From: Limnobaculum xujianqingii
GTDB lineage: Bacteria > Pseudomonadota > Gammaproteobacteria > Enterobacterales > Enterobacteriaceae
Length of the DNA: 64,000 nucleotides
Direction of reading: 5' to 3'
Assembly (NCBI RefSeq): GCF_013394855.1
Contig: NZ_JABMLK010000002.1
Span: 1,550,001-1,614,000 of the forward strand
Shown: one piece after another, positions 1 to 64,000 of the stretch
Position numbering within the stretch: the stretch's first letter is position 1
Layout: every line of letters begins with the position of its first letter
Notes under the pieces: model-generated
The model's database searches: none
Told to the model about the DNA's origin: nothing
What the model saw: only the letters and a program-made list of their open reading frames with translations
Program-made: the position numbers and the translations under genes

Positions 1-1393
1 TTTTAAGTATTTCTGCTGCGCCGCCTTCACCGGATATTTTTCCGTTGGTTTGCTTTAGTGTTTCAATAATATGCCTTTTTACGATTTCGTTAAGAGGTAA
101 AATAGGCTGTCTGATATCCGGATAGTTTTTGTCATATTCTCCGGGTTTGATATCCAATATATTGGTTGCGGAAGAGATAATTGCTTTTTCCAAACGGGCA
201 ATCAATTCCGAAATATTCCCTGGCCAGTCATAGTTTAATAGTAATTGTTGAAAGCGAGTGGAGAGCAGTGGTAACTTGTGCTGACGGCTTTTCCCCAGCT
301 TTAATAAGTAGTGTGTTACCAGTTCAGGAATATCTTCGCGGCGTTGTCTCAATGGAAGCAAAGTAACGCTCAGGCAGAACAGATTATAATAGCGAATACA
401 CCTTAATAAATTACCGGGATCGGTATGTACCGGTTTCAGTTGAGTTTGAGTAATTAAAATACGCGTACTATTACTCTTCTCTTTATAAATCTGGATGTTT
501 TTAATTAGCTGACTGCATATTACTTCTGGCAGACATTCTATATTTTCTATCAGTAACGTTCCTCCGTCAGCATATTCAAACAGGGTGTTATCTTTCAGCA
601 TGGCTTCAGTTAGCGTTATCACCTTAGTGTTTTGATCGGGTGTGGTAATAAATAGCGTCAGGGTTTCTGAATATAATGCTGCTAACAGTGACTGAGGACT
701 TGCTGATTGTTGGTGCAGGTGGTGCGCCAGCATCGATTTACCGCTGCCTTTCTCACCATAAATCATTATGGCTTGCTGGCTTTTAGCGATAGATGGAAGC
801 CGGCTAAACAGCGCTGCCATCGGGCTATTTTGAGCAGAGATAAATCCGTCAGGCAATTTTCCCCGATTGCCTGATGAGGGCAGGTGGGCATACTGTGTGT
901 GTGGATTTTGTTCATTGATCAATTTCAACTGTGATAGTGCACGTGATGCTAACAGAGAAAACGATCCGCGCAGTGATTCCACCAGTTCAGCGTGTTCAGG
1001 TTGAAACGCATTACTCTTATAGCTAAAAAAGACCACGGCACCCAATCGAATATCATCCACCTTCAGGCGCATTACGATGGCTGACTTCACTTTACGAAAG
1101 TGATGCTTAATCACGTAGTCAGTCAGCGGATCGTCAGCCAGTCGATTAAGAATAGTGGTGGTGAAGTTATCGCTAACAATAAATCGCGACAGAACATGAA
1201 TCGGGATGGAGAGTACATTCAGCTTTATTCGACTGCGGTTGCGGGTAGCGAGGGCTAAAAACTGAATGCTTTGGATATCATCACGGTAGTAATTAAGAAA
1301 AATGCCATCAATAGGAAACGTCTCCGGCGCAGCCTGAATACAGGCGGAGATCGCTTTCTCGAGTTGAAGAGTACTGCACAAGGCTTCATGCAT
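1..1393 (-). CDS. DhaR/FhlA-like regulator with degenerate AAA+ domain (3' end beyond window)
   Basis: The gene starts at 1393 with an AAGGA site upstream and runs off the left edge, so the stop is missing. The first 150 or so residues look like a GAF-type sensory domain. An AAA+ domain follows, with a good Walker A (GEKGSGKS, residues 213-220) and then the typical WPGN motif of enhancer-binding proteins. The start of a FhlA/NorR-type helix-turn-helix is visible at the edge. Two things are odd. The Walker B region reads GGTLLIENIE (usual form GGTLFLDEIG), and the stretch between the Walker motifs has no GAFTGA sigma-54 contact loop. E. coli DhaR, as I recall it, has similar losses and works with sigma-70. 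The protein probably controls the operon at 7313-1896, on the same strand, but this is inferred only from position. Confidence 0.75.
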   Translation of the reverse strand, partial: MHEALCSTLQLEKAISACIQAAPETFPIDGIFLNYYRDDIQSIQFLALATRNRSRIKLNVLSIPIHVLSRFIVSDNFTTTILNRLADDPLTDYVIKHHFRKVKSAIVMRLKVDDIRLGAVVFFSYKSNAFQPEHAELVESLRGSFSLLASRALSQLKLINEQNPHTQYAHLPSSGNRGKLPDGFISAQNSPMAALFSRLPSIAKSQQAIMIYGEKGSGKSMLAHHLHQQSASPQSLLAALYSETLTLFITTPDQNTKVITLTEAMLKDNTLFEYADGGTLLIENIECLPEVICSQLIKNIQIYKEKSNSTRILITQTQLKPVHTDPGNLLRCIRYYNLFCLSVTLLPLRQRREDIPELVTHYLLKLGKSRQHKLPLLSTRFQQLLLNYDWPGNISELIARLEKAIISSATNILDIKPGEYDKNYPDIRQPILPLNEIVKRHIIETLKQTNGKISGEGGAAEILK

Positions 1394-1895
1394 GGTGGCC
1401 GTTCCTTAATAAGCTATCGCGATAATTTCGACTGAAATTTAGTCGCCTGTAGATAATGTAGGCCCATATAACCCATGCTTCTCTGATTTAACTCAAAGAG
1501 AAGAGCAAATGTTTCCAAATGTTTCAAGTGATTGTGAATGGCAGGTAACTCAATTATTACAATGAGTTAAATAAGGGTAGTTTTGAGTTGATTATTAAAT
1601 AATTGAATTCGGACTGCTGACAATCCTAATAAATCTACATCAATGGATATTCCGTCCGTAAATATAATGCACTTAAATTTACGCCGAGTGCGGACGGTAA
1701 ACCATCTGTACTTAACTACAGAGTGCGTTGGGCCTGGCCGGGTTAGGGGCGCTTCGTTGGCTTACGCCAAGTCGACCCCAACACCCGTCCCTCCCAACGA
1801 TTGACTATCTTAAAGTGCAAAACCGAACTATCAGGCTTTATCGTTAATCCTCATTCCCCGAGATTAACTGGGGGAATTGATATGATGACTTTCTG
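1394..1895. other. Gene-free stretch between the respiratory operon and its putative regulator
   Basis: These 502 bases hold structured repeat copy 1 (separate entry) and an inverted repeat at 1854-1876 (TTCCCC and GGGGAA arms) just after the last operon gene. The inverted repeat could help end transcription, but no U-tract follows it. The part next to the regulator start (about 1394-1640) is AT-rich and presumably holds its promoter; I could not pick a convincing -35/-10 pair. Confidence 0.5.
1648..1811 (+). repeat. Dispersed structured repeat, copy 1
   Basis: This is one of three full copies; the others are at 25329-25492 and, inverted, 47515-47677. The left stem is formed by CCGTCCG (from 1652) and CGGACGG. 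The right stem is formed by GTTGGG and CCCAAC around an inner element containing CTTCGTTGGC and GCCAAGTCGA. In the other full copies these stems read CCGGTCG/CGACCGG and GTCGGG/CCCGAC, so changes on one side are matched on the other. It lies after the end of the cytochrome operon. I do not recognise it as ERIC, REP or RUP. Confidence 0.75.
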
Positions 1896-3536
1896 CTAGT
1901 CGTTACCATTCTTATCCTTATGCCGGTGATAACCATCCAACATCCCTTTCAGCAAGGCGGTCAGGCTGTCGCCTGTAGTACACAGATAGAGATGAACCAA
2001 CAGGAACAATAACGACACAGCGGCCAGCAGATAGTGGGTATAGGCCACTAACTGTTTGCCCGGAAGGCCAAATATTAATTCAGGGGTGTTTTCCGGATAC
2101 AGCATCAACAGACCCGTGGCGATAAGTAATGGCACTATCAGGTACATTACGCCAACATAGCCTAATTGTTGCAGAGGATTAAATTTACTCTGCGCTGAAG
2201 GGTGCTCCGGATGGACTTCTCCACGGAATATGCCAAACAGATAATAGCGAGTCTGGCGCAGCAGACGCCCCAACAGACCGTTAAGTTTCACTACATAGTG
2301 ATGACCATTACCCAGCAGGTTCACCCCAATAAACAGCAGCCAGACGGCACACAGCGTAAGGCCAATGATATTGTGCAGATCGGCCCAGGTTGCCAGTTCA
2401 CCTTGACTAAAGTGCATTGCAACACCTGATATCAATAGCAGAATAAAGCAGAGTGCATTCAGCCAGTGCCATATCCGAACCGGTAAGGTATACAGATAGG
2501 TTTTATGCCATTGACCACCAGATTGTGTTTTGCTGATGACCAGACGTAATAAACCGTGTAGCGCAAGAATAAGCAGCAGGGCAGTCGCCAGCCACATAAT
2601 AGCGCGGTCCAGTCGTACATCACCGTTGGCACCAATCAGGTAGCTGTTTTTAAACAATGAGCCGTTAACCCATTGAACCTCTTGCTGTGCCGGAATTCCA
2701 CCCAACGAGTTTAGTTTATTCTGCAGAGATTTATCATCAAACAGCCCCTGATTCAGCAGGCTACCAGCGATGTTTTGCTCTGTTGGTGCAAAATGGCGAC
2801 GTTGAACCAGAATAGATTCATCACTGTGGCATTGATTACAACTAACACTCTCTTTTGCCGGCACAATATTGTGCAATGTCAGATCGTTGCTGCCGGCGTG
2901 GCAGTCAATGCAGCGTAATGAGCCCAGATGCAAAGCGGCATTCGGAATAGACGCGTGAGTCAAATCCTGCTCTGTTACTTTTTTGCCGCCAGAAAGCGCC
3001 TGATATTCTACCGCTCGGGTGTGGCAGTCAGTACACAAAGCATTAGAGGAGGCAACCTGTTGCACGGTAGGTTTGGTTATCACACTGCATTGCATGGTAT
3101 GTGCATCATGGCAGGATTCACAACTGAACTTATTCTTTCCATCCTTATCAATTTTGCTGATGTGAACACTGTTTTTCCATGCATTGGTGATTTTGTGCTG
3201 TACCAGCCCGTGACAACTTTCACAGCTGTTAGTGGCTACAGTGGTTTGCGTATGAGGAAGCGCCTCAAATCCGGCGTTGCCTTGCTCGCTCTGATGACAG
3301 GCAACACAAGGTACCGTGGCGTGAACGCTCTCCTGATAGGCTTCTTCTGCAATAAACAGTTTTGCCCCTGCATTATCAGAAGTTACCGCATGGATATCAC
3401 TGTCACTATGACAACTCAGACACTGGCTATTGTTGACTTCAGCTGCCAGAGCTCCATGGCTCAGAGTGAGCAACCACAGCAGGCTCAGTGAACGGAGCAG
3501 GTGCCCCAGCCATTTCCCCATTGATATTGTTTTCAT
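1896..3536 (-). CDS. Heptaheme cytochrome c fused to membrane cytochrome b (quinol dehydrogenase-like)
   Basis: This 546-residue protein has an N-terminal signal sequence. Seven CXXCH heme c motifs follow in the first 240 or so residues (CLSCH, CVACH, CESCH twice, CTDCH, CIDCH, CNQCH). The C-terminal half has about five hydrophobic helices with histidines placed as in hydrogenase/formate dehydrogenase-type cytochrome b (IWHWLN, DLHNIIG, YTHYLL, LVHLYL). A GAGGA site precedes the ATG. It is the last gene of a four-gene operon, 10 bp after the tetraheme cytochrome gene. It most likely takes electrons from the quinol pool and passes them to that cytochrome. The three-gene arrangement of flavoprotein, tetraheme cytochrome and cytochrome c/b resembles Wolinella fccABC as I remember it. 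Confidence 0.85.
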   Translation of the reverse strand: MKTISMGKWLGHLLRSLSLLWLLTLSHGALAAEVNNSQCLSCHSDSDIHAVTSDNAGAKLFIAEEAYQESVHATVPCVACHQSEQGNAGFEALPHTQTTVATNSCESCHGLVQHKITNAWKNSVHISKIDKDGKNKFSCESCHDAHTMQCSVITKPTVQQVASSNALCTDCHTRAVEYQALSGGKKVTEQDLTHASIPNAALHLGSLRCIDCHAGSNDLTLHNIVPAKESVSCNQCHSDESILVQRRHFAPTEQNIAGSLLNQGLFDDKSLQNKLNSLGGIPAQQEVQWVNGSLFKNSYLIGANGDVRLDRAIMWLATALLLILALHGLLRLVISKTQSGGQWHKTYLYTLPVRIWHWLNALCFILLLISGVAMHFSQGELATWADLHNIIGLTLCAVWLLFIGVNLLGNGHHYVVKLNGLLGRLLRQTRYYLFGIFRGEVHPEHPSAQSKFNPLQQLGYVGVMYLIVPLLIATGLLMLYPENTPELIFGLPGKQLVAYTHYLLAAVSLLFLLVHLYLCTTGDSLTALLKGMLDGYHRHKDKNGND

Positions 3537-3546
3537 AACATCCTCA

Positions 3547-3978
3547 TCAGGGTTTCATATTCGGGTATTTGAATAAATGGCAGCTGTTGCAATAGACCTG
3601 TGATGGCTTGTGTTCGCTATGGCAGGTGCTACAGGGAACATCTTTACCGTAGTGAATCGAGTTATGCGGATTAGGTTCCGGATGACCCTCTTTTGACTTC
3701 GGTTCCGTCATGGCGGCAATTTGATCGAGGCTGCCGTGGCAGGTCAGGCAATTACTGTCGTTAGCGGGTGTGGTTGGTGTTTTGGCTCCGTGACAAAGCT
3801 GGCAACTGGCATCACGACCTGTTGCCGCCAGCGGCTGATGATAGGGCTTAATCGTGATGTCACTTAGCTTCTGCTGAAATGCTTTGGCATCATCAGCCGT
3901 TGGTTTATCGTTTTGCGCCCAGACCGAAAGGCTAAACAGCGCAACGAAGATGACGGCGATACGTTGATAGATAGACAT
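3547..3978 (-). CDS. Periplasmic tetraheme cytochrome c
   Basis: This 143-residue protein has a signal peptide ending near VWAQ and four CXXCH motifs (CQLCH, CLTCH, CSTCH, CNSCH), with extra histidines available as distal ligands. The spacing fits the small tetraheme cytochrome domain found in Shewanella flavocytochrome c3, here encoded separately from its flavoprotein. The frame is open further upstream to 4065, but that start would overlap the flavoprotein gene. The ATG at 3978 has a GGGAG site just before it and begins a proper signal peptide, so I chose it. It should shuttle electrons from the membrane cytochrome (next gene) to the FAD protein (previous gene). Confidence 0.88.
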   Translation of the reverse strand: MSIYQRIAVIFVALFSLSVWAQNDKPTADDAKAFQQKLSDITIKPYHQPLAATGRDASCQLCHGAKTPTTPANDSNCLTCHGSLDQIAAMTEPKSKEGHPEPNPHNSIHYGKDVPCSTCHSEHKPSQVYCNSCHLFKYPNMKP

Positions 3979-3994
3979 AAATTTCTCCCGTCCC

Positions 3995-5617
3995 TCAGGC
4001 GTTGTCTGAATCTGAAGTGCTAAACAATGGATTGGCGGTTTGAGTGGCAACATGAGCACCGGCAATACGGCCCAGTACTAATCCATCAGCAACAGCGCAA
4101 CTGCCTAACCGACTGGCTCCATGAGGACCACCAGTCACTTCGCCTGCGGCGTAGAGCCCTTGAATAGGATTACCCGTAAGTGAATTTAATACCTGGGCAT
4201 TTGGGTTAATCTGTACTCCACCCATGGTGTAATGCACTTTGGGCCAGACGCGGACGGCAAAATAGGGGCCTTCGGCCAGTGAAATTGCCCGGCTAACATC
4301 TTTTCCTAAGCGATCGCCACTACCGTTAGCGACGGCGGTATTGTACTCATCCACCTCTTTTTGCAGATTCTCATAAGGGAGAGCGAAGTGGTCCGCCAGC
4401 TGTTTCAGGGTGTCAAACTGCCAGGCAACCTGATATTTCAATGCAGCAGGCAAACTTTGGGCATTTTTTGCCCCTTCCTTATTGGTGAAGCAGATGGGAT
4501 AGACGGGTTTTCCTTGCTCATCGCGCTGAACAAGGATGGCATCTTCACGAGCTTTACGGTCAGCCAGCTCGTTGGTAAAACGTTTACCGGTACGCGCATC
4601 TACCATAATTCCCATGGGATAACCGGCAATGGTATTGAACTGAGAAACGTTACCGAAGCCTTTCTCATCCGGAGACGACCAGGGGCCCAACTGAATCAGA
4701 TCGAGCTGTACCGGCGTTGCACCAATTTTTAGCATTGCCAGAATGCCTTCTGCGGTTGCTCCCTGATGGTTGGTGGTGTCTAAGTCGCTAACCAGTTGAG
4801 GGTCCTGAATCATACGAAAACGCAGATCGTTGCTGAAGCCTCCGCTGCACATGATTACTCCATAGCGAGCACCATAGTTTTTTACTAACCCGGAGTTCTC
4901 ATCGGGGAAGTAGTAGTTCTCTTTTACTTCAAGGCCAACCACAGTTTGCTGATTATCCTGAATAAAGGACTCAAACTTACAGCGGGACTTAAAGATAACC
5001 CCCAGCTTTTGTGCCGACTGACGCATTGGCATAATAATTCCGGCACCGGAGCTTTCAACGGTTTGCAAAGTGCGGGGAACAGAATGTCCCCCAAAGTGTT
5101 GAACAAAGGGTTTATAGCGCACACCGTGCTTGAGGGTGAACTCATAGGCTTCCTGAGTGCCGTTAACCAGTACGTGCAAAATATCCCGATGGTTCAATCC
5201 ACGGCCAGCTTTCAGCATGTCCTGATACATCAGTTCTGGTGAGTCCTGAATACCGGCCTCTTTTTGCTGTGGGGAACCGGCGACGGCAAAAGCGCCGCCG
5301 TTGATGGTTGAGTTACCGCCAAATACCGCCATTTTCTCTATAACCAAAACGCTCAGGCCGTGGCTTTTTGCTTCCAGCGCGGCAGCAAGTCCGGCAAAGC
5401 CGCTGCCAACCACAATCACATCATAGATTTGATGAAAACGCGTTCTGCCACCGGTGACCGTCTCTGGCACATTGATCGTTACCGGTGCTGCCTGAGTGGG
5501 TGCCATAGTCAGAGACATAACGCCTCCCGTTGCCAGCAAAGCTCCTTTCGTCAGAAAGCTGCGCCGGGTTGGGTTATTAATGCTGTCTGGCGGTAACGTT
5601 TTTTTGCTGTTACTCAT
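3995..5617 (-). CDS. Tat-exported FAD-dependent enoate reductase-like flavoprotein (fumarate/urocanate reductase family)
   Basis: This 540-residue protein starts with a twin-arginine signal (TRRSFLTK, Arg18-Arg19). An FAD dinucleotide-binding motif follows (VVGSGFAGLAAA, about residues 70-82), and the C-terminal signature TMGGV...GLYAAGEVTGG is that of the FAD_binding_2 family. Arginines in ADRKARED and in HGASRLGS match the catalytic and carboxylate-binding arginines of Shewanella fumarate reductase. The position of its substrate-binding His365 (in IQAHP) is Gly311 here (IQLGP), so fumarate is an unlikely substrate. There is no heme domain and no FMN-binding domain, so electrons must come from the tetraheme protein encoded next. 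The substrate is not fixed by sequence; an aromatic enoate such as urocanate or cinnamate is plausible given the lyase-like gene 19 bp upstream. Confidence 0.85.
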   Translation of the reverse strand: MSNSKKTLPPDSINNPTRRSFLTKGALLATGGVMSLTMAPTQAAPVTINVPETVTGGRTRFHQIYDVIVVGSGFAGLAAALEAKSHGLSVLVIEKMAVFGGNSTINGGAFAVAGSPQQKEAGIQDSPELMYQDMLKAGRGLNHRDILHVLVNGTQEAYEFTLKHGVRYKPFVQHFGGHSVPRTLQTVESSGAGIIMPMRQSAQKLGVIFKSRCKFESFIQDNQQTVVGLEVKENYYFPDENSGLVKNYGARYGVIMCSGGFSNDLRFRMIQDPQLVSDLDTTNHQGATAEGILAMLKIGATPVQLDLIQLGPWSSPDEKGFGNVSQFNTIAGYPMGIMVDARTGKRFTNELADRKAREDAILVQRDEQGKPVYPICFTNKEGAKNAQSLPAALKYQVAWQFDTLKQLADHFALPYENLQKEVDEYNTAVANGSGDRLGKDVSRAISLAEGPYFAVRVWPKVHYTMGGVQINPNAQVLNSLTGNPIQGLYAAGEVTGGPHGASRLGSCAVADGLVLGRIAGAHVATQTANPLFSTSDSDNA

Positions 5618-5636
5618 AATAATTCCCTTTCAACCT

Positions 5637-7313
5637 CTATTTCTGGCTGTGATAACTGGCAACAATATCGGCACCGTTTTTAATGTCATCGCTGTAAATA
5701 CGGTCCTGATCGACAAAAGGAACCACTTTGCGATAAGCCTGATACAGCGCTTCGGTTTGTTTACCCATGGCGATTTTCGGCATGATCTCTTTACGTAAAT
5801 CGATAGCCTGAGTGGAGTGCAGTAGCTCCAGACCGTAAATCACATTCATGTTGTCGACAATGCGCTGTAAGCGCTGAGAGGCGTAAAGATTATTGGTAAA
5901 GGTATCTTCAATGGTGCCAGCCATTACTTGACCGTCGAGAGAAACCGGATTGGCTAAATCAACAATCTGGGAGTGCAACGCCACCTGCGGTTTTTGGATA
6001 GCACCAAATGCATGGCCAGGATTATCTTTCGCCGTCAGGAAACGACTTAGACCGGTGAAATGATCATCGGATAAGTGCAGCGTGCGCTGTACGCTGTTAT
6101 GGGAAAGATGGCCTAATGACAGCGAGAGTTTCTGCACTGCTAAAGCCAGCGGTAATGGCTCAAAGTTGGCGCTGGGGTAGATGGCGCCTTTAACGTCTTT
6201 GCCTTGTACATAGTATTGCTTAACCTGACTGTTGTCGGCGTACTCTTGTGTAGCATCCAGAATCACGGCAGGGTTATCGTCGGAGCTGTTCATTTGAACC
6301 GAGAGCATCTGTTGGGCATTAACCAAATCGCGTTTTGCTTCATTTAAGGCAAACACCGTAGTGCGGAAAGAAAGTGGATCTTGCAGAGGGCGCGCCTCGT
6401 TCTTTTCCCACAGGTAGGAACCGGTCAGAACATCACGGATTGATTTGGCGCTGTCATCCAATCCGGAGAATGGACGAACTTTAATATTTTGTGGCAGCAC
6501 CGGAGAGACATTACCGTTCAGACCTTCCAGACTCAGGCCAAATACCACCGGCGTAATATCAACAATCTGCTGTGCATCCATAATCGCTTTTGCCGAGTAA
6601 GCAGTGGATATAGCGTTGGTAGACAGAATAGAAAGAGCATCTTTACCAATAGGGTCTAACGGCGTGATACCGGCATTTTTCAGCGCCTCTCCGGCAGGAA
6701 TAACTTTGTTGTTTACCGTAACTCGCCACTCTCCCATCATGGCATCTCCAATATGGGAGGCCAGAGTGATATCTGCTTCGCCGACCGAGCCTTGAGAAGG
6801 GACGACAGGCGTGATTCCCTGATTGAGGAATTTCTCATACAGTTCAGCCACGTAAGGCTGAGCTCCGGTCGCGCCAGTGAGCATGGTGTTTAAACGAATG
6901 ACCATGGCCAGACGTACCATATCCACTGGCATATCCGGACCTACACCAGCACCGTGGGCGCGTAGCGCATTACGGTTAAAGGCTTTAGAGGCCTCTACCA
7001 CTTCCGGGCTTAAACGACCGTGGGCATCAAACAGCGATTTATCTTTGTTCAGGCCAACGCCTACGGTTAAACCGTAAACCGGGACACCCTGCTCAGCCGC
7101 CAGCATCAGTAGCTGATTAGATTTTTTTACTCGCTCCATCGCGACAGGATCGATTTTTACACTTTTACCCTGCGCCGCTACGCTCCAGGCATCGGCCAGG
7201 GTCAGATTATGCCCGCTAAGCACCAGAGATTCCTGTGCCATTAAACTTCCACTAAACAAACCGCCAGCGACCAGAACACCGGTAACAAGGGTAAACATTG
7301 CGTTATTTTTCAT
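5637..7313 (-). CDS. Exported histidine/phenylalanine ammonia-lyase family protein lacking the MIO triad
   Basis: This 558-residue protein aligns along its length with HutH/PAL: YGLTVGVG (for YGVNTGFG), VVPSQGSVG, QDPLSFRT, NSSDDNP and PVSLDG. Unusually for this family it has a signal peptide (cleavage near LMAQES), so it should act in the periplasm. The Ala-Ser-Gly triad that cyclises into the MIO cofactor should follow GSVG, but the sequence there is Glu179-Ala180-Asp181. The active-site Asn of the LLNGT motif also appears to be Ser (SILSTNA), while the Tyr and Arg are kept. I chose the ATG at 7313 because GGGGA lies 7 nt before it; the upstream ATG at 7328 has no such site. It is first in the operon. 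It may be a MIO-independent lyase or isomerase, or a binding protein; the reaction cannot be assigned. Confidence 0.8.
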   Translation of the reverse strand: MKNNAMFTLVTGVLVAGGLFSGSLMAQESLVLSGHNLTLADAWSVAAQGKSVKIDPVAMERVKKSNQLLMLAAEQGVPVYGLTVGVGLNKDKSLFDAHGRLSPEVVEASKAFNRNALRAHGAGVGPDMPVDMVRLAMVIRLNTMLTGATGAQPYVAELYEKFLNQGITPVVPSQGSVGEADITLASHIGDAMMGEWRVTVNNKVIPAGEALKNAGITPLDPIGKDALSILSTNAISTAYSAKAIMDAQQIVDITPVVFGLSLEGLNGNVSPVLPQNIKVRPFSGLDDSAKSIRDVLTGSYLWEKNEARPLQDPLSFRTTVFALNEAKRDLVNAQQMLSVQMNSSDDNPAVILDATQEYADNSQVKQYYVQGKDVKGAIYPSANFEPLPLALAVQKLSLSLGHLSHNSVQRTLHLSDDHFTGLSRFLTAKDNPGHAFGAIQKPQVALHSQIVDLANPVSLDGQVMAGTIEDTFTNNLYASQRLQRIVDNMNVIYGLELLHSTQAIDLRKEIMPKIAMGKQTEALYQAYRKVVPFVDQDRIYSDDIKNGADIVASYHSQK

Positions 7314-7560
7314 TTTTTGATTCCCCATAATAAAGTTATGGGTATTCTAATTATTTATGGGTAGGTGGACTTAGAGGCTACGGGCACATCCAGAGCGGCG
7401 ATTTTTGATATTTCGTCACTGGGATTGGGAAATGCGGTGTTAAGAAGATAGTCAGTAGTGAGTGGTTATTGAGAAGGCTTAAGATAGAAGTGAGAATCGA
7501 AACAAGACGTTGCCAGCAATCCTGAAGCACAGGAAAGCTGACAAATCAGATTGCGTATTG

Positions 7561-8118
7561 TTATTCCTGAGGGGCTTCAGCCAACTCTTTCAAATACTGG
7601 AATATTAAACGCGAGTTTTTCGGTGGTTTATTGCCTGCGCGCTCTTTTTGTGCGGCACGTACCAGTGAACGCAATTGCTGGCGGTCACCGTGAGGATAAA
7701 GCTCCAATACATCAGAGATGGCATCATCACCATGATCGATCAGACGGTCGCGCAGATTTTCCAGTTTATGGAACAGAGATACCTGCTGGTTATGGCGATT
7801 TTTCAGCTTATCTAATGCGGTTTGAATGGGTTCCACATCACGTGAACGCAGCATTTTACCAATCAGTTGGATTTGACGGCGATAGCCTTCCTTTTTAATC
7901 CGTTGTGCCAGATTAATGGCGGCACGCAGATCTTCATCCAACGGAATGCGTTCCAGCGCGTTTTTACCCAGCTTAACTAACTCGGTGCCAAGATCTTTGA
8001 GCGCTTCAGCATCCCGTTTAATTTCACTTTTGCTGACCCAAATGATTTCATCGTCTTCCTGCTCTTCGCCGGGAAGCTCGTCATCAAGCCATTCGTCGTC
8101 ATTATCGAATTTATTCAT
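7561..8118 (-). CDS. darP: Ribosome-associated protein DarP (YjgA, DUF615)
   Basis: This 185-residue, highly charged protein is recognisable as the YjgA/DarP family. It has an acidic N-terminus ([19 protein letters not shown]) and then the conserved helical core around [19 protein letters not shown]. DarP binds late 50S precursors and helps their maturation. The gene is divergent from pmbA, the same pairing as in E. coli. The length matches the family, and nothing in the sequence looks damaged. Confidence 0.93.
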
Positions 8119-8335
8119 ATTGTTACTTAACCTAAATCAGGATGCTTAAAATGGGTAATCCATTAATCTCTTTCTGTTTTTCCATTATTATAGGATAAAC
8201 AGCGTCCGAATAGGCTAGTGCCGGGGACGAAATCTGGAGATTAATCTTAACAGGTTGTTGGCTTTCTGCGAAATCGGACGCATATCCTGTTAAACTTCAT
8301 TCAATTCTTTTCTGATGATGGCAGAGTCCTGAACA

Positions 8336-9676
8336 ATGAAAATAGTCACTCAAGTTGCAGAACAACGTAAAATGTTAGAGCAGGCGGTTGCCCAGGCTCT
8401 GGAGCTTGCTAAAGTAGCTTCAGATGCTGCGGAAGTTGCCATTACTAAATCTACTGGTATTGGCGTATCTACCCGGTTTGGTGAAGTGGAAAACGTGGAG
8501 TTTAACAGTGATGGTGCGTTAGGCATTACGGTTTATCACCAACAGCGTAAGGGCAATGCCTCTTCTACGGATTTAAGTCCGGACGCTATCGCCCGCACCG
8601 TTCAGGCCGCGTTAGACATTGCTCGTTATACTTCGCCGGACCCTTATTCCGGACTGGGTGAACGTGAACTGATGGCTTTCGAATCGCCAGATTTAGATCT
8701 GTTCCACCCAACGGAACTGGATGCTGAACGCTTTATTCAACAGGCGGCACTGGCAGAGCGCAGCGCTATGTCAGCAGACAGCCGTATTACCAACAGTGAA
8801 GGCGGCAGCTTTAACAGCCATTACGGTATCAAAGTTTACGGTAATAGTTACGGTATGCTGCAAAGCTACTGCTCCAGCCGCCATTCAATGTCGTGCTGTG
8901 TGATTGCTGAACATAATGGCGATATGGAGCGTGATTACGCCTATACCATTGGTCGCGATATTGCCGATCTGAAAAGTGCTGAGTGGGTAGGGCAGGAGAC
9001 TGCACGCCGTACGCTGGCGCGTTTGAATCCACGTAAACTGGCAACTATGCAGGCACCGGTTATGTTTGCGGCTGAAGTGGCCACCGGACTGTTTGGTCAT
9101 CTGGTTTCTGCCATCAGCGGTGGAAATATCTATCGCAAATCCTCTTTCTTACTGGATCACTTAGGTCAACAGATTCTGCCGGACTGGCTGACCATTGGTG
9201 AGTATCCACATCTACTTAAAGGTATGGCTTCAACGCCGTTTGACAGCGAAGGTATTCGTACTCAAACCCGTGACATCGTTAAAGCCGGGGTATTAGAAAC
9301 CTATCTTCTGACCAGCTATTCAGCGCGTAAGTTAAATATGACCAATACGGGTCACGCTGGCGGTATCCACAACTGGCGTATCAAAGGTCGGGGAAATAAT
9401 TTTGACGCTATGTTAAAACAGCTGGATCGTGGTTTGTTAGTGACCGAGCTGATGGGACAGGGTGTTAGCACCGTAACCGGGGATTATTCTCGTGGTGCCG
9501 CTGGTTTCTGGGTTGAAAATGGAGAAATCCAGTATCCGGTGAGTGAAATTACCATTGCCGGTAATCTGAAAGATATGTTCCGTAATATGGTGACTATCGG
9601 TGACGACATCGAAACCCGCAGCAATATTCAATGCGGTTCAGTTCTGCTGGAACAGATGAAAATTGCTGGTGAATAA
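8336..9676 (+). CDS. pmbA: Metalloprotease subunit PmbA/TldE
   Basis: This 446-residue protein matches PmbA (TldE) along its length, including the N-terminal [19 protein letters not shown] region and the C-terminal GNLKDMF and TRSNIQCGS segments. PmbA pairs with TldD, which carries the zinc site. The complex degrades unfolded peptides such as CcdA and is needed to mature microcin B17 in strains that make it. PmbA itself has no HEXXH motif, as expected. It is transcribed divergently from darP and followed by a stem-loop terminator at 9713-9765. Confidence 0.95.
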
Positions 9677-9712
9677 GCAACAAGCTCCGGATAACGGAAA
9701 GTAAACGATATT

Positions 9713-9765
9713 AAGCTGATTATGACTGCCTGAACAGGTTTCATGCTGTTGTGATCGGCTTTTTA
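9713..9765 (+). terminator. Probable pmbA terminator
   Basis: AAGCTGAT (9713-9720) pairs with ATCGGCTT (9754-9761) with one G-U pair. An inner stem is formed by AACAG and CTGTT, and a short T-run follows. It lies 37 bp after the pmbA stop codon. Confidence 0.6.
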
Positions 9766-10072
9766 ATTACACAATCCTTTAGATAGTAACTTGTCAGCAA
9801 TTAAGTAAGACTATAGCAATACCACGCTTGCTCAGCCTGTTTATTGTTTTCCCTTCTGTAATAAATTCCACTTTTAGCCTAAGGTCAATAAGCAAGAAGT
9901 GTTTTACTTTTGATAACAATGATCATATTTATTTGAACAGGCTGAAATCATCGAAAGCTAAGTTTGGCTCATTATAAATTTATTGACGATATACTTTTGT
10001 TCATTGTCTATTAGCTACTTCATTAACCAAACATCACTGGTGCGTAAGCATTCCACGCTATCTGAGTAACAT
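9766..10072. other. Gene-free AT-rich stretch before the broken hydrolase gene
   Basis: I see no coding signal, repeat or convincing promoter in these 307 bases. The last 80 or so bases are AT-rich and presumably contain the promoter of the following gene. No strong ribosome-binding site precedes the ATG at 10073. Confidence 0.4.
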
Positions 10073-11539
10073 ATGAAAAAATTATTCATTATTAGCCTGT
10101 TATTTCTGGGGGCGCATTCACCCGTGTTTGCTCATCAATCTATATTATCCGACAGAGTTGGCTGGCAATCATGTCAATTACCTGGTTTTAAACATTGGTT
10201 CAGTGAGCAACCATTAGAAAAACTGTAGTGTGGTTATATTGAAGCTCCTTTATCCTATGAAAAAAATCAGTCTGCAAATAGAGCGATAAAGGTTAAACGG
10301 GTAAAACTTGCGGTAACCAGACTTCCCGCCACCGACAAACGAAAGGGTAGTATTGTGATGATATCTGGTGGTCCGGGTATGTCCGGTATTAATCCATATA
10401 TAACCGAAGATAGTGTAACTAAGGTATTATTAAGTTCGTTTGATATCATAGGATATGACCCAAGAGGTGTTGGAAACTCGATACCAAAGATATCCTGTCA
10501 ACAAGCTGAGACAGCTGATAATAGCAGTATTTCAACAGAAGCGTCGCTAAAGGCTTGGGTAAGTTCTTGTATAAAGCATACAAGTGCTAATGTACTAAAA
10601 CATATTGGTTCTGATGAAGCTACTGACGATTTGGAAAGCATCCGTCAGGCATTGGGAGAAGAGAAGTTAACCGCAGTAGCTTACTCCTATGGAACGCAAG
10701 TGGCCGCTATGTATGCCGAACGTTATCCAAAGAAAACGAGGGCAATTGTCCTTGATGGGGTGGTTGATATATCCGAAGATGATATAACAACGCAAATTAA
10801 TCAGGGCCGTGGTTTTCAACTCTCATTGGAACGTTTTGCTCATTATTGTGCTGAAAAATCGTCATGTCCTTTAGATCCCATTCTGGGGGATGTGTCTGAT
10901 CTATACCACAAATTACTCAATCGAATTGATAGTGAAACGATTTTTGATGCTGAAGGTAAAAGAGTTACCTCTGATGAAATAACCCGCGTAGTAACTGAAA
11001 AGCTATTATGGTCAACTTACTGGGATGAACTGGTGGTGATATTGAAACAGGTATCAACGGGAAATGTCGATAAAACAACGACAGAATTGCTTTCTGGAAA
11101 TTTGTTTTCCGCCTCAAGTGACGCACAAATAGCCATTACTTGTGCTGATCATGCCCGATTAATCAAAAATCCAGAATGGTTAAAACGTGGCAGAATTCAG
11201 GCCATCACGGCACTCGCGTATGGAAACGCTAAGCTGGAAGCGTCTGATAATTTAGCTGAGCAGTGCGACTACTGGCCATTCAGGGGTAAGATTCAGGCCC
11301 ATATTCCCAAAATCGATGCCGAATTACCTCAATTATTATTTGTTGCACAAAGGTTTGACCCAACGACACCTCATAGCAATGCCACCAAGATGTCAGGCTA
11401 TTTTCGTAGTCCCCTTTTAACCAAAGAGGGCGATGGGCACACGTTAGCTCTGGCAGGGGAAGAACAATGCATTAATCGAGAGGTGGTGGATTATCTACTT
11501 TTCCCTGAAAAGATTCGTCGGGATAAGCATTGCTATTAA
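10073..11539 (+). pseudogene. Periplasmic alpha/beta hydrolase (TAP-like peptidase family) interrupted by an amber codon
   Basis: Reading from the ATG at 10073 gives a signal peptide (cleavage near PVFAHQ), 51 codons, then TAG at 10226-10228. The same frame then stays open to 11539. The codon falls where relatives usually have a residue just before CGY...APLSY (often LQCGY), so a single CAG-to-TAG change would explain it. The rest keeps the family features: oxyanion region SGGPGMSG, nucleophile elbow AYSYGT, acid in RFDPTTP and histidine in GDGHTLAL. The family includes secreted tripeptidyl and proline-type aminopeptidases. A start at the internal ATG 10355 would lose the signal peptide and the first strand. 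The catalytic part looks intact, so the lesion is recent, suppressed, or a sequencing error. Confidence 0.75.
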
Positions 11540-11692
11540 ATATTTTCTATTATTGGCGTGACGTTAGCCTATACCCTCTATTTTGAATTACCTGCCGTTT
11601 CAGCAACGCTAATCTTCATTTTTTTCTTGCTGAGTGCTTTTGTGGTGAAACGCTTGCTGCATTTACTGGCGTTGAAGAAGACGAGGTTTTAG
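11540..11692 (+). pseudogene. Remnant of an integral membrane protein, possibly a metal ABC permease C-terminus
   Basis: After a TAA at 11537-11539, the frame reads 50 residues to a TAG at 11690-11692. The translation has a hydrophobic segment (GVTLAYTLYFELPAVSATL) followed by another hydrophobic helix and a basic tail (KKTRF). It has no start codon or ribosome site of its own. The pattern resembles the last helix and tail of ZnuB/SitD-type ABC permeases, but the match is short and by eye. It may be the debris of a larger deleted gene. Confidence 0.4.
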
Positions 11693-11707
11693 GTCTGCTT
11701 TGGGGTA

Positions 11708-11733
11708 AAGTGCAGCGCTAATTTGCTGCACTT
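11708..11733. terminator. Inverted repeat between the remnant and rnk
   Basis: AAGTGCAGC (11708-11716) and GCTGCACTT (11725-11733) are perfect 9-bp arms with an 8-base loop. It lies 36 bp beyond the rnk stop and could end rnk transcription, although neither side carries a long T-run. Confidence 0.4.
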
Positions 11734-11768
11734 ATTACTCTCTAACTTCAGAGTCTGATCGGTAATAC

Positions 11769-12164
11769 TTAGCTGGCTTTCGGCTGAGATATTATCTCCA
11801 GCACTTTAATCTGTGTGACAGTACCGTTTGGTAAATGCCAGCTAATATCATTACCTGCACGCATGCCTAACAGCGCTGCGCCAATAGGTGCCATAACGGA
11901 CAATTGTTCTGCGCTGTCTTTCAGATCGTGAGGAAATACCAGAGTGCGAGTCCGTTCTTCCTGAGTGCTGAGATCGATAAACCGAACCCGGCTGTCCATA
12001 GTGACAACATCCGCGGGAACTTCACCTGGCGCAACAATTTCTGCCCGATCGATTTCTGCATTAAGTGCCTGAGCCACCGGTGATGAAGCGAATTCAGGGT
12101 GTTCAAGCAGCATGTCGATACGCTCTGCATCCAGTTCATTTATGATTATGGCGGGTTTAAGCAT
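11769..12164 (-). CDS. rnk: Nucleoside diphosphate kinase regulator Rnk
   Basis: This 131-residue protein matches Rnk, with the N-terminal coiled region and the C-terminal GreA/FKBP-like fold (APIGAALLGMRAGNDISW). Rnk is a Gre-factor homologue that binds RNA polymerase and influences nucleoside diphosphate kinase levels and polyphosphate/alginate metabolism in related bacteria. An ATCGGAG site precedes the ATG. It stands alone, downstream of the rpoN-rapZ operon and in the same direction, separated from it by a terminator. Confidence 0.93.
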   Translation of the reverse strand: MLKPAIIINELDAERIDMLLEHPEFASSPVAQALNAEIDRAEIVAPGEVPADVVTMDSRVRFIDLSTQEERTRTLVFPHDLKDSAEQLSVMAPIGAALLGMRAGNDISWHLPNGTVTQIKVLEIISQPKAS

Positions 12165-12267
12165 ACATCACTCCGATAATATCTTTGATTAGACTAGTCC
12201 TATCTAATTTTAGGGTTCATTGTTTGTCGGCCTGAACTTCAGACCAGCAGTAAAATAATATACTAAG

Positions 12268-12301
12268 CAAAACAAAACCCCCGCAGGTTGAATGCGGGGG
12301 C
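12268..12301 (-). terminator. Strong rho-independent terminator after the rpoN-ptsN-rapZ operon
   Basis: On the minus strand an 8-bp GC-only stem but one (CCCCCGCA with TGCGGGGG, 7-base loop) is followed by TTTTGTTTT. It is about 190 bases past the rapZ stop, so the operon transcript carries a long 3' tail. Confidence 0.85.
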
Positions 12302-12490
12302 TAAGAGCGCTGTTTCCTGAATATTAATAAAACCACGTTAAATTAAAGAGATCGGGATCACGCTCTACATATTCTGGTTTTATATCGTCTTTGGCTTACC
12401 TGACATTTTGACTATCAGCGCAATTCGATAAGATGCTGAGTTAATCATATCAGTAAAGCAGACCAAAGGCTAATTAACGATTTTTATCGC
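12302..12490 (-). other. Long 3' tail after rapZ, where E. coli has npr
   Basis: In E. coli the gene for the phosphocarrier NPr follows rapZ. I read all frames here and found no NPr-like sequence, only ORFs under about 25 codons. The tail ends at the terminator at 12268-12301. On the far side, 12165-12267 is AT-rich and should contain the rnk promoter. Confidence 0.5.
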
Positions 12491-13363
12491 TTAGTTACTG
12501 TTTTTTCCGTCATTTTTACGTTTTTCTAACGTACGATGACGTGATTGAACGTTTTTCCCACGGGAACGGAAATAATCGGCCAGTTGTTCAGCGACATAAA
12601 CGGAACGGTGTTTTCCACCCGTACAACCAATCGCTACTGTCAGATAGCTACGGTTATTGGTTTCCAGCATAGGTAACCACTGTTCAAGGTAGCTACGCGT
12701 CTGATAAATAAAGTTATGCACTTCAGTATGGCGATCCAAAAAGGAAGCCACTGGCTTATCTAAACCGGTCATTGGGCGCAGTTTCGGGTCCCAATGTGGG
12801 TTCGGCAGAAAACGAACGTCAAAAACGTAGTCCGCATCGATTGGAATACCGTGCTTAAAGCCAAATGATTCAAACACCATAGTCAGTTCGCGTTCGCGCT
12901 TACCGAGCAGTCGGGTTCTCAGCATTTCTGCCAGTTCGTGAACAGACATCTCGGCAGTATCGATAATCAGATCGGCCCGTGAACGCAATGGTTCAAGCAG
13001 GGTATCCTCTTCATCGATAGCGCTCTCTAGCGATAAATTTTTATTCGACAGTGGGTGCAGACGGCGAGTATCGCTATAACGTCTGATTAGCGTGTTACGG
13101 TCGGCATCAAGGAACAGCAACTGAGGAGAGAAATCACCCGGCAGATTATTCAGAACTTCTTCCAGAATTTCTGGGGTTTCAGGTAAATTTCGCACATCAA
13201 TACTAACCGCGGCGGACGTTTTTCTTTCCGCCAGCGTTTCGGCTAACTGGGGCAATAAGACTACCGGTAAATTATCGACGCAGTAGAAACCCATATCTTC
13301 CAGAGCGCGCAGCGCTACGGACTTACCTGAGCCTGAGCGGCCGCTGACAATCATCAGCACCAT
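12491..13363 (-). CDS. rapZ: RNase adapter protein RapZ
   Basis: This 290-residue protein begins [15 protein letters not shown], as in E. coli RapZ, with the Walker A motif at the N-terminus. It keeps the conserved C-terminal RNA-binding region ([18 protein letters not shown], then a basic tail). RapZ binds the small RNA GlmZ and presents it to RNase E, tuning GlmS and hence amino-sugar supply. An AGAGGA site lies before the ATG at 13363; the frame is open 24 bases further, but the family start is the one chosen. It lies downstream of ptsN with a 132-bp gap. Confidence 0.95.
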
Positions 13364-13495
13364 GTTGCTATTCCTCTTAATCATCACGATATGATATCAA
13401 TATCGCCGGTATCTGGACCTTACACAACACTTCATGTGTTGCTTTGGGTTAAACATCAACCCTAACAGAATAAACGTTAACACGAACAATCGTTT

Positions 13496-14008
13496 TTAAA
13501 CAGATTGATTTTCAGTTGGTTCATTCTCTTTATCAGACGATTCCTGAGTAAACAGCTGATAAAGCTCTTCATCGGTTTGTGCCATTCGCAACTGGCGGCA
13601 CAAGGTCTTATCTGCCAGACGTTGGGCTATGGCTGATAACGTAGCCAGATAAGCCTGACATTCGTCTGCCGGAACGAGCAGGGCAAATAATATATCAACC
13701 GGTTGGTTATCGACCGCGTCAAAACTGACAGGACTATCCAGGGTGATAAATACACCTACGGCACGAGTGGTATCTTCTTCCAGTTTACCGTGCGGAAGAG
13801 CGATGCCTGCGCCAATGCCAGTGCTACCCATGCGTTCACGGCTGAGGATAGCCTCAAACACTACGCTGGTAGGTATATTCAATTGGCTGGCGGCCATTTC
13901 GCTAACAATTTCTAACGCCCGTTTTTTACTGGAGCAGTGAACGGCACTGCGTGTGCTGTCTAATTTCAGAATAGAGCGTAATTGCATGGCGGATAACGTG
14001 TTCATCAT
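13496..14008 (-). CDS. ptsN: PTS nitrogen-regulatory enzyme IIA PtsN
   Basis: This 170-residue EIIA-Ntr protein carries the phosphorylated histidine in the motif GIALPHGKLEEDT. It is the last protein of the PEP-NPr-EIIA(Ntr) phosphorelay and controls potassium transport and stress responses. The start ATG ATG at 14008 lies only 17 bp after the rpoN stop codon. In E. coli the hibernation factor gene hpf separates these two genes; here there is no room for it. The C-terminus is slightly longer and acidic. Confidence 0.95.
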   Translation of the reverse strand: MMNTLSAMQLRSILKLDSTRSAVHCSSKKRALEIVSEMAASQLNIPTSVVFEAILSRERMGSTGIGAGIALPHGKLEEDTTRAVGVFITLDSPVSFDAVDNQPVDILFALLVPADECQAYLATLSAIAQRLADKTLCRQLRMAQTDEELYQLFTQESSDKENEPTENQSV

Positions 14009-14025
14009 TTGTAGGAACCATTGAG

Positions 14026-15456
14026 TCAGATCAGTTGTTTACGCTGATTTGACGGGGGAATAGATAACGACTCCCTGTATTTTGCTACCGTCCTTCTGGC
14101 AACAATAATCCCTTGATCGGTTAGCATACTGGCGATTTTACTGTCGCTCAGCGGCTTACCTGGATTTTCAGCCGAAATCAATTTTTTAACCAGTGCACGA
14201 ATTGCAGTAGAAGAGGCTTCGCCACCACTATCGGTATTTACGTGACTGGAAAAGAAGTATTTTAACTCAAATATCCCTCTGGGGCTATGTAAGTACTTTT
14301 GGGTGGTTACGCGTGAGATGGTTGACTCATGCATATCAACCGCTTGGGCGATATCGGCCAAAACCATTGGCTTCATGTATTCTGCGCCCAGCTCAAAAAA
14401 CTCTTCCTGCCGCTCTACAATACATTCCGTTACTCTAAGTAGCGTGTCGTTACGACTTTCAAGGCTTTTGATTAGCCAACGGGCGTCTTGTAAATTGGTA
14501 CGGATATATTGATTATCGCTGGCATTATGGGTATTTGCCATTGAGGCGTAGTGCTGGTTAATCTGCAAGCGTGGGATACTTTCCGTATTGAGCTCAGCCA
14601 CCCATTTGCCCTGAACTTTGCGTACCAGTACATCAGGAATAACGTATTCAGACTCGCTGGCATGAATTGACTGACCGGGACGAGGATCAAGGCTTTGAAT
14701 CAATTGCATGGCCCCTTTCAGTGCCTCTTCACTAATTCGAGTCAGTTTTAGTAATGAGCGGAAATCATGGCTGCCTAACAGTGCCAGATGATGATCGGCA
14801 ATCTGACGAGCATCACTGAGATAAGGGGTATCAGAAGATAGCTGGGAAAGTTGTACCAGTAAGCATTCTCGCAGATCGCGGGCAGCAACGCCCACCGGGT
14901 CGAAACGCTGAATACGCTTCAGTACCGCTTCGATTTCATCGAGTTCAACTTCGTCCTGTCCCAGACTATCGGCGATATCTTCCAGTGAAACTGTCAGATA
15001 GCCGGTATTGTCCACCGCATCAATAATGGCGGTAGCAATGGCTTTATCCAGATCGGAGAACGGGGTTAGATCCATCTGCCACATCAGATGATCTTGCAGG
15101 GTCAGAGTGGTTTCGCCCTGAAATACCGGAAGTTCGTCATCGCCATAGTCGTTATGGGTGCCGGACGGCGTACCTGCGGTATAAATTTCGTCCCATGAGG
15201 CATCGAGAGGGAGGTCTTCAGGAATATCAGACTGCTGTAGTGCTTCGCTGGTATCGAGCTGTTCGTGCTCGGTCTCTTCGCGTGAGTCTATTTCGTCATG
15301 ATTATCTGCCTGCTCAAGCAGTGGGTTGCTTTCCAGCGCGATTTGAATCTCTTGTTGCAGTTCAAGTGTCGACAGCTGCAACAGGCGAATTGCCTGCTGT
15401 AACTGAGGTGTCATGGTTAATTGTTGACTTAACTTGAGCTGTAAACCTTGCTTCAT
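14026..15456 (-). CDS. rpoN: RNA polymerase sigma-54 factor RpoN
   Basis: This 476-residue protein has the Gln/Leu-rich N-terminal activator-interaction region ([20 protein letters not shown]), an acidic linker, the core-binding domain, and the RpoN box [10 protein letters not shown] near the C-terminus. It directs RNA polymerase to -24/-12 promoters and needs AAA+ activators. The gene follows lptB, as in other enterobacteria. The length is the usual one. Confidence 0.97.
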
Positions 15457-15527
15457 AATGACATATTACACTTATTATCGCATTCCGGAATGGCTAAGCG
15501 AATGTTCCCATAGGGTAGCAATAATAG

Positions 15528-16253
15528 CTACAATCGGAATTCATTGCCTAAATAGACCCGCTTCACATGTTCATCTTCCAGAATAGATGATGGTGTTCCA
15601 TGAGCAATTAAATGACCCTGGCTAACGATGTAAGCGCGTTCACAAACGTCCAGCGTTTCACGTACGTTATGGTCGGTAATTAATACACCAAGCCCGCTAT
15701 CGCGCAGATGCTCAATGATTTTTTTAATATCGATAACCGAAATTGGGTCAACGCCGGCAAAAGGTTCATCCAGCAAAATAAATTTAGGATTAGCAGCCAG
15801 CGCTCTGGCAATCTCTACCCGACGGCGTTCACCACCGGAGAGGGATTGACCAAGGTTTTTACGCAGGTGCTCAATATGGAATTCTTCCAGCAGCTCGTTG
15901 GCACGGTCTTCCCGCTGTTCATTGGTTAAATCATTGCGGATTTGTAGCACTGCCATCAGATTATCGTAAACGCTCAGACGACGGAAAATAGAGGCTTCCT
16001 GTGGCAGATAGCCGATACCGCGACGGGCGCGCGCATGCAGTGGTAACAGACTGATATCTTCACCATCGATAAGAATTGAACCCGCATCACGCTGGACGAT
16101 ACCCACAACCATGTAAAACGTGGTGGTTTTACCTGCGCCGTTTGGCCCAAGCAAACCGACAATTTCACCGGAGTTGACGGTCAGGCTGACATCTTCTACC
16201 ACTCGGCGACCTTTGTAGGCCTTGGCCAGATTCTCTGCTGTTAACGTTGCCAT
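15528..16253 (-). CDS. lptB: LPS export ABC transporter ATP-binding protein LptB
   Basis: This 241-residue ATPase has Walker [10 protein letters not shown], signature LSGGERRR, Walker [14 protein letters not shown] and the switch histidine in LITDHNV. LptB powers LptB2FG, which lifts lipopolysaccharide from the inner membrane onto the LptC-LptA bridge. It is the last gene of the kdsC-lptC-lptA-lptB run, just before rpoN. Confidence 0.97.
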
Positions 16254-16295
16254 TCGCTATTGTTTACTCTTTTCTTTAACTGCGGTTAAAAGTGT

Positions 16296-16841
16296 TTATT
16301 TTTTCTGTATCTGAGATGGTACCAGAATGGTGTTTACGCGTTTACCTTTGTTGCTGAACGCTTCCATCTTCTGCTCTTTCACTTTGTAAGTGATACGATC
16401 ACCCTGAACATTGCTGTCCAGTTGTTCCAGATAGGCATTGCCAGTCAGGTCAACAAAGTCAGTAGCCAATTCATAGCGGAGTTTTAAACCCCGGCCTTTT
16501 ACCGGTTTACCGCTGTCTTGCATTTGGTAGAAGGTCACCGGATTACCGAATGCCTCTACTACTTCTTTCCCTTCATTACCTTCAGGGCGAGTCACGATGA
16601 CTTTATCCGCACGAATATCAATGGTTCCCTGTTTCACAATAACATCACCGGTAAAGGTGACGACATTACCATTCATGTCTAATGATTGCTGAGCGGAACT
16701 AATGTTAATCGGTTGATTTGTGTCATCTTTTAATGCAAACGCAGAGGCGCTGGTAACCAGAAGTATGCCGGCTACCACGCTGTTAACCACGCTTTTACGA
16801 TGATGGCTGAGTTTCATTGCCGGCTTTTGGTTGAACTTCAT
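16296..16841 (-). CDS. lptA: LPS transport periplasmic protein LptA
   Basis: This 181-residue protein has an N-terminal signal sequence (cleavage near SAFALKDD) and then the OstA fold with the conserved segments QQSLDMNGNVVTFTGDV and ADKVIVTRPEG. LptA bridges the periplasm between LptC and LptD. The start at 16841 overlaps the end of lptC by 47 bases, as in E. coli, and has AAAAGG about 10 nt upstream. An ATG at 16817 is an alternative start but has a weaker ribosome site. Confidence 0.95.
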   Translation of the reverse strand: MKFNQKPAMKLSHHRKSVVNSVVAGILLVTSASAFALKDDTNQPINISSAQQSLDMNGNVVTFTGDVIVKQGTIDIRADKVIVTRPEGNEGKEVVEAFGNPVTFYQMQDSGKPVKGRGLKLRYELATDFVDLTGNAYLEQLDSNVQGDRITYKVKEQKMEAFSNKGKRVNTILVPSQIQKK

Positions 16842-17394
16842 AATAGGTTTTTACCTTTTCAATCAGCTTAGCTGTTCTACTGCGCAGATTACCACGCATC
16901 TTCATTCCTTCGGAGGTAAAATTAGCCCCGTACAGAGTAACATGATCGTCAGAGCTGATATCCTGTGTCACCAGATTAACATCAGCACTGTTAGTCTTGA
17001 TTCTTTCCAGCTGTGACGTAGTCGTCAGGCTGTTGACCTCAACATTATCATACAGATAAAGCATACGGTCTTTGGTTAATTTAGCGCGATCGGAACGCAC
17101 CGACCAGGTTGCCACCTGTTCCTTGTCATACATAATCATGACCGGTTTAGTGAACCAGGTATCTTCCGGGGAGGCGTAATACTTTACGTCTTCCGCCGTT
17201 AATTTGTAATTTAACTGACCTTCCGGATTGTACACTATCGTCACCATTTGTTGGCTCTGATAGGTGGGTTCTTTATCATCCGGTGGCACGATGGTTTTAT
17301 TGTCATCAAAATCAGCCAGATTCCAGCCAATAAGACCTAAAGCGATTAGCATTAGTACAATCGTCAGGCTTAGCTTTGTCTTGCTCATACTCAT
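16795..17394 (-). CDS. lptC: LPS export protein LptC
   Basis: This 199-residue protein has one N-terminal membrane helix (LSLTIVLMLIALGLIGWNL) and a periplasmic OstA-like domain that receives LPS from LptB2FG and hands it to LptA. It overlaps kdsC by four bases (ATGA) at its start and lptA at its end, which indicates translational coupling along the operon. Confidence 0.95.
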   Translation of the reverse strand: MSMSKTKLSLTIVLMLIALGLIGWNLADFDDNKTIVPPDDKEPTYQSQQMVTIVYNPEGQLNYKLTAEDVKYYASPEDTWFTKPVMIMYDKEQVATWSVRSDRAKLTKDRMLYLYDNVEVNSLTTTSQLERIKTNSADVNLVTQDISSDDHVTLYGANFTSEGMKMRGNLRSRTAKLIEKVKTYYEVQPKAGNETQPSS

Positions 17395-17939
17395 ATGGAT
17401 AACCCTTGTGCCCCTTCGAGTTTATCTTGCGCTTGCAGAATTAAATCACATAACTCGCGTACAGCACCACGACCACCGGCAATTTGCGTTACATAGTGTG
17501 CTTTTGGCAGAAGAAGCGGGTGTGCATCCGCAACTGCTACCGCCAAACCAACTTTTTGCATCACGGGCCAGTCAATGAGGTCATCGCCAATATATGCCAC
17601 TTGTTCTGGCTTCAGGGAGACATCTTTAAGTATTTTCTCGAAAGCCACCAGTTTATCAGATTGCCCTTGATACAGATGGGTAATTCCCAGTGTTTTGGCA
17701 CGATTTTCAACCAGCTTGGCGCTACGTCCGGTAATAATGGCGACATCGATGCCGGAAGTAATCAGGCAACGGATACCATAACCATCACGCACGTTGAAGG
17801 CTTTTAGCTCTTCTCCCTGATTACCCATATAAATCAGGCCGTCGGACATTACTCCATCCACATCACAGATCAACAGTCGAATTTGGGCCGCCCGTTGAAA
17901 AACCTCTTTGCTTACCGCGCCGTAGCAGGTGTTAATCAT
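17391..17939 (-). CDS. kdsC: 3-deoxy-D-manno-octulosonate 8-phosphate phosphatase KdsC
   Basis: This HAD-family phosphatase has the nucleophile motif CDVDGVMSDG and the acidic motif GDDLIDWPVM. It removes phosphate from KDO-8-phosphate in LPS core synthesis. I take the ATG at 17939 (182 residues, MINTCYGAV), which has AAGAG upstream. The frame extends to a TTG at 17975, giving 194 residues, closer to the 188 of E. coli, so that start cannot be excluded. It lies between kdsD and lptC in the same direction. Confidence 0.93.
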   Translation of the reverse strand: MINTCYGAVSKEVFQRAAQIRLLICDVDGVMSDGLIYMGNQGEELKAFNVRDGYGIRCLITSGIDVAIITGRSAKLVENRAKTLGITHLYQGQSDKLVAFEKILKDVSLKPEQVAYIGDDLIDWPVMQKVGLAVAVADAHPLLLPKAHYVTQIAGGRGAVRELCDLILQAQDKLEGAQGLSI

Positions 17940-17990
17940 GTTTATACTCTTTTGCTTTTCACTTAAATCGTGCAAACCAACTATTTTGCC

Positions 17991-18959
17991 TTAAACCACG
18001 CCAGCGCGCAGCATATCATGCATATGAACCACGCCTACTAACCGATCGCCTTCAGCTACCAGAACCGCGGTAATATGGCGTGACTGCATCAGATTCAGCG
18101 CTTCTACCGCCAGCATATCAGGACGAACGCGAATGCCGCCTTTGGTCATCAGATCGGCAATTTTAGCATTGCTAATCTCCACACCCTGATCGAAGACTCG
18201 ACGCAGGTCGCCATCGGTGAAAATCCCTTGAATTAACATATCGTCATTACAGATAACGGTCAGGCCCAGATTTTTTCTGGTAATTTCCACCAGCGCTTCG
18301 CGTAGTGACGCCTGATTACTCACCCGTGGAATTTCGTCACCGGTGTGCATAATATCACTAACGCGTAATAACAGTTTGCGTCCAAGAGCTCCCCCCGGAT
18401 GTGACAGGGCGAAATCGTCGGCGGTGAACCCTCTGGCCTCTAATAAAGCAACCGCTAATGCATCGCCCATAACCAGTGTCGCTGTGGTGCTGGTTGTTGG
18501 TGCCAGCCCCAACGGGCAAGCCTCCTGAGGAACGTTAATGCATAAGTGTGTATCGGCCGCTTTTCCCATTGAACTGTTTGGATTACCGGTCATACAGATC
18601 AATGGAATTTGTAAACGTTTAATCACCGGAATCAGCGCCATAATCTCACTGGATTCGCCAGAGTAAGAGATAGCAATCACAATGTCGTCGGCGGTGATCA
18701 TGCCTAAATCACCGTGGCTGGCTTCGGCAGGGTGAACAAAGAATGAAGGTGTTCCGGTACTGGCAAAAGAGGCCGCCATTTTACAGCCGATATGACCAGA
18801 CTTACCCATTCCCATGACCACGACTTTACCTTTACAGTGGAACATTAGCTCACAGGCGCGTGAAAAATCCTGATTGATATATTGATAGAGTTGTTCAAGC
18901 CCGGATCGTTCAATATCAAGAACCTGTTTTCCTGCTTGTTGAAAATCAAAGTTAGACAT
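17991..18959 (-). CDS. kdsD: Arabinose-5-phosphate isomerase KdsD
   Basis: This 322-residue protein has an N-terminal SIS sugar-isomerase domain (VVMGMGKSGHIGCK, SYSGESSE, EASHGDLGM) and two C-terminal CBS domains. It converts ribulose-5-phosphate to arabinose-5-phosphate, the first step to KDO. It is directly downstream of yrbG and upstream of kdsC. Confidence 0.95.
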   Translation of the reverse strand: MSNFDFQQAGKQVLDIERSGLEQLYQYINQDFSRACELMFHCKGKVVVMGMGKSGHIGCKMAASFASTGTPSFFVHPAEASHGDLGMITADDIVIAISYSGESSEIMALIPVIKRLQIPLICMTGNPNSSMGKAADTHLCINVPQEACPLGLAPTTSTTATLVMGDALAVALLEARGFTADDFALSHPGGALGRKLLLRVSDIMHTGDEIPRVSNQASLREALVEITRKNLGLTVICNDDMLIQGIFTDGDLRRVFDQGVEISNAKIADLMTKGGIRVRPDMLAVEALNLMQSRHITAVLVAEGDRLVGVVHMHDMLRAGVV

Positions 18960-19023
18960 TACTCGTTCTCACTGTCATCAATAAAGTTCCCTTTGTCTTA
19001 TTTTGGATCGAGGAAACTTAAAT

Positions 19024-19992
19024 TCAGGCGTACGCAGAATACATCAGCACACCAATATAAAGGGTAAAACCAGCCAGCAGCACTATTCCCATTGGCCGTG
19101 TTAAACGACGGCTGCGACCTACGCAGAGCAAGGTCAGAAGCAGGCTGGCTGCCAGCATAATCCAGTAATCACGGCGGAAGGCCTCGCTAAAGAAGCTACC
19201 CGGAGAAATTAATGCAGGTATCCCCATGACTACTAACATATTAAAGATATTCGAGCCAATCACATTGCCCAGCACCATATCATCTTCATGTTTATACATG
19301 CCGGTGATAGCGGTTGCTAATTCTGGCAGGCTGGTGCCAATAGCAATAATTGTGAGGCTTATCATCAGTTCACTCAAGCCTAAATAGCGGGCCACTACCG
19401 TGGCATTATCAACCGTTATTTTGGCGGCAATGGGTAAAACCAACACGCCTATTAGTATCCATAAAAACGCGACGGTTTGGCTTATCTCTTTGGGCGTTTC
19501 GGCTTCCTGACTAACCGAAAGTGAATCTGTTTCCCGCAGAAAAGTGCGTTTACTCATTTTGAATACCAGCACCATAAAGCTGATAAAGGCGAGCAGCAGG
19601 ATAATACCATCACTGCGACTAAGCTGGTTATCATAAAGGACAAAACCGGCCAGTAACATGATCAGAAACAGTAAGGGAGCTTCGCGTTTTAGCCGTTTAG
19701 AATGCAGACTTAATGGACGAATAATAGCAACGCATCCTAAAATGAGTAGGATATTAGTGATGTTTGAGCCAATCGCGTTACCAACCACCATATTGGTTTT
19801 GCCGTTAATCCCGGCGGTGACCGAAAATGCCAGCTCCGGCAGTGAGGTGCCTACTCCGGTGACCATAATGCCAACAGCAAGGCGTGGTACATTTAAACTG
19901 TTGGCGATAGCGGTAGCACCAAAAACTAAGCGGTTAGCACCATAAACCAGCAGAATGAGGCCAATAAACAGCATTACTATGGCGATCAGCAT
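19024..19992 (-). CDS. yrbG: Calcium/sodium antiporter YrbG
   Basis: This 322-residue membrane protein has about ten helices and the two inverted alpha repeats of the CaCA exchanger family (GVGTSLPELAFS...GNAIGSNITN and AIGTSLPELATA...GNVIGSNIFN). In E. coli yrbG is a non-essential inner-membrane exchanger gene located between mlaF and kdsD; the same arrangement is seen here, with mlaF divergent. Confidence 0.95.
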   Translation of the reverse strand: MLIAIVMLFIGLILLVYGANRLVFGATAIANSLNVPRLAVGIMVTGVGTSLPELAFSVTAGINGKTNMVVGNAIGSNITNILLILGCVAIIRPLSLHSKRLKREAPLLFLIMLLAGFVLYDNQLSRSDGIILLLAFISFMVLVFKMSKRTFLRETDSLSVSQEAETPKEISQTVAFLWILIGVLVLPIAAKITVDNATVVARYLGLSELMISLTIIAIGTSLPELATAITGMYKHEDDMVLGNVIGSNIFNMLVVMGIPALISPGSFFSEAFRRDYWIMLAASLLLTLLCVGRSRRLTRPMGIVLLAGFTLYIGVLMYSAYA

Positions 19993-20223
19993 GCGTTATC
20001 CTGTTTAAAATTGAACTTTTTCATTCATCTATTCGTCTTAGTCAGGTCAGATGGACAGTAATATTCAGGTGCCGTTTAGCATTATTATTGCTGAATTATC
20101 ACAAGGGCCTTTGGCTCAGGCTGAGAACATTGGTAAAATCCTTGAGTTAATTTTGACTGGCGTTGGATGAAAAGTAAAACACCGCCTGCGTTTCGGCCTC
20201 TGTTTATCAAGGGGAATGAAATG

Positions 20224-20252
20224 TTGAGCCAGAGTATATTAATACTTATGAT
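20224..20252 (+). promoter_or_regulatory. Candidate sigma-70 promoter for the mla operon
   Basis: TTGAGC (20224-20229) and TATGAT (20247-20252) are separated by 17 bp and lie 39 bp upstream of the mlaF start. Four of six -35 and five of six -10 bases fit consensus. The rest of the 299-bp yrbG-mlaF gap shows nothing else clear. Confidence 0.45.
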
Positions 20253-20291
20253 GGACGATATAAGTATTCATCCTGATAGTTTAAGGACGTT

Positions 20292-21095
20292 ATGATTAAA
20301 TCGGCAGCGAATTTGGTCGAAGTACGGGATATGTCGTTTTCCCGTAATGGTCGTCCAATATTTCAGGATATCAACCTGACGGTACCTCGTGGCAAAGTGA
20401 CTGCGATTATGGGACCTTCAGGCATTGGTAAAACCACATTATTACGGTTAATCGGTGGGCAATTGGCACCGGATAGCGGTGATATCATTTTTGATGGGGA
20501 TAATATCCCAACGCTTTCTCGTCGCCACCTGTATGAAGTCCGTAAAAAGATGAGCATGTTGTTCCAGTCAGGAGCTTTGTTCACCGATTTAACGGTGTTC
20601 GATAATGTGGCTTATCCTTTACGGGAACATACTAAATTACCCGAAGAATTGCTCCACAGTACCGTATTGATGAAGCTGGAGGCGGTTGGTTTGCGGGGCG
20701 CAGCTAACCTGATGCCGGCAGAGCTGTCGGGGGGTATGGCGCGTAGGGCTGCTTTGGCTCGGGCAATTGCTCTTGAACCTGAACTGATTATGTTCGATGA
20801 ACCTTTTGTCGGTCAGGATCCAATCACCATGGGCGTTCTGGTTAAACTTATTGATGAGCTTAACCATTCATTAGGTATCACCTGTATTGTTGTTTCACAT
20901 GATGTGCCGGAAGTTCTGAGCATTGCTGATTATGCTTATATTGTGGCGGAGCATCGTGTTATTGCAGAAGGAACGCCGGACGAATTACGTGCTAATCCTG
21001 ACCCTCGAGCCAGACAATTTCTGGACGGTGTGGCAGATGGCCCGGTTCCTTTCCGTTTTCCCGCCGGTGATTATAAAACGGAGTTACTAAGTTAA
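20292..21095 (+). CDS. mlaF: Phospholipid transport ABC ATPase MlaF
   Basis: This 267-residue ATPase has Walker [10 protein letters not shown], signature LSGGMARR and Walker [14 protein letters not shown]. It powers the MlaFEDB complex that moves phospholipids between the inner membrane and the periplasmic carrier MlaC, keeping the outer membrane asymmetric. Its stop overlaps the mlaE start (TAATG), the sign of a coupled operon. Confidence 0.97.
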
Positions 21096-21877
21096 TGTTG
21101 CTACAGGCATTGGCGTCTTTAGGACGCCGTGGTATCCAATTTTGCACCTCTTTTGGCCGTTCCGGGCTGATGTTGTATGGGGCACTGGTTGGAAAGCCGG
21201 AGTTTCGCAAGCAATGGCCGCTTTTACTCAAGCAACTGTATGTTGTTGGTGTTCAGTCACTGCTGATTATTATGGTTTCTGGCTTGTTTATCGGTATGGT
21301 TCTGGGCTTGCAGGGCTACCTGATTCTTACTACCTATAGCGCTGAAGCCAGCCTGGGTATGATGGTGGCACTCTCTTTATTGCGCGAACTGGGACCGGTT
21401 GTTACTGCATTACTGTTTGCCGGTCGGGCAGGTTCAGCGTTAACCGCAGAGATTGGCCTGATGAAGGCGACAGAACAGCTTTCCAGCCTGGAGATGATGG
21501 CCATTGACCCACTGCGCCGGGTGATTACCCCACGTTTTTGGGCTGGTTTTATCAGTATGCCGGTGCTAACTGCTATTTTTGTTGCGGTCGGTATTCTGGG
21601 CGGAGCAATGGTTGGCGTGGACTGGAAAGGAATCGATGATGGTTTCTTCTGGGCTGCGATGCAGGACTCCGTTAGCTGGCACACCGACCTGCTGAACTGT
21701 TTAATTAAAAGTGTAGTATTTGCAATCACAGTAACCTGGATTGCGCTTTATAATGGCTATGACTGTATTCCGACATCGGAAGGAATTAGCCAGGCGACTA
21801 CTCGTACCGTCGTACATGCCTCTCTCGCCGTATTAGGTGTAGATTTTGTACTGACCGCAATGATGTTTGGGAATTAA
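21095..21877 (+). CDS. mlaE: Phospholipid transport permease MlaE
   Basis: This 260-residue membrane protein has about five or six helices and the conserved MlaE motif around [27 protein letters not shown], written here only in part: LLRELGP and AGRAGSA are key. It forms the channel dimer of MlaFEDB. It follows mlaF with a one-base overlap and is followed by mlaD after four bases. Confidence 0.97.
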
Positions 21878-21881
21878 ATCG

Positions 21882-22397
21882 ATGCAAAGTAAAAAAACGG
21901 AAATCTGGGTAGGGGTGTTCATGCTGATTGGTCTGTGCTCACTTTTATTCCTGTGTTTAAAAGTCGCAGATGTGAAATCTTTGGGCAATGAGCCAACTTA
22001 TCGGCTTTACGCGACATTTGATAACATCGGCGGTTTAAAAGCGCGTTCCCCGGTGAGAGTAGGGGGAGTTTTGGTTGGTCGTGTGGCTGATATTACTCTT
22101 GATCAAAAGACCTACTTCCCGCGCGTAGCAATTGATATGCAGCAGCGTTTTAATCATATTCCGGATACCAGCTCTTTATCGATTCGCACTTCAGGTCTGT
22201 TAGGTGAGCAATTCCTGGCGATGAATATTGGCTTTGAAGATGAAGATATGGGGACCAAAATTCTGAAAGATGGCGATGAGATTAAAGATACCAAGTCAGC
22301 GATGGTATTGGAGGATCTGATCGGTCAGTTCTTATATAAAAGCGGCGGTGATGAAAAACCTGCTGATGAAGGCACTGCGCCTGCTCCGGCTCATTAA
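21882..22397 (+). CDS. mlaD: Phospholipid transport MCE-domain protein MlaD
   Basis: This 171-residue protein has one N-terminal helix and a single MCE domain (YATFDNIGGLKARSPVRVGG). It forms the hexameric ring on MlaE in the periplasm. The ATG at 21882 gives the family N-terminus MQSKKTEIWVG and has GGGAA upstream; the frame opens 15 bases earlier inside mlaE. The C-terminal tail is short and Pro/Ala-rich. Confidence 0.96.
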   Translation: MQSKKTEIWVGVFMLIGLCSLLFLCLKVADVKSLGNEPTYRLYATFDNIGGLKARSPVRVGGVLVGRVADITLDQKTYFPRVAIDMQQRFNHIPDTSSLSIRTSGLLGEQFLAMNIGFEDEDMGTKILKDGDEIKDTKSAMVLEDLIGQFLYKSGGDEKPADEGTAPAPAH

Positions 22398-22481
22398 GAT
22401 ATCCGGCTGGCAAAAGGTTGGTTGCGGAGTTAACCATGTTTATTCAACATTATGGACAACAGTAGGATAAGAGGAACAGCT

Positions 22482-23114
22482 ATGTTAAAACGTTTTATGA
22501 TGGCAGCACTTTTCATGATTGCCCCTTTGGCGGCAAATGCAGCTGATGCCAGTAATCCTTACCAGCAGATGCAAGTTGCGGCGGAAAAGGTATTTACCCG
22601 CCTGACCAATGAGCAACCTAAGATTAAACAAAACCCTGACTATTTACGTACCGTAGTGAAGGAAGAGCTCCTTCCTTACATTCAAGTGAAATATGCAGGT
22701 GCTTTGGTGTTAGGTCGTTATTATCGTGATGCAACCCCGGCACAGCGCGATGCTTATATGCCAGCCTTTGAAGCCTATATGGAGCAGGCTTATGGTCAGG
22801 CGCTTGCTATGTATAATGGTCAAAAGTATCAAATTGCCCCTGAACAACCATTAGGTGATAAAGATAACGTTTCTATCCGTATTACCATTAATGACACCAA
22901 CGGTCGTCCACCAATTCGTCTGGATTTCCAATGGCGTAAAAACACCAAAACCGGTGAATGGCAGGCTTATGACATGATTGCTGAAGGTATCAGTATGATT
23001 ACCACTAAGCAAAATGAGTGGGCTGAAACTCTGCGCCGTGATGGTGTTGATGGCTTAACTAAACAGCTGAAGGCTCTGGCCAGTCAGCGAATTACGCTGG
23101 ATGATAAAAAATAA
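22482..23114 (+). CDS. mlaC: Periplasmic phospholipid carrier MlaC
   Basis: This 210-residue protein has a signal peptide (cleavage near ANAADA) and the MlaC/Ttg2D fold, which holds one phospholipid and carries it between MlaD and the outer-membrane MlaA-porin complex. The ATG at 22482 has an AAGAGGAA site nine nt upstream; an in-frame ATG at 22452 is less likely. Its stop overlaps the mlaB start (TAATG). Confidence 0.96.
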
Positions 23115-23434
23115 TGCAGAACGCTCTGAACTGGCAGGCTGAAAATGGCGTAATAACGTTAAGCGGTGATTTAGATCGTGAAACGTTACTGCCGTTCTGG
23201 AAAGTTCGGCAGCAGGTTATCGGTGCTGATATAACAACGATTGACGTGTCGGCTTTGTCCCGGGTGGATTCTGCGGGGCTGGCGATGTTGGTTCATTTAC
23301 TTGATGAAGGTGAATCACGCAAACAGCCGCTAAAACTGACGGGAATGACAGAGAAGCTGCAGATGTTGGCATCTCTGTATAATCTGCAACAAATTATTCA
23401 GCCTTACCTCGTGAGTACACCAACTATGGTGTGA
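23114..23434 (+). CDS. mlaB: STAS-domain protein MlaB
   Basis: This 106-residue STAS protein has the conserved segment DVSALSRVDSAGLAMLVHL. MlaB binds MlaF and is needed for its assembly and activity. It is the last gene of mlaFEDCB and is followed by a strong terminator. Confidence 0.93.
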   Translation: MQNALNWQAENGVITLSGDLDRETLLPFWKVRQQVIGADITTIDVSALSRVDSAGLAMLVHLLDEGESRKQPLKLTGMTEKLQMLASLYNLQQIIQPYLVSTPTMV

Positions 23435-23465
23435 TAGTATGTTCATCAGGCTGATTTGAAATGAG

Positions 23466-23505
23466 TCGCGGAGATATAGTCATCTATATCTCCGCGATGT
23501 TTTTA
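23466..23505 (+). terminator. Terminator of the mla operon
   Basis: Perfect 14-bp arms, TCGCGGAGATATAG (23466-23479) and its complement (23484-23497), are closed by a TCAT loop and followed by TGTTTTTAT. Confidence 0.92.
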
Positions 23506-23587
23506 TAACGAATCAGAACTTATGTGCTAATTTAAACTGTTTTCTATTCTGAAAAACAGAACTTTTCTGATTAATATAGTGAAGACG

Positions 23588-23842
23588 ATGGATACTAACG
23601 AAATAAGACAAATTTTGCTCGATGCATTAAATCTGCAAGATGTTCGCGTCACGGGTGACGGTAGCCATTTTCAGGTGATTGCCATTGGTGATATGTTTGA
23701 AGGTATGAGCCGCGTTAAACAGCAGCAGGCAGTTTATGCTCCGCTGATGGAATACATTTCCGATAACCGCATTCATGCACTGTCGATTAAAGCTTATACC
23801 CCGACAGAGTGGGAACGCGACCGCAAACTGAGCGGTTTGTAA
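23588..23842 (+). CDS. ibaG: BolA-family iron-sulfur metabolism protein IbaG
   Basis: This 84-residue protein matches IbaG/YrbA, with the BolA helix-turn-helix core ([21 protein letters not shown]) and the conserved [10 protein letters not shown] segment carrying the conserved histidine region. BolA proteins work with monothiol glutaredoxins in Fe-S trafficking. I chose the ATG at 23588; a GTG lies 9 bases upstream in frame. It stands between the mla terminator and murA, as in E. coli. Confidence 0.93.
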
Positions 23843-23897
23843 TTGGGTACATAACCCATACGGGCCGTTAGTGATTTTATCTGTGCTGATTAAATAA

Positions 23898-25232
<1,335 letters not shown>

Positions 25233-25261
25233 CAGTTAGGTTGGTTATTTGATTGAAGTTG

Positions 25262-25297
25262 AAAGGGCGCGGGATATAGGATCTGCGCCCTTTTTTG
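25262..25297 (+). terminator. murA terminator
   Basis: AAGGGCGC pairs with GCGCCCTT around an AT-rich loop, followed by TTTTTT (25291-25296). Confidence 0.85.
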
Positions 25298-25328
25298 TTG
25301 ATAAATCCAAAAATCGGCTTCAATGAAT

Positions 25329-25492
25329 ATTCCGGTCGTTAAGTCAGCAGTGCTTATATTGGCTTTGTGCTCGACCGGAAGACCGTCTGTACTTGGCTTT
25401 GGTGAGCGTCGGGCCTACCTTTCCTATGGGCGCTTCGTTGGCTGACGCCAAGTCGACCCAAACGGAAAGGTCTCCCGACGATTGACTATTTT
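25329..25492 (+). repeat. Dispersed structured repeat, copy 2
   Basis: Left stem TTCCGGTCG (from 25330) with CGACCGGAA; right stem CGTCGGG with CCCGACG, extended by CCTTTCC with GGAAAGG, around the inner element CTTCGTTGGCTGACGCCAAG. It lies in the convergent gap between murA and degS, flanked by a terminator on each side, so it belongs to neither gene. See copies at 1648, 47515 and the half copy at 55324. Confidence 0.78.
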
Positions 25493-25528
25493 TAGATATA
25501 AATTTATTACCTGAGTTTGCCATCAATT

Positions 25529-25552
25529 AAAAAGGGCGCAGATGCGCCCTTG
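25529..25552 (-). terminator. degS terminator
   Basis: On the minus strand AAGGGCGCA pairs with TGCGCCCTT (9-bp arms, 2-base spacer) and TTTTTAATT overlaps the end of the stem, 28 bases after the degS stop. Confidence 0.8.
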
Positions 25553-25580
25553 CTGTTTTTATTTAACTGTATGGAATGAA

Positions 25581-26654
25581 TTAGTTGTTCTGCGCTGGGT
25601 ATTCGGAGATTTTTAGTGTGAAGGTCAGGCGCTGGCCCTGACGTAATACGATCACCGGAATATTGGTTCCCGGGCGGATCTCTGATACTTCATCCATGAC
25701 TTCAATGGCGGAGGTTGCTGGTTTGTTGTTGACGTTAACCAAAATATCTCCGACTAGCAGGCCAGCTTCTTCTGCCGGACCTCCAGGGGTTACGGAGCGT
25801 ACCAGTATTCCCTGTAACCGATCGAATGGACTACCCTGATTTTGCATCTGGCTGAATTCACGGCCTTCAATACCGATAAAGCCACGAATCACTCGACCGT
25901 CCCGGATAAGCTTATTCATGATTTTAGTGGCAAGTTCGGTAGGAATTGCAAAGCCAATGCCTTCAGGGGTATCACCATCGGTACGTTTGTCTAATGACAG
26001 GGTATTGATACCTACTAACTCGCCCAGAGAATTAATCAATGCACCACCAGAGTTGCCGTGGTTAATTGATGCGTCAGTTTGCAGCAGGTTTTGTCGACCG
26101 TAAGGGCTAAGACTGGTTCGTCCGGTGGCGCTGATGATGCCCTGAGTAACGGTTTGTCCAAGGTTATAGGGGTTACCAATTGCCAGCACCACATCACCAA
26201 CGTGAGGTGAACGTTTTGAGTTAATTGGAATGACCGGCAGGTTGTCTTCTTTAATTTTGAGGACGGCTAAATCGGTTAACGTATCGGCACCCACTAAAAT
26301 TGCTTCATAAACCTGACCATTTTGTAATGTGATAATGACCTGGTCAGCATTCAGGATAACGTGCCTGTTAGTAATGATATAACCTTTCTTATTCATAATA
26401 ACGCCAGATCCAAGGGTGTTAATTCCCAATGTATTCTGGCTGGAAGAACTAAGAGCGCTACGGTTATAGACGTTAACAACAGCAGGAGCGGCACGCTTGA
26501 CAGCACTGTTATAGCTTAATGGTGACTCACTAAGCGGTAAACTCAGGGAATTGTTAAACAACCCCGACGCATCACGCAGTGAGGGAAATATCAGCAGTAG
26601 AGCAGCGGCAATAATTAAGCCAATAATTATCGAACGTAACAGTTTGGCAAACAT
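25581..26654 (-). CDS. degS: Outer membrane stress sensor protease DegS
   Basis: This 357-residue protein has an N-terminal membrane anchor (MFAKLLRSIIIGLIIAAALL), a trypsin-like domain with the catalytic triad in TNRHVI, LTDLAVL and GNSGGAL, and one PDZ domain. DegS senses misfolded outer-membrane proteins through the PDZ domain and cuts RseA, releasing sigma-E. The ATG at 26654 gives the family N-terminus; the open frame continues 60 bases upstream without family support. It lies downstream of degQ, as in E. coli. Confidence 0.95.
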   Translation of the reverse strand: MFAKLLRSIIIGLIIAAALLLIFPSLRDASGLFNNSLSLPLSESPLSYNSAVKRAAPAVVNVYNRSALSSSSQNTLGINTLGSGVIMNKKGYIITNRHVILNADQVIITLQNGQVYEAILVGADTLTDLAVLKIKEDNLPVIPINSKRSPHVGDVVLAIGNPYNLGQTVTQGIISATGRTSLSPYGRQNLLQTDASINHGNSGGALINSLGELVGINTLSLDKRTDGDTPEGIGFAIPTELATKIMNKLIRDGRVIRGFIGIEGREFSQMQNQGSPFDRLQGILVRSVTPGGPAEEAGLLVGDILVNVNNKPATSAIEVMDEVSEIRPGTNIPVIVLRQGQRLTFTLKISEYPAQNN

Positions 26655-26700
26655 GCATATCGTCAAAAATAGTAAAGGTAAGGAAGGATACCATGACTTG

Positions 26701-26731
26701 AACGGATACGGCATAGTGCCGTATCCGTTTT
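26701..26731. repeat. Hairpin between degQ and degS with a T-run on the opposite strand
   Basis: AACGGATACGGC (26701-26712) pairs with GCCGTATCCGTT (26718-26729) around ATAGT, followed on the plus strand by a T-run. degS and degQ both read minus, so on their strand the U-tract is absent. It may act as an mRNA stem between the genes or as a terminator for antisense transcription. Confidence 0.5.
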
Positions 26732-26742
26732 TGCGATCGGTA

Positions 26743-28116
26743 TTAACGCAGAATCAGATAGATATTGTCATCACCGCGTAAAATATTGAGTGCCAGCACA
26801 TTTGGCTTGCTGTCCAGTATTTTGCGCAGCTCACCAATATTGGTGGTACGGTCGCTGTTGACCCCAATGATCATATCGCCAGCTTTTAAGCCACTCTGAG
26901 CAGCCGGAGAGCCTTTTTCTACGTCTTTAATCATCACGCCTTTGGTGCCTTTAACTTCACCATTGTTGAAGCTGGCGCCTTGCAGGGCAGGGGAAAGAGA
27001 CTCGGCACTGATAGAAGACTGATCGCTGTTTTGCAGTTCGACATTGACTTCCATCGGTTTGCCTTCGCGTAGCAGACCCATTTTCACTTTCTTACCGGCA
27101 CCAGCGGTGGCAACTTTAGCCCGCAACTCGGCAAAACTGCTGATGGCTTTACCATCCAGAGAAACAATCACGTCACCGGATTTAATACCGGCTTGTGCCG
27201 CCGCAGATTTTGGCAGAACTTCACTCACAAATGCGCCGCGCTGAGCGTCCACTTTAAATGCTTTTGCCATTTCAGCAGTCATTTCACTGCCTTTAATGCC
27301 CAGCATGCCGCGTTTAACTTCACCGTATTTAATTAACTGATCGGTCAGGTTTTGCACCATATTACTCGGGATAGCAAAGCCGATACCTACGTTACCGCCG
27401 CTAGGGGCGAGGATCGCGGTATTAATACCAATCAGTTCACCGTTAAGGTTAACCAGCGCGCCGCCGGAGTTACCACGGTTAATGGATGCATCCGTCTGAA
27501 TAAAGTTTTCCAGACCCTCCAGATTCAGACCACTACGGCCTAACGCGGAGATAATACCGGATGTAGCGGTCTGGCCCAGACCAAATGGGTTACCTACCGC
27601 AACGGCGAAATCACCAACGCGCAGGCTGTCAGAGTCGGACATCTTAATTGAGGTCAGATCTTTTGGATTAGAATCGGTTAACTGTAATAGTGCGATATCA
27701 GACTGCTCATCGCGTCCAATCAGTTTTGCCTGATACTCTTTACCGTTATTCAACTGAACGCGAATTTTGTCCGCATTGTTAATAACGTGGTTATTGGTAA
27801 CCACATAACCTTTCTCAGCATTGATGATGACACCTGAGCCCAATCCTTCAAATGGACGAGAGCTTTGTTGTTCAGATGGCATGTTTGGACCAAAGAAGAA
27901 TTTAAATTCTTCAGGGATTCGCTGACGCTGAACTTGTGTACCTTCAACATATACGCTGACCACAGCAGGAAGAACTTTGTCCAGCATTGGAGCCAGACTA
28001 GGAACTTGCTCTCCGGCGACAGTGGTTGGTAAAGCCGCATTAGCGACCGGTACTGAGGAAAAAGTTAATCCCAGGCTGACTGTCAGGGCGCTTAATAATA
28101 AAGTGGTTTTTTTCAT
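26743..28116 (-). CDS. degQ: Periplasmic serine endoprotease DegQ
   Basis: This 457-residue protein has a signal peptide (cleavage near ANAALP), a protease domain with triad His (NNHVIN), Asp (QSDIALL) and Ser (GNSGGAL), and two PDZ domains. DegQ is a chaperone-protease of the DegP/HtrA family that clears misfolded periplasmic proteins. The short LA loop (about residues 65-90) is closer to DegQ than DegP, and the position next to degS supports DegQ. Confidence 0.94.
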   Translation of the reverse strand: MKKTTLLLSALTVSLGLTFSSVPVANAALPTTVAGEQVPSLAPMLDKVLPAVVSVYVEGTQVQRQRIPEEFKFFFGPNMPSEQQSSRPFEGLGSGVIINAEKGYVVTNNHVINNADKIRVQLNNGKEYQAKLIGRDEQSDIALLQLTDSNPKDLTSIKMSDSDSLRVGDFAVAVGNPFGLGQTATSGIISALGRSGLNLEGLENFIQTDASINRGNSGGALVNLNGELIGINTAILAPSGGNVGIGFAIPSNMVQNLTDQLIKYGEVKRGMLGIKGSEMTAEMAKAFKVDAQRGAFVSEVLPKSAAAQAGIKSGDVIVSLDGKAISSFAELRAKVATAGAGKKVKMGLLREGKPMEVNVELQNSDQSSISAESLSPALQGASFNNGEVKGTKGVMIKDVEKGSPAAQSGLKAGDMIIGVNSDRTTNIGELRKILDSKPNVLALNILRGDDNIYLILR

Positions 28117-28324
28117 GGATGATTACTCTCAATACCAACAGGTTACATGTTTAAACTATTACAAAATAGTGTAGCTATTGCTATGACTGTAAGTAGTGTC
28201 AAAAAGTTCATGATTCAAGCGCCAGCAAGGGTTGAAATCGGCAGTATCAATAAATGTGATACGCTTCAAATTCAGTTGAGGCGCAGATAAAACGAATAAA
28301 GTAAAGAAAGGTAATTAATTGTAG

Positions 28325-28360
28325 CAGAAGAAAATGACGCTATCGGGGTTGATAGCGTCA
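28325..28360 (-). terminator. zapG terminator
   Basis: On the minus strand TGACGCTATC and GATAGCGTCA form a perfect 10-bp stem (28335-28360) with a 6-base loop, followed by TTTTCTTCTG. It starts 9 bases after the zapG stop. Confidence 0.82.
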
Positions 28361-28369
28361 TCAGAGATT

Positions 28370-28780
28370 TTAGTCTTTGCGTTCCGGGCGGAATAATCCG
28401 GAAGCGCCTTCAGAGTAATCCCGCGGCGGGATATCAGCCGACAGCTGATCCTGTTCTGAAGCAGAAGAAACAGGCTTATAGTTGATATAGCTAAATGGAT
28501 TATCGCTGGTGGCCATATCAGGTAACAGCGCAGTTGAACTTTTAATCATATGCTTCTGGAACTGACGATAATCTTGAGCCATTTTTTCTAACAGCTCTGC
28601 GCTGTGGGAAAAGTGACTAACCAGCTCCTGACGGTAAGCTTCCAGCTCTGCCTTATTCTTATTAAGCTCCTGCTGTAATGCAGTTTGTTGACGTAGTTTT
28701 CTGTTACCAAAACGCATAGCTAAAGCGCCAATGATAAGACCAACAACTAAGCCAGCAATCAGTGCATACTCCCAAGTCAT
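28370..28780 (-). CDS. zapG: Cell division/envelope protein ZapG (YhcB)
   Basis: This 136-residue protein has one N-terminal membrane helix (YALIAGLVVGLIIGALAM), a coiled-coil cytoplasmic region (about residues 28-80) and the conserved NPFSYINYKPV-like segment, all typical of YhcB/ZapG (DUF1043). It links envelope synthesis and division. It is upstream of degQ, as in E. coli; the usual divergent neighbour zapE is absent. Confidence 0.93.
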   Translation of the reverse strand: MTWEYALIAGLVVGLIIGALAMRFGNRKLRQQTALQQELNKNKAELEAYRQELVSHFSHSAELLEKMAQDYRQFQKHMIKSSTALLPDMATSDNPFSYINYKPVSSASEQDQLSADIPPRDYSEGASGLFRPERKD

Positions 28781-29065
28781 ATTGACTCCTTTTTACGGTC
28801 ACGAATTACAGAGGGGCAATCCCGGATAACAGAGTGATAGTGGAACAAGTAATCTTTTACTGATAGTTATGTACTCACCTTACCAGTGAAATCCACTTAC
28901 TCAATTTTTACCCACCAACTATACCTGTAAATGGTGCTCCGGGGGAACCTCGTTCGACATTTCCTTATATCTTACCATGATAAAACGCACTTTTTAATCT
29001 TAAAGCTGTAATGGAAGTTTTACGGTTCTGTCTGCAGTAATGTTTTATTTATTAATCTTTTAATA
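28781..29065. other. Junction between zapG and the citrate locus
   Basis: These 285 bases hold the zapG promoter region and the downstream flank of citB. I looked for a trace of zapE in both directions and saw none, nor any inverted terminal repeats or transposase debris. No clear terminator follows citB. Confidence 0.4.
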
Positions 29066-29755
29066 CTATTCGACTGGGGTACTTAAGCGATATATACGCT
29101 GAGGTCGACCCACTTTTCCATAAATAATCTCAGCCTGTAAGAAACGTTCTTTCGCGCAAAACTCCAGATAGCGTCTGGCTGTTGTGCGGCTTAATCCTAA
29201 TTTTTTCGCAATATCTTCAGCGGTATAGCCAATTTGTGCATCACTGAATGCATCCTGAACAATCTTTAGCGTGATTTCGTCAATACCGATGGGCATGGTT
29301 GGTTTAGCCTGAATGCGGGCGAAGGTATTAAACATTTCATCAACCTGCCACTGACTGACATCTTCCGTCTGCTTCTGAACCCGATGCAGATGACTAAGGC
29401 GAACCAATGTTTGTTCCAGGCGATCGTAAGACACGGGCTTAAGCAGATAGTCAAAAACACCGCAGCGAATAGCTTCCGAAACGGTATCAATATCGCTGGC
29501 AGCAGTAATAAAGATAACTTCACCATGGTATTTTTCAGCAGAGAGCTCTTGTAATAGCTCAATGCCCCGACCATCCGGCAGATAGTTATCCAGAATGATC
29601 AAATCGGGCTTGAAGTTATTAATCATCATGCGCCCTTGCTCAAGATTACCGGCGAGCCAAACCTGACGACAGCTATTATGGCGTTTAATAAATTCAGCGT
29701 GCATTTCAGCGAGCGGAGTTTCATCCTCAATAATTAGAATATTTAGGTATTTCAT
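29066..29755 (-). CDS. citB: Citrate-responsive response regulator CitB/DpiA
   Basis: This 229-residue protein has a receiver domain (IIEDETPLAEMH; phosphorylation Asp in LIILDNYLPDG; LLKPVSYDRL) and a C-terminal helix-turn-helix of the CitB/DcuR class (AEDIAKKLGLSRTTARRYLE). It activates citrate fermentation genes when phosphorylated by CitA. The ATG at 29755 is four bases after the citA stop and gives the family N-terminus MKYLNILIIEDE; the longer open frame reads back through citA. Confidence 0.92.
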   Translation of the reverse strand: MKYLNILIIEDETPLAEMHAEFIKRHNSCRQVWLAGNLEQGRMMINNFKPDLIILDNYLPDGRGIELLQELSAEKYHGEVIFITAASDIDTVSEAIRCGVFDYLLKPVSYDRLEQTLVRLSHLHRVQKQTEDVSQWQVDEMFNTFARIQAKPTMPIGIDEITLKIVQDAFSDAQIGYTAEDIAKKLGLSRTTARRYLEFCAKERFLQAEIIYGKVGRPQRIYRLSTPVE

Positions 29756-29759
29756 ATAA

Positions 29760-31388
29760 TTAATTTCCTTTTCCTTTGGGGATAAAAATAGAGAATACGG
29801 TGCCGCAAGGCTCATTATCATCAAGAGTGATGGTGCCGCTATATTGGTCAATATAGGTCTTGACCAGATAGAGACCGATACCGTGGTCTCCACTGTTTTT
29901 AGACGTCACGCCTCGCGTAAAAATAGTGTCGCGAATATCAGGTTCAATGCCGCAGCCATTGTCTGAAACTTCAATAATTAGTTCAGATCCTTCATCCGAG
30001 ATAAAAAACTCAATCAGTTTATTGCTGTCAGGATTTTTTAATGTGGCTTCAAAAGCATTATTCAATAAATTTCCAAGAATACTGGCCAGTTCATTTTCCG
30101 TGAGTGGATTGATATTGGCACTAAGTGTACTGCCGGGAGTAAATTGAATTTCCAGTCCGAGTTCTTTTGCCCGATGATACTTACCAAACAACAGGCCAGC
30201 AATCAGGCGATTTTTAAACATCTGACTAATGCTATCGATAAGTGACTGTTGGTTAGAGGATTCGAATTTGACCATCTCCAGTGCCCGGTCATACTCTTTT
30301 AGCTGCAACAATCCACCAATGGTGGAGATCCAGTTAAGATGTTCATGACGTAGCGTACGCAGGTTTTCTACATACTGTTGTATTTGGCTCAGTTGGGCAC
30401 TGAGAGTATTGATCTCATCATGACGGCGGAAGCTGACAACCCAGCCCTGAAATTCACCGTCAATCCAAATTCCCACCCGGTTAGCAATAATTTTTAAACC
30501 ATTAATAATAAGCAGATCGTCAATGCGGTTGGTGCCGCTGGTTTCAAGAAAGTAATCGGGTGGCGTAATTAAGTTTTGTACCTGACGGCCCACCAGATAT
30601 TTTGCTGCACCGGCCAGCTTAAACATTTTTTGTGCGTTCTGGTTAATGGCGGTGATCTTGCCTTCGGTATCGACGGCGATAAGCCCTTCGAAAACCGCGC
30701 CAAACAGCGCATCTTGCTGGCGCTGTACTCTGGCAATCTCCATGGGCTCCATTCCCATCATCTGTTTTTTTATATGGGTGGAGAATTGCCAGGAGAGCAG
30801 AATAAGAATAAAGAGAATCAGCAGCAGAGCACTGGTAAGGGGGAGAATTTGATTAGAGCGCCACATATCGATTTTACTGTTGAGATACCCTAACGATATG
30901 ACACCAATGACATGATTATTTTTGTCCCAGATAGGCGTTTTTGCCCTCAGGGCCAGCCCCATCGATCCTTCACTACTGATAATGTAACTTTCGCCCCGTT
31001 CCAATGCGCCTGGTTTATTCCACTGCATGGTAAAACCGATTTTTTCCGGATTAGGGTGATACAGACGGGTAGAGTTTTCATCACCAATAACCAAATAGCT
31101 AAAGTTAGATTCCATACTAAGACGGTCAGCGATCTTTTTAAGTTTTTTGGTATCTCTTTGTTCCACACCTTCAATCACATCATCCATTGAAGCAATGATC
31201 TTGGCCTGATTCATGGCAATTTCGCTGACTTTATCGGTCAGATAATTATCCAATTGATATTCCATGAATTTGTTTAATGCGCCTAACAGTAAGGTAAAAA
31301 CCACAAGCAATAATAAGAATACACGCCATTGAAATGACATGTTTTTTAACATATTCTTAATATATTCCTTTTTCGTTTTAATACGCAT
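29760..31388 (-). CDS. citA: Citrate sensor histidine kinase CitA/DpiB
   Basis: This 542-residue kinase has two membrane helices (about residues 18-40 and 182-205) flanking a periplasmic PAS-like citrate domain with the typical SYLVIGDENSTRLYHP ligand-binding segment. A cytoplasmic PAS domain follows, then the phosphoacceptor in LRHEHLNWIS and ATPase motifs (DNGCGI, GDHGIGLYLV). It senses citrate in the periplasm. An ATG at 31352 (MLKNMSF) with AAGGAA upstream is an alternative start. The gene is divergent from citC. Confidence 0.93.
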   Translation of the reverse strand: MRIKTKKEYIKNMLKNMSFQWRVFLLLLVVFTLLLGALNKFMEYQLDNYLTDKVSEIAMNQAKIIASMDDVIEGVEQRDTKKLKKIADRLSMESNFSYLVIGDENSTRLYHPNPEKIGFTMQWNKPGALERGESYIISSEGSMGLALRAKTPIWDKNNHVIGVISLGYLNSKIDMWRSNQILPLTSALLLILFILILLSWQFSTHIKKQMMGMEPMEIARVQRQQDALFGAVFEGLIAVDTEGKITAINQNAQKMFKLAGAAKYLVGRQVQNLITPPDYFLETSGTNRIDDLLIINGLKIIANRVGIWIDGEFQGWVVSFRRHDEINTLSAQLSQIQQYVENLRTLRHEHLNWISTIGGLLQLKEYDRALEMVKFESSNQQSLIDSISQMFKNRLIAGLLFGKYHRAKELGLEIQFTPGSTLSANINPLTENELASILGNLLNNAFEATLKNPDSNKLIEFFISDEGSELIIEVSDNGCGIEPDIRDTIFTRGVTSKNSGDHGIGLYLVKTYIDQYSGTITLDDNEPCGTVFSIFIPKGKGN

Positions 31389-31724
31389 TTAACATTCACT
31401 TTTTATTATTTGAAGTGTGAGGAATGAATATAATTAATTTATTTATAAAATGCATTTAATTAATAAAAAAAATAAAAACCATTAAGATATTAATGTTTAT
31501 TCGGCTAAGTGTGAAGCAGATCAATTAACTCCCTCAACCTAGTTACTATGATGTTATCCATGATTTTATTAGTCAATTGACTTATTTTTTTAATTATTAA
31601 AATAACATTCCCGATAATGTTATAGATATCATTTTATTTTAATTATTAACTTCTGATAAATGTGTAAGTCAGCACGGTATTTTTCTTTATTACTATAGCT
31701 AAATACTTATATAGAGAATAGAAC
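31389..31724. promoter_or_regulatory. Divergent citA/citC control region
   Basis: This very AT-rich 336-bp gap between the two-component genes and the lyase operon must hold both promoters and the CitB sites. The clearest site is TGTGAAGCAGATCAAT (31510-31525), which fits CRP at 8 of 10 half-site positions and, shifted by one base, fits FNR at 8 of 10 (GTGAA-N4-ATCAA). Which protein binds, if either, is open. Confidence 0.5.
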
Positions 31725-32801
31725 ATGTATAACTCAACAATATTCAGCCGTGTAAAACGTTCAGAGTATAAAAAGATAGCTGAGATCACAAAATTTCTGC
31801 GTAAGAACGATTTGAATATTGATACTTCGGTTGAAGAGTTTATTACCGTAATGCGTGATAACCAAATTATCGCCTGCGGTGGTATTGCCGATAATATAAT
31901 TAAATGCGTGGCTATTAACGAAGAACTTCGGGGAGAAGGAATTGCACTCTCTCTGGCGACGGAATTGGTTAATCTGGCTTATGAACGTCACCATAGCCAT
32001 CTGTTTATTTATACTAAAACTCAAAATGAAGTTTTGTTTCGCCAGTGTGGTTTTTTCCCTATTGCTTCTGTTCCCGGCATCGTGGTTTTAATGGAAAACA
32101 GCAGTTGCCGTTTGCGTCGTTATAGTCAGCAGTTAGCGACCAGCCGTCAGCCAGGAGAAAAGATTGGCTGCATCATAATGAATGCCAATCCATTTACCCT
32201 GGGCCATCAATATTTGGTGCAGCAGGCAGCAGCACAGTGTGACTGGCTTCATTTGTTTTTAGTCAAAGAAAATACCTCTACTTTTCCTTATGTAGACCGC
32301 TTAAGACTGGTTACTGAGGGAACTGCAAATATTGCCAACCTGACGGTTCATCCCGGGTCGGAGTATATGATTTCCCGGGCAACTTTCCCTTGCTACTTTA
32401 TTAAAGAGCAGGGCATGGTTGATAACTGCTATACCGAAATTGACCTGAAAATCTTCCGACAGTATCTGGCCCCGGCTTTGGGTGTTACCCATCGCTTTGT
32501 GGGTACTGAGCCGTTCTGTGAAGTGACCAGTAAATATAACGCCGATATGCGTTACTGGCTAAATACCCCTGAATTAACTTTCCCCCCTATTGAGTTAGTT
32601 GAAATAGAGCGCTTGCAGCATGAAGGTACGGCTATTTCAGCTTCCTGGGTACGTCGTTTGTTAGCTAAAAAACAGATGGATGTTATTGCTAACCTGGTAC
32701 CCGACTGCACTTATAACTATTTAATTAATAACCCGAATATTCGGCAGAAAAGTGCAGGCATTCCCTCAGAAGAATCTGTTATTACCGTAGGTGAATTATG
32801 A
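31725..32801 (+). CDS. citC: [Citrate (pro-3S)-lyase] ligase CitC
   Basis: This 358-residue protein acetylates the prosthetic group of the CitD subunit with ATP and acetate, switching citrate lyase on. It has an N-terminal GNAT-like region and a nucleotidyltransferase domain with the HIGH-like motif [11 protein letters not shown] and a C-terminal [11 protein letters not shown] segment. It is first in the citCDEFXG operon and overlaps citD by four bases (ATGA). Confidence 0.95.
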
Positions 32802-33094
32802 AAATTGTAAAAGAAGCCGTTGCCGGCACACTTGAGTCAAGTGATGTCATGGTACGGATCGCACCCATTGGAGGGTCGGAAATCGATCTGCAGTTAAACA
32901 GCAGCGTAGAAAAACAGTTTGGTGATGCCATCCGGGAAACCATGATGGATACATTATCCAAACTGGGCGTAACAGGCGTTCAACTGATTATCGATGATAA
33001 AGGCGCTCTGGACTGCATCTTACGTGCTCGTCTGCAAACCGTGCTGTTAAGAGCCAGTGACAGCAAAGAACTTCCGTGGGGGGCATTAAAATGA
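32798..33094 (+). CDS. citD: Citrate lyase acyl carrier protein (gamma subunit) CitD
   Basis: This 98-residue protein carries the 2'-(5''-triphosphoribosyl)-3'-dephospho-CoA group on a serine in the segment [12 protein letters not shown] near residues 11-15. It shuttles acetyl and citryl groups between CitF and CitE. It overlaps citC and citE by ATGA at both ends. Confidence 0.95.
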
Positions 33095-33987
33095 ATCCAG
33101 CTCTAAAACAGCGCGTTCGCCGCAGTATGCTGTTTGTTCCCGGCGCTAATGCCGCCATGGTGAGTAACTCTTTCATTTACTCTGCTGATGCCATCATGTT
33201 CGACCTGGAAGACTCGGTAGCGTTAAGAGAGAAAGATGCTGCGCGTTTACTGGTATTCCATGCGCTGCAACACCCGATGTATCAGAAGATTGAAACCGTT
33301 GTGCGGGTAAACGCGCTGGATTCCGAATTTGGTATTAAAGATCTTGAAGCAGTGGTACGCGGTGGCGTTGATATTGTTCGCTTACCGAAAACCGATAGCG
33401 CTCAGGATGTGATTGATATGGAACAACAGATCGCCCGCATTGAAGCGGAATGTGGTCGGGAAGTTGGTAGCACCGGAATGATGGCGGCAATTGAATCTGC
33501 AGAAGGCATCAATAATGCCGTTGATATTGCACTGGCTTCTACACGCCTGATTGGTATTGCTCTGGGCGCTGAAGACTATGTGCGCAACCTGCGTACCGAG
33601 CGCTCACCAGAAGGTATTGAGCTACTATTTGCCCGTTGCTCTATCTTACAGGCTGCCCGTGCGGCCGGAATTGCGGCATTTGATACTGTCTATTCCGATG
33701 CCAATAACGAGCAGGGCTTCCTGAATGAAGCGGCTCATATCAAGCAGTTAGGTTTTGATGGCAAATCGCTAATTAACCCTCGTCAAATAGAACTTCTTCA
33801 CAACCTTTATGCACCAACCATCAAAGAGCTGGAACATGCTCAGCGAGTGATTGAAGCGGCAGAAGCTGCGGCTGCTGAAGGTCTGGGTGTGGTTTCTCTT
33901 AATGGCAAAATGATTGACGGCCCGATTATTGAACGTGCTCGTCTGGTGGTACAACGCGCAGCGCTTTCTGGCGTTCGTGAAGAATAA
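33091..33987 (+). CDS. citE: Citrate lyase beta subunit CitE
   Basis: This 298-residue TIM-barrel lyase splits citryl-ACP into oxaloacetate and acetyl-ACP. Family motifs include [17 protein letters not shown] with metal-binding acids, and [11 protein letters not shown] chose the ATG at 33091 (MNPALKQ), overlapping the citD stop, with a GGGGGG site upstream. A GTG at 33076 is in frame but would overlap citD further. Confidence 0.95.
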
Positions 33988-34003
33988 GATGAGGTGAATA
34001 ATA

Positions 34004-35560
34004 ATGGCTCGCCAACAACGTGTAACCAATTTATGTAATAGCCTGATTCAACAACTTAATGATTTTGATGAAGAATCCGGGGCTAAAGCGCCGCTGAAAT
34101 TGTCGCCTTTCCGCGATGTTTCCAAGGCTAATCTGCAATCGAAAAAACCAAGAGATAAGAAAATCTGTAATTCGCTGGAAGATGCGATTCGTCGTTCCGG
34201 CTTGCAGGACGGTATGACTATCTCTTTTCACCATGCTTTTCGCGGTGGGGATTTAACCGTTAATTTAGTTATGGCTCAAATCGCCATGATGGGGTTCAAA
34301 AATCTGACGCTGGCCTCCAGCTCGCTGGCAGGTTGTCACTCTCCGTTGATTGAACATATCCGTAATGGTGTAGTGACCCGAATTTATACCTCTGGTCTGC
34401 GCGGGCCATTGGCAGAAGAGATCTCCCGTGGATTATTGAAAGAGCCGGTTCAGGTTCACTCTCATGGTGGTCGCGTAAATCTGGTGGAATCTGGAGAGCT
34501 AAGCATTGATGTAGCTTTCCTTGGGGTTCCGGCATGCGATGAATTTGGTAATGCCAACGGATTCACCGGCAAAGCCTGTTGTGGTTCGCTGGGCTATGGT
34601 CGGGTCGATGCTGAGCACGCTAAAACAGTGGTGCTGCTGACGGAAGATATCCTGCCGTACCCACATCATCCACTGAGTATTTGTCAGGACCAGGTGGATT
34701 TGATTGTACAAGTCGATCGCGTTGGTGATGCGGATAAGATTGGTGCTGATGCTACGCGCATGACTACCAACCCACGTGAACTGCTGATTGCACGCAGAGC
34801 GGCTGAAGTGATCATTAACTCTGGTTATTTCAAACAGGGTTTCTCAATGCAAACCGGTACCGGTGGCGCATCTCTGGCAGTCGTTCGTTTTCTGGAAAAC
34901 AAAATGCGTAGCCAGAATATCACCGCCGGTTTTGCTCTGGGTGGTATCACAGCGGCCATGGTTGATCTGCATGAGAAGGGGCTTATCGACAAGTTACTGG
35001 ACGTGCAGAGCTTTGACAGTGGCGCAGCTGCATCACTGGCGCGTAACCCAAATCACGTTGAGATCAGCGCTAACCAATACGCTAACTTCACTTCTAAAGG
35101 CGCTTCCGTTGACCATCTGGATGTAGTGATTCTTAGCGCTCTGGAGATTGATACTCAGTTTAATATTAACGTACTCACCGGCTCTGATGGCGTATTGCGC
35201 GGCGCATCTGGTGGACACTGTGATACCGCAGCGGCTTCCAAGCTATCCATTATTGTGGCACCGCTGGTACGTGGGCGTATTCCAACCATCGTTGAGCAGG
35301 TAACAACCTTAATTACACCGGGAAGCAGTATCGATATTTTGGTTACCGACCATGGTATTGCGGTTAACCCTGCTCGTCCTGAACTGGCTGAGCGTTTACA
35401 GAAAGCAGGTATGGATATTGTCAGTATTAATGACCTGTATCAGCGCGCATTAATGCTAACCGGTAAGCCCAAGCCGATTGAATTCACCGATCGTGTAGTG
35501 GCGGTGGTTCGCTATCGCGATGGTTCAGTGATTGATGTTGTTAATCAGATAAAAGAGTAA
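34004..35560 (+). CDS. citF: Citrate lyase alpha subunit CitF
   Basis: This 518-residue subunit exchanges the acetyl group on the ACP for citrate (citrate:acetyl-ACP transferase). Recognisable segments are ISFHHAFRGGD, TGTGGASLA and the C-terminal VTDHGIAVNP. A GAGGTGA site precedes the ATG, 16 bases after citE. Confidence 0.96.
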   Translation: MARQQRVTNLCNSLIQQLNDFDEESGAKAPLKLSPFRDVSKANLQSKKPRDKKICNSLEDAIRRSGLQDGMTISFHHAFRGGDLTVNLVMAQIAMMGFKNLTLASSSLAGCHSPLIEHIRNGVVTRIYTSGLRGPLAEEISRGLLKEPVQVHSHGGRVNLVESGELSIDVAFLGVPACDEFGNANGFTGKACCGSLGYGRVDAEHAKTVVLLTEDILPYPHHPLSICQDQVDLIVQVDRVGDADKIGADATRMTTNPRELLIARRAAEVIINSGYFKQGFSMQTGTGGASLAVVRFLENKMRSQNITAGFALGGITAAMVDLHEKGLIDKLLDVQSFDSGAAASLARNPNHVEISANQYANFTSKGASVDHLDVVILSALEIDTQFNINVLTGSDGVLRGASGGHCDTAAASKLSIIVAPLVRGRIPTIVEQVTTLITPGSSIDILVTDHGIAVNPARPELAERLQKAGMDIVSINDLYQRALMLTGKPKPIEFTDRVVAVVRYRDGSVIDVVNQIKE

Positions 35561-35567
35561 CCGTGTA

Positions 35568-36098
35568 ATGAATATTCTCCCGGAACAGGCGAGTTATCAC
35601 AAAGTCACGTTGGAAGAGGTTTTGTTGAGCAGAGAGGCCCGTCAGGAACGGCAGCAGCTCTGGTTAGCGAAATACCAAACCGCCCTGATTTCGTTAACCG
35701 TTGTGGTTCCGGGTGAAATTAAAGACAGCACGGTAGTGCGCCAGGCCTTTAATCTGGCCTGGCAAACGTTAGAGAAGTTATCTCAACAGCAGAAGTGGAA
35801 TGTTGTTGATAAAGCAGTATTTTGTCTGCCAACCGGTCCGGAAGGGCTGATGGCAGTAAGACATGATGCCAGAGAAGTTAAGCGCGCTTGCGTAGCAAGT
35901 GAAGAGCAAAGCGCGGTTGGTCGCCTGTGGGATATTGACGTGATCGGTAGCGAAGGCATTGTCTCCCGCCAGTCCATGGATATAGCACCAAGACAGTGTT
36001 TTCTTTGCTCCCGCGATGCGCGAATTTGCGCCCGTGAACGCACCCATTCCATACCGGCGCTGCATCAGGCGATGGAGGATTTAATCAATCATGTTTAG
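35568..36098 (+). CDS. citX: Apo-citrate lyase phosphoribosyl-dephospho-CoA transferase CitX
   Basis: This 176-residue nucleotidyltransferase attaches the prosthetic group to apo-CitD. The family motif GRLWDIDV is present with its acidic residues. It follows citF by seven bases and overlaps citG by eight. Several enterobacteria have citX fused to citG; here they are separate. Confidence 0.94.
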
Positions 36099-37008
36099 CT
36101 CAATGAATTCGGCCAATGCTGCTCATCGTCTGGAACTCAACAAGCTACCCTGGGTAGTCCGCTGTAGCCAGCTGGCCAACAGCGCCATGCTTAATGAAGT
36201 TAATCTGACGCCTAAACCCGGGCTGGTGGATATGCGCAATAACGGCGCGCATAAAGATATGGACCTGACGGATTTCTACCGTAGTGCCGAAGCAATTCGG
36301 ATCTGGATCCCTTATTTCATTGAGTATGGAATGAGTACTCATCTGCAACCCAGTAGCGATATTTTATACGGGCTACGCCCGCTGGGTATGGCGTGTGAAG
36401 CATCGATGTATAAAGCCACATCTGGTGTAAATACTCACAAAGGCACGATTTTCTCTCTGGGATTACTGGCAACTGCCATGGGCAGACTGGTTTCAAATCA
36501 AAAAGCAGTTACCCAGCAAAATTTATGTCATGAAGTGGCTGCTATGAGCCACGGCATGGTGATGCGCGAGCTGGAACAGAATAATCAGGCATTGACTGCA
36601 GGGCAGAGGCTCTACCAGCAGCATGGATTGTCTGGTGCTCGTGGTGAAGCCGAGTCTGGTTTTCAGTCAGTGTTGACCACGTCATTACCGGTTTATCAAA
36701 GTTTAATTGCTCAGGGAATTGACCCACAACGTGCCTTATTGCAGGCACTGCTCAGCCTGATGGCGGTGAACGGTGACACCAATGTTGCCTCTCGCGGCGG
36801 GCCGGAAGGTTTGCGCTGGTTACAGCAAACAGCACAGCAGTTTTTGGCCGAAGGCGGTGTGATGCAAACCGATTACATCACCAAACTAAAAGAGTTCGAC
36901 AGGCAGTGCATTGAACGTAATTTAAGCCCCGGTGGCAGTGCCGATTTGTTGATTGTGACCTGGTTTCTGGCCCAGTTTCCTGAATCCCATAGCAAGAATA
37001 TTAATTAA
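36091..37008 (+). CDS. citG: Triphosphoribosyl-dephospho-CoA synthase CitG
   Basis: This 305-residue enzyme makes the citrate lyase prosthetic group precursor from ATP and dephospho-CoA. The motifs [19 protein letters not shown] and [15 protein letters not shown] are those of the CitG/MdcB family. A GGAGGA site lies inside the end of citX. Confidence 0.95.
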
Positions 37009-37029
37009 TCATCGCTGGAGGAGTTAATC

Positions 37030-38175
37030 GTGGAAAGTCATACCATTCCCTGCTTCTGGATGCGTGGGGGAACCAGTAAAGCCGGTTGTTTTGTGGAGGA
37101 TTCCCTTCCACCAGAAGTTTCAGAGCAGGATAAGTTGTTATGCCGTATTTATGGCAGCAGCGATCCTTCCGGACGTCAGATAAATGGTATGGGTGGCGGA
37201 ACGTCGACTACCAGTAAAGCCATGATTGTGGGCAAACGAGCCGGTGAAAAGAACAGCGTTAACTATACTTTTTGTCAGGTTGAAACCGCAACTAATGCGG
37301 TAGATCGTAAAGGAAACTGCGGCAATATTTCTTCTGCTGTCGGACCATTTGCTATTGAAAATGGGCTGGTAGATGAAATAACTGAACCGGTAACCAGAGT
37401 CAAAATCTTTAATACCAATACCCAAAAGACCATCGTTTCCCATGTGCCGGTTAAAGCGGGAAAAGTGGTGTATAACGGCGACTTCTCTATTTCTGGCGTA
37501 CCTGGTACCGGCGCTCGTATTCAACTTGACTTTCTTTCCCCTGGCGGCGCGGTAACGGGAAAGTTACTGCCAACAGGACAGCCTAAAGATGTGCTCGATG
37601 TACCCGGTTATGGGCCAACAGAAATCACCATTGTTGATGCGGCCAATCCTCTGGTATTCGTCAGAGCGGCAGATTTAGGACTTACAGGCAATGAGTTACC
37701 CGCTGAAATCGACTGTAACGCTAAGCTATTAGACAGAATGCTGGCTATTCGCGAAGCTGCGGCGGTACTGATTGGGCTGGCGAAAGATATGAATGACGCG
37801 AAGCATAATAGTCAGGCAGTACCAAAATTCTGCTTTATTGCGCCACCAATGGGTTATACCAGTTTGTCTGGTCAGGTAGTTTCGGCAGACGCCATTGATA
37901 TTCAGGCCAGAATGCTGTCTATGGGGAAACTGCACCCGGTACTGGCCATTACCGGTGGGGTCTGTATTGGCGTAGCGGCTAAGATTCCGGGAACATTGGT
38001 GTATGAAATAGCCGGAAACTGCAGCGAAAAAGATGAGTTAAATATTGGCCACTGTAGTGGGGTTTTATCGGTTAGTGCTGAGGTAGAAAACCAGAGTGGC
38101 GAATTGAAGGTATTAAATGGAACGGTATATCGAACTGCCCGCGTGCTGATGAGGGGTGATATCGACTTTAATTAA
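37030..38175 (+). CDS. PrpF-family isomerase encoded at the end of the citrate lyase operon
   Basis: This 381-residue protein belongs to the PrpF family (diaminopimelate epimerase-like fold), with MRGGTSKAGCF at the start and the key KGNCGNISSAVG segment containing the conserved cysteine. PrpF itself isomerises 2-methylaconitate; relatives act on aconitate and oxalomesaconate. The start is GTG at 37030, set by GGAGGAG seven bases upstream. It is 21 bases after citG and before a terminator at 38278, so it belongs to the citrate operon. E. coli and Klebsiella citrate operons lack it as far as I know. A role in feeding aconitate-type acids into the pathway is an inference. Confidence 0.85.
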   Translation: MESHTIPCFWMRGGTSKAGCFVEDSLPPEVSEQDKLLCRIYGSSDPSGRQINGMGGGTSTTSKAMIVGKRAGEKNSVNYTFCQVETATNAVDRKGNCGNISSAVGPFAIENGLVDEITEPVTRVKIFNTNTQKTIVSHVPVKAGKVVYNGDFSISGVPGTGARIQLDFLSPGGAVTGKLLPTGQPKDVLDVPGYGPTEITIVDAANPLVFVRAADLGLTGNELPAEIDCNAKLLDRMLAIREAAAVLIGLAKDMNDAKHNSQAVPKFCFIAPPMGYTSLSGQVVSADAIDIQARMLSMGKLHPVLAITGGVCIGVAAKIPGTLVYEIAGNCSEKDELNIGHCSGVLSVSAEVENQSGELKVLNGTVYRTARVLMRGDIDFN

Positions 38176-38277
38176 TAATAAACCATCTTTTATACTATTT
38201 ATGAATTAAGTAATAACAACTAGAAAATATATAGAATCGGATAGGTAATAATTAATCTCCTGTTTGCTTCTCTGTCT

Positions 38278-38312
38278 TGGCACTTATTATTCCTTGGTAA
38301 GTGCCATTTTTT
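38278..38312 (+). terminator. Terminator of the citrate lyase operon
   Basis: TGGCACTTA (38278-38286) pairs with TAAGTGCCA (38298-38306), followed by six T. It separates the operon from the transporter gene. Confidence 0.88.
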
Positions 38313-38670
38313 ATTAGTGGATAATTTTATTCATATGAATAGTTAAATATATAAAGTTAATAAGAATTAAAAGGGTAATTAAAAACATTAAATTTATAAC
38401 TTCAATTTAGTCTGCGTCACATAATTATTATTTGGTTTGCCGCATTATCTGATGCAATTGATAAGAATATATTTGCCTTCTGGCATTGGGTTTATTTACT
38501 AAGGTTAGATAGTCATATCGATAGCCAAGTCGATAATAACAAGTCGATAACAATAAATAAAAGAGTACTAAAAGTAGTTAGCCGATTTTTATAAATAGCT
38601 TTGATGCTTATTTCTGTTGATTTAAGCACGTGCCCCTTATTTTGTTTTTATCTTAAGGAGATTGAGAGTA
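38313..38670 (+). promoter_or_regulatory. AT-rich promoter region of the citrate transporter
   Basis: No coding signal is visible. Three TCGATA boxes at 38518, 38530 and 38544 (two within AAGTCGATAA) form a loose direct repeat about 120-150 bp before the gene and could be regulator sites. AAGGAG lies 11 bases before the start codon. Confidence 0.4.
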
Positions 38671-40104
38671 ATGAGTAAAGAAAAAATGTGGAAGCTATTG
38701 CTGTTAATAGCTATTCCCATAATTATCGCGTTAATACCGACGCCGGCAGGATTACCGCCGATAGCCTGGCTATTGTTTGGTCTTTATCTGGCGGCGATCG
38801 TTGGTCTGGTATTAAAACCCTATTCTGAACCGGTTATTTTGCTGGCAACCATTGCAGCAACGGCGGTGGTGATTGGTCTCTACGGTGGTAAAGATATTAA
38901 GATATCTGAAGTACTGAAGGGCTATTCCTCCGGTACAACCTGGTTAGTGTTTGCTGCCTTTACCCTGAGTGCTGCATTCGTTATTACCGGTCTGGGCAAA
39001 AGAATATCCTATATCCTGATTGGTAAACTGGGGGGAACAACGCTGGGTTTAGGTTATGTTACCGCTATTCTCGATCTGTTTATTGCTCCGGCAACACCTT
39101 CTAACACTGCGCGCGCAGGGGGAATTGTATTCCCGATTATCAACAGCGTGTCGGTGGCATTAGGTTCCGATCCTAACGACAGCCCTCGTAAAGCGGGCCA
39201 CTACCTGATGGTTAACGTATATATGGTGACTAAAACCACCAGCTATATGTTCCTGACGGCAATGGCACCTAACGCGCTGGCATTAGCTATGATGGCAGAT
39301 ATCCTGCACATTAAACTGAGCTGGGCTGGCTGGGCATTGGCTGCTGCAGTTCCTGGGCTGATCATGTTGGCTATCACGCCTTATCTGATCTACAAAATGT
39401 ATCCGCCAGAGCTGAAAAAAGTTAACAACAAAGAGATTGCAGCAGAAGGGCTGGAAAAACTGGGCCCAATGACGTTGCGTGAAAAACTGTTGGGTGTGAT
39501 TTTCGTATTAGCTCTGTCAGGCTGGATTGGCGCTGACTTTATTGGCATCGATGCATCTACCGTCGCGCTATGTGTGATGGCTGTTACGCTGATTCTGGGT
39601 GTGGTCACCTGGGATGACGTGCTGAAGAATAAGGGTGGTTGGAACACGCTGATTTGGTACGGTGGTATTATCGGTATGTCCGGTGTGCTGACTAAAGCTG
39701 GATTCTTCACATGGCTGGCTACCTTTATGGGTGAGCACCTGACATTTGGCGACCATGCAATGACCGCGCTGTTTGTGATTATGTTTATCAGCGTTGCCAT
39801 TCGTTACCTGTTCGCTTCCGGCGGTGCTTATGTGGCGGCAATGGTACCGGTATTTGCTACCGTTGGTATGGTGGCCGGTGCGCCTCCAATGTTGCTGGCG
39901 TTAGGGTTACTGTTCTCTAACTCCTACGGTGGTAGTCTGACCCATTACGGAGGCGCGGCTGCTCCAATCGTGTTCGGTGCCGGTTATAACGACATTCGTT
40001 CATGGTGGATTATCGGTGGTGTGATTGCCTTCCTGAGTCTGTTTGTTCATATGACCATTGGCCTTGGCTGGTGGGAACTGTTAATCAGCATGGGTATTAT
40101 TTAA
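38671..40104 (+). CDS. citT: CitT-type citrate/dicarboxylate antiporter (DASS family)
   Basis: This 477-residue membrane protein has about twelve helices and the DASS signatures TPSNTARAGGIVFP and GLLFSNSYGGSLTHYGGAAAP (quoted in part: SLTHYGG). CitT of E. coli imports citrate in exchange for succinate, and the adjacent citrate lyase operon supports that role. I use the ATG at 38671; a TTG nine bases upstream sits too close to AAGGAG. No oxaloacetate decarboxylase genes are in the window, so the E. coli-type route through malate and fumarate to succinate is more likely than the Klebsiella sodium-pump route. The exact substrate is inferred. Confidence 0.85.
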   Translation: MSKEKMWKLLLLIAIPIIIALIPTPAGLPPIAWLLFGLYLAAIVGLVLKPYSEPVILLATIAATAVVIGLYGGKDIKISEVLKGYSSGTTWLVFAAFTLSAAFVITGLGKRISYILIGKLGGTTLGLGYVTAILDLFIAPATPSNTARAGGIVFPIINSVSVALGSDPNDSPRKAGHYLMVNVYMVTKTTSYMFLTAMAPNALALAMMADILHIKLSWAGWALAAAVPGLIMLAITPYLIYKMYPPELKKVNNKEIAAEGLEKLGPMTLREKLLGVIFVLALSGWIGADFIGIDASTVALCVMAVTLILGVVTWDDVLKNKGGWNTLIWYGGIIGMSGVLTKAGFFTWLATFMGEHLTFGDHAMTALFVIMFISVAIRYLFASGGAYVAAMVPVFATVGMVAGAPPMLLALGLLFSNSYGGSLTHYGGAAAPIVFGAGYNDIRSWWIIGGVIAFLSLFVHMTIGLGWWELLISMGII

Positions 40105-40142
40105 GCCCGATAGTTGATCAATAGTTAACATTCTTTCATTGT

Positions 40143-40176
40143 TTAGCCCGCGGTATTCACTGCGGGCTAATTTTTT
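40143..40176 (+). terminator. Citrate transporter terminator
   Basis: TTAGCCCGC (40143-40151) pairs with GCGGGCTAA (40162-40170), followed by TTTTTT. Confidence 0.9.
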
Positions 40177-40221
40177 CGCGTAATGAATAGCGAATAAAGT
40201 CAGTTTAGCTGTAAAAACAGG

Positions 40222-40250
40222 TCGACCTTTGGGGGCGACTTCTCTATAAT
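40222..40250 (+). promoter_or_regulatory. Promoter of rplM-rpsI
   Basis: TCGACC (40222-40227), 17-bp spacer and a perfect TATAAT (40245-40250). A start near 40257 gives a leader of about 170 nt before rplM. In E. coli L13 represses its own operon through the leader; whether this leader folds likewise needs a structure comparison. Confidence 0.75.
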
Positions 40251-40426
40251 CTTGCGACCCCACGTTACAACAAAGTTTTTTTTCCCAGAAACTTTAATGG
40301 TGCCGGCATTTTACTGCTCGAAGGGGTAGGTTTGCTGGACTCGATTGGTCGTGTGAGCCTCAACAATGTTTTTAACGTTTTGGTGTTCACCAACGTGTGT
40401 AACTTTATATTGGGTAAGTTATTTAA

Positions 40427-40855
<429 letters not shown>

Positions 40856-40867
40856 TCGGGATTATAG

Positions 40868-41263
<396 letters not shown>

Positions 41264-41294
41264 TTGTTTGCCCTTCGGGCAGATGCTTAATGTT

Positions 41295-41322
41295 AAAAAC
41301 CCGGTTTATACCGGGTTTTTTT
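41295..41322 (+). terminator. rpsI terminator
   Basis: AAAAACCCGG and CCGGGTTTTTTT form a stem with a 6-base loop and a T-run. A small TGCCC/GGGCA stem precedes it at 41268-41281. Confidence 0.9.
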
Positions 41323-41429
41323 ATGAGGCAAATCAAAAGAAATTTCCCTGTTATTTTGCAGGATTTTAAACCCCCTACAAATAATGTTGAATAAATCATC
41401 ACTGACGTCTGATCAAGATGGCTAAAATC

Positions 41430-41438
41430 TGCTAGAAT
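41430..41438 (+). promoter_or_regulatory. Candidate extended -10 promoter of sspA
   Basis: TGCTAGAAT is an extended -10 element (TG at 41430-41431, TAGAAT at 41433-41438) about 140 bp before sspA; no good -35 is seen. The rest of the 317-bp rpsI-sspA gap shows no other feature beyond the rpsI terminator. Confidence 0.5.
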
Positions 41439-41580
41439 AGCCGACGCTTCGTATGCTTATCGATTCAGGTCATTCCCTTGCAGGAAGATAATCCATAGCT
41501 GAAAGCACAAAATTAGGGGAGTTGTCGTGTCTGACGGCTGCCCATTTCTGGTCATTATATTGAGAAACTTGGAGGTTTTC

Positions 41581-42222
41581 ATGGCTGTCGCTGCCAATAA
41601 ACGTTCGGTCATGACGCTATTTTCCGGCCCTACAGATATTTTCAGTCATCAAGTACGTATTGTTCTGGCTGAAAAGGGCGTGAGCGTCGAGATTGAGCAG
41701 GTCGACATGGATAACCTGCCGCAGGATTTAATAGACCTCAATCCTTATGGTTCTGTTCCTACTCTGGTTGATCGTGAGCTGACGCTGTACAAATCTCACA
41801 TCATTATGGAGTATTTAGATGAGCGTTTTCCTCATCCTCCATTAATGCCAGTGTATCCTGTCGCGCGTGGAACCAGTCGTCTGATGATGCATCGGATTGA
41901 GCAAGACTGGTATTCACTGTTGAATACTATCCTGACTGGCAGTGCTTCAGAGGCTGAATCAGCCCGTAAGCAATTGCGTGAAGAACTGCTGGCAATCGCT
42001 CCGGTGTTTAACGAAGCGCCTTATTTTATGAGCGAAGAGTTCAGCCTGGTTGATTGCTATCTGGCCCCGCTGTTATGGCGTTTACCACAGTTGGGTATTG
42101 AACTGTCAGGTGCTGGTGCGAAAGAAATCAAGCTGTATATGAACCGCGTATTTGAACGTGAAGCATTCCTGGCTTCTTTAACCGAATCTGAGCGTGAAAT
42201 GCGCCTGCAAATGCGGGGATAA
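41581..42222 (+). CDS. sspA: Stringent starvation protein A
   Basis: This 213-residue protein has a glutathione S-transferase fold (N-terminal LFSGPTDIFSHQVRIVLAEKG and LNPYGSVPTL) but acts as an RNA polymerase-associated factor that lowers H-NS and supports acid and starvation survival. The ATG at 41581 has TTGGAGG upstream and gives the E. coli-like N-terminus MAVAANKRSVMTLF; the open frame begins 54 bases earlier. sspB follows after five bases. Confidence 0.96.
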   Translation: MAVAANKRSVMTLFSGPTDIFSHQVRIVLAEKGVSVEIEQVDMDNLPQDLIDLNPYGSVPTLVDRELTLYKSHIIMEYLDERFPHPPLMPVYPVARGTSRLMMHRIEQDWYSLLNTILTGSASEAESARKQLREELLAIAPVFNEAPYFMSEEFSLVDCYLAPLLWRLPQLGIELSGAGAKEIKLYMNRVFEREAFLASLTESEREMRLQMRG

Positions 42223-42227
42223 GAGTG

Positions 42228-42728
42228 ATGGAGCCTACACAGATGACTCCGCGTCGCCCTTATCTGTTACGGGCTTTTTATGACTGGTTACTGGATAACC
42301 AGCTCACTCCCCATTTGGTCGTGGATGTTTCTGTCCCTGGAATTTCCGTTCCAATGGAATTTGCTCGTGACGGTCAGATAATTTTGAATATTGCACCTCA
42401 TGCGGTAGGCAATCTGGAACTGGGAAACGATGATATTCGTTTCAATGCTCGCTTTGGCGGCATCCCACGCCATGTCCATGTTCCTATGGCCGCCGTGCTG
42501 GCGATTTATGCCAGAGAAAATGGTGCAGGTACCATGTTTGAACCGGAGCCAGAATATCTGGAATCCGCATTCGCTTATCAGGATACCGATGAGACCGACA
42601 GCGACAAATCAGAAACGGGGATCCATCTGGTATCAGATGAAGAACCAGAAGTTTCTGATAACGGTCCAGGTGATGATGAACCACCTCAGCCTCCACGCGG
42701 TCGTCCTGCGTTGAGAGTGGTGAAATAA
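42228..42728 (+). CDS. sspB: ClpXP adaptor SspB
   Basis: This 166-residue protein has the conserved substrate-binding core (TPRRPYLLRAFYDWLLDNQ, RFNARFGGIPR) that holds ssrA-tagged proteins. An acidic linker follows, then the C-terminal ClpX-binding tail RGRPALRVVK. The ATG at 42228 is preferred over a GTG one codon upstream. Confidence 0.96.
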   Translation: MEPTQMTPRRPYLLRAFYDWLLDNQLTPHLVVDVSVPGISVPMEFARDGQIILNIAPHAVGNLELGNDDIRFNARFGGIPRHVHVPMAAVLAIYARENGAGTMFEPEPEYLESAFAYQDTDETDSDKSETGIHLVSDEEPEVSDNGPGDDEPPQPPRGRPALRVVK

Positions 42729-42748
42729 CGGTACCAGTTTCACAGTAA

Positions 42749-42776
42749 AAAAAGGCGGAGGTTATCTCCGCCTTTT
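42749..42776. terminator. Bidirectional terminator between sspB and dsbI
   Basis: AAAGGCGGAG and CTCCGCCTTT form a stem with T-runs on both strands, as expected between convergent genes. Confidence 0.92.
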
Positions 42777-42795
42777 TTATACCCAAAAGAAAAAA

Positions 42796-43503
42796 TCACC
42801 GTATCTGAGAACCGTACTGTACCGGTTTATTACCGCGCGCCAGCTTAATGATCCAGGCAAGGGTCATGATCACCAGAATAATAAAACACATCCCAAATGC
42901 CAAAAAGCAAGCCTGAGCCATATTCATAAACTGCCATGATGGAATCAGGTACCAGCCTTCCGCCTGAACATACATATCAATAAACCACTGTTGGATGCTG
43001 TTTAGCGTCACTCCATCCGGAACGATAGGCGCATCGTAGCCACAGTCACCGGTTGGCTTAAACCATTCTGGTGACCAGTCAGCCAGAGGAAGGCCGAAAG
43101 GAAACGTTGGATCAGTGGAGCACCCCTGTACGCCAAAAAGCGCATCAGGGTCAGGGTTATGTACCGCATGGTGAATACCATTTAATTTAATCGAGTAACC
43201 CATGCCGGTAATCGCCCCGTAAAATGCTGCGATACAACCAATCAGCTTAAGTACAATTATCTTAGGATTGATGGCGGCAATCAGACCACCAATAACCATG
43301 ACAAACATAGCGAAACGAATATAGACGCACTGTTCACATGGTGCCATATACAGGTATATCTGGAAAAACGAGTGGGCAAGAACTATTAACCCACCCATCA
43401 CCACCACCATCAATAACCACAGGAAACGCTGTTCCTGCCATCTGACTAACGTATCAACCGGTGTGGTACGCAGGTTTTTCCACATTGTTTTGAACAGACC
43501 CAT
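42796..43503 (-). CDS. dsbI: DsbB-type quinone reductase DsbI
   Basis: This 235-residue membrane protein has about five hydrophobic segments, the periplasmic pair CEQC after the first helix, and further cysteines in VQGCS and GDCGYD. DsbI reoxidises DsbL and passes electrons to quinone. The order assT-dsbL-dsbI is that of the uropathogenic E. coli and Salmonella sulfotransferase operon. It starts 12 bases after dsbL. Confidence 0.92.
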
Positions 43504-43515
43504 AATGTGAAATCC

Positions 43516-44184
43516 TTATTTGGCGGCCAGCTCTTTAACCAGATCGGCCATTGAGTCGATAGATTTAATGCTCTTCGTCAGGATGAGATATTTTCCGTTA
43601 ACCACATAAGCTGGTACTCCCTGAATTTTTGCCACCTCATAGCTGGCTTTCCATTTCTCCAGCGTTTCCTGAACTTTTGCATCTTTCAGGCTTTCATCGA
43701 AGTCAGCTTTGGTGATACCTGCGGCATCCAGACCGGTTTTAATAAAGGCTTCGGGATCTTTACCGTCAGACCAACGCTCTTTCTTGTCATGATAAGCGGC
43801 GTAATAGGCAAACTTAGCCTTTTTAAACAGTGATTTTTCATCAAAAATAGAAACTCCGGCAGCTTGATCCTTGTGGATCAAAACGGCGAAAACTTCACTG
43901 GCTGGTCGGCCATATTCACCTTTGGTTTCTAAATGGAAGGGAACAAAAGTCACCGTATCGGCCACTTTAGCTGCGACCTGCGCGGTGACTGCTTTATCGT
44001 ACTTGTAGCAGAAAGGACAGGCATAGCTGAATACTTTGATTAACGTTTTCTCTGCGTCAGGAATCGGTTTTTCCAGCACAACATAATCAGTTCCTTCGGT
44101 AAAAGCCGAAGCAACAAATGAGATTGCCAACAAAGAGGCACAAAGTGCACCTTTGAGCAAGCATTTAAACCCTGATGAATACAT
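43516..44184 (-). CDS. dsbL: Thiol:disulfide oxidoreductase DsbL
   Basis: This 222-residue protein has a signal peptide (cleavage near ASAFTEG) and a DsbA-like thioredoxin fold with active site CPFC in YACPFCYKYD, and a cis-proline in VQGVPAYVV-like sequence near IQGVPAYV. DsbL is a dedicated oxidant that puts the disulfide into the sulfotransferase. AAGGAG lies before the ATG. Confidence 0.93.
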   Translation of the reverse strand: MYSSGFKCLLKGALCASLLAISFVASAFTEGTDYVVLEKPIPDAEKTLIKVFSYACPFCYKYDKAVTAQVAAKVADTVTFVPFHLETKGEYGRPASEVFAVLIHKDQAAGVSIFDEKSLFKKAKFAYYAAYHDKKERWSDGKDPEAFIKTGLDAAGITKADFDESLKDAKVQETLEKWKASYEVAKIQGVPAYVVNGKYLILTKSIKSIDSMADLVKELAAK

Positions 44185-44237
44185 GATGGCTCCTTAAAAA
44201 TTGAAAAATATAATGGCTTTTCGCAACCAGAACTTAT

Positions 44238-44271
44238 TGCTCCCCGATACAAAAACGCATTCAGGGAGCAT
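44238..44271 (-). repeat. Stem-loop between assT and dsbL
   Basis: TGCTCCCTGA and TCGGGGAGCA pair across about 13 bases on the minus strand, 7 bases after the assT stop. Without a T-run it is more likely an mRNA-stabilising or partial-attenuation stem that lets assT exceed dsbLI. Confidence 0.5.
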
Positions 44272-44276
44272 TTGAA

Positions 44277-46073
44277 TTACTTGAACATATTCTGTGGGCG
44301 CACCAGCAGGGCGCGATAGTGAGTCTGGTTAGGCTTATCGGAAAGCACATCGATCTCTACCTTGACCGCTTTGGTTTTATAGTCGATCTCGTTTAGCTTA
44401 CCGACGGTTGGTTGGCCAACATCGAACAGATGGATGGAACCACCGAAGCCAAACATGGTGTCCCTGTCTTTCTGATATTCCACTATTGAAGTGATAGGGC
44501 TATACCAGTCATAGCCACGATCCTTGCCATATTCCCAAACCTGCTGAACCGTCATGTTTTTCTCATCAATCTTATATTCCACAAAACGTGAGTATTTCAT
44601 GGTTGGTAGCGCTGGTTGCTCCAGACCGCGGCCATCGCCGTTGTCGAATACGGTCAGGGTGCCTTTACTTGAAAGCCAGGCGGTATGCTGGGTATAGCTG
44701 AAGTCAAAGTTGCTGTTTTCACATTTGCCGTTTTCATCACACTGCAGCGGTTTGCCACTGTCTGATACTGGTTTCAGTAGCTTTTTGGATAGCTTTTCAT
44801 TCCAGCCTTTGGACGGAGCCAGTATCCATTTCACCTCTTTATCGCGGCCGATTTTTACCACGCCCTGATGGCGGGAAGAGAGAATGATCGAGTCATCTTT
44901 AGCATCATAGGCGATGGAGTTTACGTGCGCCCAGTTACGACCGGGGCCTACACCCAACGCATCGCCATAAGGGGTATCCGGTTCCAGTTTGGCCTGTTGA
45001 CCAGCATGAGCCAGATCGACGTTAACACACACTGCACCGGCATCCAGCGCGCCTAACAGGCTATCGCGTAATGGATCGAGTATCAGGTTCAAATCCCATA
45101 CGTCGATAACGCGTCCGGATTTGTCTACTTCAATGATGTGATCGCGAATGGTATGCACATGCAAGCCGTCATCACGCTTATAGTTACGTTTGCCTACCCG
45201 TAGCAGTACGGTGCCGTTAGAGGTTTCTACCGATTCATGAGTGGCATCCATAAAGCCTCTGGGGAGTTTATGGTCCACCAGAATCTGCCCCATCATGTCA
45301 AATTCATACCAGTGTTGCCCTTGTACCGCGGTGAAAGTACCGCGCGGAGTTTCCCTAATTCCCATCAGATAACCGCGTTTATTGATGTTTACATCGCGAC
45401 CATCGTAAATGGCATTCTGGTTAAGCCACCAACGATACTCTCCTTGTGTATCAACGATGAAGGTGAAGGGAGCAATATCAAAAGGCAAAGCCCCGCCAGC
45501 CGGGCCGGCGTCAAGAATGCCTGCATTCTTATCCTTTTCTCCGTGCCAGTGGAGGTCAGAGCCCTGAGCAGTAAAGGTATGGGTGTTAACTAAGTACAGG
45601 CGATCTTCAAAGCCGGGAGCGACGGTGATGACTTTCGTTTCTTGCAGATCGCTTAATGAGCGATTGTCCATGTAGTTATTGACGATGGATGAGGTTTTGA
45701 TGATGTACTCATCTTTTAGCGGTTTATTGTTTTCCTTATATTCCACCGTGACCTTGTTATCGTGTTTTTGATACAGGCCAAATATTGGAATGCCATCGTA
45801 GCTTTTTAGTGATTCGGCCCCAACCGCGTAGCTGATGGGAACACCTTTATCATTTTTTCCATGTACCGTGACTTTAACGTCAGAAACTTTGTGACCGTCC
45901 AGTTCAACTAATGCGGTTAAAGGGGCGTTTCCATAGGGATCCACCACGATAGCACCTAAATTACCAGCAGGCTGTGCGGGTTTAAAACCGGCAGCCATTA
46001 TCGTTGGGGAGGCGAAGCCCAGAGCTAATGCAACTGTGCCTGCCACCAGCGTATTTCTGGTTTTTATAAACAT
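44277..46073 (-). CDS. assT: Periplasmic arylsulfate sulfotransferase AssT
   Basis: This 598-residue protein has a signal peptide (cleavage near IMAAGF) and the arylsulfotransferase beta-propeller. It moves sulfate between phenolic compounds without PAPS through a sulfo-histidine. Candidate catalytic residues are the histidines in SSRHQGVVKI and YTQHTAWL and the HVHTIRDH segment. Two close cysteines (LQCDENGKCEN) fit the disulfide made by DsbL. CAGGAG precedes the ATG. The operon is divergent from a LysR-type gene. Confidence 0.94.
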   Translation of the reverse strand: MFIKTRNTLVAGTVALALGFASPTIMAAGFKPAQPAGNLGAIVVDPYGNAPLTALVELDGHKVSDVKVTVHGKNDKGVPISYAVGAESLKSYDGIPIFGLYQKHDNKVTVEYKENNKPLKDEYIIKTSSIVNNYMDNRSLSDLQETKVITVAPGFEDRLYLVNTHTFTAQGSDLHWHGEKDKNAGILDAGPAGGALPFDIAPFTFIVDTQGEYRWWLNQNAIYDGRDVNINKRGYLMGIRETPRGTFTAVQGQHWYEFDMMGQILVDHKLPRGFMDATHESVETSNGTVLLRVGKRNYKRDDGLHVHTIRDHIIEVDKSGRVIDVWDLNLILDPLRDSLLGALDAGAVCVNVDLAHAGQQAKLEPDTPYGDALGVGPGRNWAHVNSIAYDAKDDSIILSSRHQGVVKIGRDKEVKWILAPSKGWNEKLSKKLLKPVSDSGKPLQCDENGKCENSNFDFSYTQHTAWLSSKGTLTVFDNGDGRGLEQPALPTMKYSRFVEYKIDEKNMTVQQVWEYGKDRGYDWYSPITSIVEYQKDRDTMFGFGGSIHLFDVGQPTVGKLNEIDYKTKAVKVEIDVLSDKPNQTHYRALLVRPQNMFK

Positions 46074-46246
46074 AGTTATCTCCTGATTGGTAATGCTATT
46101 TTCTTGCGATTAGAGGGGCCGGCTTCAGCGTCAGGCACTAACCCCAACCATCCCAAAAGGGGAATTTTTGTATGCTATTAATTGGTGTAACTCAGCGGTT
46201 GGGTTAACCAAGGATTTCTGTAAATTGAATAAATAATTTTCATCCG

Positions 46247-46263
46247 TAACTATTTAATAGTTA
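46247..46263. promoter_or_regulatory. Palindromic operator candidate 1 (assT side)
   Basis: TAACTATTTAATAGTTA is a perfect 7-3-7 palindrome, 174 bp upstream of assT. Its arms are identical to those of the site at 46375. It contains T-N11-A spacings as in LysR-type sites. Confidence 0.6.
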
Positions 46264-46374
46264 TTGTTTTTCTGTTTTTAAATGGATGAATATCTCCAAA
46301 GTTATGTAAAATTAAATGTAAATTTAAGATGCCTTTTATTAATGAATAATCATGATTAAAATCTTTTATATTTA

Positions 46375-46391
46375 TAACTATCAAATAGTTA
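46375..46391. promoter_or_regulatory. Palindromic operator candidate 2 (lysR side)
   Basis: TAACTATCAAATAGTTA has the same 7-bp arms as site 1 with a different 3-bp centre, 111 bp before the regulator start. The centres of the two sites are 128 bp apart, about 12 helical turns. The rest of the 428-bp gap (46074-46501) is AT-rich with no other clear feature. Confidence 0.6.
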
Positions 46392-46501
46392 AATTTATTT
46401 TATTTGATTAAAGTCACGTTACGTTTGTTACATTTGTTTACTTTATGCCGATAGTAGGTTATCTCTGTGGAGAGATAAATACTCCTTTCCGGATAACGAT
46501 T

Positions 46502-47470
46502 ATGCGTAAAGTGGAAAACATTCCGCTGGATACGGAATTACTGGGTTTATTCAAAGCTTTATCTGAAACACAATCACTGACGGCTGCATCAAACAAGCAG
46601 GGAATGAGCCAGGCCGCCGCCAGTCGGGCATTAACAAAACTGAGAGCCATTTTTAACGATCAGCTGTTTATTAAGTCGGGCTACGGTATGCAGGCAACGC
46701 CAAGAGCCAGGCTGCTTACTCCCAGAGTGCTGGCTGCTTTACAGGAACTGGAACGTTTAACCGATCCTGATGAATTCAGGCCGGAAGAGTTAACGCGTAC
46801 GCTGTATGTCGGGGCGGTAGATAATGGCGTATTTACCATTTTTTCCCGGGTGATTGGTGAGCTCTTTCGTCAGGCTCCAAAAGCGCGCATTGAAATACTG
46901 CCAATAGGGGAAGATCTGTGTTCCAACCTGAAATATGGAAGCATGGATTTAGCCATTTTTCCTCTGCTGGCGTTGCCATCAGATTTTCATGAGATCAATC
47001 TGTTTGAAACCTCTTACGCCTGCTTAGTACGGCAGGGTCATCCGTTGACGGAATATATTAATTCGGGAAAAACGCCGTCAATGGAACAAATTAATCAGTA
47101 CCGGCGTATGCAGATAACCGTTCATGACGGTAAACAGGGGCAAGGATATGCCATTGATGACGGTGCTTTTGAACATTCGGCAGATCATGACATAGCTATG
47201 TCGGTCCCTTATTTTTTAGCCGCACCAATGATACTGGCAGAAACCGACTTTGTATTAACCTTACCCTGCCAAACCGCTCATCATTTTGCAGAAAAGAATA
47301 ATCTGGTAGTACTGCCTTACCCCTGTGATTCACGCAAATTTTTTACCCGATTGATCTGGCACCACCGGGTGCATTATGACCCTGCGGTTCAATGGCTGAG
47401 AAGCCTGTTTATTAAGTGTGCGTCGGAAGAAGGAAAACTTGTTAAAACAAAGGAAACTGGCAACTATTGA
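46502..47470 (+). CDS. LysR-type regulator, likely controlling assT-dsbL-dsbI
   Basis: This 322-residue protein has an N-terminal winged helix-turn-helix (LFKALSETQSLTAASNKQGM, AASRALTKLRAIFNDQLF) and a substrate-binding-like C-terminal domain. The ATG at 46502 gives the usual LysR N-terminus; an ATG at 46445 would add 19 unrelated residues. Divergent placement and the paired palindromes suggest it regulates the sulfotransferase operon and itself. The ligand is unknown, perhaps an aromatic sulfate or phenol. Confidence 0.85.
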   Translation: MRKVENIPLDTELLGLFKALSETQSLTAASNKQGMSQAAASRALTKLRAIFNDQLFIKSGYGMQATPRARLLTPRVLAALQELERLTDPDEFRPEELTRTLYVGAVDNGVFTIFSRVIGELFRQAPKARIEILPIGEDLCSNLKYGSMDLAIFPLLALPSDFHEINLFETSYACLVRQGHPLTEYINSGKTPSMEQINQYRRMQITVHDGKQGQGYAIDDGAFEHSADHDIAMSVPYFLAAPMILAETDFVLTLPCQTAHHFAEKNNLVVLPYPCDSRKFFTRLIWHHRVHYDPAVQWLRSLFIKCASEEGKLVKTKETGNY

Positions 47471-47514
47471 TGAAATAATCTGAATCCCGATAGTTTAGTT
47501 TTGTGTTTTACAGT

Positions 47515-47677
47515 GCTTAACTGTCGGGAGGGGCTCCCGCGGGGGTCGACTTGGCGTGAGCCAACGAAGTGCCCGTAGGGAGACCAGGCCCGACACGCAC
47601 AGAAGCTAAGTACAATGGGTCTTCCGGTCGAGTATAAAGCTAATATAAGCACTTTAGATTTTACGACCGGAATATCC
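47515..47677 (-). repeat. Dispersed structured repeat, copy 3 (inverted)
   Basis: Read on the minus strand, the left stem is TTCCGGTCG (from 47673) with CGACCGGAA and the right stem GTCGGG with CCCGAC around CTTCGTTGGCTCACGCCAAG. It lies between the convergent ends of the lysR gene and gltD. The tail after the right stem differs from copies 1 and 2. Confidence 0.75.
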
Positions 47678-47708
47678 ATGGCTGCTGATTTATTAATTTT
47701 TCATTAGT

Positions 47709-47738
47709 CAGAACCCGCCAGAACAGACGGGCTCTTTT
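47709..47738. terminator. Inverted repeat before the gltD end
   Basis: AGAACCCGCC and GACGGGCTCT form an imperfect stem with a 6-base loop; the plus strand continues CTTTTCA. It could stop transcription coming from the lysR side and may also serve gltD. Confidence 0.45.
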
Positions 47739-47754
47739 CATGATTAATAAAAAA

Positions 47755-49176
<1,422 letters not shown>

Positions 49177-49187
49177 TTACCTTCCTC

Positions 49188-52100
49188 TTACTGCGCCTGA
49201 ATCCGCAACTCAGCGCTGGAACGGCTACGATGGCCGAGCAGTGCTTTGATATCGCTGGATTTTGGTTTGACCAGGACAAATTTAGTTGCCCACTCGGACC
49301 AGTTTGCCAGAATTTCTTCTGCTCTGGCGGAACCGGTGTTCTGGATATGTTCGGTTAACAATCCACGCAAATGCTCTTCGTGAATGGCTAATGCATCGAC
49401 TGCCAGCACTTCAACCAGTTCAGGATTAACCCGTTTACGGAACTCGTTATTTTCGTCCAGTACATAAGCGAAACCACCAGTCATACCTGCACCAAAGTTG
49501 ATACCGGTACGACCCAGAATACAAACAATACCGCCGGTCATATATTCACAGCCATTATCACCAATGCCTTCGACTACAGTAATGGCACCAGAGTTACGCA
49601 CGGCAAAACGTTCGCCTGCACGGCCAGCGGCAAACAGCTTACCGCCGGTGGCACCGTACAAACAGGTATTACCGATAATCGATGCTTCGTGCCCACGGAA
49701 AGCAGAGCCTACCGGAGGTCGAATAATAATAGTACCCCCAGCCATACCTTTACCTACGTAGTCATTAGCGTCGCCGGTCAGGGTTAGTTCAACACCCCCC
49801 GCATTCCACACGCCAAAACTTTGTCCGGCAGTACCGTTAAAGTGAACCTTGATAGGATCGCTTGCCAGTCCCTGATCGCCATGTTTCTCGGCGATAGCAC
49901 CAGACAGCGCAGCACCTACCGAGCGGTCGGTATTGCAAATATCAAAATAGAACGATTTACTCTGTTTCGCCTGCATGTAAGGTTCAGCCTGAGTCAGAAT
50001 AGTCTGGTTCAGAATGCCTTTATCAAACGGCGGATTGTTTTCAGTGCAAAACAGCGCTTTGCCAGGGTGTGGCTGAGCACAGTGCAGTAAACCGGACAGG
50101 TCCAGACGCTGCTGTCTGGCAGAGAAACCATCCAGTTCGGTTAACAGATCGGTACGTCCAATCAGGTCAGTTAGCTGTGCAATGCCCAGCTCGGCCATAA
50201 GCAGGCGAGTTTCATGAGCGATAAAATTAAAGTAATTAATCACTCGCTCCGGCAGGCCGTGATAGTGGTCTGCTCGCAGCTTTTCATCCTGAGTAGCAAC
50301 GCCGGTAGCGCAGTTGTTCAGATGGCAGATACGCAGATATTTACAGCCTAATGCCACCATAGGGCCAGTACCAAAACCAAAGCTTTCTGCACCGAGAATG
50401 GCTGCTTTAACGATATCCAGTCCAGTTTTCAGACCGCCATCCACCTGCAAACGAATCTTATGACGCAGGCCGTTAGCCACCAGTGCTTGCTGGGTTTCTG
50501 CCAGACCTAATTCCCACGGGCTTCCGGCATATTTCACCGAGCTTAACGGACTGGCTCCGGTACCGCCATCGTAACCGGCAATAGTAATTAAATCGGCATA
50601 GGCTTTGGCTACGCCGGTGGCAATAGTGCCAACCCCCGGTTCAGAAACCAGTTTCACCGAGATCATTGCTTTATGATTGACCTGCTTGAGGTCGAAAATC
50701 AGCTGGGCTAAATCTTCGATAGAGTAGATATCATGATGAGGCGGCGGTGATATCAGGGTTACACCGGGCACCGAATAGCGCAGTTTGGCAATATAAGGGG
50801 TGACTTTGTCCCCCGGTAATTGACCGCCTTCACCCGGTTTAGCGCCCTGAGCCACTTTAATTTGGATAACGTCCGCATTCACCAGATAGGCTGGGGTAAC
50901 GCCAAAGCGACCGGAAGCCACCTGCTTAATACGGGATACTTTATTGGTGCCATAACGCACCGGATCTTCACCACCTTCGCCGGAGTTAGACTTACCGCCG
51001 ATGGTATTCATGGCAATCGCCAGCGATTCATGGGCATCCGGACTCAATGCACCAATAGACATCGCGGCGGTATCAAAACGGGAGAACAGCGATTCTGCCG
51101 GTTCAACTTCGTCAATTGCAATGGCCTGAGACTCATCCTGTGGTTTTAACGCCAGCAAGTCACGCAGAGTGGTCACCGGACGTTTGTTTACCAGATCGGC
51201 ATACAGCTTATAGTCTTCATAGTCGCCTGATTTCACTGCGGCTTGTAGGGTAGAAACCACATCAGGGTTGTAAGCATGATACTCACCGCCGTGAACAAAC
51301 TTCAGTAAGCCGCCTTGATCCAATGGTTTGCGTTTCAGCCATGCCCGTTTAGACAGGTTGAGCAAGTCTTGCTGGAAATCACTGAAGTGGGCACCCCCGA
51401 TACGACTGGAGACGCCTTTAAAACAAAGTGCGGTCAGTTCGGAATGCAGGCCAACGGCTTCAAACAGTTGAGAACAACGGTAAGAGGCAACGGTGGAGAT
51501 GCCCATTTTGGACATAATCTTATACAGACCTTTATTGATACCGTTACGGTAATTCAACATCACCCGGCGCTGTTGCTTCTCAATAACGCCATTCTCTACC
51601 ATTTTGGCCAGCGTTTCATAAGCCAGATAAGGGTAGATAGCGGTAGCACCAAAGCCTAACAGCACGGCAAAGTGGTGCGGGTCACGGGCGCTGGCGGTTT
51701 CAATAATAATATTGGCATCGCAGCGCAGATTTGATTCCACCAGACGGGTTTGCAGCGCACCCACCGCCATGGGGGCAGGAATAGGTAAACGGTCTGGCGC
51801 AATATTGCGGTCAGACAGAACCACCAGTACCGTGCCCTGACGTACTTTCTTCTCGGCTTCATCACACATGGCGATAACGGCAGCATGCAGATCCATTTTG
51901 TCCGGACAGTAGGTGATATCTACTGTATCGGCCCGGTAATACTCCTCTTTCAGCGTGGTGAGCTGAACAAAGTCAGAGTACAGCAATACTGGTGAAGTAA
52001 AGCTCAGACGGTGAGCCTGACCTTCAGCCTCACAGAATACGTTCATCTCGCGACCAATATTGGTCGCCAGCGACATGACATGAGCTTCACGTAGCGGATC

Positions 52101-53651
52101 AATCGGTGGGTTAGTCACCTGAGCGAACTGCTGACGGAAGTAATCGTAGATAACCCGCGGCTTGCTGGATAGTACGGCAAACGGAGTATCATCTCCCATA
52201 GAGCCGGTAGCTTCCTGACCGTTCTCGCCGATAACACGAATGACCTGCTCCAGCTCTTCATTACTGTAGGCAAACTGCTTCTGGTAGGTTTCCAGCAGGG
52301 TATCATCCATTTCGCGGCTGCCTACTTGATCGTCTGGCAGATCTTCAAACGGTGTTAAGCGACGAACGTTTTTGCTCATCCAGCTCAGATAAGGGTGACG
52401 GCTCTTCAGGTCATTATCGGTTTCATTGGTGCGCAGAATTCTGCCGGTGCGGGTATCGATCACCATTAACTCACCGGGGCCAACGCGGCCTTTTTCCACC
52501 ACTTCATCCGGTTGATAATCCCAGATACCGACTTCTGAGGCGCAGGTGATCAGCTTATCTTTAGTGATCACATAGCGGGCAGGGCGCAGGCCGTTACGAT
52601 CCAGATTACAGGCGGCATAGCGTCCATCGGACATTACGATACCTGCCGGGCCATCCCAGGGCTCCATATGCATGGAGTTAAAGTCAAAGAAGGCGCGCAG
52701 CTCTTCATCCATATCGGGGTTGTTCTGCCATGCCGGTGGAACCAGCAGGCGCATGGCCCGAATCAGATCCATCCCGCCGCTAAGAAATAGCTCCAGCATA
52801 TTGTCCAGCGAGCTGGAGTCAGAGCCGGTTTCATTAACAAAAGGGGCGGCATCCTGTAAGTCAGGAATCAGCGGGGTTTTAAATTTATAGGAGCGGGCTC
52901 TGGCCCACTGGCGGTTACCGGTAATAGTATTGATTTCACCGTTGTGCGCTAAATAGCGGAACGGCTGTGCAAGCTGCCAGCGGGGTACGGTATTGGTGGA
53001 GAAGCGCTGGTGAAACAGACAAATGGACGATTCTAACCGCAGGTCTGCCAGATCGAGATAGAAACGCGGCAGGTCAACGGGCATACACAGCCCTTTATAG
53101 ATGCTGACTACGTTCGATAAACTACAGACGTAGAAGGTCTCATCTTCCACTCGTTTTTCGATACGACGGCGCGCCATAAACAGACGACGTTCCATATCTA
53201 ATGAGCGCCAGCCTGCCGGTGCGTTAACAAAAATTTGCTCAATACGCGGTAGGGAAGAGAGCGCAATTTCCCCCAGCATATCCGGATTGGTTGGCACTAC
53301 GCGCCAGCCAATAATTGAAAGGGTTTCACGTTGAAGTTCTTCTTCAACGATTTTACGGCTGGCTTCTGCCTCTTCCGCATCCTGACTTAAAAACAGCATG
53401 CCGACGGCATAGTTTTTTGCCAGTCGCCAGCCTTGCTCTTCCGCCACCAGACGAAAGAAACGGTCAGGTTTTTGCAGTAATAGCCCACATCCATCGCCGG
53501 TTTTACCATCGGATAATATCGCGCCGCGATGCTGCATGCGTGACAGGCCATGAATAGCCGTTCTGACGACTTTATGGCTTGGCTCGCCTTCTATATGGGC
53601 AATAAGGCCAAAACCACAGTTGTCACGTTCTTTCGACGCGTCGTATAGCAT
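49188..53651 (-). CDS. gltB: Glutamate synthase large subunit GltB
   Basis: This 1487-residue subunit starts with a propeptide MLYDASKERDN; cleavage would expose Cys12 (CGFGLIAH), the glutaminase nucleophile. Domains in order are class II amidotransferase (to about 400), central domain, FMN-binding synthase barrel with the 3Fe-4S cysteines in CKYLRICHLNNC, and the C-terminal beta-helix (GXXG repeats near YGATGGKLFAAGRAGE). The start lacks the longer leader annotated in some E. coli entries. A GGAGAG site precedes the ATG. Confidence 0.97.
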   Translation of the reverse strand: MLYDASKERDNCGFGLIAHIEGEPSHKVVRTAIHGLSRMQHRGAILSDGKTGDGCGLLLQKPDRFFRLVAEEQGWRLAKNYAVGMLFLSQDAEEAEASRKIVEEELQRETLSIIGWRVVPTNPDMLGEIALSSLPRIEQIFVNAPAGWRSLDMERRLFMARRRIEKRVEDETFYVCSLSNVVSIYKGLCMPVDLPRFYLDLADLRLESSICLFHQRFSTNTVPRWQLAQPFRYLAHNGEINTITGNRQWARARSYKFKTPLIPDLQDAAPFVNETGSDSSSLDNMLELFLSGGMDLIRAMRLLVPPAWQNNPDMDEELRAFFDFNSMHMEPWDGPAGIVMSDGRYAACNLDRNGLRPARYVITKDKLITCASEVGIWDYQPDEVVEKGRVGPGELMVIDTRTGRILRTNETDNDLKSRHPYLSWMSKNVRRLTPFEDLPDDQVGSREMDDTLLETYQKQFAYSNEELEQVIRVIGENGQEATGSMGDDTPFAVLSSKPRVIYDYFRQQFAQVTNPPIDPLREAHVMSLATNIGREMNVFCEAEGQAHRLSFTSPVLLYSDFVQLTTLKEEYYRADTVDITYCPDKMDLHAAVIAMCDEAEKKVRQGTVLVVLSDRNIAPDRLPIPAPMAVGALQTRLVESNLRCDANIIIETASARDPHHFAVLLGFGATAIYPYLAYETLAKMVENGVIEKQQRRVMLNYRNGINKGLYKIMSKMGISTVASYRCSQLFEAVGLHSELTALCFKGVSSRIGGAHFSDFQQDLLNLSKRAWLKRKPLDQGGLLKFVHGGEYHAYNPDVVSTLQAAVKSGDYEDYKLYADLVNKRPVTTLRDLLALKPQDESQAIAIDEVEPAESLFSRFDTAAMSIGALSPDAHESLAIAMNTIGGKSNSGEGGEDPVRYGTNKVSRIKQVASGRFGVTPAYLVNADVIQIKVAQGAKPGEGGQLPGDKVTPYIAKLRYSVPGVTLISPPPHHDIYSIEDLAQLIFDLKQVNHKAMISVKLVSEPGVGTIATGVAKAYADLITIAGYDGGTGASPLSSVKYAGSPWELGLAETQQALVANGLRHKIRLQVDGGLKTGLDIVKAAILGAESFGFGTGPMVALGCKYLRICHLNNCATGVATQDEKLRADHYHGLPERVINYFNFIAHETRLLMAELGIAQLTDLIGRTDLLTELDGFSARQQRLDLSGLLHCAQPHPGKALFCTENNPPFDKGILNQTILTQAEPYMQAKQSKSFYFDICNTDRSVGAALSGAIAEKHGDQGLASDPIKVHFNGTAGQSFGVWNAGGVELTLTGDANDYVGKGMAGGTIIIRPPVGSAFRGHEASIIGNTCLYGATGGKLFAAGRAGERFAVRNSGAITVVEGIGDNGCEYMTGGIVCILGRTGINFGAGMTGGFAYVLDENNEFRKRVNPELVEVLAVDALAIHEEHLRGLLTEHIQNTGSARAEEILANWSEWATKFVLVKPKSSDIKALLGHRSRSSAELRIQAQ

Positions 53652-54382
53652 GATGTTGCTCTCCAGTTACCCCATGTGTGTATTTCTGATGTTGTTATAG
53701 TTTGCTGCCTGTTCATAATCGGCGTGGTGGATGGCGGACACTCCTTTACCCGTGTTGATAACCACGCTATCTGCTATATCCGTTATTTATAATTTGCCAG
53801 TCCAGAGAGGGATGTATGGTCAGCGTTATGGGGAACACTCCACATACATAACGCCACTGTTATTGGATAGCAGAATCTATTCCTTAGACCCTTAAGAATG
53901 GCGCTCAACCAACTTAATATACAAAGAGAATTCAGGTCAAATATGCAGCGTAAAATGCACTATTTTATGCTTTTTAGGTTATTTAATTGAATTTAAAGGA
54001 ATTTATAACCTATTTGAGATAGGGATTTTGTTTTTCAGTGGCAATAAAATGTGAGCTAAGTCACTGTACTATTGGGTGTGAATTATGTTCATTCTCTCCT
54101 GATACTCTATATTCTGGTACTATATGTCGGTTTTTAAATTATCTTTAGTATTTAATTGTGTTGTTTGTTGAGATTATGTTACGGACTGGTTGAGTATCAG
54201 TATAAAAAGAAATCATAAAAGGCTAGCGTTCTTCATTTTGTCTTATATCGATATTTATTCTGTGCTCACAGCCTTACTGATTTGATCTTTATCACCTCGT
54301 TACGAGAGAATTAAGCGTAGTCTGGTGGCCCTTTTTCTCCCGGAGAGATAATAGAATATCCTTCTAAAACATGTGATTAATC
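53652..54382. promoter_or_regulatory. Divergent gltB/yhcC control region
   Basis: This 731-bp gap is large for these genes. On the gltB side, GCGTTATG (53823-53830) and CATAACGC (53847-53854) form a hairpin about 170-200 bp before gltB that could be a leader structure or operator. On the yhcC side, TTGATCTTTATCAC (54282-54295) fits the FNR consensus at 9 of 10 positions, 87 bp before yhcC. In E. coli gltB is activated by Lrp and IHF; I cannot place those sites by eye. Confidence 0.45.
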
Positions 54383-55321
54383 ATGCAACTGAATCGACAT
54401 ATCAATATGTTTGGTGCTGACTTACAGCAGTGCTACGGCGAAAAAATTCATAAGCTGACGCTGCATGGCGGGTTCAGTTGTCCTAACCGTGACGGTACGG
54501 TTGGTCGGGGGGGATGTACTTTCTGTAATGTAGCTTCGTTTTCAGATGAGGCACAGCAGCATCAGAGTATTGCAGAACAGTTGGCGCGTCAGGCGAAGAA
54601 GGCAAATCGGGCCAGCCGCTATCTGGCCTATTTTCAGGCCTATACCAGTACTTATGCGGAGATTTGTCTGCTGCGTGATATGTATCAGCAGGCGCTGTCA
54701 CAGGCAGATATTGTTGGGATTTGTGTTGGTACTCGCCCTGATTGTGTATCTGAGCCGGTCTTGGATTTGCTGTCAGATTATTGTCATCAGGGGTATGAAG
54801 TGTGGCTGGAACTGGGGCTACAAAGCGCTAATGATAAAACGCTGAAAAAAATTAATCGTGGTCATGATTTTGCCTGCTATCAGGCAACAACTCTCGCCGC
54901 CCGGCAGCGGGGAATAAAAGTCTGTACTCACCTGATTGCCGGATTGCCAGGTGAAAGCCTCAATGACAATTTAGAAACGGTTGCCAGAGTGGCGGAAACG
55001 GGGACTGATGGTTTAAAACTGCATCCTCTGCATATTGTTACTGGCAGCACCATGGCAAAAGCCTGGCAGGCCGATCGACTGACGGCTCTGGGGCTGGAAG
55101 AGTATGTACAACGTGCCGGTGAAATGATCCGCTATACGCCGGTTGATATTATTTATCACCGAATTTCTGCTACGGCACGGCGCCCAACCCTGTTAGCGCC
55201 GCTATGGTGTGAAAACCGCTGGCTGGCGATGAATGCTATTGAGAAGTATCTTATTAAAATGGGGAATCAGGGTTCGGCTTTAGGGCAAAGCTTTATTCCT
55301 TGTGGGGTAATGGCGGAATAA
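54383..55321 (+). CDS. yhcC: Radical SAM protein YhcC (TIGR01212 family)
   Basis: This 312-residue protein has radical SAM cysteines in FSCPNRDG and GGCTFCNVASF. The C-terminal part holds the family segment YTPVDIIYHRISATARRP. The reaction is not established as far as I know. It is divergent from gltB and upstream of arcB, as in E. coli. Confidence 0.92.
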   Translation: MQLNRHINMFGADLQQCYGEKIHKLTLHGGFSCPNRDGTVGRGGCTFCNVASFSDEAQQHQSIAEQLARQAKKANRASRYLAYFQAYTSTYAEICLLRDMYQQALSQADIVGICVGTRPDCVSEPVLDLLSDYCHQGYEVWLELGLQSANDKTLKKINRGHDFACYQATTLAARQRGIKVCTHLIAGLPGESLNDNLETVARVAETGTDGLKLHPLHIVTGSTMAKAWQADRLTALGLEEYVQRAGEMIRYTPVDIIYHRISATARRPTLLAPLWCENRWLAMNAIEKYLIKMGNQGSALGQSFIPCGVMAE

Positions 55322-55323
55322 AG

Positions 55324-55386
55324 ACGGTCTTCCGGCCGAGCACGGAAGGAGATATGAGCAACATAGTTTTTGCGGCCGGAATATAC
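55324..55386 (-). repeat. Half copy of the dispersed structured repeat
   Basis: Only the left arm is present, inverted: TATTCCGGCCG (minus strand, from about 55384) pairs with CGGCCGGAA, followed by GACCGTCT as in copy 2. The stem CCGGCCG/CGGCCGG is a third paired variant. It begins immediately after the yhcC stop. Confidence 0.65.
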
Positions 55387-55543
55387 ACAGCTGCGGATTA
55401 ATGACGTTTGTCAGCGGTCTTTTCCTCTGATTAACTTTGTTATCAATATGAAATTAATGCATTATTTGATTTAACTGCATTTTTCGCTATTTATCCCCGG
55501 TTTACGGTATGATTTCGGCGATAAAAAAATCTTGGGAGTAACA

Positions 55544-57874
55544 ATGAAGCAACTGCGGAAATTAGCCCAGTATTATGTTGATGCCATGGTGAAGTTAGGC
55601 CTGGTACGCTTCTCTCTTATTTTGGCATCGATCATTATTGTTCTGGCTTTTACCGTGCAGATTTCGGTAACCGCAGCGCTGCATGGCGAAATTGAACGCA
55701 TCGATGTTATCCGCTCTATTTTCTTTGGGTTGCTGGTAACTCCCTGGGCAGTCTATTTTCTCTCGATCGTCGTTGAACAACTGGAAGATTCTCGTCAGCG
55801 TTTAGCCAAAATGGTTGAAACGCTGGAGGATATGCGCGCCCGTGATTTAGAACTCAATCACAAACTACAGAATAATATTGAGCGTCTGAATCAGGAAATT
55901 GGCGAGCGGATAAAAGCCGAAGAGGCCAGGGAACGGGCGATAGAAGAGTTACAAATTGAGATTGCTCAGCGCCAGCAAGCGCAGATTGAATATGAGCAGC
56001 AATCCGTATTTTTACGCTCGTTTTTAGATTCATCTCCCGATCTGGTGTATTACCGTGATGAAGAGGGGCATTTTTCCGGCTGTAACCGGGCAATGGAATT
56101 ATTAACCGGCCGCAGCGAGAAACAGTTAATTGGCCTGAGTCCGGACGATATCTATAACAGTGAAGTAGCAGAAAAAGTCATTGAAACCGATGATAAAGTG
56201 TTTCGCCACAATGTATCACTGACCTATGAGCAGTGGCTGGTATATCCGGATGGTCGTAAGGCATGCTTTGAAGTACGTAAAGTGCCTTTCTATGCGCTGG
56301 ACGGTAAACGTCATGGCCTGATGGGATTTGGTCGGGATATCACCGAACGTAAGCGTTATCAGGATGCGTTGGAGAAAGCCAGCCGCGACAAAACCACCTT
56401 TATTTCGACTATCAGCCATGAATTAAGAACGCCCTTGAATGGTATTGTCGGGCTAAGCCGCATCCTGCTGGATACCGAGTTGAATGCTGAACAGCTTAAA
56501 TACCTGCGTACCATCTACGTTAGTGCCACCACGCTGGGATATATCTTTAACGATGTTATCGAGTTGGACAAAATCGAGCGGCGTAAAACTCAACTGGAAA
56601 TCGCTCCGCTGGATTTACTGAATTTCCTTTCAGATTTAGAAAATTTATCCGGATTATTAGTTGAGCCGAAAGGCCTGAGCTTTACGTTGGAATATGGTGA
56701 TAACCTGCCAGCCTTTATCATGACGGATGGAACCCGCTTAAGACAGATTCTGTGGAACCTGATTGGTAATGCCGTGAAGTTTACTTCTCAGGGCGGCGTC
56801 ACCATTCGGGCTCGTCGTGAAGGAGAAAATCACTTCTATTTTGAAGTGGAAGATTCCGGTATTGGCATTCCACAGGAAGAAATTGATAAGATTTTTGCTA
56901 TGTACTATCAAGTCGCCAGTAAGCACGGCGGCCGCCCGGCGACCGGAACTGGTATTGGACTGGCGGTATCCCTGCGTCTGGCTCAGGCGATGGGGGGCGA
57001 TATTTTCGTTAAGAGCGAAGTGGGCCGGGGCACTATCTTCACCGTATTTATTAAGGCATCGGTAGCAGAAAAAGAGGCTCCGCAGAAAGAAGAGTTACCT
57101 TCAGCTTCTTTAAGGGTATTATTGGTGGAAGATATTGAGCTGAATGTGATTGTTGCCCGTTCAGTGCTGGAAAAACTTGGGCATACTGTCAGTGTTGCGA
57201 TGACAGGTACGGAAGCGCTGGAGAAGTTTAAGCCAGGAGAGTTCGATTTGCTGCTGCTGGATATCCAGCTACCGGATATGACAGGCTTTGATATTGCCCA
57301 GCAGATTAGAACCAATTATGCGCCTGAACAGATTCCGCCGTTGGTGGCGCTAACCGCAAACGTATTAAAGGACAAACAAGAATATCTGAACTCAGGGATG
57401 GATGATGTACTCAGTAAACCGCTTTCGGTACCGGAGTTAATGGTAGTCATCAAGAAAATCGGAAGTGCCCAACTAAAAATGTTACCTAAATTACAGGAGC
57501 AAGGCGCGATGAAGCCCAATGAGTCTATACTCGATTTAACCATGTTAGAGCAGTATATGGAGTTAGTTGGTCCACAGCTTATTCTTGACGGTTTGACCAT
57601 GTATGAACAAGTGATGCCAGGCTATCTGGCGGTGCTTGAATCTAATATGACGGCCAAAGATGAAAAAGGTATCACTGAAGAAGCGCATAAAATTAAAGGG
57701 GCTTCCGGATCCGTTGGCCTGAAACATCTTCAACAGCTGGCTCGCCAGATTCAAACGCCAACGTTGCCTGCCTGGTGGGATAACGTGGAAGAGTGGATTG
57801 ATGAATTGAAGCTGGAATGGCGTAATGATGTTCAGGTATTACGTACTTGGGTTGAGGCCCAGGAAAAACGCTAA
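55544..57874 (+). CDS. arcB: Aerobic respiration control sensor kinase ArcB
   Basis: This 776-residue hybrid kinase has two N-terminal membrane helices, a coiled coil and a PAS domain. The phosphoacceptor is His292 (SHELRTPLNG), followed by ATPase motifs (DSGIGI, GTGIGLAV), a receiver with Asp573 (LLLLDIQLPD) and an HPt domain with His715 (EEAHKIKGASGS). It senses the quinone redox state and phosphorylates ArcA under low oxygen. The ATG at 55544 has GGGAG upstream; an in-frame TTG at 55532 is rejected. Confidence 0.97.
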   Translation: MKQLRKLAQYYVDAMVKLGLVRFSLILASIIIVLAFTVQISVTAALHGEIERIDVIRSIFFGLLVTPWAVYFLSIVVEQLEDSRQRLAKMVETLEDMRARDLELNHKLQNNIERLNQEIGERIKAEEARERAIEELQIEIAQRQQAQIEYEQQSVFLRSFLDSSPDLVYYRDEEGHFSGCNRAMELLTGRSEKQLIGLSPDDIYNSEVAEKVIETDDKVFRHNVSLTYEQWLVYPDGRKACFEVRKVPFYALDGKRHGLMGFGRDITERKRYQDALEKASRDKTTFISTISHELRTPLNGIVGLSRILLDTELNAEQLKYLRTIYVSATTLGYIFNDVIELDKIERRKTQLEIAPLDLLNFLSDLENLSGLLVEPKGLSFTLEYGDNLPAFIMTDGTRLRQILWNLIGNAVKFTSQGGVTIRARREGENHFYFEVEDSGIGIPQEEIDKIFAMYYQVASKHGGRPATGTGIGLAVSLRLAQAMGGDIFVKSEVGRGTIFTVFIKASVAEKEAPQKEELPSASLRVLLVEDIELNVIVARSVLEKLGHTVSVAMTGTEALEKFKPGEFDLLLLDIQLPDMTGFDIAQQIRTNYAPEQIPPLVALTANVLKDKQEYLNSGMDDVLSKPLSVPELMVVIKKIGSAQLKMLPKLQEQGAMKPNESILDLTMLEQYMELVGPQLILDGLTMYEQVMPGYLAVLESNMTAKDEKGITEEAHKIKGASGSVGLKHLQQLARQIQTPTLPAWWDNVEEWIDELKLEWRNDVQVLRTWVEAQEKR

Positions 57875-57900
57875 CAGGTCTCAATACCAATGATTTTAAT

Positions 57901-57925
57901 GCGGCGAAACCGAGAGGTTTGCCGC
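57901..57925 (+). terminator. Hairpin after arcB
   Basis: GCGGCGAAACC and GGTTTGCCGC pair with one bulged base around a GAGA tetraloop, followed by GTTGTTGCTT. It is a possible but weak arcB terminator. E. coli encodes the small RNA ArcZ in this gap; nothing here resembles its sequence by eye. Confidence 0.5.
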
Positions 57926-57963
57926 GTTGTTGCTTATGGCTACAGGTAAATTTTTCATACTGG

Positions 57964-58011
57964 ATGTAGTATTGAATGTTGTACCGAATGTAGTACCAAA
58001 TAGAGTACCGA
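57964..58011 (+). repeat. Four tandem 12-bp repeats upstream of elbB
   Basis: Four imperfect units follow one another: ATGTAGTATTGA, ATGTTGTACCGA, ATGTAGTACCAA, ATAGAGTACCGA. They end 46 bp before the elbB start, in its promoter region, so they could be regulator sites or a slippage tract. Confidence 0.7.
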
Positions 58012-58057
58012 TAATCGGTAAATTATGACCAGCTTAGTTTAACGGGAGGAATGATTG

Positions 58058-58711
58058 ATGAAACGGGTTGCCGTTGTTTTAAGTGGATGCGGTTTTTTAG
58101 ATGGGGCAGAAATAAACGAGTCAGTATTAACCCTGTTGGCATTAGACCGAGCCGATGCTGAGGTAACCTGCTTTGCTCCCGATCAGCCTCAGTCCGATGT
58201 CATCAACCATTTTACTGGCCAACCCGCAACTGAGAGCCGCAATGTGCTGACCGAATCTGCGCGTATTGCCAGAGGTAAAATTCAGCCACTGTCTCAGGCA
58301 GATGCCGCGTTGTTTGATGCTCTGATTGTACCGGGTGGTTTTGGTGCAGCAAAAAACCTGAGTAACTTTGCTTCTCGTGGCGCCGAGTGTGAAATCAATC
58401 AGGATTTGACTCGTCTGGTTAAAGCAATGCATAACGCGGGTAAGCCGATGGGCTTTATTTGTATTGCTCCCGTATTGTTACCAAAAATGTTAGGCGTTCC
58501 GGTTCGCTTGACCATTGGTAACGACATTGATACCGCAGAAGTGGTGGATGCCATGGGGGGTGAGCACATTACTTGCCCGGTGGATGATATTGTGGTGGAT
58601 GAAGAACAAAAAGTGGTGACTACACCTGCCTATATGCTGGCCCAGCGCATCAGTGAAGCTGCTCAGGGTATTGAGAAACTGGTCGCTCGCGTATTGGTGC
58701 TGAGCGAATGA
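58058..58711 (+). CDS. elbB: Isoprenoid biosynthesis glyoxalase ElbB
   Basis: This 217-residue protein of the DJ-1/PfpI superfamily has the nucleophile Cys in [11 protein letters not shown] and the acidic partner in [14 protein letters not shown]. It has glyoxalase activity and is named for enhanced isoprenoid production. GGGAGGA precedes the ATG at 58058. It overlaps mtgA by four bases, and the arcB-elbB-mtgA order is as in E. coli. Confidence 0.93.
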
Positions 58712-59424
58712 AAAAGTTCGCCCCTTCAAAAATGATGGGGCGCCTGCTGTTTTGGTTAAAACGATGCATTAAGGTTGTTTTACTGATTTGGGGTGCCGGG
58801 CTCATTATTTTCGCTTTTTTACCGGTGCCATTTTCTGCGGTAATGGTAGAAAAGCAGCTGGGAGCCTGGTTTACGGGTAATTTTTCCTATGTTGCTCATC
58901 AAACCTGGGTATCGATGGATGATATCTCCCCCCATATGGCGCTGGCAGTGATCGCGGCGGAAGATCAAAAGTTTCCTGACCACTGGGGCTTTGATATGAA
59001 TGCCATTGCCTCTGCATTCAGTCATAACGAACGTAAACCTAATCGTATTCGTGGAGCTTCAACTATTTCTCAGCAAACGGCTAAAAATCTGTTCCTGTGG
59101 AATGGCCGCAGTTGGGTACGTAAAGGGCTGGAAGCTGGATTGACCGTTGGTATGGAACTGGCGTGGACTAAACGCCGTATACTGACGGTTTATCTGAACG
59201 TTGCTGAGTTTGGCGAGGGCGTGTTTGGCGTTGAAGAAGCGGCACAGCGTTACTTTAAAAAATCGGCAAAGAATCTGACGCCATCTGAATCGGCAAGGCT
59301 GGCCGCAGTTTTACCTAATCCTATTCGTTATAAAGCCAATAAACCCTCCGGCTATGTGATTCAGCGACAAAACTGGATATTGCGCCAGATGAGACAGTTG
59401 GGAACAGGAACGCTGGACTGGTAA
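58708..59424 (+). CDS. mtgA: Monofunctional peptidoglycan transglycosylase MtgA
   Basis: This 238-residue protein has one N-terminal membrane helix ([16 protein letters not shown]) and a GT51 glycosyltransferase domain with catalytic Glu in [14 protein letters not shown] and the [21 protein letters not shown] motif ([11 protein letters not shown]). It polymerises lipid II into glycan strands. Confidence 0.95.
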
Positions 59425-59444
59425 CGCAGTGCCAGCATGAAGAA

Positions 59445-59467
59445 GCTCAGAGATATAAGCTCTGAGC
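59445..59467. terminator. Stem-loop between convergent mtgA and gspB
   Basis: GCTCAGAG (59445-59452) and CTCTGAGC (59460-59467) form a perfect 8-bp stem with a 7-base loop. The minus strand continues TTCTTC, so it fits gspB better than mtgA. Confidence 0.55.
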
Positions 59468-59498
59468 CTGATAAATGTGTAATTGAATACGCTGCAAT

Positions 59499-60077
59499 TT
59501 ATTTCTTTTGTGGTTCTGTGGTTACCTGTGGAATATCCGAATTATATTCCCGACTTTGTTCCTGCAGAGCCTGTGCCAGCCGTTCCCTAAGATTTCTGGT
59601 CGCTTCACTTTCACTGCTTTCATCACTGACGGGTGTCCTGAGTTTATTGCTCATTGGGGCCAGTGGAATATCGCCTTCAGGTTCGCCTCGTATCACATCC
59701 CTATCCACCAGTGGTTGGCTTAGATTATCCATGGTGGTTAACGGTGATGGTGCCTGTGGTTGAGGTAGTGGTTTAGTGGTGTAAATATAGTGCATGTCAG
59801 ACAGGAATATTTCTGGCAGCGCTTTTGGGGCTTCAGGTACAGGAGCCGATGCCTGTACTTCTACTGGTTTAGGGTAAAGATATTGCCAGTACATATGGCC
59901 AAAGGTTCCACTAACTATAAGCAGTGATGCTGCTATTACACCGGCAATGATATACAGGCTTAACCGAAAGTAACTCAACGGTGCCGCAGTAATACGTACC
60001 CGTTCATTGGTACGTTGCTGGTTTTGATTGCGTTGATTACGCTGGTTACGATAAGCAGTAAGAGAGATAGTGGACAT
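59499..60077 (-). CDS. gspB: Type II secretion assembly protein GspB-like
   Basis: This 192-residue protein has a basic cytoplasmic N-terminus with an Arg-Asn-Gln repeat (RNQRNQRNQNQQR), one membrane helix (about residues 37-60) and a proline-rich periplasmic part. This is the layout of ExeB/GspB, which works with GspA to place the secretin through the cell wall. Identity rests on layout and on its place two bases after gspA; sequence similarity is weak. Confidence 0.75.
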   Translation of the reverse strand: MSTISLTAYRNQRNQRNQNQQRTNERVRITAAPLSYFRLSLYIIAGVIAASLLIVSGTFGHMYWQYLYPKPVEVQASAPVPEAPKALPEIFLSDMHYIYTTKPLPQPQAPSPLTTMDNLSQPLVDRDVIRGEPEGDIPLAPMSNKLRTPVSDESSESEATRNLRERLAQALQEQSREYNSDIPQVTTEPQKK

Positions 60078-60079
60078 AG

Positions 60080-61594
60080 TTACTGTATCCTTTGCTTGAT
60101 GACTGACACATCCGGTATATTTTGATCTTTTATTAGCTTCGGTGAATCACCGGAGGCCAGCGCCAATTTCATTAGTGTCTCTGAACCGACCAACCCGTCA
60201 TCCTTTAAGCCTTCATTCTTCTGGAATTGCTTAACGCTCTCCATCATCTCAGGAGACCAGCTATTCTTTTTGCTTTTGGGTTTGAGTAAGGTGCGACTTA
60301 ACATCTTATCCAGCCAGGCGATTTCACTGCTGCTGCTGACTGCATCGATCTTATCCCGACCCAGTGGCGTTAGCCGATAAAATATAATGTATTGACCGGT
60401 ACTCTTTTGCTCAAACCAGCTACGGTTATTAACCAACAGATCGATATCTGTTTTGCCAACCCGAACCACGCTGACATAGCCAACATTGTCGTCAACTTTC
60501 ACTTCTGCTATCCATGGGTAGCCAATCTTCTCCATCTCTTCCAGAGTAGCCTGACCTTTTTTACACTGAAGATTAGCTCTGCCAGCCTCCTCACAAAAAG
60601 CATCGTCATTAGAAACGTCGTAGCCCCATATTTTGTACATCTGCCGCATTGCGGTTATTTGATTACCTATTTCCAGATTTACCGCAGGTTCAGATTGTGG
60701 TTCAGGAACGACTATCGGATCGGGTTCCGGTGGATTCCAGGCCGTTGGATGCGGTAACAGTGGAGAAATAACCGGCAACATCGCCCAGCCAAGGGCCAGA
60801 CAAACAACCACCGATGCCAGTGCAATGGATAACTGCGTTGGTGTAGCACGACAGGAGCCAGTGATCTCTTTGGTTGCCATCTGTAGATGGTGTTGAGTGA
60901 TAGTTTCGCTTCGCTCGGCATAAGCTCCCAGCAGCGCATAATGAGCAATGCGATTTACCAGTGAAAGCTTGCCTTGGGCTGCCCGATAAATCCAGCGTAT
61001 TTGTTGGGGGCTAAACAGTGTCGGCTTACCATCATTCCAGGCCAGTTGATGCTCAAAATACTCTGTGTACTCACGTAGGCCAGGCATACGAAAGTTTAGA
61101 TTGGTGTGTAACCATGATTGAAAGGTTTTGGGTAATAAGCGCCCCAGCTTTTCAGAACCACACAGAAGAATGGTCAGCGAAGCATTTTGTTCTTCCGCCT
61201 GCGCAAGGCGCTTTTTTAATATGTCCCAACATCCTTCAGCCATACATTGGGCAGAGGTAACGATCAGCAACTGCGAATTGGTAGTGATAAATCCGTGTGT
61301 TACCACCTGATGATTGGCCTCAATATTTTCCAGCTTTTTCACTAACTCCTTTTTTGACAGCGAAGGAGAAGCATTGATAGTTAAGCTATGGCCATGATAT
61401 TCAGCCCCAATTCTTTTAATAACATCATTCAGGCTATTTTCATCTTGTGAATAGAAACCAATAACGCCTTTTTTATTACAGGCGTGGGAAATTAATAAAT
61501 AAATGCTATGAAAATATTCAAGAAAAAATCGATTGTTATGAAAAATAGTATTTCTAAAGGGCTCACTGCCAAATTTGAAATGTTCTAAGTACAT
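60080..61594 (-). CDS. gspA: Type II secretion assembly protein GspA with a degenerate P-loop
   Basis: This 504-residue protein follows ExeA/GspA: N-terminal MYLEHFKFGSEPF, an AAA-type domain, a membrane helix near residues 275-300, and a C-terminal peptidoglycan-binding domain (VKQFQKNEGLKDDGLVGSETL). In ExeA the P-loop is GEVGTGKT; the matching position here reads GFYSQDEN (residues 46-53), so ATP binding is probably lost. The ATG at 61594 gives the family start; a GTG four codons upstream is possible. GspA and GspB help insert the GspD multimer through peptidoglycan. Confidence 0.87.
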   Translation of the reverse strand: MYLEHFKFGSEPFRNTIFHNNRFFLEYFHSIYLLISHACNKKGVIGFYSQDENSLNDVIKRIGAEYHGHSLTINASPSLSKKELVKKLENIEANHQVVTHGFITTNSQLLIVTSAQCMAEGCWDILKKRLAQAEEQNASLTILLCGSEKLGRLLPKTFQSWLHTNLNFRMPGLREYTEYFEHQLAWNDGKPTLFSPQQIRWIYRAAQGKLSLVNRIAHYALLGAYAERSETITQHHLQMATKEITGSCRATPTQLSIALASVVVCLALGWAMLPVISPLLPHPTAWNPPEPDPIVVPEPQSEPAVNLEIGNQITAMRQMYKIWGYDVSNDDAFCEEAGRANLQCKKGQATLEEMEKIGYPWIAEVKVDDNVGYVSVVRVGKTDIDLLVNNRSWFEQKSTGQYIIFYRLTPLGRDKIDAVSSSSEIAWLDKMLSRTLLKPKSKKNSWSPEMMESVKQFQKNEGLKDDGLVGSETLMKLALASGDSPKLIKDQNIPDVSVIKQRIQ

Positions 61595-62375
61595 GATTAT
61601 TATCACCCTTTAAGATATTGACGACATTTTTGTTTAAACGATTATTTATTCATTTAAATCAATGTGATGTTTTTCTTTGTGGCAGGTGGTGAAAAATATA
61701 TTATCTACCAGTAAATATTTTTGATTTTTTGACAAAAAATTATTTAATTCAAGGCGATCAAACTATTGAGTTAATTATAAAGTTATCATTGTGATAATGA
61801 ATTTATAGTTCTGGTATTTGACCCTGTCAAGAAGGCACATTTTATTTTATGTTAAAAATGGATGTAAATAAGCTTAGTTGTTTCTGGCGCAAATCATAGA
61901 ACAGAAAAATATGAAAGACTGATATTGGTAATTAAATGTAACGCTCCTCTTTATGATTGTTATGTATAAATAATATTTTCTCCTTGATCTGAAAGTTTGA
62001 TATTTATGCGATTTGACATAAGAAAGTGTTAATCAAAATTGATTATGTTAATGAGAATGTTATTTTTTAGATGTTAATAATTATGTGGTTTACTTCATTG
62101 ATTCGATTGTAATGACCTTTAGTAATATTTATAAAAAAAGTAATGCTAAAGTTTTATTTTTGTTTTTATCTATTCATTTTTTATTTTCTTAACTTATATG
62201 TACTTATAAAAAATAAGCGATATCCGTCTTTTTTAGGATAAGAAACCTGTGGATTTATTAACCAATTATAGGGAAAATATTCTCAATCCAATAAGTGTAC
62301 GAATACGTTAACTATTTCCCGGCTATTCGGGTTGGTAGCTTATTGTTCCTATTTTATCCATAAGGTATTTGAATT
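61595..62375. promoter_or_regulatory. AT-rich divergent control region of the type II secretion locus
   Basis: The 781 bases are strikingly AT-rich, the kind of DNA H-NS silences at the E. coli gsp locus. A 7-2-7 palindrome TAATCAAAATTGATTA lies at 62030-62045 and TTGACA at 62013-62018, though no good -10 follows at the right distance. I found no gene in either strand. Confidence 0.5.
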
Positions 62376-63152
62376 ATGCAGATTAATATCATTAATAAAT
62401 ACACTATTCCGGCACTGATTCTGGGGTTCTGTGGCCTTGGGGCGTTTCAGGCTTACCACACTTATGATAGTCATAAAAACTACACATTAAACAGCAATAT
62501 CAAACACGCTGCACATAAAGTAAAAAAGGTGGAAGAAGCTATGCCAGTGACTCTGGCCTTGTTTAATGCACCACAAAAAGCTGCACCAGGTGCAGTCAAA
62601 AAGGCCCCTTTAGTACTGGATATCAGCGCTATTGTATATAGCAGTAAGCCTGGATTATCCATTGCTACTGTTAATCAGGGCGGAAAGCAGATCAGCTATC
62701 GTGAAGGTGAGAAACTACAGGGTTATGATGATGCCTGGATTGATTCAATTGAAAAAGACAGCATTCAGATTCGCGATAAAGGTGATATAGAAACCGTCCA
62801 ATTAAAAAATCCTGATTATATTAAAGGTATTGATACCACTCGTATATTACCGGTAAAAGATACTAAATTAGTTGAGAATTATTTGGGCGATTATTTTATT
62901 TTGGGACCTGAATATAAATCATCAGATAAATTAGTAGGTTTAAAAATTACACCTAAATCTGCTTCTGATATTTTTAAAAAAGCGGGTCTTAACCCTGGGG
63001 ATATAGTTGTAAAAATAAACTCTAATGATGTAACAGGAAATAAAGAAATAAAAACTGTTATTGACCAATGGGCTAAGTTAGATTCTGCAAACATTACGAT
63101 TAAGCGCGGTGGCGAAGATAAAAACATTCATCTAGATTTACAAATACTGTGA
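62376..63152 (+). CDS. gspC: Type II secretion inner-membrane protein GspC
   Basis: This 258-residue protein has a short cytoplasmic N-terminus, one membrane helix (about residues 11-28), the homology region that contacts GspD (around VYSSKPGLSIATV), and a C-terminal PDZ-like domain (FKKAGLNPGDIVVKINSNDV). It links the inner-membrane platform with the secretin. gspD follows after 22 bases. Confidence 0.9.
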   Translation: MQINIINKYTIPALILGFCGLGAFQAYHTYDSHKNYTLNSNIKHAAHKVKKVEEAMPVTLALFNAPQKAAPGAVKKAPLVLDISAIVYSSKPGLSIATVNQGGKQISYREGEKLQGYDDAWIDSIEKDSIQIRDKGDIETVQLKNPDYIKGIDTTRILPVKDTKLVENYLGDYFILGPEYKSSDKLVGLKITPKSASDIFKKAGLNPGDIVVKINSNDVTGNKEIKTVIDQWAKLDSANITIKRGGEDKNIHLDLQIL

Positions 63153-63174
63153 CCCTATATGAATTAAAACTAAT

Positions 63175-64000
63175 ATGAAAAGAAAAATCTGCGCTCGCTC
63201 AGTGCTCGCATTATTGTTTTTATATTCCGGGCATTTAATCGCGGCTGATTTCAGTGCTAATTTTAAAGATACTGATATCAGAGAATTTATTGATGTTGCC
63301 AGCAGAAATTTAAATAAAACAATTTTAGTTGATCCGGCAGTTCAGGGAAAAGTATCAGTAAGAACCTATGATCTTCTTACTGAAGAGCAATATTATCAGT
63401 TTTTTCTTAGCGTATTAGATTTATATGGTTTTTCGGCTATTCCGATGGATAACGGCATGATTAAAATTGTCCGTTCATCGACCGCGAAAACCGCAGGTGT
63501 ACCTGTTGCAGATACTGCCAATCCGGGAAAGGGTGATGAAATTATTACCCGGGTTGTTCAAATGGAAAACGTACCCGTCAGGGATTTAGCTCCTTTATTA
63601 CGCCAGCTTAATGATGCTTCCGGCGTGGGTAACGTAGTGAATTATGAACCGTCGAACGTTCTGTTACTGACGGGAAAAGCCTCTTCTATTAATCGCCTGG
63701 TGGATTTAGTTCACCGGGTTGATGCTTCAGGCGTACAGCAAAGAGAAACCATTCCTTTGCAATATGGTTCCGCCAAAGAAATTTCCGACATGCTCAATAA
63801 TCTGAGCAATGAAGAACAGAAAGGCCAAAGTGCCCCACAGTTAACTGCAAAAGTGGTTGCCGATACGCGTACCAATACTTTGGTATTAAGTGGCTCATCT
63901 CAGGCGCGGGAGAAAACTCGTAACCTGATTAAAAAGCTGGATCGCAACGAAAACAGCCAGGGAAATACCCGAGTTTTTTATCTTAAATACGCGAATGCCG
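63175..64000 (+). CDS. gspD: Type II secretion secretin GspD (3' end beyond window)
   Basis: The gene starts at ATG 63175 and runs off the right edge. The 275 visible residues show a signal peptide (cleavage near LIAADF), the N0 domain (FKDTDIREFIDVASRNLNK) and the N1 and N2 domains with segments such as VVNYEPSNVLLLTGKAS and VVADTRTNTLVLSGSS. The membrane-spanning secretin domain lies outside the window. Confidence 0.93.
   Translation, partial: MKRKICARSVLALLFLYSGHLIAADFSANFKDTDIREFIDVASRNLNKTILVDPAVQGKVSVRTYDLLTEEQYYQFFLSVLDLYGFSAIPMDNGMIKIVRSSTAKTAGVPVADTANPGKGDEIITRVVQMENVPVRDLAPLLRQLNDASGVGNVVNYEPSNVLLLTGKASSINRLVDLVHRVDASGVQQRETIPLQYGSAKEISDMLNNLSNEEQKGQSAPQLTAKVVADTRTNTLVLSGSSQAREKTRNLIKKLDRNENSQGNTRVFYLKYANA

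Follow-up and report, generated by a model that had tools for sequence, protein, structure and literature searches.

A predicted operon for periplasmic ergothioneine respiration in Limnobaculum xujianqingii and related lyase-reductase gene pairs

PMC13405746 describes ergothionase as an MIO-less enzyme whose products are thiourocanate and trimethylamine, suggests a nitrogen-supply role for the known ergothionases, and cites work by Zhou, Hatzios et al. (2025) in which thiourocanate supports anaerobic growth of gut bacteria. Ergothionase and cross-feeding through thiourocanate are thus already published. Here, we describe an operon, found in a 64,000-nucleotide stretch of L. xujianqingii DNA (the window), in which an ergothionase homolog is encoded next to a flavoprotein reductase and two multiheme cytochromes. 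The new elements, as far as can be predicted from the genes, would be a single all-periplasmic operon and a family of matched lyase-reductase pairs. A search of the open-access literature returned no description of this operon, which by itself does not show that it is unpublished.

Operon layout and encoded proteins

The four genes (Table 1) lie on the minus strand in the order lyase, reductase, tetraheme cytochrome, and cytochrome c/b, with intergenic gaps of 19, 16, and 10 bp. The first-pass annotation had described four genes, 10 to 19 bp apart, whose products are an exported lyase homolog without MIO, a flavin reductase exported by Tat, and two cytochromes, one tetraheme and one heptaheme c/b, and the open reading frames, CXXCH motifs, and Pfam matches agree with it. 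The lyase (PF00221) and the reductase have no CXXCH motifs, whereas the cytochrome c/b matches multiheme families in addition to its cytochrome b domain and scores 256 bits against NCBIfam PRK15006 (cut-off, 204). For the lyase, a start at 7313, which is preceded by GGGGA, is likelier than one at 7328. The four-gene arrangement is not due to chance, since numerous genera have it.

Table 1. Genes of the operon and the adjacent gene in the window
Predicted product	Positions	Strand	Basis
Predicted ergothionase (ergothioneine trimethylamine-lyase), an exported aromatic lyase without MIO	5637..7328	-	PDB 6s7j, Foldseek, Q445-K446
Predicted thiourocanate reductase (FAD enoate reductase, exported by Tat)	3995..5617	-	PF00890, TIGR01813, best PDB match UrdA
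Periplasmic tetraheme cytochrome c that presumably passes electrons to the flavoprotein	3547..3978	-	4 CXXCH, PF14537
Predicted quinol dehydrogenase, a fusion of heptaheme cytochrome c and PhsC-like cytochrome b	1896..3536	-	7 CXXCH, PF01292, PRK15006
Possible regulator, AAA+ activator-like, downstream of the operon, truncated at the window edge	1..1393	-	DhaR best NCBIfam match, below cut-off

By sequence and by predicted fold, the window lyase is an ergothionase homolog, with the Treponema denticola enzyme as its nearest solved relative. The E value for PDB entry 6s7j is 3e-95 (runner-up, 1e-43), Foldseek with the lyase model gives 2.4e-35 for ergothionase and 3.7e-28 for the next other enzyme, and the two proteins are 37 to 38% identical. 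In the alignment, the Ala-Ser-Gly triad that forms MIO is absent and is replaced by GSVG-EA-DIT (GSVGEADIT). A histidine or phenylalanine ammonia-lyase was rejected on account of this missing triad and of the scores against the curated HAL models, 276 and 266 bits, far under the respective cut-offs of 524 and 539. The N terminus looks by eye like a Sec-type signal. All 16 hand-chosen positions of the active-site region are identical to those of T. denticola ergothionase; which of them are catalytic is our assumption. Since 13 of the 16 are invariant across all classes in the 28 sequences of the family alignment, the informative ones are Q445 and K446, which match the Gln-Lys pair of T. denticola and mark one lyase class. 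The predicted structure is of low quality at residues 470 to 473, next to E474. Lyases of the LH class (Enterococcus and E. coli) have no such lysine although they are 55 to 57% identical to the window lyase, so specificity could shift at such levels of identity. The first-pass annotation knew of no described system with an exported, MIO-less partner, but an MIO-less lyase of this kind has already been described, judging by homology, as ergothionase; given this relationship, the predicted leaving group is trimethylamine and not the ammonia of ammonia-lyase chemistry. One apparent fusion of the tetraheme cytochrome with the lyase (P0099) has an N terminus unlike a signal and seems to have lost a heme site; it may be an artifact of gene calling or assembly and was left out of the analysis.

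The reductase matches TIGR01813 with 480 bits (cut-off, 285), and its N terminus contains, by eye, the twin-arginine stretch RRSFLTKG. Residues R411, H520, and R560 of UrdA are kept as R354, H462, and R503, but the ring pocket that holds urocanate in UrdA is changed in the alignment: Y373 is replaced by G311, and D388 is not kept, its column holding I, Q, or T depending on the alignment. A Pfam search did not find the N-terminal covalent-FMN domain (PF04205) in the window protein. The active-site His of fumarate reductases (H in Ifc3, at UrdA position 373) is likewise Gly here. Because of these differences on the ring side, the window protein was not taken for a plain urocanate or fumarate reductase.

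Linkage and matching of lyases and reductases

The first-pass annotation had named a lyase not conserved with the redox genes as one outcome that would speak against it. This outcome did not occur. Among the 63 loci with lyases of the Q445-K446 (QK) class, a reductase lies within 1.5 kb of the lyase on the same strand in 54; 8 have no reductase match in the DNA analyzed, some of these being cut by contig ends. An order-wide sample, with lyases in 3 of 295, was too poor in lyases for a co-occurrence test, and a single genus (inferred to be Shewanella) was used instead. The 77 genomes covered from this genus include 22 with the lyase and 23 with the matching reductase; both are present in all 22 lyase-bearing genomes, leaving one with the reductase only and none with the lyase only, and the aligned parts are 48 to 106 bp apart. 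One bearer of the pair is the environmental Shewanella strain ANA-3. The linkage is also seen in loci of Enterobacterales, Sutterellaceae, and Ferrimonadaceae, and one locus (L081) has a reductase with the motifs of the QK-linked ones and no lyase. The operon of Escherichia sp. MOD1-EC7003 had no megablast match in complete E. coli genomes, at the roughly 85% identity that such a match needs. A lyase match in G281 was flagged for an internal TGA in the order-wide sample; none was present in the open reading frame or in a later match.

Of the 63 QK loci, 52 have an AAA+ activator-like gene no more than 8 kb from the lyase, a linkage that is weak because identity is 22 to 42% outside Budviciaceae. 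In the 11 loci checked, GAFTGA is absent from the window regulator, from those of 6 Enterobacterales loci, and from L010, and present in L016, L028, L033, and L042. Because this neighbor resembles sigma-54 activators, a sigma-54 promoter was sought: with two mismatches allowed, 20 matches against 23 expected are no excess. FNR-like sites number 8 in the window, where 3.8 would be expected. The sequence immediately ahead of the operon contains a site of neither type.

The residues at 445/446 divide the lyase family into at least five classes, several of which pair with different reductases. Each of the 54 full-length reductases linked to QK lyases retains R411, H520, and R560 of UrdA and carries A, Q, and G in place of E177, F243, and Y373. 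In the 6 reductases adjoining ED lyases, R411 and the residues of the ring pocket are conserved (5 of the sequences also allow H520 and R560 to be read), and the ED-linked reductase L044 has PF04205. The UrdA pocket is also kept by the reductases near QN lyases in L088, L092, and L096. These lysine-less lyases near UrdA-pocket reductases come from Sutterellaceae and Shewanella. Lyase class and reductase pocket are associated, with the reservation that each class is largely one clade and its loci are not independent. A mixed case is G310, where a lysine-less lyase adjoins a reductase of a third kind. In L070 (Campylobacter), the lyase groups with the EK lineage, yet the reductase after it has the motif LGPW, not SQFNT. 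Outside respiratory operons, a lyase that shares the GAIQK motif of the window lyase is encoded in an operon (L085) together with a gene of the urocanase family and one resembling S-methyl-thiohydantoin desulfurase. The same set is present in L072, a locus of the EK class, and in L065, which is of the QK class, a gene of the urocanase family is about 3 kb from the lyase. All 8 lyases of EK loci have a hydrophobic N terminus, so lyase export is not special to respiration.

Interpretation and comparison with known systems

We consider it reasonably probable that the operon serves periplasmic respiration of ergothioneine with thiourocanate as the acceptor. From the features above we infer the substrate, the product, the direction of electron flow, and a growth benefit. 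The exported lyase would split periplasmic ergothioneine into thiourocanate and trimethylamine, and the flavoprotein would reduce the double bond of thiourocanate to yield thioimidazole propionate, receiving from the tetraheme cytochrome the electrons that the cytochrome b/heptaheme protein takes from quinol. The earlier idea that the lyase makes the acceptor and that this is reduced in the periplasm gains support from the conserved linkage and from the matching of lyase class with reductase pocket. The substrates considered then, histidine/urocanate or phenylalanine/cinnamate, give way to a predicted ergothioneine/thiourocanate pair.

The main competitor, which we regard as unlikely, is that the true substrate of the pair is a different betaine or a modified histidine (hercynine, ergothioneine sulfonate, or the betaine of an aromatic amino acid, for instance), which would make the acceptor a different enoate. 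The modest identity to the proven ergothionase and the existence of several lyase classes with different reductases would fit this. However, Q445-K446 is common to the window class and T. denticola ergothionase, a lyase with this motif occurs in the thiohydantoin desulfurase operon, and the classes found near urocanate-type reductases are the lysine-less ED and QN. It is quite improbable that an ordinary fumarate- or methacrylate-type reductase is accompanied by an unrelated passenger lyase. The split flavoprotein-tetraheme layout does resemble those of Mrd/Mcc and Wolinella FccA, as described in PMC4427408, and in L082 a related QSGPW reductase adjoins a C4-dicarboxylate carrier gene; against this stand the tight linkage within and beyond one genus and the Gly that replaces the fumarate-reductase His in all 54 QK-linked reductases. 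Respiration of histidine by a periplasmic histidine ammonia-lyase and a urocanate reductase, as PF00221 and the homology to UrdA might suggest, is very improbable, given the lack of the triad, the low HAL scores, and the loss of Y373 and D388.

Beyond the ergothioneine respiration predicted for the window, related bacteria seem to carry matching lyase-reductase sets for related compounds. There is close to an even chance that these belong to a broader group of respirations in which a lyase and then a reductase act in the periplasm, with QK lyases and LGPW reductases for ergothioneine, ED/QN lyases and UrdA-type reductases for hercynine, and a third Shewanella pair for another betaine. In each, an MIO-less betaine lyase would make the acceptor on the spot for a co-evolving flavin reductase tuned to it, and the ED/QN lyases would represent an undescribed hercynine trimethylamine-lyase that feeds imidazole propionate formation. 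The UrdA enzymes make imidazole propionate, which is linked to diabetes; matched pairs would suggest that some of them may obtain their substrate from an exported lyase and not from cytoplasmic histidine ammonia-lyase, and would allow the specificity of a reductase to be read off the neighboring lyase gene. If the ergothioneine reading is true, Proteobacteria, among them gut Sutterellaceae and Enterobacterales, would have in this operon a complete and genetically tractable way to respire this dietary and fungal antioxidant, with a predicted release of trimethylamine.

Several known systems share parts of this predicted route. The fumarate reductases Fcc3 and Ifc3 belong to the same superfamily as the window reductase, whose heme domain is not fused and whose active-site His has become Gly. 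With UrdA, it shares the flavoprotein fold and the carboxylate and proton-transfer residues, but it lacks the FMN_bind domain, has a tetraheme partner, and does not conserve the ring pocket. The split flavocytochromes (Geobacter Mrd/Mcc and Wolinella FccA with its heme subunit) likewise combine a Tat flavoprotein with a separate tetraheme cytochrome, according to PMC4427408. The chain in the window differs from these systems in being completed by a fusion of heptaheme cytochrome and cytochrome b. We know of no lyase in the Mrd/Mcc and FccA systems. Ergothionase of T. denticola (6s7j and 6s7q) has the fold, the missing MIO, and the Gln-Lys pair in common with the window lyase, and the predicted reaction is the same; in contrast to the enzymes of T. 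denticola and Burkholderia sp. HME13, the window homolog has the genes for a respiratory reductase and for cytochromes beside its own. The thiourocanate system of 2025 is also reported to have an ergothionase product feeding anaerobic energy metabolism, but there the work is split between Clostridium symbiosum and Bacteroides xylanisolvens, whereas in the window both steps are predicted to take place in one periplasm and to be encoded in one operon.

Operon layout and identity of the lyase

The operon of four genes reported in the first-pass annotation stands as described; it lies on the minus strand, with intergenic gaps of 19, 16, and 10 bp. Its lyase is the only PF00221 gene in the genome and shares 97% identity with the Limnobaculum allomyrinae lyase. 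The cytochrome b part of the large cytochrome resembles PhsC (NCBIfam PRK15006, 256 bits against a cut-off of 204).

Genes of the operon and its downstream neighbor
Gene	Position	Strand	Remarks
Lyase	5637-7328	minus	start probably 7313
Flavoprotein (reductase)	3995-5617	minus	
Small cytochrome	3547-3978	minus	4 heme motifs
Large cytochrome	1896-3536	minus	7 heme motifs; C-terminal cytochrome b
AAA+ activator-like gene	downstream of operon, cut by window edge	minus	

Ranking of PDB sequences placed the Treponema denticola ergothionase (6s7j/6s7q) on top at 3e-95, ahead of a runner-up at 1e-43. A structure search with the AlphaFold2 model of the lyase (mean pLDDT 85; residues 470 to 473 poor) also returned the T. 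denticola entry first (2.4e-35; next enzyme, 3.7e-28). The two proteins share 37 to 38% identity and agree at all 16 active-site-region positions compared. Because 13 of these (e.g., Y85, H125, R322, and E474) are invariant in a 28-sequence family alignment, the discriminating positions are E184 and, above all, Q445-K446; the ergothionase structure paper reportedly names a lysine and a glutamate. Glu-Ala, one residue fewer, stands in place of the MIO triad. Judged by sequence and model, the window lyase is an ergothionase homologue. The MIO-less partner left open in the first-pass annotation belongs to a described type of enzyme. According to PMC13405746, ergothionase works without MIO and yields trimethylamine and thiourocanic acid, and cross-fed thiourocanic acid supports Bacteroides xylanisolvens in growth and ATP synthesis.

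Lyase classes and their linkage to the reductase

Scanning genome contigs with a pattern yielded 133 confirmed relatives; only the best 80, representing 79 loci, were retained, so that this set leans to window-like proteins. By the residues at positions 445/446 of the best lyase, these loci fall into QK (63), EK (8), ED (5), and HV (3) classes; L052 carries a further ED lyase, the sixth, as its second lyase gene, and the T. denticola ergothionase is of the QK class. Within this best-80 set, a same-strand reductase gene lies within 1.5 kb in 54 of the 63 QK loci (counting L070, with its interrupted gene); all 8 EK and all 3 HV loci lack the reductase. In L054, the reductase is 2.4 kb away, beyond a second lyase, and the available flanking DNA of the 8 other QK loci (L061, L063, L064, L065, L066, L068, L069, and L073) had no reductase match. 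Paired loci come from Budviciaceae, Hafniaceae, Enterobacteriaceae, Sutterellaceae, Shewanella, Ferrimonadaceae, one record titled Marinobacter, and a Campylobacter, and include many near relatives, above all Shewanella. By a crude measure, all 8 EK loci encode a hydrophobic N terminus.

The reductase gene of Campylobacter gastrosuis (L070:3943-5481) contains one in-frame stop codon, and the adjoining lyase ORF is uninterrupted. Ferrimonas senticii (L054:8917-12633) has two tandem lyase genes of unlike sequence, followed by one reductase. MIO-less lyases with LHV or LHI at the window's IQK occur in Enterococcus (L015, L017, and L053, all without a signal peptide) and Escherichia coli (P0033); neighbors in L015 include a CoA-transferase, a transporter, and a nitronate monooxygenase family gene. 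Large plasmids (Sinorhizobium, Paracoccus, Burkholderia, and others) carry relatives as well, with 43 to 47% identity in the 15 rows listed, two of them annotated as histidine ammonia-lyase; 27 of 31 such plasmid records are predicted to be conjugative.

We also surveyed 77 genomes of the genus of genome G281, taken as Shewanella. QK-type lyases, called from 43 to 45% identity to a QN-class query and from position, with the motif read in G281 only, are found in 22 of them. The reductase that goes with them, defined by 77% or more identity to the G281 protein (the next class reaches 49% at most), is present in 23. Both genes occur in 22 genomes, their aligned parts 48 to 106 bp apart (Fisher's exact test, 2e-18, the genomes being related and not independent), and in G295 the reductase stands alone, with no lyase detected at E 1e-100. 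Together with the 54 paired QK loci, these counts support the proposed coupling of lyase and reductase. In a 295-genome sample of the window's order, the same threshold detects a lyase in 3 genomes and a reductase in 14, 11 of which have only paralogues of 39 to 47% identity. Genome G030 encodes an LGPW/SQFNT reductase, a tetraheme cytochrome, and an activator-like gene without a lyase, a set that would suit a cell living on thiourocanate made by others.

Reductase pockets and additional lyase lineages

The nearest solved relative of the window reductase is the urocanate reductase UrdA. According to PMC7921117, UrdA residues R411, H520, and R560 serve in carboxylate binding or proton donation, the imidazole is faced by D388 and E177, and Y373 distinguishes urocanate reductases from fumarate reductases. 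R411, H520, and R560 are conserved in every one of the 54 full-length QK-linked reductases, which have A, Q, and G at E177, F243, and Y373; one alignment gives I or A in the D388 column and others give Q or T, so that only the loss of Asp can be relied on. The UrdA ring-side residues and R411 are present in all 6 ED-linked reductases, with H520 and R560 readable in 5 (the sixth sequence is incomplete). A quick tree, with no bootstrap and very distant outgroups, was built from 22 QK-linked sequences and 5 of the 6 ED-linked ones; it places the ED-linked reductases with UrdA (SH-aLRT 99) and the QK-linked ones in a separate clade (98).

In Sutterellaceae (L052, L044, and L055-L058), a second exported lyase, whose residues 445/446 are ED, adjoins a UrdA-type reductase, shown in L044 to carry FMN_bind; this lyase is a candidate for acting on hercynine and so feeding imidazole propionate formation. 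At L082:4357-7830, a QSGPW-type reductase, perhaps a paralogue for a dicarboxylate, and a tetraheme cytochrome adjoin a DcuA/DcuB-family carrier gene.

Besides its QK pair, G281 encodes a second exported lyase in which N takes the place of K446 (GSVGLSDI); a reductase that has every UrdA pocket residue lies 4.2 kb away. Counted at 70% identity or more, this QN lyase is found in 8 of the 77 genomes (the residue itself was read in L088, L092, L093, and L096), always with UrdA on the same contig, 146 to 206 bp away in four and 3.4 to 4.8 kb in four. UrdA itself is present in 26 of the 77 related, not independent genomes (Fisher's exact test for association of the QN lyase with UrdA, 7e-5). ED and QN lyases form separate clades, and on the tree the presence or absence of K requires no fewer than three changes. 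In G310, the QN lyase adjoins a third kind of reductase (YQLGPW...SFF), with UrdA further away and its E177 replaced by Q, an arrangement that counts against a simple lyase-reductase rule. Seven of the 77 genomes have a third lyase class, without the NKD motif; a reductase match lies 85 to 500 bp away in 6 of them, and the seventh, G350, has no neighboring reductase above threshold. All four of these reductases that were read (L090, L091, L094, and L095, Shewanella) are of the third kind, and a tetraheme cytochrome adjoins as well.

Electron supply and predicted substrate

Among the 79 loci from the best 80 of 133 relatives, 11 gave a match to the heptaheme-cytochrome b gene, all of them Enterobacterales with the pair (L002-L009, L012, L013, and L078). 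In Campylobacter L070, a NapC/NirT-type gene takes this position, and a search of Shewanella and Ferrimonas flanks gave no match to the heptaheme gene; Shewanella uses CymA. Such interchangeable modules would fit quinol as the donor.

The identity of the lyase as an ergothionase homologue points to ergothioneine and thiourocanate. Gene neighborhoods speak for a thioimidazole substrate, as desulfurase-type genes would be expected to accompany a sulfur-bearing ring. In G185, from the window's order, the operon of a 44% identical GAIQK lyase also contains an S-methyl-thiohydantoin desulfurase-like gene (PF06032, PF20906), a transporter, and a urocanase-family gene. This gene set recurs in the EK locus L072 (Serratia), and a urocanase-family gene lies about 3 kb off in L065, a QK locus. 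The newest part of the finding is the matched lyase-reductase pairs, with predicted functions. The operon itself puts known parts together in a new way, with a predicted role in the use of ergothioneine and thiourocanate.
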